64,000 bases of DNA from Sphingomonadales bacterium Ga0077557. Its GTDB lineage: Bacteria; Pseudomonadota; Alphaproteobacteria; Sphingomonadales; Sphingomonadaceae. The notes under the pieces are model-generated. The model worked only from the letters and a program-made list of their open reading frames with translations, was not told the origin of the DNA and ran no database searches. The position numbers were made by a program, and so were the translations under genes. This document shows, piece after piece, positions 1 to 64,000 of the stretch (positions are counted from its first letter, which is position 1; each line of letters opens with the position of its first letter). The DNA is taken from contig LNFI01000008.1 in the NCBI GenBank assembly GCA_001464615.1, positions 186,001 through 250,000 on the forward strand, given 5' to 3'.

Positions 1-929
1 TCGTCTCCAACGCCATGGTCGCGACCCAGGATGGGTCCAGCTATGGCCAGTTCGGCGCAGCGCGCTTTGTTGGCCCCGGGATTGCCGCACAAAAGGGCGC
101 AATTGCGATGGTGATCCGATCGATTGGCAGCGATCATGGCCGTGGCCCGCATACCGGCCAGACTAATTTCCCGAAGGGCGTCGCGCCAATTCCTGCCGCC
201 GCGCTGTCGACATCGGATGCCGATAACCTCTCCCGCATGGTGGCGCGGGGCAAACCGATCACGCTTCATCTGGTGCTCACGCCGCGTGAAACCGGCCAGC
301 ATGATACTGGCAACGTCATCGCCGAAGTGCCCGGCACCGATCCAAATGCAGGCCTGATCGTAGTCGGCGGCCATCTTGATAGCTGGGATCTCGGCACCGG
401 TGCGATTGACGATGCATCCGGCGTCGCCATCACCGCAGCGGCGGCGAAGCGGCTGCTCGATGGCCCTGCCCCGCGCCGCACGATTCGCGTCGTCTGGTTC
501 GGCGATGAGGAAACCGGCGGTGCCGGAGCGGCGGCCTATTTCGCGGCGCATAAGAACGAACGCCATGATCTGGTGGCGGAATCTGATTTCGGTGCCGATC
601 GTATCTGGCGGGTGGAGTTCAACCTGCCCGACAGCGCGAAACCTGCCGGCGACCGGGTCGCCGCGGCACTCGCGCCGCTTGGGATTGTCCGCGGCACGGC
701 ATTGGGCGGCGATGGCGCCGATATCGCACTGCTGGTGAAATCCGGGGTGGCCGCGATCGATCTCAACCAGTCCGGCACCCGTTATTTCGATTATCACCAC
801 ACGCCTGAAGACACGCTTGAGCGGATCGATCCCGAACAGCTGCGGCAAAATGTCGCGGCCTGGACCGCGATGCTGGCGGTAATCGCCAATGCGCCCGAAG
901 AAATCGGCACCACCAAAGCCAAGCCCTGA
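1..929 (+). CDS. M28 family zinc metallopeptidase, 5' end truncated by window edge
   Basis: ORF 15..929 contains GGHLDSWDLGTGAIDDASGV and FGDEETGGAGAAAYF, typical M28 metal-binding motifs; probably begins upstream of the window. Confidence 0.85.
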   Translation, partial: VSNAMVATQDGSSYGQFGAARFVGPGIAAQKGAIAMVIRSIGSDHGRGPHTGQTNFPKGVAPIPAAALSTSDADNLSRMVARGKPITLHLVLTPRETGQHDTGNVIAEVPGTDPNAGLIVVGGHLDSWDLGTGAIDDASGVAITAAAAKRLLDGPAPRRTIRVVWFGDEETGGAGAAAYFAAHKNERHDLVAESDFGADRIWRVEFNLPDSAKPAGDRVAAALAPLGIVRGTALGGDGADIALLVKSGVAAIDLNQSGTRYFDYHHTPEDTLERIDPEQLRQNVAAWTAMLAVIANAPEEIGTTKAKP

Positions 930-1059
930 TCTTCAGCGCATCAAGCCGACGTCAAAATGGTCGTTAGATAAAGAGAGATCGGCCTAATTGTGGCGGGGCC
1001 AGCACCTCGCCTTGCGACGATAAGGCCAGATCAACGCCAGTTTCTGTGGGAGCAGATCG

Positions 1060-1341
1060 ATGAAGAGCGCCATCACCGCCGCCGCCCTTGCTGTCGGAGT
1101 CATTACCCTTGCCGCCTGTGCGCGCTCGCCAGAAAGCGCCACCGTCGATAATGGCAGCGAGATCATTACGTCTAATATGGCGATGATGGCCGATAATATG
1201 GAAGAGCGGGCAGAAAGCATGTCCGATGCGATGGCCGCGAACATGATGGCCAGCGACGAAAACGCGATGGATATAGGCGCGGATGACGCCACGAGCGCGG
1301 CGGATGGCGCCGACCCATCCAATTCTACCCGAAAACGCTGA
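1060..1341 (+). CDS. small putative lipoprotein, Met/Asp-rich
   Basis: Signal peptide with lipobox-like LAAC followed by an acidic Met-rich tail. Confidence 0.6.
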   Translation: MKSAITAAALAVGVITLAACARSPESATVDNGSEIITSNMAMMADNMEERAESMSDAMAANMMASDENAMDIGADDATSAADGADPSNSTRKR

Positions 1342-1368
1342 TCACCCCGACCGGCGCAACCTGGCCAA

Positions 1369-1779
1369 TCAATCAATCGATTTGCGCAGAAAACGGTCAA
1401 TCACATTAGCGGTCAGCCGCGCCGGTCGGTGGGTATCCGCATCGATGCAGCACCAGCTCGATTGCACCTCGGCGAGCACTTCCTCGCCGCGCCGAATGAT
1501 CGTCTGATAAAAGGCGCGCGCGCCGTGAACCTTCTCCAGCAGCACCGTCGCGACCAGATCGTCCGCCAGAAAGGCGGGCTTGCGATAGGTAATTTCGTGC
1601 TTCAGCGCGACCCACAAATGCGCGGCAATCGCATCGGCCGGCGCCAGCCTTTCCCAATGGCTGATAACCGCCGCCTGTACCCATTTGAGATAGCTGGCAT
1701 TATTGACATGCCCCATGAAATCGATGTCGGCGGGATCAATGGCAACGCTGTAACTGTGCGGGATGGACTGTAGCATCAT
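1369..1779 (-). CDS. acyl-CoA thioesterase, 4HBT hotdog family
   Basis: IDPADIDFMGHVNNASYLKWVQ resembles the 4HBT signature. Confidence 0.8.
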   Translation of the reverse strand: MMLQSIPHSYSVAIDPADIDFMGHVNNASYLKWVQAAVISHWERLAPADAIAAHLWVALKHEITYRKPAFLADDLVATVLLEKVHGARAFYQTIIRRGEEVLAEVQSSWCCIDADTHRPARLTANVIDRFLRKSID

Positions 1780-1857
1780 ATGGCATCATAGCACGCCCAC
1801 CGCGCCCTGACGAAAGAATCTCGGGGCAAATGCAAAATTTCCGGAGCAGCTTACCCC

Positions 1858-2187
1858 ATGTCTTATAAGGATCCCGGCTTTAACGATCGCATCGCCAGCG
1901 CCGCCAAGGCCAAGCAGGCCGCGCTCGACAAGCTGAAGGCGCGTCCGCCGGTTGATGAAGCAGCCGTCGCTGCCAAGCTCGCAGCGCGTGCCGCCAAGGA
2001 AGCAGCCGATGCCGAGAAGCGCGCCGCCAAACAGGCCCAGCGCGAACAGGAAGCTGCCGAAAAGGCCGAACGCAAGCGATTGGAAGCCGAAGCCGAAGCC
2101 GCCAAGGTCAAGCCCGAACTGACCGAAGCCGAGAAAAAGGCCATTCGCGACGCCAAATACGCCGCCCGCAAACAGCGCAAGCGCTAA
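1858..2187 (+). CDS. Ala/Lys/Glu-rich coiled-coil protein (DUF6481-like)
   Basis: Charged helical composition; MSYKDPGFNDRIASAAKAKQAALDKLKARP resembles a conserved sphingomonad family. Confidence 0.6.
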   Translation: MSYKDPGFNDRIASAAKAKQAALDKLKARPPVDEAAVAAKLAARAAKEAADAEKRAAKQAQREQEAAEKAERKRLEAEAEAAKVKPELTEAEKKAIRDAKYAARKQRKR

Positions 2188-2228
2188 GCTGCATCGGCTG
2201 AGTTGACGCTCAGCCGATCGCCCTTGCG

Positions 2229-3605
2229 CTAGAAATAGGCGATCAGGCTGACCGCTGCGAACCTGGTGTCGCCGTTGCGCTGGGCATTGGGGGCTTGCCG
2301 CAGGAATGGCCCTTTGCGCAGATAAGTAAAGTCCACCTCGCCTCGCAAAACCTTGGGGATCACCCAATAGCGGGCGCGGATGTCGAACTGTTCGCCAGCA
2401 TAATTGCCAGACCGGCCCAGCGGATCGCGCACCCCGGTCGTCGCAAAGGCATCGGTAATTTCGGGCACGACCAGCGCGCGCGCATCGACCATCCCGTCCC
2501 AGCGCTTGGTCGGCTTCACTTCAAGCCGAACGCCTGGCGACGAAATATTGGAACGGTTGATTTCATTGAAGATGCCGCTGGGCGAAAAATCAACCCGGCG
2601 CCCGCCGAACAGCGTATCGAACCGGCCAAAACTCCCGGTTGATCGAGTGCCGCTCGCATAATCATATTCGATCGCAACCCGCAGCGCCCATGGCCCATTG
2701 AAGCTGTGGCCGATACTAAAATGATAAAATCCCGCGGACACACGCCGCGTCGGCGCATTCGCGGCAAGGCCTGCGGAGATCGTGCCATATTGGACAGCGC
2801 CCTCGGCGTCCCAGTCGAACCTGCCCGGCGCGGGGTCGCGATACAGCCGGAAATCGAACGTGTGGAGGTTGCGATCCATTGTCTGGAATGCCCCGCTATC
2901 GCTTTCGACAAGGCGGAAATAGCCGATGTCGATCTTGCCCCCAGCAATCAGCTTGGGCGTCGTGACAAAGGCACCCCAGAGCACCAGATTGATGCTTTCC
3001 CGGTCAAGCTCGACACGATTGGCGCGAAGACCGGCCTGATCAGTCGGCAGCCGGGTCTGCGGCAGCACCCAGAACGCAGTCGCCGCTGCCCCCGACTTTG
3101 CCTTATGGTCGAACCGCAGACCGGTATAGCCATTGGCGGTGTTGCGAAATTCCTCGGACGTTACCAGCCGCGACGACCCCAATGAAATGATCATCCGCCC
3201 GGCCTGAAGCGACGTCGTGCTGCCCTTGCCAAGCACCCCGCCAAGATCCGCAGCAATATAGGCCTGGACTGGCTCGACCGCGTTGACTTCGCTGGTGGTC
3301 ACCGGCGTGCCCGGCCCTGAATCATAAACCCGCGCGTCACGGATTTCGCCGCCAATACGGATCGGGTTGAAATTATATTCGGCAAACAGCGTGGTGCGCA
3401 GGCTCACCAGTTCGGATGCGCTGTCGAATCCCGGCCGGGCCTGACCGTCCAACGCTTCGAAGCGGACGCGCGTGCTGCCGTTGATCTTGAGATTGTCCGG
3501 CGCGCCAAGCGCTTCATATAGCGTCGGCGGATCCTTGGCGATTGCGGGCGCAGCCAGCCCAGTTGCAAGCGCAAGCGCCGCGATCCGCACCGTCGTTCGC
3601 GCCAT
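2229..3605 (-). CDS. alginate export family / outer-membrane beta-barrel protein
   Basis: Signal peptide MARTTVRIAALALATGLAAPAIA, then NGSTRVRFEALDGQARPGFDSASELVSLRTTLFAEYNF; start trimmed from the ORF-track start 3749. Confidence 0.75.
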   Translation of the reverse strand: MARTTVRIAALALATGLAAPAIAKDPPTLYEALGAPDNLKINGSTRVRFEALDGQARPGFDSASELVSLRTTLFAEYNFNPIRIGGEIRDARVYDSGPGTPVTTSEVNAVEPVQAYIAADLGGVLGKGSTTSLQAGRMIISLGSSRLVTSEEFRNTANGYTGLRFDHKAKSGAAATAFWVLPQTRLPTDQAGLRANRVELDRESINLVLWGAFVTTPKLIAGGKIDIGYFRLVESDSGAFQTMDRNLHTFDFRLYRDPAPGRFDWDAEGAVQYGTISAGLAANAPTRRVSAGFYHFSIGHSFNGPWALRVAIEYDYASGTRSTGSFGRFDTLFGGRRVDFSPSGIFNEINRSNISSPGVRLEVKPTKRWDGMVDARALVVPEITDAFATTGVRDPLGRSGNYAGEQFDIRARYWVIPKVLRGEVDFTYLRKGPFLRQAPNAQRNGDTRFAAVSLIAYF

Positions 3606-4471
3606 TAACGGCTCGCGAGCAGGAACCGCCGGTCGAGCGGCTGGATCGGGCGAGCGTTGAACGGAAAGAATGTCGCGAACCTGTCGATCTGCGCTGCCGA
3701 TGCGGTAATTGGCGTGCGCAAGATGACCCAGTCGACCGCTTCGGCGCACGGCGGTGTCGTCAGCGATCCTTCATAACGATCGAAACCGCGCGCGACCGGC
3801 AGCAGAGCACGCGGGTCAATCATCGGGCCGGTGCCAGTCTCACCCTCCTCGGCAGGGATCGCGGCGATCATCTTTCCCAGCGTCGGATTGCCCACGCCAT
3901 TGGCGACCAGAACCCCCACCACGCCAAAGCCGCCATCGGTCAGCTTGTGAACGAAATGAATTTCAAGCGGGAAGCGCCGCCCGTTGAGCAAATGTTCGCT
4001 CGGATGATGGATATGGAACTGCGCAAGCGCATAGGTCTTGCCGCCGACTGCAAAGCTGCTGCCGGGGGGCGCATCATATTGCACCGTATGGCCGTTATTC
4101 GTGGCGCGGATCGCCAGCGGTTTCCACGCAATCGCCAACCTGCCCAAATCGGCGGGAATAGCGTCCTTCAGGTCAATAGGACTTTCCTGCTCACCGCTAT
4201 TGCAGATCACATAATCCTTGCTGAGCGTCGACCAGTGATCCGGGCCGGTCGGGCCGGTATAGCCCCATTCAACATGCGCTGCCCGCTCACCGCTGGCGAC
4301 CTCGACTGCCTTGGCAGCTGGCGTTTCGGGTGCCGTTTGCGCCGCCACCTGCACGGCGATGCCGCCGGACGCGACCAGCCCCAGCAGCGTCAGGACTTTG
4401 CCGCTGTTCTTGTTGGGAGGCATATTTTTGAGGGCGTGCATGGTCTGCCTCGCTGCATTTTGCTGTGCCAA
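3605..4471 (-). CDS. alpha-type carbonic anhydrase
   Basis: EWGYTGPTGPDHW, QESPIDL, ALAQFHIHHPSEHLLNGRRFPLEIHFVH and SLTTPPCAEAVDWVI motifs; N-terminal signal/anchor. Confidence 0.9.
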   Translation of the reverse strand: MAQQNAARQTMHALKNMPPNKNSGKVLTLLGLVASGGIAVQVAAQTAPETPAAKAVEVASGERAAHVEWGYTGPTGPDHWSTLSKDYVICNSGEQESPIDLKDAIPADLGRLAIAWKPLAIRATNNGHTVQYDAPPGSSFAVGGKTYALAQFHIHHPSEHLLNGRRFPLEIHFVHKLTDGGFGVVGVLVANGVGNPTLGKMIAAIPAEEGETGTGPMIDPRALLPVARGFDRYEGSLTTPPCAEAVDWVILRTPITASAAQIDRFATFFPFNARPIQPLDRRFLLASR

Positions 4472-4762
4472 CGCTGCCTAGTGTTCAGCGCCTGCGCAAG
4501 TCTGCACCCTCATCAATGGCCCGCCCCCTACACCGCCAGCGCAAGAATCAGAAAAGGACCTTTAAAACTGCAAACCGATCATGTTCGCAGATCGGCTTTT
4601 TCAAGTCGCGTCGGGCAGCGGGTGATGTGATGGCGTGGATGCCCCCTACACAGCCAGGGCTATGCAATAATGGGGCTGTTACAGGCCCATGCATCGGGGG
4701 GATGTGGCCAAACAAGAACCAAAGATCACGCCAAAAGGCAGATTATCAATTGTTTGGATAAG

Positions 4763-4842
<80 letters not shown>

Positions 4843-4922
4843 ACGCTGGGGTGCCCTAGGGGGCATCACGATCGAGTGCAAGCAACATATCCGTCATCAG
4901 ACTAGCGCCGATCGGAAGAAGC

Positions 4923-4998
4923 TGGTGGGCCCGGCAGGACTCGAACCCGCAACCTAGCCGTTATGAGCGGCCAGCTCTAACCATTGAGCTACAGGCCC
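4923..4998 (-). tRNA. tRNA with CAT anticodon (Met or Ile2)
   Basis: Reverse complement GGGCCTGTAGCTCAATGGTTAGAGCTGGCCGCTCATAACGGCTAGGTTGCGGGTTCGAGTCCTGCCGGGCCCACCA, 76 nt. Confidence 0.92.
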
Positions 4999-5041
4999 CA
5001 CCGCCCGCACGCCTAGCGGAGGCAACCGCTGGAGAGCAAGC

Positions 5042-6058
5042 CTAGCCCGCTGCCGTAAGGAGATCAGCAAGCGTAATGGGTCGCCCACCGCGCAAATCGA
5101 GCATCGCCAGCACCTTTTCCCACCAGCGATCAAAAGCGGCGAGATCGGTCCGGTCGCGAACATAAGGGGTGTGGCCGGGAACCAAGGACGGCGAGTGGAA
5201 TGAGAAATTGAGCAAGGGCAGCCCTTCGCCCAATGCGATTCTTACCGCCTCCAGCGCATCGGCAAGCGGCATACCCTCTGGCGTCAACGCAACCCGCGCG
5301 AGCATGCCGGTGCGGGCAAACAGCCCACGCCCGCGCGGCACCCGGCCCAGCCCCGCATAAAGCGGTTGCCCTGCCCGCCGGAGAAGACCGGTAAAAATCG
5401 TGGTCAGCGGCAATTCGATCATGCCACCGATTCGGAACGGCGCATTATCGATCGCGGAAAAATCCGGCCCGCCTTCCGACGCATAGCTATAGCGCGCGCG
5501 CATCGAGCTATCGATCCGGTAGCCCCGCGCCGCCAGCAGCGCGACGGTTTGCGGGCCGATGCCATAACGCCCGGCGCGATATGCAATCGGGGGCACGCCA
5601 AAAGCATCGGTGATGGCCGCTGTCAGTGAATCGAGCTTGGCCGCTTCGAGCGTCATCGGCAGGTTGCCGGGAAAGCTGTTATGCGGCGTCACCGCTTCAT
5701 CAAAGGGCGGGTTGACCCAGGGGTGGAGCTGCGTGCCGATCGTCGTGCCCCCCTGCCCGATCAGCGACCGCAGAATATCGACGGCGGCTGGATTGCTGAC
5801 AATCGGGTGATCGATCATGAAATTCAGCGGTACGCCAGCCGCAGCGAAGCGGGCATGCGTGGCCGGCAATGCTGCGACCGCAGTCGTCGCGCGCGACTCC
5901 CGCGATAGCGGCGCGTGCCAGTCAAATTCCTCTTCGGTATCGACAAAAACGGTGAAGCGCGTGCCGAAATCAGCCGGCCAAGCGATCAGATCGGCTGGTG
6001 CAGGCAGCGGCGGACGATACCCGCCCGCGACATTTACCGGAGGATCACGCACCGGCAC
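5042..6058 (-). CDS. polysaccharide deacetylase-like (WalW-type) protein
   Basis: FTVFVDTEEEFDW, GTTIGTQLHPWVNPPFDE and YRAGRYGIG motifs. Confidence 0.75.
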   Translation of the reverse strand: MPVRDPPVNVAGGYRPPLPAPADLIAWPADFGTRFTVFVDTEEEFDWHAPLSRESRATTAVAALPATHARFAAAGVPLNFMIDHPIVSNPAAVDILRSLIGQGGTTIGTQLHPWVNPPFDEAVTPHNSFPGNLPMTLEAAKLDSLTAAITDAFGVPPIAYRAGRYGIGPQTVALLAARGYRIDSSMRARYSYASEGGPDFSAIDNAPFRIGGMIELPLTTIFTGLLRRAGQPLYAGLGRVPRGRGLFARTGMLARVALTPEGMPLADALEAVRIALGEGLPLLNFSFHSPSLVPGHTPYVRDRTDLAAFDRWWEKVLAMLDLRGGRPITLADLLTAAG

Positions 6059-6060
6059 GA

Positions 6061-8739
6061 TCAGATGGTTGAAACTTGGCCCACACCCTGAGTGAAGGCG
6101 GCGGGCAGCCGCAAAGTCAAGCGATCAACGCCGATCGTCAGGCTGCCGCCGAGCTCAACCGCCAGGTTTCGCGCGAGCCGCAGCGCAAAGCCGGTGCCAA
6201 GCAGGGGCGCTCCTTCAATTTCGGCCTCGCTTTCGGCGTCAATCGCGAGCAACGCATCGCCGGGATAGGCCGCCAATGCGCGTGGCCGACCGATGTGGAC
6301 AGCGACCGTGTCTTCGCCTTCGCGGCCCAGCCGGATCGCAATCGTCTCGCCAGCACTGCCAGCAGAAACCAAAGCCGCAAACAGCCGGGTGAACAACCGA
6401 TCGACCGCACGATCATCGCCCTTGATCGCAACATCGCCGGCATCGATATCAAGCAGGATAGACGCCTGACGCAATGTCGCCAGCGGCGCTAGGTCATGCA
6501 CGATTCGCTGCAGCAACAGCCCGACCGGCACCTCAGTCGGGCGCAAATCCAGCGCCTGGGCTTCAATCCGTGCTGCCATATCGAGATCATCGATTGCGCC
6601 GAGCAAGCCCATTGCCTGATCACGGATCGTTTCGGCATAATCGCGATATGGGCCTGGCACGGGGCCAAGCAATTCGCCCTCAATCATCTCAGCAAAGCCA
6701 GCAATCGCGGTTGTCGGCGTGCGGAGTTCGTGCACCAATTGGCGCAGCGAATCGATCGCGGGGGAACGGTCGCCATGATCGGGTTCGGCTCGCTCGTCAG
6801 CCCGGGGGCGGCGCGCAGTGCCACGATAGCCGGTGAAGCGTCCGGTTGCATGATCGAACACCGGCACGCCCGAAATCCGCCATTGGCCTGCCGCATCGGA
6901 CTGGCCGTCAATCAGCAAGCGCGCATCGGCAAAGGCAGATCGGCGGCGATAGGCACCAGCCGCCACACCATCAACCTTCGCAGCGTCGATGCCACTGGCG
7001 AGATCGAGCGAGATGCCGATCACTGCTGCCCGCGCAACGCCTTCTACCCACCGGATCGTGCCTGCTGCATCGGTTTCAAACCGGAAGCCTGAACGCGGGG
7101 CGATTGATGCGGCGACATCATTGGCGGCCAATGTCTCATCATCGGGCCGCCCAGTTTCCTCACGCTGCCGGTTGAAGGCATCGATCCGCGCGACAAGATC
7201 AGAGATCTGATAAGGTCCGCGGGGCGCAATATCCTGGCCATCGCCGACTAACGGCGCGGCCGGCGCAGCCACTGCCGCTGCCGATAGGTCATCGACAGGC
7301 GCGGTAATCGGCGCTGGCTCAACGAGCGCCAGCGGCACTGGCGCTGAAGTTGGCTCGCTCTCAATTAGCGCCACAGGAGGCAGATCGCTGTCGGGCAACG
7401 AGGTAGTCGTCTCGGCGGCCGCTGGCGCGGGATTTTCCGGCACGATTTCTTGCGGCGCCACATCGTCTTGCTGGCGCAGTGCCTCGACAACCACGGGCAA
7501 GCCAAAGGCGACGGTGGCAATCGACACAAACGACCACTCGCTGCTGGTTTCAGCTGGCACATCCGCAACGCGCTCGACAGGCGCTGGCGTTGGCACGGCT
7601 TCGGCCGCTGGGGCCGGTGCGGCGGGTGGCAGCGTGAAGGCTGGCTGCACATTGGGCAAGCGGAGCGCCTGGGGCCTGGTCGGCGCGATCGCCGGACGCG
7701 CCGCAATCACCGATGTCCAGTCAATCGACAGCGGTTGTGCAACATCCACGGATTCAGACAAAGCATCAGGCTGCTTCTCAAGCAGCGTCTCCGGCACATC
7801 CGCAATCGCCGCTGCACTTTCCAAAGTGCCTTCGGGCACGATGGGCGCAGATTCTATTGCCGAGACCGGCGCAAGGTCAGGCGCAGGCTCTATTTCAGGC
7901 TGCATCACGGCCTCAACCGCCGACGAGGCAACCTCTTCTGGTCCAGTCAATGGTTCGGGTGTGCCGCTCGTCCCAGTGGGCGCGAGCATCAACGGCGCGG
8001 CTGTGACTGCTGTCGCGACTTCAGCCAAGGGCGGCGACATTGGCAAGGGTGCCGGATCAGAAACTGGATCGACATCAACCGAGTCGGTGATCGGTTCGCC
8101 CGAAATAATCGGGTCCGCTTGCGCTTCAACTGTATCGATGACGGCCTGATCGACGGGTTCGACCGCCGTTTCAGCGGCAACATCGGCCTCAGTGGCGAAA
8201 AACAGCGGCTCGGGCTGCGCTTCAGCAGCAGCCTCTGGCGCGAACTCGGGCACTTGCGTAGCGTTCAACGGGGATACGCCAGGCAGCGCCGCCGGCAGAA
8301 TGAAATCAATCGGCCCGTAGCTTTCCAGTGCTCGACTGACTTCGGCGGGAAGATCACGGCGATGGCGCAGCACCGATCGCGCCGCCGGCGTCATCTCCGG
8401 CAGCATTGATATCCATTCGTCGCTGCGCAGATCAGCCATGCGCAGCACTGGCGCAGCAATCGCCAGATCTTCTTCGGCAAAAAGGCGGACTAACGGTGCA
8501 GGCGGACGCGCAAAGGCAAGCGCTCTGGCGCTCGCTGCGCGAATGGGTGACGGCACCTGCGGTCGGATCGAGCGCAACCGCGCCATCGCCATTTCACTGG
8601 CCGGCGCACGTCCGCGACCAATTAAGTCAACCAATTGGCGCCAGGCAGTCTGGGCGCCGAACGGGGTCGACATATCGGCCGTGAGTACAGTTTCCAGGCT
8701 ATCGTCGAAACGCAAATCTACAGTGCCTTTTGCCGCCAC
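6061..8739 (-). CDS. large sensor histidine kinase-like protein with DUF2336-like N-terminus and Pro/Ala/Glu-rich linker
   Basis: H-box LRQLVHELRTPTTAIAGFAEMI; G2-like GTGFALRLARNLAVELGGSL near the C-terminus; long low-complexity linker. Confidence 0.8.
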   Translation of the reverse strand: MAAKGTVDLRFDDSLETVLTADMSTPFGAQTAWRQLVDLIGRGRAPASEMAMARLRSIRPQVPSPIRAASARALAFARPPAPLVRLFAEEDLAIAAPVLRMADLRSDEWISMLPEMTPAARSVLRHRRDLPAEVSRALESYGPIDFILPAALPGVSPLNATQVPEFAPEAAAEAQPEPLFFATEADVAAETAVEPVDQAVIDTVEAQADPIISGEPITDSVDVDPVSDPAPLPMSPPLAEVATAVTAAPLMLAPTGTSGTPEPLTGPEEVASSAVEAVMQPEIEPAPDLAPVSAIESAPIVPEGTLESAAAIADVPETLLEKQPDALSESVDVAQPLSIDWTSVIAARPAIAPTRPQALRLPNVQPAFTLPPAAPAPAAEAVPTPAPVERVADVPAETSSEWSFVSIATVAFGLPVVVEALRQQDDVAPQEIVPENPAPAAAETTTSLPDSDLPPVALIESEPTSAPVPLALVEPAPITAPVDDLSAAAVAAPAAPLVGDGQDIAPRGPYQISDLVARIDAFNRQREETGRPDDETLAANDVAASIAPRSGFRFETDAAGTIRWVEGVARAAVIGISLDLASGIDAAKVDGVAAGAYRRRSAFADARLLIDGQSDAAGQWRISGVPVFDHATGRFTGYRGTARRPRADERAEPDHGDRSPAIDSLRQLVHELRTPTTAIAGFAEMIEGELLGPVPGPYRDYAETIRDQAMGLLGAIDDLDMAARIEAQALDLRPTEVPVGLLLQRIVHDLAPLATLRQASILLDIDAGDVAIKGDDRAVDRLFTRLFAALVSAGSAGETIAIRLGREGEDTVAVHIGRPRALAAYPGDALLAIDAESEAEIEGAPLLGTGFALRLARNLAVELGGSLTIGVDRLTLRLPAAFTQGVGQVSTI

Positions 8740-8900
8740 GCGGGGGCGTGTCGTAACGATTTCTTAACCGCATTGGCGGGGCTGTGGGAACTGCTGTTTT
8801 TGGCACGTCGCAATGTGGGACAATTGCGTTTGCCAGCAATTATATTATGTCGGTGCTGGTTGGCAGGATGGAAAAAATCCGCATCGAGGGAACGTAAATA

Positions 8901-9371
8901 ATGGCATTCGACCGCATCGATCGGCAAATTCTCGAATTGCTACAAGACGATGGCCGTATGACCAATGTTGAACTGGCCGAACGAGTCGGGTTGACGGCGC
9001 CGCCATGCCTGCGCCGCGTCCGCGCGCTTGAGGAACAAGGCGCGATCAAGGGCTATCACGCTAGCCTCGATGCGGCGACTCTCGGTTACCCAATCACTGT
9101 TTTTGCTCTGGTCAGCCTGCGCAGCCAGGCCGAGCAAGACCTGACGGCGTTCGAAGAATATGTCGACGCGATTCCCGAAATTCGCGAATGCCATATGCTG
9201 AACGGCGAGATCGATTTCATTCTGAAGATTGTCGCGACCGATTTGAAGGCGTTTCAGGATATTCTGACAACGCACCTCACCCCTGCCCCCAATGTCGCCA
9301 GCGTAAAGACATCGCTGACAATCCGCACCGCCAAGGCCCTGCCCGGCATCCCGGTGATCCCAGACGCCTAG
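8901..9371 (+). CDS. Lrp/AsnC family transcriptional regulator
   Basis: DRIDRQILELLQDDGRMTNVELAERVGLTAPPCLRRVRALEEQGAIKGY HTH followed by a RAM domain. Confidence 0.95.
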   Translation: MAFDRIDRQILELLQDDGRMTNVELAERVGLTAPPCLRRVRALEEQGAIKGYHASLDAATLGYPITVFALVSLRSQAEQDLTAFEEYVDAIPEIRECHMLNGEIDFILKIVATDLKAFQDILTTHLTPAPNVASVKTSLTIRTAKALPGIPVIPDA

Positions 9372-9380
9372 GCCCAATGC

Positions 9381-9410
9381 AAAAAGGGGGCGGCATTGCG
9401 GCCACCCCCT
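9381..9410 (-). terminator. Rho-independent terminator for the minus-strand TPR gene
   Basis: Minus strand GGGGGTGGC-CGCAAT-GCCGCCCCC followed by TTTTT, 28 nt past the stop at 9438. Confidence 0.75.
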
Positions 9411-9437
9411 CATTGATACTGTGGGTAAACGCGTCGA

Positions 9438-10742
9438 TCAGGACGTTGCGGGCGTCCCGCCAAGATCGAGCCATGCCAGCCAGAAGGCGGCGATCTGATC
9501 ACGCGGTTTGGCCTTAACCAGCGCAAAGGCGGCGCGGGCATTCGCGGTATCGCGCATCAGCGCATAGGCGATGCCCAACCGGGTGTTGACTTCATCCGGC
9601 TTGCTCACACCCTTGCCGAGCCCAACCTTGTATAGTTCGACCGCCTTAGCATAATTGCCCTCGCCCAGATAAGCGTCAGCGACCGCAATGGAAGCGATCC
9701 CCGTTGCCGATGCCCGGGCGCGCGCCTCACGCGGAGCGACCGGGCCATCCAGCTTGATCGCACTGGACGCCGCAGCATATAGCGCCTTATCGTCTTCACG
9801 GGTCAACGCCATCTTGCCCGACTTCGTGCCTTCGTCGAGCACGGCCTTGGCTTCCACCGGCAGACCGCTGGTATTCAAATACAGCGCATATTGGCCATAA
9901 TCGGCAAGATCGGCGAGTGCATTATTGGCGCGTAGCAGGCGGAAGAGGTCAATCTTCTGCTGCTTGTCGAGCAGATCGCTACGCTTGCCCGAGAAGCCGA
10001 AATAGATGACCAGCGTGCGCCAGTTTTTGGCGCTTGGATATTGCTTCAGCTTGTTTTGCGACCAGCGAATGAAATCATCGAATTTATCCGCCTGCGCCAG
10101 GCGCGGGATGATATAATCATACCAGGTCTCAGGCGGCTTGCGACCAGCGGCAATCTCAGCGTCGATCGCCTGCTGCATGTCGGCAGCACCGCCCATCACA
10201 TCACCACCCTCGATCCGCGCCTTGACGAGCGTGAGCTGCAAATCAGGATTGGTCTCGCCCAGATCGCGTGCCTGCTTCAACAAAACCGCCGATGCGGCAT
10301 AATTTTTTTGATCATATTGAATAAGGCCAAGCCGGAACGTGAAGCGCGCCCGATCAGTAGCAAGGGTCTTGGGATTGGCGATCAGCGCCTCAAGCGGCTT
10401 GATGAGGGCAATCTCACCCCGACGATAAGCGGCTGAATCTCCGTTGGAAGCGGCCTGAACACGATCACTTTCCAGCTGAAGCCTGAAAATCTGCGCGAAG
10501 TATATTTCGTCTTCGGATTTCGCGATCGCTTCGGCGGCGACCACAGCAGGTTCGGCTGCGGCGATGTTTTTGGCCTTTAGCGCGGTCTGCGCTTCAAGTG
10601 CTGGCTTGCGGAATTCGGCGCTGAGTACGGGGCCCTTGGGCGCCTCTTCCTTCTTCTTCGCGTCTGCGGGGGCGACGGCGACAATCGAGCTCGCGCCGAT
10701 CATCAACGCTGCAGCAAATCCTGCCTTCGAAAACGTGATCAT
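9438..10742 (-). CDS. secreted TPR-like repeat protein
   Basis: Signal peptide MITFSKAGFAAALMIGASSIVAVAPADA and repeated helical motifs; the 5' extension to 11585 in the ORF track is antisense to yaaA. Confidence 0.7.
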   Translation of the reverse strand: MITFSKAGFAAALMIGASSIVAVAPADAKKKEEAPKGPVLSAEFRKPALEAQTALKAKNIAAAEPAVVAAEAIAKSEDEIYFAQIFRLQLESDRVQAASNGDSAAYRRGEIALIKPLEALIANPKTLATDRARFTFRLGLIQYDQKNYAASAVLLKQARDLGETNPDLQLTLVKARIEGGDVMGGAADMQQAIDAEIAAGRKPPETWYDYIIPRLAQADKFDDFIRWSQNKLKQYPSAKNWRTLVIYFGFSGKRSDLLDKQQKIDLFRLLRANNALADLADYGQYALYLNTSGLPVEAKAVLDEGTKSGKMALTREDDKALYAAASSAIKLDGPVAPREARARASATGIASIAVADAYLGEGNYAKAVELYKVGLGKGVSKPDEVNTRLGIAYALMRDTANARAAFALVKAKPRDQIAAFWLAWLDLGGTPATS

Positions 10743-10931
10743 GTAAAACTCTCCTCGAGCCGTGTTCAGCCTGCGTTGCGCCGTGCCATACCGATGGTCC
10801 CGGTCCCGCACAAGCAAACCCAATGGCTTTCCTGCTGCCCAGCGACTGAATGACGATTGAACGCGCCAATCCGCAGGGGCACCGGCGCAAAGCGCTTTGA
10901 CCAGCATCGCCCTGCCCGCTAGCAGGCGGGC

Positions 10932-11687
10932 ATGATCGCCGTCCTTTCCCCCGCCAAAACACTTGATTATGCCAGCCCCCTGCCGCCGATTGCGCCAACC
11001 CGGCCACGGTTCGACGCTGAGGCCAGCCAGTTGGCGACTGCTGCTGCCAAGCTTGGCAAGAAGCGCCTCGCGGCGCTGATGGATATTTCGGACAAACTCG
11101 CCACGCTCAATGCGGATCGCTTTGCGGGCTTTGAAGGCCAGCCCGAACGCCCGGCGCTGTTCGCCTTTGCCGGCGATGTATATACCGGTTTCGAAGCCAA
11201 GACGCTCGATCTGCCGGCGATCGAATTCGCCCAAAACCATGTCCGCATGCTCTCTGGCCTTTATGGCCTGTTGCGTCCGCTTGACGCGATGCGCCCCTAT
11301 CGGCTCGAAATGGGCACGCGCTGGGCACCCCGCCGCAAAAGCCTCTACGCCTATTGGGACACACGAATCGCCAAGGCGCTTGCTGATGACGTCGCGCAAG
11401 AAGGAACAGGCGTTGTGCTCAATCTCGCCAGCCAGGAATATTGGCATGCCGTCGCCGGCAAATTGCCCAAAACCGTCCGCGTGATCGAGGTGGAATTTCG
11501 CGAACCCGGCCCGGATGGCCCGCGCTTTGTGAGCTTCAACGCCAAGCGGGCGCGCGGGATGATGGCGCGTTGGCTGTGCGAACACCGCATCGACGCCATC
11601 GACGCGATGAAGGGCTTCGACAGCGATGGCTATCGTTTCGACGCCGAGGCAAGCGAGGGTGATCGCTGGCGCTTTAGCCGGACATGA
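10932..11687 (+). CDS. yaaA: peroxide stress protein YaaA (UPF0246)
   Basis: MIAVLSPAKTLDY...MLSGLYGLLRPLDAMRPYRLEMGT...VLNLASQEY. Confidence 0.93.
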   Translation: MIAVLSPAKTLDYASPLPPIAPTRPRFDAEASQLATAAAKLGKKRLAALMDISDKLATLNADRFAGFEGQPERPALFAFAGDVYTGFEAKTLDLPAIEFAQNHVRMLSGLYGLLRPLDAMRPYRLEMGTRWAPRRKSLYAYWDTRIAKALADDVAQEGTGVVLNLASQEYWHAVAGKLPKTVRVIEVEFREPGPDGPRFVSFNAKRARGMMARWLCEHRIDAIDAMKGFDSDGYRFDAEASEGDRWRFSRT

Positions 11688-12379
11688 GCGCAGCGGTTAT
11701 CATCGGCGCAACGGGCGGGATCGGCGGCGCGATCGCGGATGCGCTGGAGGAGGAAGGCGCGTTCAAGACGGTTCACCGCTTCGCCCGATCGGGCGTTGGT
11801 GACGGGCATATCGACATTACCGATGAGACAAGCATTGCCGCTGCTGCAGCGCTTGTTGCGAAAGGCCCTTCCCCGACCTTGGTCTTTGTCGCGACCGGCA
11901 TTTTACATGACCCGGCGCACGGCCCCGAAAAGGCACTGAAGGAGCTGGACGCGACCTGGCTTGCACAGGTCTACGCCATCAACGCGATCGGCCCCGCGCT
12001 CGTCGCCAAGCATTTCCTGCCGATCATGCCCAAGGCAGGCCGCACGGTGTTCGCCGCGCTGTCGGCGCGCGTTGGCAGCATCTCAGACAATCGCCTCGGC
12101 GGCTGGCACGGCTATCGCGCATCAAAAGCCGCGCTCAACCAGCTGATCCGAACAATCGCGATCGAGGAACGCCGCCGCAATTCGAGTTCGATCGTCGTCG
12201 CGCTGCATCCGGGCACGGTGGACACCGCACTGTCGAAGCCTTTTCAAAGCAATGTCGCGCCGGGGCATCTGTTCGACGCGGGCCGCGCGGCGGTGCAGTT
12301 GCTCGACGTGCTCGATGGATTGCGCCCACCGGATAGCGGCAAACTGTTCGCGTGGGATGGGGTTGAGGTTTCGCCCTGA
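11684..12379 (+). CDS. SDR family oxidoreductase
   Basis: GATGGIGGAIA nucleotide-binding motif and YRASKAALN active-site motif; 4-nt ATGA overlap with yaaA. Confidence 0.9.
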   Translation: MSAAVIIGATGGIGGAIADALEEEGAFKTVHRFARSGVGDGHIDITDETSIAAAAALVAKGPSPTLVFVATGILHDPAHGPEKALKELDATWLAQVYAINAIGPALVAKHFLPIMPKAGRTVFAALSARVGSISDNRLGGWHGYRASKAALNQLIRTIAIEERRRNSSSIVVALHPGTVDTALSKPFQSNVAPGHLFDAGRAAVQLLDVLDGLRPPDSGKLFAWDGVEVSP

Positions 12380-12394
12380 GCGCGAGCCGATTTG

Positions 12395-12422
12395 TTCGCG
12401 CGGAGGCGCAGAGGGCGCGGAG
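12395..12422. repeat. left arm of a 28-bp exact inverted repeat (partner 13857..13884)
   Basis: ttcgcgcggaggcgcagagggcgcggag. Confidence 0.9.
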
Positions 12423-12502
12423 AGGACGGACGGTCGATCTGGTCGTGAGGCCCTGAATGCCGACGACCGAGATTGGTTAAATGCAATCGCTTCACCTCCA
12501 AT

Positions 12503-12587
12503 GTGCCCCCTCGACGGCGGGGACACAGCCTGGGAGTGTGGGGTTGGACATGCCCCGCATGTCCAAGGATCGTCCGGGGGACGATCC
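12503..12587. repeat. cluster of palindromic hairpins
   Basis: gtgcccc..ggggacac; ggacatgc-ccc-gcatgtcc (12546..12564); ggatcgtcc-ggg-ggacgatcc (12567..12587). Confidence 0.8.
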
Positions 12588-12776
12588 GGCCCCACGCTCG
12601 CCTTCGCGGGAGCACTATTGCAACATCCGCAATTGGAGACCCGGAATGGCCGACCGTGGTAGAAGGCGGACCGGCAGCTTCTAGGAAGTCCGGCCCGAAT
12701 AGCGGACGCTTCGATGTGAGGCGAGTAGTCGCATGAGTAGGTCACGCACCGAGCAAGCTCCTATGGCCCGCATGCC

Positions 12777-12905
12777 CTAAGCCTTGCGCGCAACAATCGT
12801 GAGCCAATGCCCTTGGAGGCCATCGTTCCCGCCGCCCTTTGTTTCGCTCACGGCGACGTCGGCCCATGGTGCTGTAGCCTGGTAGACCTGAAGTGCCTGT
12901 GTATA
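12777..12905 (-). pseudogene. 3' remnant of a truncated protein-coding gene
   Basis: Minus-strand reading ...LQVYQATAPWADVAVSETKGGGNDGLQGHWLTIVARKA* looks like a natural C-terminus; an in-frame stop lies immediately upstream. Confidence 0.5.
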
Positions 12906-12989
12906 TTAGAGATAGTTGAAATAGCGACCGAAGGAGTGTCGGAGTGTAACGACAATGTCTTCGCCTTCCAAAATCAAAAAATCATCGGA

Positions 12990-13445
12990 TCAGCCGGAAT
13001 GGTTATTACTCTTAGCTATTTTGACACTTACGGGCAATTCAATATAGTATCGCCCATCAGGGGTCTGTTTTGTAGCACAGAATGTGAGTGGAGCGGACCA
13101 GATCATTCTTCCATCTTCAATAATTGGAGCTTCAATAGGGAATTGACAATGCCGCACGCGAAAGAAAGGGCGCCATTTACCCTCACCACCTTTGGAGATT
13201 GCGAGATAGATTGGATCGATGATACGCATCACACACATTCCACCAAGTACGCCACCCATAACAATCAAACCGCCTGATACCGTGATCAAGAGAGGAAGCT
13301 CGCTTGTAAAAGGCACGTCACTGAAACGCGCAATCATTACAGGCAGAGAAATACCGATGACCACCATGATCAAACCCGCGATGACGCCAGACCGAATTTT
13401 TCGCTGATCATGGACAACTTCGATAGGGAGCTGCGTAGGAGGCAT
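12990..13445 (-). CDS. hypothetical membrane protein, two predicted TM segments
   Basis: MPPTQLPIEVVHDQRKIRSGVIAGLIMVVIGISLPVMIARF...LLITVSGGLIVMGGVLGGMCVMRI; AT-richer than flanks. Confidence 0.6.
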   Translation of the reverse strand: MPPTQLPIEVVHDQRKIRSGVIAGLIMVVIGISLPVMIARFSDVPFTSELPLLITVSGGLIVMGGVLGGMCVMRIIDPIYLAISKGGEGKWRPFFRVRHCQFPIEAPIIEDGRMIWSAPLTFCATKQTPDGRYYIELPVSVKIAKSNNHSG

Positions 13446-13856
13446 CTCTGTGTATTTCCATTGTGGTTGCCGCGCTAGGCTGGCGAAAGTTTTGGAATTT
13501 GCAAGAGATATCAGTCTTTTCTCCAAGTGGGTGCTGTCAGAGCAATTTGGCAGTCGGCATACGGAGTTGCTAGCGGCTGCAGGTGGATGAAAGACCGACA
13601 CTGGGTAGGAAATAGCCAAAACCGGCTTCGCCCTTTGACCGTCTGTCAAACTACCCTATCCTCCCGAAACATGCCGGTCAGCTACCGGCACAACATTCGC
13701 CGAAAAACAGTTGGTCAGCGAACGGCGGCTTACAAGAAGCTGTGGATCGCCGCTGAACGACTGGGATTGGGCGACACCCGACTGGCAGCATTCACTGGCC
13801 CAGGTCTCAACACCCTTGGCGAAGCCGCCAACCGAAGCGCCCGATAAACACCACCC

Positions 13857-13884
13857 CTCCGCGCCCTCTGCGCCTCCGCGCGAA
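13857..13884. repeat. right arm of the 28-bp exact inverted repeat (partner 12395..12422)
   Basis: ctccgcgccctctgcgcctccgcgcgaa. Confidence 0.9.
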
Positions 13885-13964
13885 CCCAATCCTTGCTCCC
13901 CCAACACACTACGCCCAGCTCCCGATCAACACCCCCCCCTCGCGCACGCGCGCACGCGTGACAA

Positions 13965-16754
13965 ATGCGGAAGGGCGGTCTAAACCGTCACACAACAGAA
14001 ACACCCATCCGAAAGCGCCAGAAATTGACCGACGAGACACTGCTCGCCGACCCTTCCGATATTTCCCCGATCTCGATCGTCGACGAGATGCGGTCGAGCT
14101 ATCTCGACTATGCGATGAGCGTCATCGTCGCGCGGGCGCTGCCCGATGTGCGAGATGGGTTGAAGCCCGTCCACCGCCGCATCCTTTATGCGAGCCAGGA
14201 GGGCGGCTTCGTCCCCGGCAAGCCGTACCGCAAATGCGCCAAGATCGTCGGCGACGTGATGGGCAATTACCACCCGCACGGCGACAGCTCGATCTATATG
14301 GCGCTCGCCCGACTTGCCCAGGATTGGGCGATGCGCGTGATGCTGATGGACGGCCAGGGCAATTTCGGGTCGATGGACCCCGATATGCCTGCCTCGATGC
14401 GCTACACCGAGGCGCGGCTGACCAAGGCGGCGATGATGCTGCTGAGCGATATCGACAAGGATACCGTCGATTTCGCGCCGAACTATGATGGCTCGCGCGA
14501 GGAACCGACCGTCCTCCCGGCGCGCTTCCCCAACATCCTCGTCAACGGCGCGGGCGGCATTGCGGTCGGCATGGCGACCAACATTCCGCCGCATAACCTG
14601 GGCGAAGTCATTGATGCATGTCTGGCGATGATCGACCGCTCGGTCGATGGCGGTGATCCGCTGACGATCGAAGAGCTGATGGAGATCGTCCCGGGCCCCG
14701 ATTTCCCAACGGGCGCGATCATCCTTGGCCGCACCGGTTGCCGCAATGCCTATGCCGAGGGGCGCGGATCGATCATCGTGCGCTCGCGCTACAAGATCGA
14801 GGAAGGGCGCGGCGACAAGCGCTCGATCGTCCTCACTGAAATCCCGTATCAGACCGGCAAGAACGGCCTGGTTGAAAAGATCGCCGAAGCTGCCAAGGAC
14901 AAGCGCGTCGAGGGCATCAGCGACATCCGCGACGAATCGAACCGCGAAGGCGTGCGCATCGTCATCGACCTGAAGCGCGATGCGACCCCTGAAGTGGTGC
15001 TCAACCAATTGTGGCGGCACACCCCCGCGCAATCGAGCTTCCCGGCCAATATGCTCGCGATCCGCGGCGGCCGGCCCGAAACGCTCAACCTGCGCGACAT
15101 CATCGAGGCGTTCGTTAAATTCCGCGAGGAAGTGATCACACGCCGCTCGAAATATGAGCTGCTCAAGGCCCGCGAGCGCGCGCATATCTTGCTCGGCCTC
15201 GTGATCGCGGTCACCAACATGGACGAGGTCGTCCGCATCATCCGCGGTTCCGCCAACCCCGCCATCGCCCGCGCGTCGCTGGCCGCGCGCGAATGGCCGG
15301 TGGCGGAAATCCTGCCCTATATCCGGCTGGTCGAAGCGGTCGAGGCCGAGGTGGAGGGCGATACCTACAAGCTCTCCGACTTGCAGGTCCGCGCGATCCT
15401 GGAGCTGCGGCTCCACCGGCTGACCGCGCTTGGCCGCGATGAGATTGGCGACGAGCTCAAGACGCTGGCCGAATCAATCACCGAGTTGCTTGCGATCCTG
15501 GGTGATCGCGTAAAACTCTATTCGGTGATGCGCGAGGAACTGGTCGAGGTGCGCGCGATGTTCGCCACCCCGCGCAAGACCGAAATCGCCGCCGCCGCCG
15601 ACGGGATCGAGGACGAAGACCTGATCGAGCGCGAGGAGATGGTCGTCACCGTCACCATGCAGGGCTATATCAAGCGCACCACGCTCGACACTTTCCGCGC
15701 GCAGAAGCGCGGCGGCAAGGGCCGCGCAGGGATGGCGACCAAGGACGAGGATATCGTTACCGAGCTGTTCGTCACCAGCACCCACACGCCCGTCCTGTTC
15801 TTTTCCACCCACGGCAAAGTCTACCGCATGAAGGTGTGGAAACTGCCCGAGGGCGGTCCCGCCACGCGCGGGCGGCCGATGATCAACCTGCTGCCGCTGG
15901 CGGAGGGCGAGAAGATTTCCACCGTGCTGCCTCTGCCCGAGGATGAGGCGGAATGGGGCGCGCTCCACGTGATGTTCGCGACTGCCAAGGGCAATGTGCG
16001 GCGAAATTCGATGGATGCCTTCACCAGCGTGCCGTCGAACGGCAAGATCGCGATGAAGTTCGAGGGCGAGGACGCTGACGACCGGCTGATCGGGGTGGCG
16101 TTGCTCGACGAGGCGGACGATGTGCTGCTCGCGACGCGCGCGGGCAAGGCGATCCGCTTCCCGGGCGATGACGTGCGCGAGTTCCAGAGCCGCAATTCCA
16201 CCGGCGTGCGCGGGGTGCGGCTGGCCGAAGGCGATGAAGTGATGTCGCTATCGATCCTCCACAAGGTCGGCGCATCGCCCGAGGAGCGCGAGGATTATCT
16301 GCGCTTCGCCCCGTGGAAGGGCGACAAGGACGGCAGCATCGCGATGACGCAGGCACGCTATGAAGAACTCGTCGAACGCGAGCAGTTCATCCTGACCGTC
16401 TGTGCCAATGGTTATGGCAAGCTATCGTCAGCCTATGAGTATCGCCGCACCGGGCGTGGTGGCCAGGGCATCACCAATATCGACAATATCGCGCGCAACG
16501 GCCCCGTCGTCGCCAGCTTCCCTGCGGCGAAGGGTGACCAGCTGATGCTTGTCACCGATCAAGCCAAGCTGATCCGGATGCCACTGGCCACGATGCGCGT
16601 GATCGGCCGCAATTCGGCGGGCGTAAAGCTGTTCGACGTCGGCAAGAACGAGCTGGTGGTGAGTGCGGCGAAGATTACGGACAGCGATGATGAAGACGGC
16701 GGCGAGACTGACGTGCCCAACACCAACGGACCGGCAGATTCAATCGAGCCTTGA
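13965..16754 (+). CDS. gyrA: DNA gyrase subunit A; start may be TTG 14025 rather than ATG 13965
   Basis: [50 protein letters not shown] catalytic Tyr, [10 protein letters not shown] GyrA-box region. Confidence 0.96.
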
Positions 16755-17033
16755 GTCGATGTCCATGCGCTGATGCAGGATGCGGACGATCTCGATCGAG
16801 CGGTCGCGTGAGGCAAAAATGATGAGGTGCGACCCGCACGGAAACCGGCGGAGCGACGCATGCCGTTGGCTCGCTGGCTGTCCCATGCGCGGATCGGCGG
16901 CAAGGCGTGAGAACATGGCGATGATTTCGCCAGTGTAGCGTTCGGCCTGGTCCGCGCCCCAGGTCTCTTCGCTATAACTGAAGATGTCGGCGAGATCGGC
17001 GTCGGCGGCGGGACGAAGATCGATCGACCTCAC
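16740..17033 (-). CDS. ParE/RelE family toxin
   Basis: LRPAADADLADIFSYSEETWGADQAERYTGEIIAMFSRLAADPRMGQ and HLIIFASRDRSIEIVRILHQRMDI. Confidence 0.9.
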   Translation of the reverse strand: MRSIDLRPAADADLADIFSYSEETWGADQAERYTGEIIAMFSRLAADPRMGQPASQRHASLRRFPCGSHLIIFASRDRSIEIVRILHQRMDIDSRLD

Positions 17034-17287
17034 TCAGAGGTCGCCTCTCCGGCGCGCGCTGCTCGCATTCGCGCGAAAAATTCATCGGGATCGAACGGCA
17101 CCGCGGGCCCGCTGGCAAGCCCCGCATCGATGGCAGCATCAAGCTCGGCCAACTTCTTCTGCCGCGCCTCCACCAGCCGCAACCCTTCGCGAACAACTTC
17201 GCTGGTTGACCCGTAACGTCCGCTCGCCACCAGATCGGCGGTGAACTTGACCCAGTGATCGCTGAGCGCGATTGACGTGTTGCGCAT
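17030..17287 (-). CDS. ParD family antitoxin
   Basis: MRNTSIALSDHWVKFTADLVASGRYGSTSEVVREGLRLVEARQ; 4-nt overlap with the toxin. Confidence 0.9.
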   Translation of the reverse strand: MRNTSIALSDHWVKFTADLVASGRYGSTSEVVREGLRLVEARQKKLAELDAAIDAGLASGPAVPFDPDEFFARMRAARAGEATSE

Positions 17288-17331
17288 CGTGGCATACCTC
17301 CGGCGGCTCAATTACCAAGATTGGGTAACGC

Positions 17332-17691
17332 ATGCAAACCCCCGTCGCCAACCTCGTCGCGTACAAGGTGCTGACCGCCGATCAGATGCAGGTCCTGGAG
17401 CATGAGGGCAGTTTCGTCGGCGCACCGATCGATCTTGCCGATGGCTATATCCACCTCTCCACCCACGCTCAGCTAACTGAAACGGTCGATAAGCACTTCG
17501 CCGGGCAGACCGGGCTGTGGGTCGCCTCGGTCGATCTCGAGGCGCTCGGCGCGGCGGTGAAGTGGGAGGAATCACGCGGCGGGCAACTGTTCCCGCATAT
17601 TTATGCCCCGCTGCCGTTGTCGGCCGTGCTGGCTTATGGCGAGTTGACGCGCGACGACGCGGGCAATGTCCAATTGCCGGTCGCCGGTTGA
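17332..17691 (+). CDS. DUF952 domain protein
   Basis: VAYKVLTADQM...DGYIHLSTHAQLTETVDKHFAGQTGLWV...GGQLFPHIYAPLPLSAV. Confidence 0.85.
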   Translation: MQTPVANLVAYKVLTADQMQVLEHEGSFVGAPIDLADGYIHLSTHAQLTETVDKHFAGQTGLWVASVDLEALGAAVKWEESRGGQLFPHIYAPLPLSAVLAYGELTRDDAGNVQLPVAG

Positions 17692-17726
17692 GTCGGAGGG
17701 AAGTGCCGGTGCGGTTCGCCTGGATA

Positions 17727-18374
17727 ATGCACCGGCTGCTGATGCTCGCGGCGGCGATCCTTCTGGTCACCTCGCCGTCACTCGCGCGCAAACCCCGCCC
17801 CGCCGCTCTCCCCCGTGTGGAGCTCAACACTACGCTTGGCGCCATCGTGATCGCGCTGGAAACCCGCCGCGCACCAGCGACTGCCGCCAATTTCCTCGCC
17901 TATGTCGATGATGGCCGTTTTGATGGCACGGTTTTCTATCGGGCTGCTCGCCGCAAGGCCGATCCGCGCTTTGGCTTCGTCCAGGGCGGCATTCAGACCG
18001 ATGCGCGCCGTATCCTGCCGCCCTTCCCGCTCGAGACAACCGACAAGACCGGTGTGCTCCACCTTGACGGCACGATATCGATGGCGCGGCGCGAGGATCC
18101 GAAATCAGCGGGCGGCAATTATTTCATTTGTGTCGGCCCCATCCCCAGCATGAATGCCAGCCCCGATCACAAGGGCTATGCCGCCTTCGGCCATGTTGTT
18201 CAGGGTATGGACGTGGTCCGCAAGATCCTCGCACAGGAAACAGGCGGCGGTAGTGATGCGATGCGCGGGCAATTGCTGCGTCGCCCGGTACGGATCATTA
18301 CCGCCCGCCGACTCGACGGAACGCCAAAGCCAACCGGCAAGGTCAAACCATGGCTGATGAAGGTTCCGCGCTGA
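17727..18374 (+). CDS. peptidylprolyl isomerase, cyclophilin type, exported
   Basis: Signal peptide; LNTTLGAIVIALETRRAPATAANFLAYVDDGRFDGTVFYR; FGHVVQGMDVVRKI; start trimmed from 17517. Confidence 0.88.
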   Translation: MHRLLMLAAAILLVTSPSLARKPRPAALPRVELNTTLGAIVIALETRRAPATAANFLAYVDDGRFDGTVFYRAARRKADPRFGFVQGGIQTDARRILPPFPLETTDKTGVLHLDGTISMARREDPKSAGGNYFICVGPIPSMNASPDHKGYAAFGHVVQGMDVVRKILAQETGGGSDAMRGQLLRRPVRIITARRLDGTPKPTGKVKPWLMKVPR

Positions 18375-18533
18375 CGATCGACGGCCGGCGATGCGCAATC
18401 CTCTGGCGGGGCGACCGTCAAGCCGGACAACGCACTGATTTGGGCCCCGGCCCATATTCCCAAACGGGCACTGAGTCCCCATAAAGGATAAGCCCCACCC
18501 GATTCAGCGCGTTAGTGAAAGAGTTGCCCACCC

Positions 18534-18743
18534 ATGGAAATCGACCGGATCCTTCGAACCGAAATCCAAGAAGCGATCGCCGCGAAGCGCGCTGCCGGGG
18601 AGGTGCTCGATGCGCACGCGCTGGCCATCGAGATCACTGAAAAATGGGAAGAGCCCAAGGGCCGTGGTTCAGGCAACTGGCTCTATCAAACCCGCGATAG
18701 CTTACGGGCGAATATCGAAGCAATTATCGCCGAAGGGGCATGA
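18534..18743 (+). CDS. small hypothetical protein, 69 aa
   Basis: Complete ORF, coding-like composition. Confidence 0.55.
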   Translation: MEIDRILRTEIQEAIAAKRAAGEVLDAHALAIEITEKWEEPKGRGSGNWLYQTRDSLRANIEAIIAEGA

Positions 18744-19398
18744 TTCGGTTTCTGCCGACGGCTTGCTGCAGGGCGCCGACCACCCCCACCGCAATCAACG
18801 CCTGCCCCCCGAAATAGAGCGGCCATACCAGCAAATCTGGAATGATTGACTGCCGCAACGGCCCAAGCTGCGCGAAGATCAACAAATCGCTCACCGCAAA
18901 CAATAACGCCCCAAGCGACACTCGCCCCCGCGGAAAACGGCTGAGCCACGCCAGCGCTGCCATCGCGCCCAGCCCCGTGGCATAGAGCGCAATGCCCGGT
19001 GCAGCCGCGCGATCCGCCGGGAAGACGAAGGCGAGCAAAGGGATGACGATCAATCGCCCGATCGCGATTGGCGCATCAGCGCGCCATCTGAGCGGGCGCA
19101 GGTTGCGGGCATAGAGCACCATTGCGACAAGGTGCCCGGCAAGAAACGCCAGCGCGCCAGTCGTCAGCCCCGCTGTCTCCAGCAGAACATCCCCTGCGGC
19201 GCCAAGCGCCAAGACCGCTGCGAGCAACCAGCCATCGACCGACCGCGCCTGCACCGCCGCCCAGACTGCGAGCAGCGCAACACCCGCGCCTTTCCACACG
19301 ATGACCAGCGGCTCATCCGGCAGCAGCCACGATGCGGGGAGATAGCTCGCCCCCGCCAGCACCGCAGCCCCAAGCAATAGCAATCGCCAACCGGTCAT
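18724..19398 (-). CDS. lysoplasmalogenase (YhhN-like membrane protein)
   Basis: Multi-TM protein with [11 protein letters not shown] and [13 protein letters not shown] motifs; start trimmed to [10 protein letters not shown]. Confidence 0.8.
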
Positions 19399-19480
19399 TT
19401 CAGCCCCTGCATGTTCGCTGCATGGCTGGCAGAGAATGCCCCCTTTGTCATCGGTGCATCGCCCCGCTATCAGCGCCAGC

Positions 19481-20794
19481 ATGACACATGACGTCCATAT
19501 CATCGGCGGCGGCCTCGCCGGATCAGAGGCAGCCTGGCAGATCGCTGAAGCGGGTTTCCGCGTAAAGCTCTCCGAAATGCGCGGGTCCGGCGACATGACC
19601 CCCGCCCACCAGACCGATGGCCTGGCCGAACTCGTCTGCTCGAACAGCTTTCGCTCCGACGATGCCGATCGCAACGCCGTGGGGCTGCTCCATGCCGAGA
19701 TGCGCGCGCTGGGGTCGATCATCATGGCGCAGGGTGATGTCCACAAGGTGCCGGCCGGCTCCGCGCTGGCGGTTGATCGCGACCATTTCTCGGCGGGCGT
19801 GTCGGCGATCCTGCTGGCGCATCCCAATATCACTGTGGTGCGGGAGCGGGTCGATGTCCTGCCAGCCAACGGGCTGACAATCGTTTCCACCGGGCCGCTG
19901 ACGGCACCAGGGCTGGCCGAGAGCATCGGCGGGGCGACGGGGGCGGCCGCGCTTGCCTTTTTCGATGCGATCGCGCCGATCGTCCATCACGACAGCATCG
20001 ATATGAGCGTCGCCTGGATGCAATCGCGCTGGGATAAGGGCGAGACGAAGGATTATATCAACTGCGCGATGAACAAGGAGCAGTATCTCGCCTTCCACAC
20101 CGGCCTGATGGAGGGCGAGAAGACCGAGTATAAGGAATGGGAAAACGTCCCCTATTTCGAAGGCTGCATGCCGATAGAGGTGATGGCCGCGCGCGGGGTG
20201 GATACGCTGCGCTATGGGCCGATGAAGCCCGTCGGGCTCGATGATCCGCGCACTGGGCGCTGGCCTTATGCGGTAGTGCAGCTGCGGCAGGATAATGCAT
20301 CCGGGACTTTGTGGAACATCGTCGGCTTCCAGACCAAGCTGAAGCATGCCGAACAGGTGCGACTGTTCCGGACGATCCCGGGCCTGGAAAATGCCGAGTT
20401 TGCGCGGCTGGGCGGGTTGCACCGCAATACATTTATCCGCTCGCCCGAATTGCTCGATCCCACATTGCGGCTGAAATCGCGGCCGCATATCCGCTTTGCT
20501 GGGCAGATCACGGGGTGCGAGGGCTATGTCGAAAGCGCGTCGATTGGTTTGCTGGCGGGGCGCTTCGCCGTGGCGGAACTGCGCGGCGAAATGCTCGCCC
20601 CGCCGCCGGTCGAAACGGCGTTGGGGGCGCTCCTGCACCACATCACTGGCGCGGCAGAGGCTGAAACCTATCAGCCGATGAACGTCAATTTCGGCCTGTT
20701 CCCGCCGATTTCCGGACGCACCAAGAAGGCCGATCGCAAATTACTCTATACGGCCCGCGCGCGCGAAGCACTGGCGGGGTGGATCGCGGCTTAG
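19481..20794 (+). CDS. trmFO: methylenetetrahydrofolate-tRNA-(uracil-5-)-methyltransferase
   Basis: [66 protein letters not shown]. Confidence 0.95.
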
Positions 20795-20828
20795 AGTGTG
20801 ATGACTCTGGATTGGACCAAACCATACT

Positions 20829-20898
20829 CCGTTCGCCCTGAGCGAAGTCGAAGGGCATGCGGAGCACGTGGGCTTCGACTTCGCTCAGCCCGAACGGG
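20829..20898. repeat. sphingomonad-type dispersed palindromic element
   Basis: ccgttcgccctgagcgaagtcgaagggc ... gggcttcgacttcgctcagcccgaacggg inverted arms. Confidence 0.85.
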
Positions 20899-20931
20899 TG
20901 TGAGGTTGAAGCGACCTAACGTCATCACGCT

Positions 20932-21396
20932 CTAGCTATCGTCTTCAGCGGCACTCGCTGCTGGCGCCGGGCACACGCATTTCGGCTTGGGTTTGCGCAC
21001 TACTGCCGTGGTAACAAACTCAGCCGGAGTCATCGCGCCGTCCTTGTTGGCATCGGCGGTCGCGAATTTAGTGGTGGCCTTGACCGCCCATTCTTCGAAT
21101 GAAAGCTGGCCATTGCGGTCGCTATCCAGCCGGGCAAAAGCCTTTTGGCGGGATGCAAGATATTCGGCACGCGTGATCGCCCCGTCCTTGTCCTTGTCAT
21201 AGCGACCGAAACGACGCTCTTCGCGCGTCTTGGCGCTGGCTTCGGGGGCGGTATCGGGCAAGTCCGTCGCCTGCGCCGTGTCCGCTCCCGGCGCAGCAGG
21301 CAGCCGCGCAGCCGACCCTGCGCGCCCGCCCATAAAGCTATAGGCCGCGGCAATCAGCAACACCGTGCCCAGCGCCGCTGCCAGATATCGCCACAT
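20932..21396 (-). CDS. membrane-anchored EF-hand protein
   Basis: Three EF-hand loops: DKDKDGAITRAEY, DSDRNGQLSFEEW, DANKDGAMTPAEF. Confidence 0.85.
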   Translation of the reverse strand: MWRYLAAALGTVLLIAAAYSFMGGRAGSAARLPAAPGADTAQATDLPDTAPEASAKTREERRFGRYDKDKDGAITRAEYLASRQKAFARLDSDRNGQLSFEEWAVKATTKFATADANKDGAMTPAEFVTTAVVRKPKPKCVCPAPAASAAEDDS

Positions 21397-21461
21397 TGTC
21401 ACCCCTCCGCAACCGTATCCGTTGACGCGACAGATAACCCATTGATCGTGAGAGGAAAAGC

Positions 21462-22178
21462 CTATCGCCCTGTCAAACCGTGCCACATCATCCGGCCAAC
21501 GCGCTGCGGCGATCCCTGGCGGCGCGTAGTGCCCGGCGCGGCCCGGCAATCGATCCTGGCGAGCACCGCCAACATGCCGATCGGCCGCCCGGCTTTGCTC
21601 CAGCGGGGCGCTGTCGCCATCTCCAGCAGCGGTGCGGCTATCGCGCGCGCCTCGGCCGCCAGTGCAGCGTCGCTGGTCCGGCAGGCAAGATCGATCAAGG
21701 CCCAGCCCTGCCCCGCCGCATCGATTGGATCATTGGCGCTGGCCAGCATCCGGCCAGCGGCTGTGAACAACCTGCCGCCACGCGCTTCGGCGTAGCGCGC
21801 GAGCGCCGCCGCCGGAATCGGATCAGGATCAATCACCAAGTCCCATCCATCAATCATCGATGCCAATGCTGCCCCAGTCACGCCGCGCGGCAGGACATGG
21901 GCAGCGAGCGCCTGCAAGAGCGGCTGCGGCGGCGGCGCAGTCTGATCAAGCCGGGTCAGCGCTTCATGCCACCAGGCCAGCCGGATCTGGCGTAGTGTCG
22001 GCTCGCGGCCGCCGCTCAAGATTGCACCGAGCGTCTCGTCGAGCGCGAATAGCGCGCCTAGCGCCGCGCGAGCATCTGGCGGGGCATAGCTCAGCGCGAG
22101 CTGCCGTTCGGGATCAGCGATTATTGTCAAACGGGCCACCACGGCGTGGCTGTTAGCAGTAAACGTCCGTTTAACCAT
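21462..22178 (-). CDS. squalene/phytoene synthase-like protein
   Basis: LRQIRLAWWHEAL, MIDGWDLVID and the later helical pattern. Confidence 0.6.
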   Translation of the reverse strand: MVKRTFTANSHAVVARLTIIADPERQLALSYAPPDARAALGALFALDETLGAILSGGREPTLRQIRLAWWHEALTRLDQTAPPPQPLLQALAAHVLPRGVTGAALASMIDGWDLVIDPDPIPAAALARYAEARGGRLFTAAGRMLASANDPIDAAGQGWALIDLACRTSDAALAAEARAIAAPLLEMATAPRWSKAGRPIGMLAVLARIDCRAAPGTTRRQGSPQRVGRMMWHGLTGR

Positions 22179-22256
22179 ATCGCTTGAAAACTAGTTAGCC
22201 GTTCCCAGCGCATAGCCCTTCATTGAAATTGGTCGAATAGTGGGTTGGGCGCAGTC

Positions 22257-24194
22257 ATGATCGAAAAAGGGCATCCCGGTGCGTATCGGTTGCGCGGCTT
22301 TCTTGCTTCCTTGGTCCGCGACGCCCGCGGCAACACTTTGGCGATCATGGCCGCTGCGCTGATCCCGCTGGCCGGCATGGTTGGCGGTGGCATCGACATG
22401 AGCCGCCTGTATATCACCAAAACCAGACTGCAACACGCCTGCGACGCTGGCGCGCTGGCAGGCCGCAAGGCAATGGGCGGCGGGATCTGGACGCAGAGCA
22501 ACAATGCGCCGCGCGCAGCGGCTGAGCGCTTTTTCGACGCCAATTTCCAGACCAGCGCCTATGGATCGACGGGGCTCACCCGCACCTTTACTGAGGCAAA
22601 TGGCAAGGTGACCGGCACGGTTTCGGCCACCGTGCCGATGACGCTCACTCGGGTGATCGGCACGACCAGCGAAACGCTGACCGTAACGTGCGATGCGGCG
22701 ATGAGCCTGCCCAATACCGATATCATGTTCGTCCTCGACGTTACCGGATCGATGGGCAGCAAGGCAGTGAGCACCGACAGCAAGACCAAAATTCAGGCGC
22801 TGCGGAGTGCGGTGAAGTGCTTTTACGAATCCGTGGCCCAGCGCAACACGACCGAAACCTGTACGACGGGTGCCCCCACCGGCGGGGTCTCAGCGGTGCA
22901 AGTTAGGTTTGGCTTCGTGCCCTATTCGGTCAACGTCAATGTCGGGAAGCTGTTGCCGACCACCTTCTTTGCGGACGATTGGACATACCAGTCCCGCGAG
23001 AAAATCTCCATTCCGGGGACGGCCGCTGGCTGGACACAGGTGGGCAACCCTGTCGTCAAAACGTCGAACATCAACTTCAACAACACACCCAGCGCGCAGT
23101 GCAATGATACGGCACTGGCGTCGAAGGGCTCTTCGTCCGATGCCATCAACGGCAACAGCCGTGTGAACACGACGATCGTCTACACGCGTCGGTCGTGGGG
23201 CAGCGGCTCAGGCGGCAAATGCAAGACGCGCAAAACGACGACCACAACGACCTATACCGGCACCAATGGGACGCCGCCATCCAACACCTGGCACTATGGC
23301 CCGATCTCGCAAGATGTATCCGCGTTGAAGAACGGCAACAGCTGGAACAACAGCTTTGTGCTGCCGATCGGCACGGGTTTCACCAACAAGACCATTACCT
23401 GGGATGGCTGCATCGAAGAACGTGAAACGGTTCGTGAAACGGACTATGATCCGATCCCCGCCGATGCCAATGATCTGAATATCGATCTGGTTCCCAACAG
23501 TGGCGACGAAGAGACCTTGTGGGCACCGTTGCTGCCAGGGTTGATTTACACGCGTAATGATATTTCGGGTGACGGGAGCAACTGGAATCTCGATGAAATC
23601 ACCACAACAACAGAATATGACAATGGATCGGATTATTACTGCCCAGCAGAGGCGCGTAAACTGGCCGAGTGGAATGATCCGACGGTATTTGAGAATTACG
23701 TCAACAGCTTAAGCCCGACCGGCAACACCTATCACGACATCGGCATGTTGTGGGGTGCCCGCCTGATGTCGCCCACCGGCATTTTTGCGAGCGAAAACGC
23801 GTTGACGCCCAACGGCGGCGAAATCGAACGCCACTTGATCTTCATGACCGACGGTGAAGCCTGCACAGGTGCTGGCAATTACACCGCCTATGGCGTGTCA
23901 TGGTTCGATCGTCGGCAAACCGATCCAAACACTGTTCCCTCCGGTGGCTGTGGAACCAGCGGCACGCTGACCCAGCAGGTCAACGCCCGCCTGGCCGGGC
24001 TGTGTTCGGCGGTAAAGAACAAGAACATCACGCTGTGGGTGATCTGGTTTGGGGTTTCGAACACCACGATCGAAAACGCGCTGCGCAGCTGCTCGACGAG
24101 CGGACGCTTCTATTCGGCCCGCAATTCTGCTGACCTGGACACCGTGTTTGGATCAATTGCGTCCGAAATCTCGCAGTTGCGGCTAACGCGATGA
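22257..24194 (+). CDS. TadG-like pilus assembly protein with VWA domain
   Basis: RDARGNTLAIMAAALIPLAGMVGGGIDMSRLYITKTRLQHACDAGALAG; DIMFVLDVTGSMGSK MIDAS motif. Confidence 0.85.
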   Translation: MIEKGHPGAYRLRGFLASLVRDARGNTLAIMAAALIPLAGMVGGGIDMSRLYITKTRLQHACDAGALAGRKAMGGGIWTQSNNAPRAAAERFFDANFQTSAYGSTGLTRTFTEANGKVTGTVSATVPMTLTRVIGTTSETLTVTCDAAMSLPNTDIMFVLDVTGSMGSKAVSTDSKTKIQALRSAVKCFYESVAQRNTTETCTTGAPTGGVSAVQVRFGFVPYSVNVNVGKLLPTTFFADDWTYQSREKISIPGTAAGWTQVGNPVVKTSNINFNNTPSAQCNDTALASKGSSSDAINGNSRVNTTIVYTRRSWGSGSGGKCKTRKTTTTTTYTGTNGTPPSNTWHYGPISQDVSALKNGNSWNNSFVLPIGTGFTNKTITWDGCIEERETVRETDYDPIPADANDLNIDLVPNSGDEETLWAPLLPGLIYTRNDISGDGSNWNLDEITTTTEYDNGSDYYCPAEARKLAEWNDPTVFENYVNSLSPTGNTYHDIGMLWGARLMSPTGIFASENALTPNGGEIERHLIFMTDGEACTGAGNYTAYGVSWFDRRQTDPNTVPSGGCGTSGTLTQQVNARLAGLCSAVKNKNITLWVIWFGVSNTTIENALRSCSTSGRFYSARNSADLDTVFGSIASEISQLRLTR

Positions 24195-24823
24195 CGCGGC
24201 TCGCGCCCCGATTCTGCTCTCGCTTTCGCGATCGTCTCACCAACGATACGCGCGGATCGGCCCTCATCGAATTCAGCTTTGTCGCGCCGGTGCTGGTGCT
24301 GACCCTGCTCGGTGCGTTCGATATCGCGCACACGCTGTATGTTCGATCCGTCTTGCAGGGCGTCGTGCAAAAGGTTGGCCGTGATTCCGCGATTGAAGGC
24401 AATGACGAAGCGTCCGCCCAGACGGCAATCGACGACAAGGTCCGCGCTCAAGCACGCGCGCTGGCGAACAATGCGACGATCACGATTACGCGCCGCTTCT
24501 ACAAGACCTTTACCACAGCAGCGGCGGCCCGGGCCGAAACCTGGACCGATACCAACACCAATTTGCGCTGCGACGCAGGCGAACCTTACGAGGACGCCAA
24601 TCTCAACGGCACTTGGGATTCAGACGGCGGCAATGCCGGCCAAGGCGGCGCCAAGGACGCTGTGCTCTATACCGTAACCGTCAGCTATCAGCGGATGTTT
24701 CCGCTGTATCGACTGGTCAACATCGGCAACACGACGACCGTCAAAGCCGCAACCATTTTGAAGAATCAACCCTATGACGACCAGGCGGCCTATGGCGCGC
24801 CGGTAACGAGGAATTGCCCATGA
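24191..24823 (+). CDS. TadE family pilus assembly protein
   Basis: RGSALIEFSFVAPVLVLTLLGAFDIAHTLYVRSVLQ. Confidence 0.88.
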   Translation: MTRLAPRFCSRFRDRLTNDTRGSALIEFSFVAPVLVLTLLGAFDIAHTLYVRSVLQGVVQKVGRDSAIEGNDEASAQTAIDDKVRAQARALANNATITITRRFYKTFTTAAAARAETWTDTNTNLRCDAGEPYEDANLNGTWDSDGGNAGQGGAKDAVLYTVTVSYQRMFPLYRLVNIGNTTTVKAATILKNQPYDDQAAYGAPVTRNCP

Positions 24824-25476
24824 TCCGCCGGGCTGCTTTATCCCACTTGCTCGCTCGCCTGCGCGGCGACACGAGTGGGCTCGCCCTGCTCGAATTCGCC
24901 TTTGCGCTGCCGATTTTGCTGGTGATGAGCCTGAGCGGCGCAGAGATGACCAACTATATCGGCACTAAAATGCGGATGAGCCAGATCGCGCTGCATCTGG
25001 CAGATAACGCCGCGCGAATTGGCTCCGGCAGCCAGCTCGTCGCCAAGACAATCACCGAGGCCGACATTAACGACCTGTTCGTTGGTGCCAACCTGCAATC
25101 AAGCGAGCTTAATCTGCAAGCCAATGGCCGGGTTATCGTTACCAGCCTGGAGCCGACGGCAAGCCCGAATACGGCGGGGACCTACAAGATTGGCTGGCGG
25201 CGCTGTTATGGCGCAAAAACCACCTATGCCCGCCAATATCCGGTCGGCAGCGGAACGACAGCGTTAACCGGCATTGGCCCCACCGGCCGCCAGGTCACCG
25301 CGCCAGACAATGGCGCGGTAATGTTCGTCGAAATCTATTACGAATATAGACCTATTGTGCAGACGAGCCTGGTGCCATCGACATCGATGACCGAAATCGC
25401 CTCAATGATCGTTCGCGACAAGCGCGATACCACCCAAGTCTATCCGGTCACTGGGGTAACCGCATCGACTTGCTGA
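24814..25476 (+). CDS. TadE family pilus assembly protein
   Basis: SGLALLEFAFALPILLVMSLSGAEMTNYIGTKMRMSQIALHLADNAAR. Confidence 0.85.
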   Translation: MPMIRRAALSHLLARLRGDTSGLALLEFAFALPILLVMSLSGAEMTNYIGTKMRMSQIALHLADNAARIGSGSQLVAKTITEADINDLFVGANLQSSELNLQANGRVIVTSLEPTASPNTAGTYKIGWRRCYGAKTTYARQYPVGSGTTALTGIGPTGRQVTAPDNGAVMFVEIYYEYRPIVQTSLVPSTSMTEIASMIVRDKRDTTQVYPVTGVTASTC

Positions 25477-26868
25477 TCAGGCTCGATTGCAGACCTTCTT
25501 GGCTGCCGCCACGACGCGCGCGACATCGACCAAGGCCAGCTTTTCCAGATTGGCGGCATAGGGCATCGGCACGTCTTCATTGGTCACCCGCAAGACCGGC
25601 GCATCGAGATCATCAAAGCCCTGCTCCATGGCAACGGCGATGATCTCCGACGCGATCGAACAGGTCGGCCAACCTTCTTCGACGACGATCATGCGGTTGG
25701 TCTTCTTCAGGCTATCGAGCACGGTGCGGGTATCGAGCGGACGCAAGGTGCGCAGATCGATCACTTCCGCATCAATCCCCTCAGCCGCCAAGGCTTCGGC
25801 GGCCTCTAGCGCGAGCGCGACGCCAATCGAATAGCTGACAATCGTCATGTCCGCGCCAGCGCGCATGATCCGCGCCTTGCCGATCGGCAGGACGTGATCC
25901 GCAAGATTCGGCACCTCGAAAGAGCGCCCATAAAGCAGCTCGTTTTCCAGGAAAACAACCGGGTCTTCGCTGCGGATGGCGGCCTTGAGCAGCCCTTTGG
26001 CATCAGCGGCGTCATAGGGCGCAATCACGATCAGCCCGGGGACGCTGGCATACCAGGGTGCATAATTTTGCGAATGCTGCGCGCCGACCCGGCTGGCGGC
26101 GCCGTTGGGGCCGCGAAACACGATCGGGCAGCGCATCTGCCCGCCCGACATATAATTGGTCTTGGCGGCTGAATTGATGATGTGATCAATTGCCTGCATC
26201 GCAAAGTTGAAGGTCATGAACTCGACGATAGGCCTGAGGCCCCCCATTGCTGCGCCAGCACCAATACCGGCAAAGCCATATTCGGTGATCGGCGTATCAA
26301 TCACCCGCTTGTCGCCAAATTCGTCGAGCAGGCCCTGCGTGACCTTATACGCACCCTGATATTGCGCGACTTCCTCCCCCATCACGAAAACGCGCTCGTC
26401 GCGCCGCATTTCCTCGGCCATCGCATCGCGAAGGGCTTCGCGCAGGGTGATCTTGACCATTTCGGTGCCGGCAGGAATGGCGGGGTCGCCAATGGCCGCC
26501 ACCTTGTCGGCAACAATTTTTGCGGGGTCGCCGTCCACCTTCTGTGGCGCGGGCGCTGCACGTTTGGCAGGTTCTTCGGTCTTGGTGAGCGGTGCCGACG
26601 CAGGTTCCGATGCTGCGCTTTCGTCGCCTTCCATCGTCAGCGTGGCGATCACCGTGCCGACCTTCACATTGTCGGTCCCTTCGGCCACCAGAATCTCGGC
26701 GATCACGCCTTCATCGACGGCTTCGAATTCCATCGTTGCCTTGTCGGTCTCGATCTCGGCCAGGATATCGCCCGATTTGACGGTGTCGCCCGCCTTGACG
26801 AGCCATTTAGCGAGCGTGCCCTCTTCCATCGTTGGCGAGAGCGCTGGCATCTTGATTTGGACGGCCAT
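25477..26868 (-). CDS. pdhB: pyruvate dehydrogenase E1 beta subunit with N-terminal lipoyl domain
   Basis: Lipoyl domain [53 protein letters not shown]. Confidence 0.95.
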
Positions 26869-27974
26869 CAGTAACGCTCCACCAGCACATCGGTATACAG
26901 CTCGCCGGGCTCGGGCTCGGGCGCGCTTTCGGCAAAATCGGCGGCTTCGTTCACCGTCTTGCGGATCGCTGCCTCGATTGCCTTCAGGTCAGCCTCGGTC
27001 ACGCCCAGGCCCTCAAGCTCCTTCTTGCAATGATCGATCGGATCGGACTTTTCGCGCACCGCCTGCACCTCATCGCGGGAGCGATATTTGGCGGGATCGG
27101 ACATTGAATGGCCGCGATAGCGATAGGTCTTCATTTCCAGGATGATCGGCCCCTTCCCTGCACGGACCCAGGCGAGCGCCGTTTCGGCGGCAGCGCGACA
27201 GGCAAGCACATCCATGCCGTCGACCTGCAGGCCCGGAATGCGGAAGGATTCGCCGCGCCGAAACAACTGATCCTCTGATGAGGCGCGATTGACGCTGGTC
27301 CCCATCGCATATTGGTTGTTTTCGATCACATAGATGACCGGCAGCTTCCATAGCTCGGCCATGTTGAAGCTTTCATACACCTGGCCCTGGTTCGACGCGC
27401 CATCGCCGAAATAGGCGAGGCACACACCGCCATCGCCCTTATATTTATGCGCAAAGCCAAGCCCGGTGCCCAGCGACACCTGCGCGCCGACGATGCCGTG
27501 GCCGCCGTAAAATTTATGCTCGACGCTGAACATGTGCATCGAACCGCCCTTGCCCTTGGAAATGCCCGCCTGGCGCCCGGTCAGTTCGGCCATCACATCC
27601 TTGGGCGGGATGCCGCAAAGCAGCATATGGCCATGGTCACGATAGCCGGTGATCACGCTATCCTTGTCCGACAGCGCGGATTGCAGCCCGACCGCAACGG
27701 CTTCCTGGCCAATGTACAGATGGCAGAACCCGCCAATCAGCCCAAGACCATAAAGCTGACCGGCTTTTTCCTCGAATCGGCGGATCAGCAGCATCTGCTT
27801 GTAGAATTCAAGCAGCTGATCCTTGCTGGCGTCAAACCGGGTTGGCTCGTCCGGGCGTTCGCGGTTCGGGAGGGGCGGTTCACTTTTGCGGCTGCGCGCG
27901 GGTGGTTTTGCCACGGTCAACAAGACCTCTTCTTCCTGGGGAGACGCGGCTATAAGCCCAGTCACCCGCCGCAT
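26868..27974 (-). CDS. pdhA: pyruvate dehydrogenase E1 alpha subunit
   Basis: [51 protein letters not shown]. Confidence 0.95.
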
Positions 27975-28001
27975 GCAATTGCTGGCAGGTTCTTAAAGCG
28001 C

Positions 28002-28313
28002 TTAGTTGAGCGGTACGATCACCTCATCCGGGTGCGCCAGCTTCAGCTGCTTGCGCACAAGTTCTTCGGCCATGTCCGGATTGGTGTGCTTTGGATCAAG
28101 CAGCGCCACACGGTTTTTCAGCACGGTGCGCTGTTTATCGAGCTTTGCATAAACGGCTTCGCGGGCTGCCAGCTCACGCTTGTAATCGCCATAAGCAAAC
28201 ATCCCATTCGGCCCGACCACGGCATAGCCGCCAAAGAACGCCATCACGATCAGCGCCAGCGCCGGGGGGCCGGCGCGGCGCAAAATAATCTTGAGGGTGG
28301 AAGAACCTGACAT
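28002..28313 (-). CDS. septum formation initiator family (FtsB/DivIC-like)
   Basis: Short N-terminal TM, coiled coil, HPDEVIVPL C-terminus; between pdhA and eno. Confidence 0.8.
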   Translation of the reverse strand: MSGSSTLKIILRRAGPPALALIVMAFFGGYAVVGPNGMFAYGDYKRELAAREAVYAKLDKQRTVLKNRVALLDPKHTNPDMAEELVRKQLKLAHPDEVIVPLN

Positions 28314-28344
28314 TCGATGATTCTGGACTACCGCGACTCGGCGA

Positions 28345-29643
<1,299 letters not shown>

Positions 29644-29783
29644 CTAATGCTGGGGCTGCACAGGCGTGCAAGCGTTGGCGCGGCTCTATCCGGTTCGTTT
29701 ACGGGGAGCAATTCGCTTACGCGACTGGAACGCAAACAGCTGGTGACCGTTGTTTACGATTGAACGGGAAAGGTCTCTTCATC

Positions 29784-30335
29784 ATGGCCAAAGACACGAA
29801 CGACACAACGCCAAAGGCACCAAGGAAGCGCGCCGTGCCGCAGGCCCCGATCAAGGACGGACCGGGCAGCGCCGGGGTCAAGGCCAAAGCTGTGCCGCTG
29901 GCATCGGCCGTCATCCCGGCTGAAACGCCCACAAGCGCCGCGCAGACGATCAAGGACGGTGCCGGCAAGCTCGCTCGCCAGGCGACCGACAAGGCCCGCG
30001 ACTACGTCGCCGAGGGCAAAAATCGCGCCGGCGGGGCGCTCGACGAAGTTTCCCGGCTGATGGAAGACGCCGCCACCACAGTCGATGAAAAAATCGGCCC
30101 GCAATATGGCCAATATGCCCGCACCGCCGCTGAAGGCATTGCCGGTTTCTCCGAAAGCCTGAAGGGCAAGGAGATTGAGGATCTGATGGCTGATGCAACC
30201 GCCTTTGTCCGCAAGAGCCCGGCCGTCGCCATCGGCATTGCCGCCGCTCTTGGCTTTGTCGTGGCTCGGCTGGTCAAGGCCGGACTTGATGCTGCCGATG
30301 ATGCAAGCGACACCCCAACCGCCCCCGACGCCTGA
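29784..30335 (+). CDS. DUF883/YqjD-ElaB-like membrane-anchored protein
   Basis: Helical repeat region ending in a TM: FVRKSPAVAIGIAAALGFVVARLV. Confidence 0.6.
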   Translation: MAKDTNDTTPKAPRKRAVPQAPIKDGPGSAGVKAKAVPLASAVIPAETPTSAAQTIKDGAGKLARQATDKARDYVAEGKNRAGGALDEVSRLMEDAATTVDEKIGPQYGQYARTAAEGIAGFSESLKGKEIEDLMADATAFVRKSPAVAIGIAAALGFVVARLVKAGLDAADDASDTPTAPDA

Positions 30336-30352
30336 CGGACGGTCGGCGGGGG

Positions 30353-30718
30353 ATGGACGAGGACGGACCAAGCGAGGAAGGCCCGGAGGACGATTCGATC
30401 GTCGCGCTGTTTGCGCGGCTGGTCGATGATGCCGAACGCTTCGTCCGCGCCGAATTAAAGCTCTATCGCGCCACGCTGTTTGCGCGGCTGGTGGAGGTTC
30501 GCAGCGCTGTCATCATGCTGCTGGCAAGCCTTTTCCTTGCCCAATCGGCGATGATCGCGCTGCTTGTTGGCCTGATCGTAATCCTGCGGCAGCAGCTTGG
30601 CGCGATCGGCGCGACAGCGGCCGTCTTTGGCGGATCGATGGCGATTGCCGGGTTGCTCGCCTGGATCGCGATGATCAAGATTCGCCAGGCGACCGACATC
30701 AAGGACAAGCCGCGATGA
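30353..30718 (+). CDS. phage holin family / YqjE-like membrane protein
   Basis: LFARLVDDAERFVRAELKLYRATLFARLVEVRSAVIMLLASLFL, two TM segments. Confidence 0.75.
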   Translation: MDEDGPSEEGPEDDSIVALFARLVDDAERFVRAELKLYRATLFARLVEVRSAVIMLLASLFLAQSAMIALLVGLIVILRQQLGAIGATAAVFGGSMAIAGLLAWIAMIKIRQATDIKDKPR

Positions 30719-31083
30719 GCGATATCGAAGAAGAGCGCGCCCGCGCCGAAATCGCTGCGGCGTCGGCCCGTAGCCAGCTCACCGGCACACTGGTTGATAT
30801 TCAGGCGCGCCTTCATCCGCGTGCGCTGGCGCGCGACGCGATTGAAGAGCTGCGCGAAACCGGGATTGCTATCGCGCGCCGCACGCTGGCAGCGGCGCAG
30901 CACAACCCCGGACCACTTATCGGCATCGGCGCGACACTAGTGGCGATTTTTGCGCGCGATTGGATTAGCGATGCCTTTGCAGACCATGGTACAACCGCAA
31001 CCGCAGCTTCTGCAGCGCGTTTAGACGAGACCGACGACCAAATTGGCGAGCCCCAGCCCCAGGAAGGGAAATCCGATGAGTGA
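30715..31083 (+). CDS. DUF3618-like protein
   Basis: ERARAEIAAASARSQLTGTLVDIQARLHPRALARDAIEEL; 4-nt overlap with preceding gene. Confidence 0.7.
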   Translation: MSDIEEERARAEIAAASARSQLTGTLVDIQARLHPRALARDAIEELRETGIAIARRTLAAAQHNPGPLIGIGATLVAIFARDWISDAFADHGTTATAASAARLDETDDQIGEPQPQEGKSDE

Positions 31084-31504
31084 TCCCCATAATCCGTTTG
31101 CCCATAAGCGTAGTGGTGCCACCCAGGCCGCCAGCAAGGCGCTGGATAATGTCGTCGATACCACCCAGGATGCGGCCCGACGGACGGTCGACACCATCGA
31201 GAATAACCCGCTGTCCGTGCTCGTCGGTGGTATCGCCGTCGGCGTGCTCGCAGGCGTGTTGCTGCCCCGCACCGAACGCGAAACCGCCATGTTAGGGCCA
31301 GTCGGCAAGCGGCTGACCGAGGGGGCAGTGACCGCCGCCCGCGCCGCGCGTGATGCAGGAACGGCAGAACTGGTCGCCGCTGGCATCAGCCGAGAAGCAG
31401 CCCGCGCGCAGGTGTCCAAACTGCTCGACGGGGTCGTCACCGCGGTCAAGACCGCCGGTGAGGCCGCGTCCAATGCAACAAAGCCCGGCGCGAACGAGAA
31501 CTGA
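31076..31504 (+). CDS. YqjD-like glycine-rich membrane-anchor protein
   Basis: MSDPHNPFAHKRSG... ENNPLSVLVGGIAVGVLAGVLLPRTERE; 8-nt overlap with preceding gene. Confidence 0.65.
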   Translation: MSDPHNPFAHKRSGATQAASKALDNVVDTTQDAARRTVDTIENNPLSVLVGGIAVGVLAGVLLPRTERETAMLGPVGKRLTEGAVTAARAARDAGTAELVAAGISREAARAQVSKLLDGVVTAVKTAGEAASNATKPGANEN

Positions 31505-31561
31505 TCTTCAAAACCGGCCCACTTCGGGCTAAGCGCGGGCTTTTCTGAGGGGCCGCTCACG

Positions 31562-31792
31562 ATGAACAAACTACATCTCGTCTTTGGCGGTCGGGTGGAT
31601 GATCCGATGACATTGGATTTCGATGATCTGGCGTCGATCGATATCGTCGGCATCTTTCCCGACTATAAGAGCGCAGAAAAAGCCTGGCGCGCCGCAGCGC
31701 AGCGCACCGTCGATGATGCCGAGATGAAATATGTCGTGGTGCATCTGCACAGGCTGGTCCAGCCGGACTTAATGGCTCCAGCCAAGGAATGA
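31562..31792 (+). CDS. DUF4170-like small protein
   Basis: LHLVFGGRVDDPMTLDFDDLASIDIVGIFPDYKSAEKAWRAAAQRTVDDAEMKYVVVHLHRLV. Confidence 0.8.
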   Translation: MNKLHLVFGGRVDDPMTLDFDDLASIDIVGIFPDYKSAEKAWRAAAQRTVDDAEMKYVVVHLHRLVQPDLMAPAKE

Positions 31793-31811
31793 AGCGTTGG
31801 CCGGCCGGCAA

Positions 31812-32390
31812 TCAAGCCGATCGGTAGCGCCAGAGCAAAAGTGGCCGGGCCAGCGCAAGTCCGGCGATGAATCCGCCAATATGAGCGCCCACCGCCACCG
31901 GCTGAAGCCCGCCACCCGAGGCAAAGCCGATCAGCAACTGGATAACGATCCAAGCCGCCGCCAACCAGACGACGCGCACCACGCGCGAGGGGATTGGCCC
32001 GATTGCAGGTACGGGCCGCTCGGCAAACAGCATCGCATAAGCGGCCAGGATCGCTGAAATCGCGCCGCTCGCCCCGATCATCGGTGCTGCCGACATCGGT
32101 CCGAACGCCCAATGCCCCGCTGCACCTGCATAGGCGCCGACGACATAAAGCAAGACCGTGCCCGCCGCGCCAAGCGCCCGCTCAAGCAGCCGTCCGCAAT
32201 ACACCAGCATCACCATATTGAGCGCGAGATGCAGAAAGCCGCCATGCACCAATGTTGCGGTCAGCGGCGTCAGCCAGAACGGCAGCAGGATGATGCCCTG
32301 CGGTGCGACCAGATCTACCGATAGGCTCGCCGGAATAAACCCCGCCCCAATCGCGGCATAGCCCTCAATGCCAAGCACCGTGATCAACAC
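31812..32390 (-). CDS. rhomboid family intramembrane serine protease; true start may be upstream
   Basis: HGGFLHLALNMVML, GASGAISAILAAY, AHIGGFIAGL. Confidence 0.88.
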   Translation of the reverse strand: MLITVLGIEGYAAIGAGFIPASLSVDLVAPQGIILLPFWLTPLTATLVHGGFLHLALNMVMLVYCGRLLERALGAAGTVLLYVVGAYAGAAGHWAFGPMSAAPMIGASGAISAILAAYAMLFAERPVPAIGPIPSRVVRVVWLAAAWIVIQLLIGFASGGGLQPVAVGAHIGGFIAGLALARPLLLWRYRSA

Positions 32391-32455
32391 CGAAACGGCG
32401 ATCGTCAGCCCGGCAATGATGATGGTTGCGGGAGTCTCGTCAAGCGCTGAGCGTC

Positions 32456-32932
32456 TCAGATGAATTCCACCTTTGAAACAAGGTAATAACGATCGCCCGA
32501 CGGCACCGTCACCTCAACTTCATCGTCAACTTTGCGACCAATCAGCGCGCGACCAAGCGGCGAATTGTAAGAAATACGCCCGACATTGGCGTCCGCCTCG
32601 GTTTGCCCGACGATCTGGTATCTGATGGGTTTGTCGTCCTCGTCCATCAGGGTAACCGTTGCGCCAAACACCACCTTGTCGCCCGACATTTCCTTCGGAT
32701 CGATGATCTGGGCGCGCGACAATTTATCCTCGATATCGCTGATCGAGGCCTCGATCTGGCCCTGCCGTTCCTTGGCGGCGTGATATTCGGCGTTTTCGGA
32801 CAGATCGCCATGCGCACGCGCTTCCTCGATCGCGTCAACGATGAGCGGACGTTCGGCCTTGAGCCGCTTCAGTTCTTTGGAAAGCTTATCATAGCCTTCC
32901 TGCAGCATCGGCATCTTGTCTACCGTCGCCAT
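32456..32932 (-). CDS. greA: transcription elongation factor GreA
   Basis: [59 protein letters not shown]. Confidence 0.96.
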
Positions 32933-33010
32933 TGATCGCGTCCTTCGTAAAAATCCCTGTTCCCGCGCAGACCCACAGGGTCCGCCCGCACGCATTTATC
33001 AATGTCGGGG

Positions 33011-36000
33011 TCAACTATGCGAATGGGAATAATAGGATTGCAATGGACGTACTTCAAGGCTTTGCGTTGAAAGTGCTGCAATTGCCTTCGCCGCCTCCAC
33101 ACTGGCCGAGGCTGTCGTGAAATATGGGATCTTCTGTGCCAGGGCGCAGGCGCGGATTGGTTGCGAGTCCTTCAACGATTGCCAGCCTTCGGTGGTGTTG
33201 AAGATTAGCGCGACATCGCCATCCTTAATCCGGTCAACAATATGCGGTCTGCCCTGCGCAACCTTGTTCACGCGCTCAACGGGCACGCCGTGGCTGATCA
33301 GGAAATCGGCCGTGCCGCCCGTCGCGACGATACCAAAGCCCTGCTCGACCAAGGTGCGGGCGGCCGGAAGGATAACCGCCTTGTCGCTGTCCTTCACACT
33401 GACAAAGGCCGTGCCCGCGCGCGGCAGGATTGTCCCCGCCCCCAGCTCCGCCTTGGCGAAGGCGAGCGTAAAATCGGGATCGATTCCCATGACTTCGCCG
33501 GTACTCTTCATTTCCGGTGAGAGCACAGGATCGACGCCGGGGAAGCGCGCAAAGGGAAAAACCGCCTCTTTCACCGCATAATAATCGATATGGCGATCAA
33601 CCGCTGGCAGATCTGCAAGCTTTTCACCCGCCATCACGCGCGCTGCAATCTTGGCGATAGGCGCGCCGATCGCCTTGGCGACGAACGGGACCGTCCGGCT
33701 GGCGCGGGGATTGACCTCGATCAGGTAAACCAGCGATTCTTCAGTGCCGTCCTCCCGGACGCTGGCTTTCACCGCGAACTGGATGTTCATCAGCCCTTTG
33801 ACGGAGAGTGCCCCGCCCAACACCGTCGTCTGCCGCTCGATCTCAGCGATGACATCTGCCGACAGGGAATAGGGCGGGATCGAGCAGGCGCTGTCGCCCG
33901 AATGGACGCCCGCTTCCTCGATATGCTGGAGCACGCCCGCGACGCACACATCCGTGCCGTCGCAGATCGCATCGACATCGACTTCGATCGCGTCGCGCAA
34001 ATATTGGTCGATCAGGACGGGCGAGTCGCCCGACACGCGGACCGCCGTCTGGATGTAATTGTCGAGCTGGTCGGGCCCGTCGACGATCTCCATCGCGCGG
34101 CCACCCAGCACATAACTGGGCCGCATCAACACCGGATAACCGATCCGCTGCGCCACCGCGATCGCCTCGTCACGGCTGCGCGCGATGCCATTGGCGGGTT
34201 GGCGCAGGCCGAGCTTGGTGATCAGCGCGGCGAAGCGCTCGCGATCCTCAGCGAGGTCGATCGCATCGGGGCTAGTGCCGAGGATCGGGATACCGGCATC
34301 CTCGAGCGCCTTGGCGAGATTGAGCGGAGTTTGGCCACCAAACTGGACGATAACGCCCACCAGCGTGCCATTCTGCTGCTCGATATGCAGGATTTCGAGC
34401 ACGTCTTCGGCCGTGAGCGGCTCAAAATAGAGCCGGTCGGAGGTGTCATAGTCGGTGCTCACCGTCTCCGGGTTGCAGTTGACCATGATCGTCTCATACC
34501 CCGCATCGTGCAGCGCGAAGCAGGCGTGGCAGCAGCAATAATCAAACTCGATGCCCTGCCCGATCCGGTTCGGCCCGCCGCCCAGGATCACGATTTTTCG
34601 CGCGTTGGTCGGTTGGCTCTCGCATTCGGGCTCGCCGAAGCTGGGGGCTTCATAGGTCGAGTACATATACGGCGTCTTCGCATCGAACTCAGCGGCACAG
34701 GTGTCGATCCGCTTGAACACCGGGCGCACGCCGAGCTTGTGGCGCAGCGAGCGGACTTCGCTTTCGGTGACGCCACCCGCCATCGCCTTCGCGACCTGAC
34801 CGATAAGGCCCGAACTACGCGCCATTGTCTCAGACCCCGCGCGCATATTGACTGACTTAAGCGCGAGATAGGCCAGCCGCTTGTCGGAAAAGCCCATCGA
34901 CTTTAGGCGGCGCATCCCCGCCGCATCGCGCGGCAGGCCGTTCGTGGAGACCTCTTCCTCCGCCGCAACGATTTCGGCGATGCGCTCCAGGAACCAGGGG
35001 TCGTATTTGGCGATGGCATGGACCTCGGCGACGGTGAAGCCTTCGCGCAGCGCTTGGGCTGCGACGAGCAACCGATCAGGCGTCGGGCGTGCCAGTTCGG
35101 CCTCGATGTCAGCGCGCGGTGCGCCGACCAACGCGTCGATCTGGTTGAAGCCGCTCAAGCCGGTTTCGAGCCCGCGCAGGGCCTTTTGCATTGATTCATG
35201 GATGTTGCGGCCAATCGCCATCACCTCGCCGACCGATTTCATCGCGGTGTTAAGGAGCGGCTCGGCACCCTTGAACTTCTCGAACGCGAAGCGCGGAATC
35301 TTGGTGACGACATAGTCGATGGTCGGTTCGAACGACGCGGGCGTGGCGCCGGTGATGTCGTTCATGATCTCGTCGAGCGTGTACCCCACCGCCAGCTTCG
35401 CCGCGACCTTGGCGATGGGGAAGCCGGTCGCCTTCGACGCCAGCGCTGAGGAGCGCGATACGCGCGGGTTCATCTCGATGACGATCAGCCGGCCATCGGC
35501 GGGGTTGACCGCGAACTGCACGTTCGATCCGCCCGTCTCGACGCCGATCTCGCGCAGGCACGCGATGCTCGCGTTGCGCATGATCTGATATTCCTTGTCG
35601 GTCAGCGTCAGCGCGGGCGCGACGGTGATCGAATCGCCAGTGTGGACGCCCATCGGATCGATATTCTCGATAGAGCAGATGATGATGGCGTTATCGGCGC
35701 GGTCGCGCACCACCTCCATCTCATATTCCTTCCAGCCGAGCAGCGATTCCTCGATCAGCACCTCGGTGGTGGGCGACGCATCGAGTCCGGAGCGGACGAT
35801 GACCTCGAACTCCTCGCGATTATAGGCGATGCCGCCGCCGGTGCCGCCCATGGTGAAGCTCGGGCGGATGATGGAGGGTAGCCCGGTGCGTTCGAGCACG
35901 GCGAGCGCCTCGTCGAGCGTATGCGCGATGCCGGAGCGCGCGGATTCGAGGCCGATCTTGGTCATCGCGTCGCGGAATTTCTGGCGGTCCTCGGCCTTGT

Positions 36001-36370
36001 CGATCGCTTCGGCATCCGCGCCGATCATCTCGACGCCGAATTCCGCCAGCGTGCCGTCGTTGAACAAAGCGAGCGCGGTGTTGAGCGCGGTCTGCCCACC
36101 CATCGTGGGGAGCACTGCATCGGGCCGCTCCTTGATGATGATTTTCCGCACGATCTCGGGCGTGATCGGCTCGACATAGGTGGCGTCCGCCAGCTCGGGA
36201 TCGGTCATGATCGTGGCGGGATTCGAATTGACGAGGATGATCCGGTAGCCATCCTCCTTCAACGCCTTGATCGCCTGCGTGCCGGAGTAATCAAACTCGC
36301 ACGCCTGGCCGATGACAATGGGCCCCGCGCCGATGACGAGGATGGAGGAGATGTCGGTGCGCTTAGGCAT
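33011..36370 (-). CDS. carB: carbamoyl-phosphate synthase large subunit
   Basis: [57 protein letters not shown]; two ATP-grasp halves; start trimmed from 36529. Confidence 0.97.
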
Positions 36371-36419
36371 TGACGGCAATGCTTTCATTGAATACATTGA
36401 TTGCAAAAGGAGATCGGCT

Positions 36420-36809
36420 TTGGCGACGCTTACGGTCCGCAATATCCCCGACGAGGCCAAGCATCGTTTCCGCCAGGTGGCGGCGGCGCATGGCAGGTCG
36501 ATGGAGGAGCATCTCCGCACGCTGGTCATCGAGGCTGATTTCGGCGACGCTCGCGTAAGCCATGTTGCCGAAGCAGCACCGACATTTGGTCATCAGCCAT
36601 CCGGAGAGGAAATTGTGCGCGCGTTGATCGAGGCGGCAAATGGTAAAGGTGACGACCTGTTCGACGGCGTGCTCGACCGCCGGAAATATGCCGACATCCG
36701 ATATCTGACCGCTAAGGATGCGATGGCCGAATTGCGTCGGCTCGCGAACGGGGCAAGCCTGGACTTGCCACCGCGCCTGAATCCGACCCTCGAGGCGCCG
36801 GACTTTTGA
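36420..36809 (+). CDS. FitA/VapB-like antitoxin (probable TTG start)
   Basis: [36 protein letters not shown] ribbon-helix-helix; AGGAG about 8 nt before TTG 36420. Confidence 0.82.
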
Positions 36810-37219
36810 TCCTTGTCGACACCAACGTCTGGAGCGAACTGACCAAGCCAGCCGGCGACCCTGCCGTGCTGGCTTGGTTAGAAGCCCATGACGATGACCT
36901 GGCGCTGTCGGTGCTGGTGGTAGCGGAAATCCAGTACGGTATCGCGCTGCCAGCGGCGGCGCGGAAGCGCCCGTTTCTCGAACCATGGCTGGAGGGATTG
37001 CGTAGCCGCTATTATCACCACACGCTGCCGTTCGGGGATGACGACGCTGATTGCTACGGCCGGATCGCAGCCCACCCGCAAGTGAAAGCGCGCCAGCCGC
37101 AAGTGATCGACATGCTGATCGCGGCGCAGGCGCAATATCGGTCGATTCCGGTTGCCACGCGGAACGTGAGGGATTTTGAATGGACCGGGGTTGAGCTGAT
37201 CGATCCCTGGGCCACTTAG
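36806..37219 (+). CDS. FitB/VapC-like PIN domain toxin
   Basis: [52 protein letters not shown]; 4-nt overlap with antitoxin. Confidence 0.92.
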   Translation: MILVDTNVWSELTKPAGDPAVLAWLEAHDDDLALSVLVVAEIQYGIALPAAARKRPFLEPWLEGLRSRYYHHTLPFGDDDADCYGRIAAHPQVKARQPQVIDMLIAAQAQYRSIPVATRNVRDFEWTGVELIDPWAT

Positions 37220-37245
37220 GGCACGCCAAAAGCGCAAGAGCGCGC

Positions 37246-37286
37246 TCCCCCTCACCCCAACCCTCTCCCCGCCGGGAAGAGGGAGC
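37246..37286. repeat. pyrimidine-rich dispersed repeat with hairpin
   Basis: tccccctcaccccaaccctctccccgccgggaagagggag; ccctct/agaggg stem. Confidence 0.6.
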
Positions 37287-37315
37287 CGCGCCGTCGCTGA
37301 CGATCGGTAGAACTG

Positions 37316-37759
37316 TCATGGCGTCAACCGCGCCACCAGCGCCAGCACAGCGAGCACCGCCACGCCCCAGCGAAGCCAGCGCACGCCACCCCGCGCACCG
37401 AGCGGATCAACCGGCATGACGCGCGAGCGGCGAACAGATGAATCGTGCGTAGGCGGGAAGGCACCCAGTCCCGTGCCGCCTCGAGGATCGATTGCGAGGA
37501 TGTTCTCCCCGCCATGATGCCCCGGCAGAGGGACGGCGGTGGCCAAGCCCGGACGATAGGTGACGTCGCCAGATCCGGGTGTCGCCACCAGGCGCAGTAC
37601 CCCTTCGGCTTCAATCGGCCCACCCAGCGCCGCTTCCCCGCCATCAATGCTGCGCAATAACTGCACCTGCGCCAAACGCGCCGTGGCAGTGGGCGCGCCA
37701 TGCCCAGCGGCAAGCGAGCGCGGCTGACCGGCCCTTAGTGGCGCGCTCGGCGCGGTCAC
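37316..37759 (-). CDS. hypothetical protein with C-terminal TM anchor
   Basis: WGVAVLAVLALVARL C-terminus; 4-nt overlap with carA stop. Confidence 0.55.
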   Translation of the reverse strand: MTAPSAPLRAGQPRSLAAGHGAPTATARLAQVQLLRSIDGGEAALGGPIEAEGVLRLVATPGSGDVTYRPGLATAVPLPGHHGGENILAIDPRGGTGLGAFPPTHDSSVRRSRVMPVDPLGARGGVRWLRWGVAVLAVLALVARLTP

Positions 37760-39015
37760 GCGGCACGCTCGCGGATCATCCCCACAAACCGCTCAAACAG
37801 ATACAAGCTGTCCTGCGGCCCCGGGCTAGCCTCGGGGTGGTACTGCACCGAGAACGCCCGCCCGTCTTCCAGCTCGATCCCTGCATTGCTGCCGTCGAAC
37901 AGCGACACGTGCGTTTCGCGCACGCCTGCGGGCAGCGAGTCCCGTTCCACCGCGAAGCCGTGGTTCATGCTGGTAATCTCGACCGCGCCGTCGCTCAGCC
38001 GCTTGACCGGGTGGTTGGCGCCGCGATGGCCCTGGAACATCTTGGTCGTCTGCCCGCCGACCGCGAGCGCGAGCAGCTGGTGGCCGAGGCAAATGCCGAA
38101 CAGCGGGAGTTTCGTGTCCAGCAGCTGGCGGATCACCGGCACGGCGTAGTCGCCGGTCGCGGCGGGGTCGCCGGGGCCGTTGGAGAGGAAGATGCCGTCG
38201 GGGGCGAGTGCCATCACCTGATCGAATGTTGCGGTCGCGGGGAGGACCGAGACGCGCGCGCCGGCGGCGACGAGGTTGCGGTAGATGTTGCGCTTGGCGC
38301 CGTAATCGATCGCGACGACATGGGGGCGGTGCGCTTGCCCTTCGACTGCGCTCAGGGCGAACGGCTGTAGTTGAAGACCCAGCCCCTCCCCGTTCGTGCT
38401 GAGCGAAGTCGAAGCACCGTCGCCATACCCCTGCCCCAGCCGCCACACGCCGCCTTCCCAGCCGAAATGCGTTTGCGTGGTGACATCGATGGCGAGGTCC
38501 ATGCCCTCGAGCCCCGGCCAGCCCTGCGCCTGGGCCAGCAGCGCGGGGATATCGAACTTGCCGTCCGCCGCATGCGCAATCACCCCGTTGGGTGCCCCGC
38601 CCGAGCGGATGCGGCGGGTGAGTGCGCGGGTGTCAATGCCCGACAGGCCGATGCGGTTATGCTTCTTCATCCACACATCCAGCGGCTCGACCGCGCGGAA
38701 ATTGCTAGGCGCGGTAACGTCTTCGCGCACGATCATGCCGAGCGCATGGGGATCGTCGGCCTCGATATCATCGGCATTGGCGCCGACATTGCCGATATGC
38801 GGAAAGGTAAAGGTGATGATCTGCCCGGCAAAACTCGGATCAGTCATGATCTCCTGATAGCCGGTCATCGCGGTGTGAAAGCAGACCTCGCCCACCGCCG
38901 CGCCCTCCGCGCCAAAGCCCCGCCCCCACGCGATTTCGCCATTGGCGAGCACCAGAACGCCGGTGGCTCCTTCAGGCGCAGCGCTGGACGCACGTAGGGG
39001 CTTGGCGTCGGCCAT
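37756..39015 (-). CDS. carA: carbamoyl-phosphate synthase small subunit
   Basis: TGYQEIMTDPSFAGQIITFTFPHIGN, LFGICLGHQLLALAVGG, SVQYHPEASPGPQDS; start trimmed from 39090. Confidence 0.96.
   Translation of the reverse strand: MADAKPLRASSAAPEGATGVLVLANGEIAWGRGFGAEGAAVGEVCFHTAMTGYQEIMTDPSFAGQIITFTFPHIGNVGANADDIEADDPHALGMIVREDVTAPSNFRAVEPLDVWMKKHNRIGLSGIDTRALTRRIRSGGAPNGVIAHAADGKFDIPALLAQAQGWPGLEGMDLAIDVTTQTHFGWEGGVWRLGQGYGDGASTSLSTNGEGLGLQLQPFALSAVEGQAHRPHVVAIDYGAKRNIYRNLVAAGARVSVLPATATFDQVMALAPDGIFLSNGPGDPAATGDYAVPVIRQLLDTKLPLFGICLGHQLLALAVGGQTTKMFQGHRGANHPVKRLSDGAVEITSMNHGFAVERDSLPAGVRETHVSLFDGSNAGIELEDGRAFSVQYHPEASPGPQDSLYLFERFVGMIRERAA
38336..38417. repeat. palindromic dispersed element inside the carA reading frame
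   Basis: gcccttcgactgcgctcagggcgaacgg ... ccgttcgtgctgagcgaagtcgaagcac; same family as 20829..20898. Confidence 0.85.
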
Positions 39016-39146
39016 GGGTGTGGGCGCTCCTGATAAAGCTGTCGATGTCGCTAAGGCACCGTCGCTAGAGACGCAGGACCGCAGCGTCAATCTGTTAAAA
39101 ATCGCCGGGTCGCGCTACGGGTAAAGATTACCGAAAAGGACCACAA

Positions 39147-39599
39147 ATGATTCGCGACGACATCAAGACCGCGCTCGTCACCGCCATGAAGGGCGGCGAC
39201 AAGGCGGGCACCGCTACGATCCGCCTCATCCAGTCAGCGATCAAAAACCGCGATATCGAGGCGCGCACCGGTAAGTCGCCGGATGACGATAATGTGCTGG
39301 TGGTCGAAGTGCTGCAGAAAATGGTCAAACAGCGCCGCGAATCGATCGACATGTATGTGAAGGGCGGTCGGCAGGAACTCGCCGATGCCGAGAGCGCCGA
39401 GATCGTGGTGATCGAGCAGTTCCTGCCGCAACAGATGACCGAGGCGGAAACCACCGCGGCGATCCTGGCGATCAAGGCAGAGCTGGGCGCCGACGGTATG
39501 AAGGACATGGGCCGGGTGATGGCCGAACTGAAAACGCGGCATGCGACCAGCCTCGACATGAGCAAAGCGAGCGGGCTGGTGAAGGCGGCGCTGAGCTGA
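39147..39599 (+). CDS. yqeY: GatB/YqeY domain protein
   Basis: MIRDDIKTALVTAMKGGDKAGTATIRLIQSAIKNRDIE; EQFLPQQMTEAE. Confidence 0.9.
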   Translation: MIRDDIKTALVTAMKGGDKAGTATIRLIQSAIKNRDIEARTGKSPDDDNVLVVEVLQKMVKQRRESIDMYVKGGRQELADAESAEIVVIEQFLPQQMTEAETTAAILAIKAELGADGMKDMGRVMAELKTRHATSLDMSKASGLVKAALS

Positions 39600-39600
39600 G

Positions 39601-41477
39601 GTGAGCCTTTCCGCCCAATTCCTTGACGAACTGCGCGCGCGGACCTTGCTGTCCGCGCTTGTCGGCAAGACGGTGAAGCTCACCAAGGCGGGGCGTGAGT
39701 TCAAAGGATGCTGCCCCTTCCACAATGAGAACACGCCAAGCTTCTACGTCAACGACGACAAGGCGTTTTATCACTGCTTCGGTTGTTCTGCCCACGGCGA
39801 CGCTATCCGCTGGATGACCGATCAGCGCGGGTTGCCTTTCATGGATGCGGTGAAGGAGCTGGCGCAGGCGGCGGGGATGGAATTGCCCGCGATGGACCCG
39901 CGCGCTGCCCAAAAAGCGGAAGCGGCCAAGGGGCTTTACGAGGCGATGGATGATGCCGCAGTCTGGTTCACCGAACAGCTGATGGGCATCGCCGGGGGCG
40001 AGGCGCGCAGCGTTCTGGAAAAGCGCGGGATCAAGGCGGAGACGGCGCAGGCGTTCGGCATGGGCTTTTCGCCCGATTCCCGGGGCAAACTGAAGGCGCA
40101 GCTAAAGGGCTATGGCGATTCGTTGCTGGTCGAGGCCGGGCTGCTGATCAAGGTCGATGAGAAGGAACCCTATGACCGGTTCCGGGGCCGGCTGATGATC
40201 CCGATCCGCGATCCACGTGGCCGGGTGATTGCCTTTGGCGGGCGGGTGATCGGGGATGGCGAACCAAAGTATCTGAATTCGCCCGACACGCCGCTCTTCG
40301 ACAAGGGGCGCACGCTCTATAATCTCGATCGGGCGGCGGCGGCGAGCCGCAAGACAAATCGGATCATCGTCGTCGAAGGCTATATGGACGTGATCGCGCT
40401 TGCCCAGGCCGGGTTTGGCGAGGCGGTCGCCCCGCTCGGCACGGCGCTGACTGAGGCGCAGCTCGAGCGGCTATGGCGGCTGTCCGATGTCCCGATCCTG
40501 TGCTTCGATGGCGATAGTGCTGGACAGAAGGCCGCACTTCGCGCCGCGCATCGCGCTTTGCCAATGCTCGCCCCAGGTCGGAGCCTGGCCTTTGCGACAC
40601 TCCCACCCGGTCAGGACCCTGATGATCTGGTCCGCGCCAAGGGGCCTGCCGCCTTCGAGGCGGTACTTGCCGAGACTCAGCCACTCGTCGAGCGGCTCTG
40701 GGCAAGCGAACTCGCCGCTGGCCCGCTCGGTACGCCCGAAGAGCGCGCTGGGCTGAAGCAACGTCTGAACGAGCTTGCCCAGACCATTGCCGATCCATCG
40801 GTAAAGCATGAATATCTCAGCGATTTCCGCCGCCGCTTCGATGCGCATTTTGCGCCGCCGCCGCGCGTATGGAATGCGCCGCGCCCTGCCAACACCCAAA
40901 AGGGCGGCAAATGGCGCCCTGCCCCACCCGCCGGTGGCGATCACCCACAAGCGCAGGGCGTAAAGGCGAGCGGCATCGATCCGGTGCTGGCCAAGGCCGT
41001 GCTTGCTGGACTGATCCGGCATCCAGCTGAAATAGCGCGGCATGTCGAGGTATTGGGATCGCTGCGATTCGCTGGCGGCGCACTGGGGAGACTCTTCGAA
41101 GCAGTGGTCGATGTCGCGATTGAAGATCAGGCGCTTGATAGCGAGCGACTGCGCACCATATTGGCAAATTCCGGATTTGATCAAATGGCGACAGATTTGC
41201 TCCGGGCAGATGCAACACCTTATTCCTTTACCCAGAAAATGGCGGCGCCCGGACGCGCAAGTGCCGATCTTGGCGAGGCAATTTCGATCCTGGTCGCGCG
41301 TCCCGAGGTGGATGGGGCGCTGGCCGATGCAACAGCGGCGCTGGCCATGCGTTTCTCTGAAGAGGCGTTTGAACGGCAAGTGGCGCTGGTGAAGGAACAA
41401 CAGGCGCTCGAAGCACGGCTTGCAAATCTGTGCCAAGCGAACGAAGACGCACGAACTCTTGATACTGAGGGCAGTTA

Positions 41478-41478
<1 letters not shown>
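39601..41478 (+). CDS. dnaG: DNA primase
   Basis: [33 protein letters not shown] zinc finger; [24 protein letters not shown] start. Confidence 0.97.
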
Positions 41479-43502
<2,024 letters not shown>

Positions 43503-43521
43503 AGCGGGCGGATCGGCATTA

Positions 43522-44475
43522 TCAGGCTGGATTGCACCACAGCTCGATCCGTTTTGCCGCCTTGTCGAAGGTTAGTTTTGAACATCGCGACAGCCCTGCG
43601 CGGGGGATGTTCAACCCGTATCGGGGCTGAGGTCCCTTTTTCGTGGCAGCGACGACAATTTCAGATGGGTCCTCGGTACCGTCAGGAATTGGGTCGCCGC
43701 GCCCGGCTGAATCGATCCGGTCACGGACGCGCACCGCAATCCGATCAAAGGACAAAGGCCCAAAAACAAAAGGTTGTGACAGCGTCATCAACCGCACCGG
43801 GCGCTTTACGCCAAGGAGGATGTCGATATCCCAGCTAGGCCCGCTCAACTGACCACCATAGGCCTTAGCAATCGCTGCCCCCGCCGCTGCTGACGCGACC
43901 GGATATTGCTCCGTAGCGTCCAGATCGAACGACACCGCCAGGCCGAAGGTCGCTCCCCGATAACCTGTGAAACTGGACGAGCTAATGTCGCCGAACAGCG
44001 GAAAATCGTGTCGCTGTGTCCGGGCATCATTGCCCCCGAACACCAAGGTAACGCGGGACTGCGGCAAGGCCCAGGGGCCGATCGTACCATCGCCCTCGAT
44101 CGGCGGCGCACCGGCAAACCAGAATGCTCTGCCCTTTTGGCGCACACCGTCGATGACAAAATCAAGCGGGCGGTTCCATCCCTTGAACTCGCGCCGCCCA
44201 GCGACGTTGAGGTTTCCCCTGCCCAGAAACGGCGCTGGCTTGATCTCGCGACGGGCGACATAATCCGGGTCAAGCAGCAACCGATCGGGTCCGCCAGACA
44301 AAACGCGAATGGCGGCGGGTGCCCCCTCTACCGTCGCGGTAACCACCTCGCCAGGGCGAACCGTGAGTTCAGGACCGGCTGCTGACTCGGCACTCGCTTG
44401 CTGCGCGGGAGACGCATTACCGCCAAGAATCAGTACGAAAAATACACAAAAGGCCGCGCTTTGCCGCAACTGCAT
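43522..44475 (-). CDS. secreted hypothetical protein
   Basis: N-terminal signal peptide, full-length ORF with coding-like composition; family not recognised. Confidence 0.55.
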   Translation of the reverse strand: MQLRQSAAFCVFFVLILGGNASPAQQASAESAAGPELTVRPGEVVTATVEGAPAAIRVLSGGPDRLLLDPDYVARREIKPAPFLGRGNLNVAGRREFKGWNRPLDFVIDGVRQKGRAFWFAGAPPIEGDGTIGPWALPQSRVTLVFGGNDARTQRHDFPLFGDISSSSFTGYRGATFGLAVSFDLDATEQYPVASAAAGAAIAKAYGGQLSGPSWDIDILLGVKRPVRLMTLSQPFVFGPLSFDRIAVRVRDRIDSAGRGDPIPDGTEDPSEIVVAATKKGPQPRYGLNIPRAGLSRCSKLTFDKAAKRIELWCNPA

Positions 44476-44618
44476 TGGTCTTGGTGCTCCCCATAACGAC
44501 CTGCCAGATCAAAAGAACCTAATCTGCCCAACATGAACGCTCGTGAAACAAGCGCCTGCCCAATGTTCGGCAGCTACATCCAAAATGGAGCAAATCCCTT
44601 GCGCTCAGGCGGCGCACG

Positions 44619-45527
44619 TTGCGAAATATTCACATGGTCATATCATCTCTACCACGTCCGCTAAACGGCACAAATGTCGTCACCGCATCCGAACTTGTCC
44701 GCCATTTCGGCATCTGGCAAGATCGCGCAACACGCGAACCTGTTTACGTCCTGCATCGCGGCCGGCCGCGTCTGGTGCTGACATCGGTGGAAATCATGCA
44801 GGCCTTGTGTGCGCCTCATGACGGGGAACCCGAAGCCGGTGCCAATGCCGGTGTAGAGACGCTGCTCGACGTAACACGCGACATCATCCTGCTGATCGAT
44901 CACGACATGAAGTTGATTGCCGCAAGCCGGGCTGCACGTGGTTATTTTGGTGAGCGGGCACAGCCCGGTGCTCCCCTGGTGGGGCTGGCGGCGAGCGTCG
45001 CCATGCTGCTGTTGAATGAAGCAGCACAGCGGGTAATGGCGTCCGGCCTGGTCGAAACGGCAGAATATGCCGCGCCCTTTGCCGGACGCACGCTGAGTGT
45101 CACCATTCATCCGTGCGACACCGGCGCAATTCTGCTCGTGCACGATGTTACGGTGATCGACAGCCTCGCTGCTGCCAGGGCCCATGCCGTCGCTGAAACC
45201 GAAGCAATGATTGCAACCGGCATGATGGCCCATGTTCGCCTGTCGCTACGCGGATTTCTGGAGGCACCGGTCGTGGCATTAGCCGTGCTGGTTGGCGTCG
45301 AACCTCAGGTGTTGGCCGACGCACGCTTCACCACGCTGTTTGAGCCTGCCGGCAGAGCAACCGTAGACGCGGCTATTGAGGCAGCAATTGACCAGCAAAT
45401 GTCGCGGATTGCCGATGCGATGCTGCTCGTGGCAGGCGCCAGGCCTCGCCCCGTTCGGCTGGGACTGAGCCCGATCAGGCGCGGATCGATTGTCGAGGCG
45501 ATCGCTGTCGCCGTCGTGGTTCGATAA
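44619..45527 (+). CDS. protein with Phd/YefM-like N-terminus and PAS-like domain
   Basis: VTASELVRHFGIWQDRATREPVYVLHRGRPRLVLTSVEIM, then DIILLIDHDMKLIAASRAARGYFGERAQPG. Confidence 0.55.
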   Translation: MRNIHMVISSLPRPLNGTNVVTASELVRHFGIWQDRATREPVYVLHRGRPRLVLTSVEIMQALCAPHDGEPEAGANAGVETLLDVTRDIILLIDHDMKLIAASRAARGYFGERAQPGAPLVGLAASVAMLLLNEAAQRVMASGLVETAEYAAPFAGRTLSVTIHPCDTGAILLVHDVTVIDSLAAARAHAVAETEAMIATGMMAHVRLSLRGFLEAPVVALAVLVGVEPQVLADARFTTLFEPAGRATVDAAIEAAIDQQMSRIADAMLLVAGARPRPVRLGLSPIRRGSIVEAIAVAVVVR

Positions 45528-45610
45528 GCGTTGAGACAGGCTTAAGCGCTTATAAACCGCGTCTTTACGCGGTTCAGTATATGTGTGCCCGATAGGCGAT
45601 TGGAACCGGG

Positions 45611-46333
45611 GTGTCCGGGCAATCTATCGGGGATCAACAAAACGTCATGGCATCGGAACCGGAAGAATCATCCGATCGGGCAGCGGCACTGGGGATCCAG
45701 GGTGCTGGACGAAGCATCGTCGTCGCGCTGATCGCAGCAGATGGAAGCCACAAACATGCCATTATGGCTCGGCTGACGGCCCAACAATTGCCGGTTCGCG
45801 ACATTGCAGATGCCGTCCATGCCCTGTGCCTGTTGCATGGGCGCCAGCCAGGAATCATCGATCACGCGCTTGCCCGAAATTCGCAGCCCGCCGCCCAGGC
45901 ATGGCTCGAAGTCGCGGTTGAGGGTTTTGCCGTAGAACGCGCCTTACTCGCTAAATTGGCGTCCGCCGCTGGTCCGCTGCCGTCTACACCCGGTCAGGCC
46001 GAATCGGAGGCCGCCGTCGCATCGCAACGCCATGCGCTGGATATGCTTGCCCAGTCGGACCGTACCGGATGCGCGATTGGTGCAGCGGTCGCACTCGTCA
46101 GCGATTGGGCGGCCATGCGGCAGATCATGGAGGCAGCGGCCCGCCGCTTCGGCATTGAGCCGCCCGCTTATGCTTTACCGCTTGCCGCCGAGACCGAAAC
46201 CATTGTCGCCCAGGTTGCTGAAAATCCGGCAGTAGAGCGGGCAATGGCCTTTGGCGTGCAGCAAGTCCTGGCCCAGCATCGCGGCTTATGGGATTTGCTG
46301 GAAGCGCGAACAAGCGCCCGCGATCGCCAATAG
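45611..46333 (+). CDS. hypothetical protein
   Basis: 240-aa ORF, Ala-rich helical, same strand as the preceding PAS-like gene. Confidence 0.55.
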   Translation: MSGQSIGDQQNVMASEPEESSDRAAALGIQGAGRSIVVALIAADGSHKHAIMARLTAQQLPVRDIADAVHALCLLHGRQPGIIDHALARNSQPAAQAWLEVAVEGFAVERALLAKLASAAGPLPSTPGQAESEAAVASQRHALDMLAQSDRTGCAIGAAVALVSDWAAMRQIMEAAARRFGIEPPAYALPLAAETETIVAQVAENPAVERAMAFGVQQVLAQHRGLWDLLEARTSARDRQ

Positions 46334-46438
46334 GCGCAGCCAAGGCTGACCCAATTACCCCGTGCGCCCCGGCTTGCGCGCATGGCCAAAATGCCTCTAT
46401 CTCCGAACCGGATATTCGAATCTGGCAGGGATGATTGC

Positions 46439-47290
46439 ATGAAGCGCTTCGAGGGCACGCAAAGCTATGTGGCAACCAATGATCTGAAGGTTGCCGTCAA
46501 CGCTGCCGTAACGCTCCGCCGGCCGTTGCTGGTCAAGGGTGAGCCCGGCACCGGCAAAACGGTGCTTGCCTATGAAATCGCCAAAGCGATCGATGCCGAA
46601 CTGATCGAATGGAACATCAAATCCACGACCAAGGCGCAGCAGGGCCTGTATGAATATGATGCCGTTGCCCGATTGCGCGATGGCCAGCTTGGCGATGAGC
46701 GCGTCCACGACATTGGCAATTACATCCGCCGTGGCAAATTGTGGGAGGCATTTACCCGCCCCAAGCCCCCTGTCCTGCTGATCGACGAAATCGACAAGGC
46801 CGATATCGAATTCCCCAACGATCTGCTGCAGGAGCTCGATCGGATGGAATTCCATGTCTACGAGACCAAGGAGACTGTCCGCGCGGTCGAACGCCCGATC
46901 GTCGTCATCACCAGCAACAACGAAAAGGAATTGCCCGACGCGTTCCTGCGCCGGTGTTTCTTCCATTACATCAAGTTCCCCGATCGCGACACGATGCAAG
47001 CGATTATCGACGTGCATTTTCCGGGCATCCAGAAGATCCTGGTGAACAAGGCGATGGACATTTTCTATGACGTTCGCGACGTGCCGGGCCTGAAGAAAAA
47101 GCCATCAACCTCGGAACTGCTCGATTGGCTGAAGCTGCTGCTCCACGAGGATATGCCGCTGGACGTGCTGCAGAACCGCGACCCAACCAAGGCCATCCCA
47201 CCTCTCCACGGCGCGCTGCTGAAAAATGAGCAGGATGTAATGCTGTTCGAACGGCTGGCGTTCATGGCCAAGCGGCAACAGAACAAATGA
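46439..47290 (+). CDS. MoxR family AAA+ ATPase
   Basis: LLVKGEPGTGKTVLAYEIAKA Walker A, VLLIDEIDKADIEFPNDLLQELD Walker B; start trimmed from 46382. Confidence 0.93.
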   Translation: MKRFEGTQSYVATNDLKVAVNAAVTLRRPLLVKGEPGTGKTVLAYEIAKAIDAELIEWNIKSTTKAQQGLYEYDAVARLRDGQLGDERVHDIGNYIRRGKLWEAFTRPKPPVLLIDEIDKADIEFPNDLLQELDRMEFHVYETKETVRAVERPIVVITSNNEKELPDAFLRRCFFHYIKFPDRDTMQAIIDVHFPGIQKILVNKAMDIFYDVRDVPGLKKKPSTSELLDWLKLLLHEDMPLDVLQNRDPTKAIPPLHGALLKNEQDVMLFERLAFMAKRQQNK

Positions 47291-47700
47291 GCGAAGGCGC
47301 CGGCTGCCGGTGCGGACAGGTGCGGGTGGCAATCTCCAGCGCACCGCTCCGCGTGCGAACATGCTGGTGCCGGGATTGCCAATATTGGGGATCGGGCAAC
47401 GGCACGACCAATGCCGCCTATCGTTCCAGCGACCTTGCAGTGACCGGAAATCTCCAATGGTATCAGAGCGTCGCGGATAGCGGCAACGCGATGCGGCGCG
47501 GCTTTTGCCCGGTATGTGGCACGCCGATGTTCACCGGGATGGCCGATTTTCATGACATCATTGCAATCCGGGTCGGTGCGCTCGACGATCCGGACAGCGT
47601 GCGCCCTACCGAAGTGATCTGGACGGCATCGGCGCCCAGTTGGGCCAGTTTCGACCCTGACCTGAAACAGGTCGAGCGCCAGCCCCCGCCGATTGGCTGA
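47287..47700 (+). CDS. GFA (glutathione-dependent formaldehyde-activating-like) family protein
   Basis: CRCGQVRVAI, CWCRDCQYWGSG, FCPVCGTPMF zinc-binding Cys pattern. Confidence 0.88.
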   Translation: MSEGAGCRCGQVRVAISSAPLRVRTCWCRDCQYWGSGNGTTNAAYRSSDLAVTGNLQWYQSVADSGNAMRRGFCPVCGTPMFTGMADFHDIIAIRVGALDDPDSVRPTEVIWTASAPSWASFDPDLKQVERQPPPIG

Positions 47701-48580
47701 CCCGATTACCCCGAGCGGCGCTACGCGTTTTGCGCGCGTTCGCGCCCGGCTTGAAGCGTTCACGCCATCGCCAGGCTGGCCGACTTGGTCGTATGAATTT
47801 TTGCTGTTCGGTTTCAAGCAAGGCTGGGCGTGCCTGTTTGGCGGGCTGATGCTGGCGATGCTGATCGCGACCTATCTGTTTTATCCCGCCGACGCGCCGC
47901 TCGCCCGCTATGATTTTCTGACGATCGGTGCCGTGGCGATCCAGCTCGGGATGATCGCCTTCCGGCTGGAGTCACTCCGCGAAGCCAAGGTCATCCTGGC
48001 GTTCCACTTCGTCGGCACGGTCATGGAGATATTCAAGACAGCGCACGGATCCTGGCTTTATCCAGAACCAAGCGTGCTCAGGATTGGCGGCGTCCCGCTC
48101 TTTTCTGGCTTCATGTACGCAGCCGTCGGCAGCTACATCGCTCGGGTCTGGCGCATTTTCGATTTTCGTTTCGATCACTATCCGCCGCGCTGGACGACGA
48201 TCACGCTCGCGACCGCCATCTATGTGAATTTCTTCACGCATCATTGGCTGCCCGACATCCGGCTGTTGCTCTTCGCGGCCACGGCAGTGCTGTTCTGGCG
48301 GACACCGGTGTGGTTCACCCCGTTCCGCACAGCGCGGGCAATGCCGCTGCTGCTGGGCTGGTTGCTGGTGGCGCTGTTCATTTGGGGCGCCGAGAACATC
48401 GGCACTTTCTCGCGGGCTTGGCTTTATCCGGGGCAGCGCAACGGCTGGCATCTCGTCTCGCCCGAAAAGCTTGGCGCCTGGTATCTGCTGATGATTATTT
48501 CATTTGTGCTGGTGTCGCTGCTGCATCGCGCGCCTCACGCCTCGGGCGGGGCAGCCAGATCGGACGGGTCGATCGCATAG
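47693..48580 (+). CDS. DUF817-like integral membrane protein
   Basis: YEFLLFGFKQGWACLFGGLML, FHFVGTVMEIFKTAHGSWLYPE, GSYIARVWR, NFFTHHWLPD. Confidence 0.8.
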   Translation: MADPITPSGATRFARVRARLEAFTPSPGWPTWSYEFLLFGFKQGWACLFGGLMLAMLIATYLFYPADAPLARYDFLTIGAVAIQLGMIAFRLESLREAKVILAFHFVGTVMEIFKTAHGSWLYPEPSVLRIGGVPLFSGFMYAAVGSYIARVWRIFDFRFDHYPPRWTTITLATAIYVNFFTHHWLPDIRLLLFAATAVLFWRTPVWFTPFRTARAMPLLLGWLLVALFIWGAENIGTFSRAWLYPGQRNGWHLVSPEKLGAWYLLMIISFVLVSLLHRAPHASGGAARSDGSIA

Positions 48581-48771
48581 CCAAGCAGGTCGCCCGGCGA
48601 ACATTCAAGCGCGGCGCACATCCTGGCGAGCGTCGAGAAGCGGATGCCGCGGACTTTGCCCGAGCGAAACATGGAGAGCTGGGTTTCGCTCAACCCAATC
48701 CGTTCGGCCAGGTCGCGGCCGGTCATGCCGCGCGCGCCGAGCAGTTGATCGAGCGTGACGGTGACGGGCAT
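48535..48771 (-). CDS. XRE-family HTH regulator, 78 aa
   Basis: TLDQLLGARGMTGRDLAERIGLSETQLSMFRSGKVRGIRFSTLARMCAALECSPGDLL. Confidence 0.9.
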   Translation of the reverse strand: MPVTVTLDQLLGARGMTGRDLAERIGLSETQLSMFRSGKVRGIRFSTLARMCAALECSPGDLLGYAIDPSDLAAPPEA

Positions 48772-49223
48772 CAGAGGATCTCGTCGAGTTCAGTGCGCAT
48801 CGCCCCGGCTTCGGTCACGACCTTGGCGACGATCATTAGCGCGAGCCCAACGACCCCCACCGTTAACGCCGACGAATCATAGCGCGCGTAACTGCCGCTG
48901 CCAGTGAACAGGCGCACCAGTTGTGGCGCCGCGAAAACCAGCGCCAGCCCGCCGAGAAAAAGCGACACCCCAACGCGCCACAACAACGTTGAGAGCAGAG
49001 ATTCGACCGCCCCACCGCGCCCGATCAGGATGACCGCGCGCCGCATGCTCCAAATCGCTGCCAGGAAAAATGGCATCGGAATAACATCATAGAGCAGGAT
49101 GATTGGCGTGCGCCCGCTCTGCGCAATACCGATCAGTTCAATCCCGAAAGTAAGACAGAGCACGACGAAGACGACCAAAATCGCCTTTGAAGCGATGGCG
49201 GGGCGGGTGATCCACAGCAGCAT
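48771..49223 (-). CDS. DUF2975-like membrane protein
   Basis: Four-TM pattern, directly upstream of the small XRE regulator. Confidence 0.65.
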   Translation of the reverse strand: MLLWITRPAIASKAILVVFVVLCLTFGIELIGIAQSGRTPIILLYDVIPMPFFLAAIWSMRRAVILIGRGGAVESLLSTLLWRVGVSLFLGGLALVFAAPQLVRLFTGSGSYARYDSSALTVGVVGLALMIVAKVVTEAGAMRTELDEIL

Positions 49224-49299
49224 GACAATCCCAAAAAATTTAAGCTTGACTTAAAACACCCCGCTTTGCAACTTTAAGTAAGACTTTAAGGAATCGAAT

Positions 49300-50202
49300 A
49301 TGCCCAACGCCCTGCGGACGGAGAGTCTCACCAAGCGCTTCGCACGACATATGGCCGTCGATGGCGTGTCGATGGCCGTCCCTGTCCAAGCGATTTACGG
49401 TTTTCTTGGCGCAAACGGGGCCGGCAAGACGACCACGCTCCGGCTGGCGCTCGGCTTGCTCCGCGCTGATTCGGGCTGGGTCGAGCTGTTCGGACGCCGC
49501 GTCGGCAGAGATGCGCTGCCGCGCGTTGGTGCGCTCATCGAGAATCCGTCGCTCTACCCACACCTCACGGGCCGTGAGAATCTCGACATTACGCGTCGCT
49601 TGCTCGGATTGGACCATGGCGAGATCGACCGGGTGCTCTCGATCGTCGATCTGGCGAGTGCGGGGCGGCAGCGGGTCGGTGGCTACTCGCTCGGCATGCG
49701 GCAACGGCTGGCGATTGCGCGGGCGCTGCTCGGCCGTCCCCAGTTGCTGATCCTTGACGAGCCGACCAACGGGCTCGACCCCGAAGGGATCTTCGATATG
49801 CGCAGCCTGATCCGCCGCTTGCCCGCCGCCGACGGCGCGACGCTGATCGTATCGAGCCACCACCTTGCCGAGATCGAGCAGGTCGCGACGCATGTCGGGC
49901 TAATCCACCACGGCCAATTGCTGCTCGAACAGCCGCTGGATGCGCTGCTGGGCCAGCAGACCGCAGTCGAGATTGCGACCGATGACCTGGTGGCGAGCGC
50001 CGAGCTGCTCGACCGCGCGGGCTATGCGGTTGCCTATGATCCCAGTGGCAGGCTGCTGCTCGTTACCGCGTCGCCCGACCAGCCGACCGCGTCAGCGCCG
50101 ATCGCCGCGCTGCTGATGGGGGAACGACAGGTGCTTCACCACCTCGCGCTGCGCCGGCCGACACTCGAACATGCTTATCACCGCGCGATCGCGGCGGCCT
50201 GA
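49300..50202 (+). CDS. ABC transporter ATP-binding protein
   Basis: GFLGANGAGKTTTLRLALGLL Walker A, YSLGMRQRLAIARALL signature, LLILDEPTNGLDPEG Walker B. Confidence 0.95.
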   Translation: MPNALRTESLTKRFARHMAVDGVSMAVPVQAIYGFLGANGAGKTTTLRLALGLLRADSGWVELFGRRVGRDALPRVGALIENPSLYPHLTGRENLDITRRLLGLDHGEIDRVLSIVDLASAGRQRVGGYSLGMRQRLAIARALLGRPQLLILDEPTNGLDPEGIFDMRSLIRRLPAADGATLIVSSHHLAEIEQVATHVGLIHHGQLLLEQPLDALLGQQTAVEIATDDLVASAELLDRAGYAVAYDPSGRLLLVTASPDQPTASAPIAALLMGERQVLHHLALRRPTLEHAYHRAIAAA

Positions 50203-50214
50203 AGGATTGATGCC

Positions 50215-50931
50215 ATGTTCCACCTCTATTTGATTGCCGAAATCCTCAAGCTCCGCCGCTCGCTGGTGGTGTTCCTGTGCCTCGCTGCACCTGTGTGCGT
50301 CACCGTCATGTGTGTGCTGATCGGGCTGCGCGGGAAGGCCGCCTCGCCGCTCGCCAATTACTGGATGACCGGGGCCGCGTTCTGGGCCTTTGCCATGCTG
50401 CCGCTGTCGGTTACCGCGCTCAGCGTGCTGATGGCGCAGATGGAGCATGGACCGCGCACCTGGGACCATTTGCTGGCGATGCCCGGCGCACGCAACCGGC
50501 TGTTCCTGGCCAAGGCAGTGACGATGTTCGCCCTGGTTGCGATTATGACGGTGCTGGTCGGTGCCATGCTCGTGCTGGGCGGCTCTGTGCTCGATCTAGC
50601 CAAGCCGGTGACGGGGATGATCGATCTGCGCCAGTTGGCGACCACGCTGGGTCGCATGTTGCTGGCGAGCGGGCTGATGTGTGTGCTCCAGCTTTGGACG
50701 GCGCTGCGCTTTCGCAGCTTTGTGCCGCCGCTGCTGCTGGGCATCATCGGCACCTTCTTTTCGGTCGTCGCGGCGGCAGCGCGCGAAGGGGCTTATTTCC
50801 CCTGGCTGATGCCGCTGCATATGCTGTCCACGGACCAAGCCATGCAGACCGTCGCGCTTCAGATCGGCGGATGGGGAGGCCTGGCTGGACTCGCGGCAAT
50901 GTTGTTCCACCTGTCGCGCCGCGAGGCCTGA
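50215..50931 (+). CDS. ABC-2 type transporter permease
   Basis: Multi-TM protein directly downstream of the ATPase. Confidence 0.85.
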   Translation: MFHLYLIAEILKLRRSLVVFLCLAAPVCVTVMCVLIGLRGKAASPLANYWMTGAAFWAFAMLPLSVTALSVLMAQMEHGPRTWDHLLAMPGARNRLFLAKAVTMFALVAIMTVLVGAMLVLGGSVLDLAKPVTGMIDLRQLATTLGRMLLASGLMCVLQLWTALRFRSFVPPLLLGIIGTFFSVVAAAAREGAYFPWLMPLHMLSTDQAMQTVALQIGGWGGLAGLAAMLFHLSRREA

Positions 50932-51026
50932 CGCCGCCGCACCGTGAACGCCTGTGGCCTGCATGCCGCTTTTCCCCGACCGAATGATGCGATAGCCTGG
51001 ACGCCAGAAAAAAATGCGGGAGAGCG

Positions 51027-52340
51027 ATGATGACCAGACCAACGCACGAAGACTCTTCCCTTTCGCGCCGCGCTCTGATGGCGGGAAGCGTGGGGCTCGC
51101 GGCAGCGGCGTTAGCGCCTGCACCGGGGTTGGCTGCGCCGGCGCGCTGGGGCACCGCCACTGCCGCCCATCAAATTGAGGGTAACAACACCAATTCGGAT
51201 TTCTGGCTGGCCGAAAACGTCAAACCGACCCTGTTTCAGGAGCCGTCTCTCGACGCCTGCGACAGCTATCATCGGTACGAAGAAGACATCATCCTTGCCG
51301 CAAAGCTCGGCTTTAATGCGCATCGCTTTGGTATTGAGTGGGCACGCATCGAGCCCGAACCGGGCAAGTTCAGCGAAGCCGAGCTCGACCATTATGTGCG
51401 GGTCATGGAGGCATGCCACGCCCATGGGTTGGCCCCCGTCGTCACCTATAGCCATTGGACGGTACCGCGTTGGTTTGCGGCGATGGGCGGCTTCGAACAT
51501 GCCGACAGCCCGGCGCTTTTCGCGCGCTTTGCCGAGCGGGCAACGGCGAAGCTCGGGCCGCTGATGGCCGCCGCTTCAACATTCAATGAAGCCAATATCG
51601 CCCGCGTGATTCAAATTCGGCAGGAAGCAAAGGCAATTGAACCGCTGGTCCGCGCGATGCTCGCCGCCTGTGCCAAGGCAAGTGGATCGGACCGATTTGC
51701 ATCGGTGCTTTTCGCCGATCTCGCCAAGAGTGAAGCCAATCAGGTGCGCGCCCATGAACTCGCCTTTGACGCGATCAAGGCTGGACCCGGCGATTTTCCG
51801 GTCGGCGTGACGATCAGCATGCAGGATATTCAGGGAGTCGGCGAAGGCAACAAGGCCGATGAAATCGCCCAAGCCGTTTATGGCCCCTGGATTGCGCAGG
51901 CCGCCAAGGCTGATTTTGTCGGCGTCCAGACCTATACCCGGGTGCGGGTCGACGCCAAGGGGATCATGCCACCGCCAAAGGGCGCGGAGCTGACGGCTGC
52001 CGGCTATGAATTCTACCCCGAAGCGCTTGAGGCGACGATCCGTTATGCCGCGAAGATGACCGGCAAACCGATTTACGTCACCGAAAATGGCATCGGCACC
52101 GATGACGATAGCCGTCGCATTGCCTATATCGATCGGGCGTTAGCGGGCGTGCGGGCGTGCATTGACGATGGCATCGACGTGCGCGGCTATCTGCACTGGT
52201 CACTGCTTGATAATTACGAATGGGTTTTTGGCTATAAACAGCGCTTTGGCCTGGTGGCGGTGGATCGCACGACGTTCAAGCGGACGCCCAAACCAAGCGC
52301 CCTTCATCTGGGCGCACGGGCCAAGGCCAATCGGGTTTAG
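51027..52340 (+). CDS. glycoside hydrolase family 1 (beta-glucosidase-like), predicted Tat export
   Basis: SRRALMAGSVGLAAAALAPA Tat-like signal; STFNEANI acid/base and YVTENGIGT nucleophile motifs; GYLHWSLLDNYEW. Confidence 0.9.
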   Translation: MMTRPTHEDSSLSRRALMAGSVGLAAAALAPAPGLAAPARWGTATAAHQIEGNNTNSDFWLAENVKPTLFQEPSLDACDSYHRYEEDIILAAKLGFNAHRFGIEWARIEPEPGKFSEAELDHYVRVMEACHAHGLAPVVTYSHWTVPRWFAAMGGFEHADSPALFARFAERATAKLGPLMAAASTFNEANIARVIQIRQEAKAIEPLVRAMLAACAKASGSDRFASVLFADLAKSEANQVRAHELAFDAIKAGPGDFPVGVTISMQDIQGVGEGNKADEIAQAVYGPWIAQAAKADFVGVQTYTRVRVDAKGIMPPPKGAELTAAGYEFYPEALEATIRYAAKMTGKPIYVTENGIGTDDDSRRIAYIDRALAGVRACIDDGIDVRGYLHWSLLDNYEWVFGYKQRFGLVAVDRTTFKRTPKPSALHLGARAKANRV

Positions 52341-52382
52341 GGGTGCCAATACCGGGTTTCAATTCTTTGTGGGAGCGAGTCC

Positions 52383-52835
52383 TTGATCCTATCTTTGCTG
52401 CTTGCCGGGTTGATTATCCTGCTTTGGCGCACGCCCAATGCCTTGATCAGCCGGATCATTGATCGGGCGATCTGGGTGCCGATCGCCCGGCGGTTGATGG
52501 CGATAGAGCGGCGACATCTGTTGTTCTGGCTATTGATGATTCCCGTAGTGCTCCTTTCGAGCGAACTCATCATGATGGCCGGGTCGCTCGATGCCGGGCT
52601 GATCATGCTTTGGGACGTGTCGACCTATGTCGATATCCTGGTGTTGGCGACGATTTCGGGCCTTAGCGCGCGCGCAAAGGCCGGATGGCAAGCGACGCGT
52701 CTGGGCATTCAGCGCGCCGCCCTGGCCTGGCGTCGCACTCGCCGCCCTGGCCGAGCGCACCGGGCGCGGCGTCAACGCCCGCCATCGAACGCCAACGACG
52801 ACGATCGACCGGTAGTTGTCATGATGGCCGCCTGA
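52383..52835 (+). CDS. hypothetical membrane protein
   Basis: TM segments LSLLLAGLIILLW and LLFWLLMIPVVLLSS. Confidence 0.5.
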   Translation: MILSLLLAGLIILLWRTPNALISRIIDRAIWVPIARRLMAIERRHLLFWLLMIPVVLLSSELIMMAGSLDAGLIMLWDVSTYVDILVLATISGLSARAKAGWQATRLGIQRAALAWRRTRRPGRAHRARRQRPPSNANDDDRPVVVMMAA

Positions 52836-52918
52836 AGATCGGTCAAAAAAGTGGTTACTAGCCGCTAAACCAAGAGCGAACACGCATCGTCTACAGGTTA
52901 TCGGCAAAGGTTTGCCGG

Positions 52919-53458
52919 ATGGACCGGAAAAATCTTGCCCTGTTGCTGATGCCGATCGCCCTACTCGCGAGTGCGCCCGCTGCGGCATCGTCGCTGCTCG
53001 ACTATATCGGCGAATGCGTTCCGTTTGCGCGGGCAGCATCGGGTATTCAGATTTATGGTGATGCCTGGAGCTGGTGGGACAAAGCCGAGGGGAAATATCG
53101 CCGCGGCTATGCGCCCCGCGAAGGCGCGGTCATCGTCTTTGCCAGAAGCGCGCGGCTACCCCTGGGGCATGTGGCTGTTATCAGCCGCGTGGTGGACGAC
53201 CGTGTCGCCATGGTCACCCATGCCAATTGGTCACGCATTGACGGGGTTCGCGGCCGCGTCGAGCAGGATGTAACGCTGACCGATGTTTCCGATGCCGGCG
53301 ACTGGAGCGCGGTACGGGTATGGTATCGCGGATCAGCGGGGCTCGGCTCAACCAACTATCCTGTCGCCGGCTTTATTTATGGCGGCCGCGAAGCCAATGA
53401 AGTGACGAGCCGCAGCCCGGATTATGTTGCCGCGCTGATCGACGTTTACGTCCGTTAG
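52919..53458 (+). CDS. CHAP domain amidase-like secreted protein
   Basis: Signal peptide; [47 protein letters not shown]. Confidence 0.85.
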
Positions 53459-54933
53459 GCGGCGATTTCACTGCCTGCATTGCGCGCGCGGTTGAGACTG
53501 GCGGCAAGCGCTTCGGGCGAAATCGATTCCGCGGTGGCGGTAAATTCATCGACATAGGCATATTCGTAATTGCCCCAGCGCCGACCATTGAAGCGGAGCG
53601 GCACGAAGACACTTTTCAGGGGCAGAAATTCGCCCTTCCCCAACGTCATCCGATAGCAATTGAGCATGAACGGCGATTCATTCGCGATCGCCCGGCGCGT
53701 ACAATCATCCATCAAGATGCGGCGGTTGCGGCACCAGGTGTTGTTCCATTCAACATCGCGCCCCTGGGCCTGGGATCGCAGCGATAAATGGGTCGGCAAA
53801 TAGCCGTTCAGGTCGGTAATCACCGAACCAATGGCCAGCGCATCCGCGCTTTTCGCGCGATCTAGGATCGGCCGGATATAGCGATCGGCAAAGTCATTAA
53901 AGGCGGTCGTATATTGGGCCGGGTTGGTCCCGGCGATGAGCCGATAATCCACGTCAAATACCGCGTCAGCGCGCAAATTGCCTGAACGAATGGCGGATTC
54001 GACAAGCCCAGTGATTTCATCCGCGATGCGCCGCGCCGTCGCAATGCTGCTGCTATCGTCAATCTCAATACCGCTGCTGGCCAGTTGATCGAGCATCTGA
54101 TTGCCGACCGATTCAAGCTTTTCGAGCCGCTGACGCGCATCACGCAGCGCCGCATCATTGGCGCGCACCGACCAGGAGGCAGAGACCATTTCGGCCCTGA
54201 CCGATGCGATGCTCTTTTGCATTTCTGTGGCGCTATGCGAAATGCCAACCGCCTGTTCGTCAACCAGGTGAACAATCGACCCGATATCTTCCACCGTCGA
54301 TTCGATGGCAGCAAATTTAGCAGCGGCCGTCTTGCTCTGTTCAACGCCGCCCCGGATTTCGTTGCCGAAATGGCCAGCTTCTTCGGCCAGCGTAGCGATC
54401 GTATCGGTTATGCGCTGGGTCGCCTGGCGGGTATTCTGCGCCAGCTTTTTCACCTCGGTCGCAACAACCGCAAAGGCGTTGCCCGCCTCCCCCGCCCGCG
54501 CCGCCTCAATCGCCGCATTCAGCGCGAGCATATTGGTTTGCTGGGCAATCCCGCCGATGAGCAGCGACACTTGCTCGACATGGCCAAGCGCGCCAATGAT
54601 CCGATCGATCCGGTCGCCGAGCCGCATGACGAGATCCGTCACATCGGTAAAGCCAGCAACCGATTCAATGATTGATTCGCGTCCCTGGGTCAGCTTGTCC
54701 TTGATGTCTTGCGACAATGTCTGGGACTGATCGACGGCGTCAACGACGCGGCGCTGATCGGCGGCAAGTTCCCCCGTTGCGGTTTCTAGCCGTTCGAGCT
54801 GGGCGACGCGTTGGTCCATGCGCGCGGACACCCCAGCGACATGGCCGCCGACATCGGCACATTCCATCACCAGCGAGCTGCAACTGCGCGCAACGTCGCC
54901 GATGATACGCTCAAGTTCGACCGGTGATCCCAT
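53455..54933 (-). CDS. methyl-accepting chemotaxis-like protein
   Basis: [47 protein letters not shown] hairpin signature; no clear N-terminal TM. Confidence 0.92.
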
Positions 54934-55052
54934 TCTTCGAAATTGCCCCTTCCCCGATTCGGATAAACAAAATGTCCTAATGGTTAATTACCTTTGACGC
55001 TGTGGGTGCTCCCGTTACGGTAAGCGACGCGCCTTGACGGGAACGACCACCA

Positions 55053-56231
55053 ATGTTTCTCAATTTTCTCGACGAACTCCGTGCCGCGGGCATCCCAGCC
55101 AGCATGAAGGAGCATCTCATCCTGCTGGAAGCGCTCGATCGCGACGTGATCGAACGCACGCCGGAGGATTTCTATTATCTTTCGCGTGCCGTGTACGTGA
55201 AGGACGAGGGGCTGCTCGACAAGTTTGACCAGGTCTTCGCCAAGGTATTCCGTGGCATCGCAACGACCTTTGGCCAAACCGAAGCCGAGATCCCCGCTGA
55301 CTGGCTGAAGGCGGTAGCGGAGAAATATCTGTCACCCGAGGAGATGGAGGCGATCAAGGCGCTTGGCTCCTGGGATGAGATCATGGAGACGCTGAAAAAG
55401 CGGCTCGAGGAGCAGCAGGGCCGACACCAGGGCGGTAACAAATGGGTCGGCACCGGCGGCACCAGCCCCTATGGCAATTCGGGCTATAACCCCGAAGGCG
55501 TCCGGATCGGCGGCGAAAGCAAGCACAAGCGCGCGCTGAAAGTTTGGGATCAGCGCGAATTCCGCAACCTGGATTCAACCCGCGAACTTGGCACGCGCAA
55601 CATCAAAGTCGCCCTGCGCCGCCTCCGCAAGTTCGCGCGCGAGGGTGCTGCCGACGAGCTGGATATCGACGCAACAATCGACGGCACCGCGCGGCAGGGC
55701 TGGCTCGACGTGGTGATGCGCGCGGAACGGCGAAATGCGGTGAAGCTGTTGCTGTTCCTCGACGTCGGCGGATCAATGGACCCCTGGGTGAAGCTGTGTG
55801 AGGAGCTGTTCTCGGCGGCGACCACTGAGTTCAAGAACCTGGAGTTCTTTTACTTCCACAATTGCCCCTACGAAGGCGTGTGGAAGGATAATCGCCGCCG
55901 TTTCAGTGAGCGCACGCCGATGTGGGATGTGCTCCACAAGTTCGGGCATGACTACAAGCTGGTGTTTGTCGGCGACGCATCGATGAGCCCCTATGAAATC
56001 ACCCATCCCGGCGGTTCGGTGGAGCATTTCAACGAGGAATCGGGTGCGGTCTGGCTGCACCGGATGGCGACGACCTATCCGGCGGCGGTCTGGCTCAATC
56101 CCGTGCCCGAGGAGCAATGGGGCTATTCGCAGAGCATCCGGATCATCAAGGAATTGATGACCGATCGGATGTACCCGCTGACGCTGGCGGGGCTGGACGA
56201 CGGGATGCGGGAATTGACGCGGAAGCGGTGA
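55053..56231 (+). CDS. CoxE-like VWA domain protein
   Basis: LLLFLDVGGSMDPWVKLCEELFSAATTEFKNLEFFYFHNCPYEGVW. Confidence 0.92.
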   Translation: MFLNFLDELRAAGIPASMKEHLILLEALDRDVIERTPEDFYYLSRAVYVKDEGLLDKFDQVFAKVFRGIATTFGQTEAEIPADWLKAVAEKYLSPEEMEAIKALGSWDEIMETLKKRLEEQQGRHQGGNKWVGTGGTSPYGNSGYNPEGVRIGGESKHKRALKVWDQREFRNLDSTRELGTRNIKVALRRLRKFAREGAADELDIDATIDGTARQGWLDVVMRAERRNAVKLLLFLDVGGSMDPWVKLCEELFSAATTEFKNLEFFYFHNCPYEGVWKDNRRRFSERTPMWDVLHKFGHDYKLVFVGDASMSPYEITHPGGSVEHFNEESGAVWLHRMATTYPAAVWLNPVPEEQWGYSQSIRIIKELMTDRMYPLTLAGLDDGMRELTRKR

Positions 56232-56328
56232 GGGACGACGCCGGCCAATGACGATGATTTGATCAAAATCAAAGCGAAGCACGGGACGTGCAGGAACAAT
56301 ACCCTCATCAACAATGAGGGAGACCATC

Positions 56329-56451
56329 ATGCCTGCGATCGAATCCTACTGGTTCGCCTATCTCGTCATCATCGCGATGTTGGCGTTCATGTTTGGCCTT
56401 GGCCTGGTCAGCATCACCGACCGCGATCCAACCCTGCCCCCGGCGGAATAG
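56329..56451 (+). CDS. 40-aa single-TM microprotein (not in the supplied ORF track)
   Basis: MPAIESYWFAYLVIIAMLAFMFGLGLVSITDRDPTLPPAE*; GAGGGAG ribosome-binding site upstream. Confidence 0.55.
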   Translation: MPAIESYWFAYLVIIAMLAFMFGLGLVSITDRDPTLPPAE

Positions 56452-56460
56452 ACGGGGCTT

Positions 56461-57657
56461 TTAGTAAATCAGCGACGAACGGCGTTCATCCACCCACGCC
56501 GCTTCGTCGCGCCGGGTCGCGGCGTCGAAATCCCCCGGTGTCGCGGCCAGGTCGTCCACCCATTGCCGCAAGCCAGTCCCGCCGTTGATGACGTCAATGG
56601 CGAGCTTGCCGAATTCATATTCGTACGGAAAATCGCGCCACAGATCATAGTCGGGGTAAAGGGTGCGGATCGCCTTGAAACCCAGCGCCTGCACCCGCCA
56701 CGGCTGGAACGCGACATGATCATAGCCCGGACCCTCGGCATGGATATGAACGCCGTTACAAAGCTGCCCGACATGCTTGTGGAAGGTCGGCTGGAACCAG
56801 ATGTCGCGCAGGGTGCACCCTTTGAGCCATTCGGGCGCAATCGCGTGCATCTTGGCGATCACCGCCTTGGCATCGATGTCGGGCGCACCGAAGATTTCAA
56901 GCGGGCGCGTGGTGCCGCGTCCTTCGCTCAAGGTCGTCCCCTCCAGCATCACCGTGCCGGGATAGGCGCGCGCCATGTTGATATTGGGGGCATTGGGGCT
57001 GGGGTTGATCCAGATGCGGTCGATCGGCCAGCCGAAACCGGGGGCAGCGTCGGGGCCCCAGTCCTCCATCGCGATCACGCGGTAATCGACGTCGAGCTTG
57101 TAGTGCGCGATGAACCAGCGGCCGAGCTCGCCCAAGGTCATCCCGTGCCGCATCGGCATCGGCCCTGCGCCTACGAAACTTTCCCAGCCCGGCAGAAGCG
57201 TCAGCCCCTCGACTGGGCGACCGATCGGGTTGGGGCGGTCGAGCACCCACACCGATTTGCCATGTTCGGCGGCGGCTTCGAGCACGTAAAGCAGCGTCGT
57301 CACAAAGGTGTAGATGCGCGTGCCCAGGTCCTGCATGTCGACCAGCATCACGTCGAAAGTGCCCATCGACTGGCCAGTCGGGCGGCGGACTTCGCCGTAC
57401 AGGCTGAAAACCGGGATATTGTGCGTCGGATCAGTGAAGTCGGGGGACTCCATCATATTGTCCTGCAAATCGCCCCGAACCCCATGCTGCGGCCCGAACA
57501 TCGCGGACACGTTGAGACCACAGGCGACCAGCGCGTCGAGGCTGTGGGTCAGGTCTTCGGTCACTGAGGCGGGGTGCGCGAGGAGGGCGACGCGCTTGCC
57601 CTGCAGCGGCTTGCGCAATAGCGGGTCAGCGAGGAGGCGATCGATACCGAATTTCAT
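56461..57657 (-). CDS. DUF1343 / NamZ-like exo-beta-N-acetylmuramidase family
   Basis: FGPQHGVRGDLQDNM, VMLVDMQDLGTRIYTFVTTL, VLDRPNPIGR, PMRHGMTLGEL. Confidence 0.9.
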   Translation of the reverse strand: MKFGIDRLLADPLLRKPLQGKRVALLAHPASVTEDLTHSLDALVACGLNVSAMFGPQHGVRGDLQDNMMESPDFTDPTHNIPVFSLYGEVRRPTGQSMGTFDVMLVDMQDLGTRIYTFVTTLLYVLEAAAEHGKSVWVLDRPNPIGRPVEGLTLLPGWESFVGAGPMPMRHGMTLGELGRWFIAHYKLDVDYRVIAMEDWGPDAAPGFGWPIDRIWINPSPNAPNINMARAYPGTVMLEGTTLSEGRGTTRPLEIFGAPDIDAKAVIAKMHAIAPEWLKGCTLRDIWFQPTFHKHVGQLCNGVHIHAEGPGYDHVAFQPWRVQALGFKAIRTLYPDYDLWRDFPYEYEFGKLAIDVINGGTGLRQWVDDLAATPGDFDAATRRDEAAWVDERRSSLIY

Positions 57658-58190
57658 GGGGCGTTTGGTGCCGGGAGGGTGGCGATAAAGCAATCGGAAT
57701 TGTGGAAATCGGGCGGCCCCGGCGCATGCGCGAGCGCCCAGTAGGATTTGGTGCCGTCGCGTTCTTCGATGACGGCGGAGAGGCCCATTCTCAGTGCCCC
57801 CGACGGAATGCTGGTCAGGTCCAAATCAACTTCGATCACATAGTCCTCGCCAGCTTCGATACCTCTTTCAATAAAGGGGTCCACCGGTAACTCCAGGTCG
57901 CGCATCCCATCTCGATAGCTATCGAAAATATAGGCAGCCCATTGGCATGACGGCGAAAAGTTGAACTCGAAATATTGCTGTGCTCCGGCAGGATTCAAAA
58001 AAATCTCAAAGCAAGTGGCTTTCCAAAGATTGTCAGAGCGCGCTGGCGATTGCCAATCTGGGATCGCCAGTTTCTCCTGTCCGTCGACGCTGGCCGTCAG
58101 CAGGATTTTATCGGCATCATAGGTCAAAGCTATCCGCACCGCGCGAACCGATGCCGGCGGCGTATCAGGATGGGGTATCAGCTCGAACAT
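57654..58190 (-). CDS. DOMON-like domain protein
   Basis: LWKATCFEIFLNPAGAQQYFEFNFSPSCQWAAYIFDSYRDGM; 4-nt overlap with NamZ-like gene. Confidence 0.8.
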   Translation of the reverse strand: MFELIPHPDTPPASVRAVRIALTYDADKILLTASVDGQEKLAIPDWQSPARSDNLWKATCFEIFLNPAGAQQYFEFNFSPSCQWAAYIFDSYRDGMRDLELPVDPFIERGIEAGEDYVIEVDLDLTSIPSGALRMGLSAVIEERDGTKSYWALAHAPGPPDFHNSDCFIATLPAPNAP

Positions 58191-58201
58191 ATGCTCCTTG
58201 T

Positions 58202-58221
58202 ACCCCCGCGAAGGCGGGGGT
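58202..58221. repeat. REP-like palindrome
   Basis: acccccgc-gaag-gcgggggt perfect 8-bp stem. Confidence 0.75.
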
Positions 58222-58262
58222 CCAGCCGGGGTTTCTGCCTTAGCGCGAACACGACAAGGCGT

Positions 58263-58670
58263 TTACATCGCGATTAGCGCGAACTCGAACCCCATCACCG
58301 TATAAATCGCCAGCCAATATCCCCCATCGATCAGGAACAGCTTCAGCGACTGCCGTGAGAACAGGTAATTCACGCCGATCGCCGGAATGATGAACCCAAG
58401 CGCCACGCCCGAGGCGATTTGGACGATGGTCGACAAGCTAAGCCCCGAATAGGTTGCGAGCGTGTGGTCGAGGATGAAGGCAGCGACCAGGTTCAGCACG
58501 AAGGTGAGGCCAAAAATCAGCGGCATATTGCCGTTCTTCATTGTCTCGTCCGACAATCCTCGCTCTGCCTGCCAGGCCTTGCCGAACAGCGGCCCGTACC
58601 AAATGCCCCCGATGAGGAAACCGCTGACGGCGGCCACCAAAATCGCGATCCAGTGAATCGGCGTTCCCAT
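58263..58670 (-). CDS. DUF1761-like membrane protein
   Basis: HWIAILVAAVSGFLIGGIWYGPLFGKAWQAERGLS. Confidence 0.85.
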   Translation of the reverse strand: MGTPIHWIAILVAAVSGFLIGGIWYGPLFGKAWQAERGLSDETMKNGNMPLIFGLTFVLNLVAAFILDHTLATYSGLSLSTIVQIASGVALGFIIPAIGVNYLFSRQSLKLFLIDGGYWLAIYTVMGFEFALIAM

Positions 58671-58770
58671 GTCATTCTCCCCCTTGCCCCGGTGAAGGCT
58701 AGCCGCACGAAACGGCGACGGGAAGCGCCCTGTTCAAAACGCGCGCAAACCCCTATGTGCGCCGCTTCGC

Positions 58771-60105
58771 ATGGCAACAATCCTCCCCTCCCCGCCGAAG
58801 ATCGGCATGGTCTCGCTCGGCTGTCCCAAGAATCTGGTCGACAGCGAGCGGATCCTGACCAAACTCCGGTCCGACGGCTATCAGATGTCGCCCGATTATG
58901 CCGGGGCGGACGTCGTGCTGGTCAACACTTGCGGCTTCCTGGATTCGGCCAAGGAGGAATCGCTTGAGGCGATCGGCGAGGCGATTGCGGAGAATGGCCG
59001 CGTTATCGTCACTGGCTGCATGGGCAAGGAAGCGGAGATGATCCGCGCGAAATTCCCGAACGTGCTCGCGGTCACCGGCGCGCACCAATATGAGGAAGTC
59101 GTCGGCGCGGTGCATGAGGCAGCGCCGATGCCGCCGAGTGCGTTCCTCAATCTGGTGCCCGAAAGCGGCCTGAAACTCACCCCGCGCCATTACAGCTATT
59201 TGAAGATTTCCGAAGGCTGCAACCACCGCTGTTCCTTCTGCATCATTCCGTCGCTCCGGGGCGATCTCGTCAGCCGGCGGCCCGATGCCATTCTTCGCGA
59301 GGCGGAAAAGCTGGTCGCGGCGGGCACCCGCGAATTGCTCGTCATCAGCCAGGATACCTCGGCGTACGGCGTCGATATCCGCCATCAACCCCGCGAATGG
59401 CATGGACGCGAAGTACGCGCGCACATGACCGATCTAGCGCGCGAGCTGGGGTCGCTGGGGGCATGGGTGCGGCTCCACTATGTCTACCCCTATCCGCATG
59501 TCGATCAGGCCGTGCCGCTAATGGCCGAGGGGCTGGTGACGCCCTATCTCGACATTCCGTTCCAGCACGCCTCGCCCAATGTGCTGCGCGCGATGAAGCG
59601 CCCGGCCAATGAGGCCAAGGTGCTCGAGCGCATCAAGGGCTGGCGCGCGATCTGCCCCGATATCGCGATCCGATCGACCTTTGTCGTCGGCTTCCCTGGC
59701 GAGACCGAGGCTGATTTCGCCTATCTGATGAACTGGCTGGAAGAAGCGCAGCTCGACCGCGTCGGCGCGTTCCGTTTCGAGCCGGTCGAGGGCGCGGCGG
59801 CCAACGACCTGCCCGATCCGGTGCCAGAGGCAGTGAAGGAAGAACGCTACGCCCGGCTGATGGACCTGACCGCGCGGATCTCAGCGGAAAAACTGCGTGC
59901 CAAGGTCGGCCGCACGCTCGACGTGATCATTGATGCGGTCGATGAAGAAACCGGCGGCGCAACCGGCCGTTCGCAGGCCGACGCGCCCGAGATAGACGGC
60001 GAGGTGCATCTGCGCGACGCCGGGCACCTGAGCCAAGGCGATATCGTGCCCGTCGTCATCGAGGATGCCGACGAGCACGATCTTTTCGGGGTACCCCGTC
60101 CCTAA
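58771..60105 (+). CDS. rimO: ribosomal protein S12 methylthiotransferase
   Basis: [42 protein letters not shown] radical SAM Cys motif. Confidence 0.96.
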
Positions 60106-62417
60106 GGTAGTTTCGCTGCAGCGCGCGCCGCAAGTGTCCGTCGATAGGCTTCACCGACCGCCGCATCCCCCATGACCGTCGCATCGAACAGACAGGCCTG
60201 ATACACCGCCTCATCCTTGATCACTGGACGGCACGCTTGTGCGGCGACTTGCTTGTCGAGTGGACGAATCGTTGGACGGCCGGGCGACGGGATCGACGGA
60301 ACGCTTGGCGCCGCGCTGCATGCGCCACCAGGCTTCGCTGGCCAGCTCGGGTCCGTAAAGGTGCCGGTAGACGTGCCCGAAGCATAATCAAACAGGCTAG
60401 CCGTCGGTTTGACACGCCAGGCATCGGCAAATTTCTGATTGAGCACGGTCCAGCGCGCCATGAGCGGCACCGGCCGAGGGCCGAAGGACGAACCATCGGG
60501 CGCAAGCGGCAGCCAGTTACCGGCCTGGATATAGCCCATCGTCCCTTCGCGGGCAGGCGTCTTCAGGACATCGACATTCAGATACCAATGACCTTGCGAC
60601 GACCAGAAATTCGGGGTGATTGCCACACGCGTACCGTCTGACGCATTGACCAAAATTCCGCCACCCGCCGCAGCTGTGGCAATGCGGTTGCCACCACCAA
60701 GATTGATGCCGCCTGCCGGCAAGTTGACGAGCTTGCCATCAATCCGGATCTCCATCCGCTCGCCCGTCCCCGAGCCGGGCTGATAGCTTACCCGCCGCTT
60801 GCCGAGGCGCAACGCGGCTGCCGTGTTCAGGCTCACACAGCTTTGCAGCCCGGTATAGGGGTTAGTTCCTGGGACAAAGGACGTGACCACTGGCGTCTGG
60901 CGCGTCTGCAGCTCGAACTCGCTGTCCAGGTTGCGCAGCGCGGTGAATTCGCCAGCCGACTGAAAGTCGTAATTAATCCCGTTCACGGTGGTGAGATGCG
61001 GATCACCCCAGTCTGCGGCATTGGCGTCGGGCGGATCGTTGCAAAAGGCCCGGAACGTGTTGACCGCAGCATTGCCAGCAGCGGATCCCGGTGCGCCCTG
61101 CGGCATCGTTGCCGGGGCGTTGACCCCATCAGTGCCGATTGTCAGGCCCTGAACGGCGCCCTTCAGGATCAGCGCGCAATAGGCTGGCAGTTGATTGGAA
61201 AGATGCGGGAACCGCCCGTTCAGGCCTTTGCTGTGGCAGCCGGAGCACTGGCCCGGGACCAGCGCCCCTGCATGCGACGCCGCATTCTGCGGCCACGCCG
61301 CCAGCACGAGTGGATCGTAACGATTGGGGGCAAACATCGGCAACGTGTTTTCGAGCTGCCCAAAGGTCAGCCCAGGCGCGAGCACGGCGTCTGGATGCAC
61401 AATATAGGGGTTCTCGCCCGCGTGGCAGTCGGTGCAGATTCCGCCCACAGGGCCGCTTAGCTCGGCGCCACCCCCCTGATAGCGGCCCATCGGATCGATC
61501 GCGAGGTTGGGCACGCCGATTGGTATTTTCTGATTGGCCGGGAACGAGAACGCAGCGCCGCTCTTCTGATTGTCCCAGATGCACACTTTGGAGGTGATCT
61601 TGCTCAGACAGATTACGCCATCGAGTGCCACTGTCGTCTTGCCAGCATTGAAACGCGGCAATGCGATACACATGCCCTGCGGACTTTCAAACGTGCGCAC
61701 CTCGGCGGGCGACTGCACAATGAACTGCTGACCTTGCGGAATCGAGCCCTGGATTTTCCATCCAGAAGTGCCATTCGGGTCCATCTCATTAATGGTCGGC
61801 GGAATCGGCACCTGATTGGCGGCACATTCATTGATATAGGCTTGGCCAGTGTTCGTCGTCGACAGGAAGACGACAGCACCGCCAGGTTTGAACACCGGCA
61901 GATTGAGCTTGCGTTCAATCGCCGGATCAAGCTGGAACGGACCACCGTCCCAGATACCTATCCGTTTCGCGCCAACCCGAGTTTCGCCCGGCAGGTTCCA
62001 GGTGAGCTGGTAGCGGATCGCATTGAGCTTACTCCCGAGACGTTCATCGTCGCGCAGTTTTGGAGAACGGGCCGCAAGCCAATCGATTGCCCGTTGTTCA
62101 ACCACCAGCTGCGCCTGACCGCTGAGCCGAAGCCCCGACTTTAGTCGTTTCTCGAACGATGCAAATTCGTCCCGCGATTTGGCGTCGACGTCGTGGAGCA
62201 GTTTGTTACGGTACCATGCCAGCGCCTTGGCAATAAAGGCCGCACTGGGCTGAATTTGGCCACCCTTCGCATCAAACAATGCACCATGACCGACAAAGGC
62301 GATCGGGTCGCTTGCCGGAGCCTGAGCCACGGACAAGCTCGACGCCGTCGCCATGAAGGCAAGACCCAACGAACCAAAGATAGCTATATGGCTGATATTC
62401 TTTTCATTAACGGACAG
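60102..62417 (-). CDS. secreted multidomain protein with two CxxCH haem motifs and a VWD-like domain
   Basis: [11 protein letters not shown] and [37 protein letters not shown]; signal peptide after [18 protein letters not shown]. Confidence 0.7.
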
Positions 62418-62843
62418 CATCGGACAACCCCCTTTTTGAGAGTGACTCCAGACTCGCAAATAAAAATACTATGGGGCTATTTTACTCTAATTCTGAAACA
62501 TCGTCAATGATTCTAAATTTATGCCATTTTATTTAGATATAATTATATCTGTACTAACATAGCGTTCTGTCGTGCGTCCAATGCTCTGGGCGTTCTGAAA
62601 CTCGACGCGGCGGCGGCGAGTGCCATGCGCGCTTGTTGGCGGAAGCCACCGGATTATCCTTGGCATCACGGGTGCGCGAAGATCGGTGACTTGGCGAATT
62701 TGACCCGCCCGGCACCGGCGTTGGTCACTGCGCACCAGCCGTTGGAGGGCACAAGCGCACAATCACCTCGTCAGTGATCGGCAAAGGGTGCTAATCGCGG
62801 GTTGGCGGCTGGGTTACCCATTTGGGCCGCGAGGATAATCGCC

Positions 62844-64000
62844 TTGTCCCATCCCAACGCGACCGACACTCGGCTTGGTGACGCCCCGAAAACCGGCTTG
62901 AAAGGCTTTCTCGCGCGGCTAGGCCCCGGTCTGGTCACCGGCGCTGCCGATGACGACCCCAGCGGGATCGGCACGCATAGCCAGGTCGGTGCGGAATTCG
63001 GCTATGGGCTGGCCTGGACCTTTGTGCTGACCTTTCCGCTGATGGTCGCAATCCAGCAGGTCGCCGCCGAAATCGGGCGGGTAACCGGGGCCGGCATCGC
63101 GCGCAACTTGCGGCGGCATTATCCCCGGCCGGTGTTGTGGGCGATGGTGTCGCTGCTGCTGATCGCCAACATCATCAATCTCGGCGCGGATCTGAGCGCT
63201 ATGGGTGCCGCGCTGCAACTCCTAACCGGCGGCAATGCTGGGCTTTACACGCTGCTGTTTGGCATCGTCTGCGTCGTGCTTGAAGTGGTGCTGAGCTATG
63301 CGCGGTATTCGTCGGTGCTCAAATGGACGACCTTATCGCTGTTCACTTATGTCGCGGTGGTGATGGTCGCTGGCGTGCCATGGGGGCATGCGTTGCGATC
63401 ACTGGTGGTGCCCGAAATTCAGTTGAACGCGGCCTATGCCACTGCCTTTGTGGCAATCCTTGGCACGACGATCAGCCCCTATCTCTTTTTCTGGCAGGCC
63501 GGGCAGGAAGTGGAGGAAGAACATCGGCGGCACGCCAAGCCTTTGTGCATCACGCCGCGCGAGTCGGGACCCGAGATTGCGCGGATCAGGCTTGATACCC
63601 TGATCGGCATGGCATTCAGCACGATTGTGTCGCTGGCGATTGTGTTTGCGACCGCGGCGACGCTCAACGCCCACGGCATCCGCGACATCACCACGTCATC
63701 GCAGGCCGCAGAAGCGTTGCGGCCGATCGCCGGGCAATTCGCCTTTTTGATGTTTGCGCTCGGGATCATCGGCACCGGCTTGCTCGCGGTGCCGGTGCTG
63801 GCGGGATCGGCGGCCTATGCCGTGACCGAGATGCTGGGCGTGCCCGGCAGTTTGGATGCCAAGCCGCTTGATGCGCGTATTTTCTATTCGACGATTGCCA
63901 TTACGACCTTGGCCGGGTCGTCGATCAACGCGGTCGGTATCGATCCCGTTCGGGCGCTGTACTGGGCGGCGGTGGTCAATGGCGTGCTCGCGACGCCGCT
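62844..64000 (+). CDS. NRAMP family divalent metal transporter, 3' truncated by window edge; probable TTG start
   Basis: Open frame absent from the ORF track: LARLGPGLVTGAADDDPSGIGTHSQVGAEFGYGLAWTFVLTFPLMVAIQQVAAEIGRVTG...ILGTTISPYLFFWQAGQEVEEE. Confidence 0.9.
   Translation, partial: MSHPNATDTRLGDAPKTGLKGFLARLGPGLVTGAADDDPSGIGTHSQVGAEFGYGLAWTFVLTFPLMVAIQQVAAEIGRVTGAGIARNLRRHYPRPVLWAMVSLLLIANIINLGADLSAMGAALQLLTGGNAGLYTLLFGIVCVVLEVVLSYARYSSVLKWTTLSLFTYVAVVMVAGVPWGHALRSLVVPEIQLNAAYATAFVAILGTTISPYLFFWQAGQEVEEEHRRHAKPLCITPRESGPEIARIRLDTLIGMAFSTIVSLAIVFATAATLNAHGIRDITTSSQAAEALRPIAGQFAFLMFALGIIGTGLLAVPVLAGSAAYAVTEMLGVPGSLDAKPLDARIFYSTIAITTLAGSSINAVGIDPVRALYWAAVVNGVLATP

Follow-up and report, generated by a model that had tools for sequence, protein, structure and literature searches.

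In-frame palindromic repeats in the CarA interdomain linker of a sphingomonad, a recurrent landing site for several unrelated repeat families

We analysed a 64,000-nucleotide stretch of contig LNFI01000008.1 from Sphingomonadales bacterium Ga0077557 (GCA_001464615.1), hereafter the window. The window contains carA, whose product scored 417 bits against TIGR01368, above the NCBIfam equivalog cut-off of 307. The gene gave a single match in its own genome, and no second copy was found there. The carB and carA genes are separated by an opposite-strand gene pair (36312-37219) encoding a FitA-like antitoxin (PF22513) and a PIN-domain toxin (PF01850). Between the regions encoding the two Pfam domains of CarA, the carA frame crosses an element composed of two inverted 28-bp arms and a 25-bp spacer. 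The frame is stop-free across the element and reads GASTSLSTNGEGLGLQLQPFALSAVEGQ, between WRLGQGY and RPHVVAIDYG. A sequence-only reading had placed inverted arms at 38336-38417 within an intact carA frame; the arms and the frame were as described, and the start was one base too early (Table 1). The predicted RNA fold of the element (z = -4.9) surpassed those of all 200 shuffled sequences. A search of the window against Rfam returned two tRNAs and nothing else.

Table 1. Features of the carA locus and of the related intergenic repeat pair (window coordinates)
Feature	Position	Strand	Support
carA; CarA, small (glutaminase) subunit of carbamoyl-phosphate synthase, 419 aa; ATG at 39015, stop at 37756	37756..39015	minus	TIGR01368, PF00988 + PF00117
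In-frame REP pair, tags inward; 81 bp = 27 codons; interdomain linker, ~residues 200-227	38337..38417	minus	
Arm 1: GCCCT-TCGACTGCGCTC-AGGGC stem-loop + GAACGG tag; minus-strand translation PFALSAVEG	38337..38364	plus	stem covariation
Spacer between tags, 25 bp	38365..38389		
Arm 2: GTGCT-TCGACTTCGCTC-AGCAC stem-loop + GAACGG tag; translation ASTSLSTNG	38390..38417	minus	stem covariation
Intergenic pair of the same REP family, tags outward (usual arrangement in own genome)	20829..20897		

The element belongs to a dispersed family, each arm of which consists of a stem-loop and a GAACGG tag (CCGTTC/GAACGG). The arm pattern had four matches in the window, where shuffles predicted 0.01, and 101 matches at up to two mismatches in the whole genome (3.57 Mb), where a reversed control pattern gave none. 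These controls ruled out a chance similarity of the carA arms and confirmed that the segment is unusually repeated in the genome. Across 89 copies, Watson-Crick pairs occupied 439 of the 445 stem cells, compared with 346 +/- 8 when arm sides were shuffled among copies, and the stem types GCCCT/AGGGC, GGGCT/AGCCC, GGCCT/AGGCC, and GTGCT/AGCAC interchanged. The family is thus a REP-type repeat: a short imperfect palindrome with compensatory stem changes and a high copy number, occurring singly or as inverted dimers and, according to a codon-model scan, intergenic at nearly all places.

The census identified three non-intergenic pairs in the genome, located in carA, in the gene for an acyl-CoA carboxylase alpha subunit, and in an open frame that connects a GIY-YIG protein with TrmJ. 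The GAACGG tags lie inside the carA pair and outside the pair at 20829-20897, so that the two elements, correctly recognized by the sequence-only reading as kin, differ in the mutual polarity of their arms. All of the approximately 29 outward-tag pairs in the genome were intergenic, whereas all three inward-tag pairs lay in open frames (Fisher's exact test, 2e-4 with all three pairs and 6e-3 without the TrmJ fusion). Among sampled relatives, counted without carA of preselected genomes and without four inward-rich genomes, 12 of 20 inward pairs and 4 of 45 outward pairs were coding (p = 3e-5; 2e-4 to 2e-3 under stricter counts). Because the comparison is post hoc and based on first-listed places, and because outward pairs occur in some CarA genes of other genera (L198, L201, and L203), the preference for inward tags in genes represents a bias rather than a rule. 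In four Sphingomonas genomes (G025, G052, G065, and G068), inward-tag pairs were common (8-39), whereas outward pairs dominate elsewhere; the sampled ones were intergenic. Outward and inward pairs correspond to the HH and TT arrangements of Di Nocera et al. (2013; PMC3733652), whose main passages describe HH as predominant and TT as rare among CGTC REPs.

Comparison with orthologs supported the proposal that the element was inserted in the linker preceding the glutaminase domain. Most linkers in Sphingomonas and other Alphaproteobacteria were palindrome-free and comprised approximately 9-22 residues, many of them 9-13, and the E. coli CarA linker has approximately 11 (its residues 182-192). 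These short-linker relatives lacked the residues encoded by the window element. Filled linkers had 31-76 residues as against 9-22 in empty ones, making the length distribution bimodal. Among the 168 distinct CarA proteins, 103 linkers were empty, 32 carried the window's family (F1), 28 carried F2, two carried F3, two carried F4, and one carried an unassigned insert. F1 reads STSLxTNG...PFVxSEVE, with a variant RPSTSSGRTG...VRAEPVEA. F2 has arms CCCCTCCC...GGGAGGGG and reads SPLPLAGGAGGG...TPNPLPQAGGG. F3, which starts with CGTCAT, has arms CGTCATCCCAGC and reads SSQRKLGSQ...PDFRQDD, and F4 has arms CCCTCTCCCC and reads SPLQGRG...LSPEGER. The F2 arms were dispersed repeats in all eight genomes tested, with 10-144 copies in each and 0-1 matches for the control. 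Elsewhere in CarA, no extra stretch of six or more residues was found apart from the termini and one loop of 6-10 residues. Inserts were also present in single-contig genomes (e.g., G010, G021, and G033), which ruled out an assembly artifact. Two further arrangements were observed in this linker: a REP nested within another REP with the frame kept (L050), and three tandem CGTC-type repeats forming a 76-residue stretch in Sphingomonas soli (L102).

To place these inserts on a phylogeny, we used a tree of the 168 CarA proteins computed without the linker, on which change counts combine gains and losses. The filled or empty state required 32 changes (30 in a set reduced by six doubtful rows), and at least 17 changes were forced by well-supported branches; in this reduced set, F1 alone required 25 changes and F2 alone required 14. 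The window carA (F1) and L174 (F2) formed a sister pair (support 98) whose flanks were identical and whose repeats differed, and comparable pairs were L039/L178, L186/L187, and L204/L206. In this set, the CarA linker is therefore a site at which palindromic repeats of at least four unrelated families have landed repeatedly. Within the genus, at least 39 of the 148 genomes with a CarA match had a filled linker (39 of the 70 whose sequences were examined; the other genomes mostly looked empty by hit geometry). Because matches outside the genus were ordered by similarity to a query that carries the insert, they give no estimate of the filled share in other genera.

Next, we focused on the reading frame of the inserts. 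Each of the 33 TCGAC cores present in the F1 linkers of CarA lay in the same phase and read Ser-Thr; neither the Arg-rich frame (LRLRSGRT) nor the FDFAQGER frame was used by any of them. Among 177 CarA open reading frames, only L175 was frame-broken, and L174 and L176 ended at contig edges. In L175 (G083), the frame of an F1-bearing carA breaks downstream of the linker, reflecting either an assembly error or a broken gene. As the frame is kept in a single-copy gene, we infer that the insert is translated into CarA, and the insert-bearing enzyme is presumably normally active. Excision of the element from the mRNA, or its bypass by ribosomes, would yield an insert-free protein, and long hairpins would juxtapose the flanks. 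Neither process would need inserts that stay in frame and free of stops in nearly all of the 177 genes, or an F1 family held to a single frame. These properties count against both, and we consider either process extremely improbable.

The linker evolves under relaxed constraint. Of five filled clades, four gave linker pN/pS values within 0.5-0.8 (0.53-0.68), as against 0.05-0.12 in the flanks of these clades; in the fifth, a pair of sequences, the ratio is undefined because the linker contained no synonymous change. Empty linkers were relaxed as well (0.3-0.8). Synonymous divergence of the insert relative to its flanks was lower in two or three clades and higher in others, and a conserved RNA structure was not supported as a reading of the insert because this synonymous constraint was inconsistent across clades; selection may act on the hairpin as well. 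One insert contained an 8-residue indel (L067), and another had a decayed arm (L043). Structural prediction of the window CarA with AlphaFold2 from a 39-sequence alignment gave a mean pLDDT of 76, with values below 50 at residues 201-226, and the model matched the E. coli protein (1cs0 chain B) with a TM of 0.82 by query. The insert is thus predicted to be disordered. Together with the relaxed pN/pS, the indel and the decayed arm fit a tolerated, nearly neutral spacer.

Alternatively, the insert might have been recruited, with an mRNA hairpin slowing ribosomes so that the N-terminal domain folds first, or with a longer linker tuning the coupling of glutaminase and synthase. The hairpins are located exactly at the domain boundary, the linker RNAs fold with high stability (-72 to -143 kcal/mol), and the insert has been retained indel-free across a clade of several species. 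Against this, 103 of the 168 CarA genes are insert-free, families, lengths, and both arm orders are interchangeable, and pN/pS is relaxed. The clade differences in synonymous constraint, the indel, and the decayed arm argue in the same direction, and recruitment therefore appears quite unlikely.

Repeats of these families also occurred within other genes. The F1 pair in the acyl-CoA carboxylase alpha subunit (PCC_BT domain; G000 C28:114244-116445) lies in frame, and the corresponding loop (RYNPP...RVDDGV) was a second recurrent site for several repeat families (L228, L300-L324). This loop carried F1 in both arm orders (own genome; L317 and L320), F2 (L316 and L323), and SSPRRRGSI...LDPRLRGDD repeats (L310 and L313). 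In-frame F1 pairs were also found in leuS (two genomes, same region), uvrA (two genomes), ileS, valS, and rnr. In L237 (1894-3129), as well as in L256, L257, and L262, a REP pair bridges the GIY-YIG gene and trmJ within a single open frame and has an Arg-rich reading; the repeat may have created a fusion protein, or it may be intergenic and open by happenstance.

Many insertions by several families at one place, with recurrent sites elsewhere such as the carboxylase loop, could also indicate that the linker DNA is a sequence-specific hotspot for the mobilizing enzyme, beyond selective tolerance. A single target rule common to different families is unlikely, the insert boundaries vary inside the linker, and the other recurrent sites are loops too. 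Moreover, the REP-associated tyrosine transposase (RAYT, PF01797) was not detected in the own draft genome, where it may have been present in the past, and occurred in 16 of 151 genomes of the genus. A hotspot of this kind is highly improbable.

Based on these data, we propose that the carA element is very probably an in-frame REP insertion, filtered by selection and tolerated as a floppy translated linker. REP pairs would spread through the action of a trans-supplied enzyme and insert at any position; PMC3733652 states that a dedicated transposase is also lacking for CGTC REPs. A dispersed pair would have entered the codons of the short, poorly conserved linker between the N-terminal and glutaminase domains of CarA. 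Selection would purge carA insertions that break the frame, add a stop, or hit elsewhere in this essential gene, whereas in-frame, stop-free insertions in the linker would persist as a translated, disordered, and nearly neutral loop of approximately 27 residues. The same filter would allow unrelated repeat families to land, decay, and be replaced at the linker repeatedly in Sphingomonadaceae. It is unlikely that the linker is instead an actively used pad, at which hairpins are replaced since a translation pause or a longer linker is useful, or that the inward-tag pair is a form with preferential insertion into genes.

The proposed insertion resembles several known systems. The intragenic REPs of the GTAG and CGTC superfamilies (Di Nocera et al., 2013; PMC3733652) are, as presented in the main passages of that study, short palindromes that occur singly or as dimers in frame within genes. 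Those passages include cases in sphingomonads, in aminoacyl-tRNA synthetases, and in repair genes such as uvrA, propose flexible linkers as tolerated sites, and report recB hit at approximately the same site in two Xanthomonas. The window family ends in CCGTTC/GAACGG and lacks the unpaired GTAG or CGTC tag of those superfamilies, whereas the F3 insert is similar to CGTC REPs, a group in which the same source places RPE-4 and RPE-6. Rickettsia palindromic elements (RPEs) are also translated in frame within many conserved proteins (PMC2229807, PMC10969869), and an insert-bearing Rickettsia Gmk is made and active (PMC2229807). The carA insert likewise is an in-frame, stop-free insertion in a conserved protein gene, and the parallel drawn by the sequence-only reading holds as an analogy: RPEs are 105-146 bp long and occur in Rickettsia, whereas here short REP pairs of several families occupy one linker in free-living bacteria, a likeness rather than membership. 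Finally, MITE-type elements such as ERIC and Correia/NEMIS are small non-autonomous repeats that form in-frame fusions (PMC10969869, PMC2229807). In contrast, neither a target duplication nor classical transposon ends were demonstrated for the carA insert, the nearest empty linkers being too diverged to show exact junctions or a target site duplication.

In-frame intragenic REPs in other genes and species, and the idea of linker tolerance, have thus been described, as the main passages of PMC3733652 indicate. Those passages do not mention carA, the acyl-CoA carboxylase gene, convergence of multiple families, strict frame, or polarity bias. Our literature search, which covered the main passages of that study, found no report of carA with palindromic repeats, and on sphingomonad intragenic REPs it found only PMC3733652 and reviews. 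The convergent multi-family site, the strict choice of frame, and the arm-polarity bias in genes appear to be undescribed. The repeated hits by several families, the presence of such sites in other genes, and the opposite polarity of the carA and intergenic copies extend the sequence-only reading.

These inserts constitute a natural experiment, in which dozens of related enzymes have gained unrelated peptides at one joint, making the cost or use of selfish DNA turned into protein directly measurable. They mark repeat-accepting loops in several genes, including carA, the acyl-CoA carboxylase alpha gene, leuS, and uvrA, and explain odd low-complexity peptides of annotated proteins. They also offer a route to testing the movement of REP pairs without an evident transposase.
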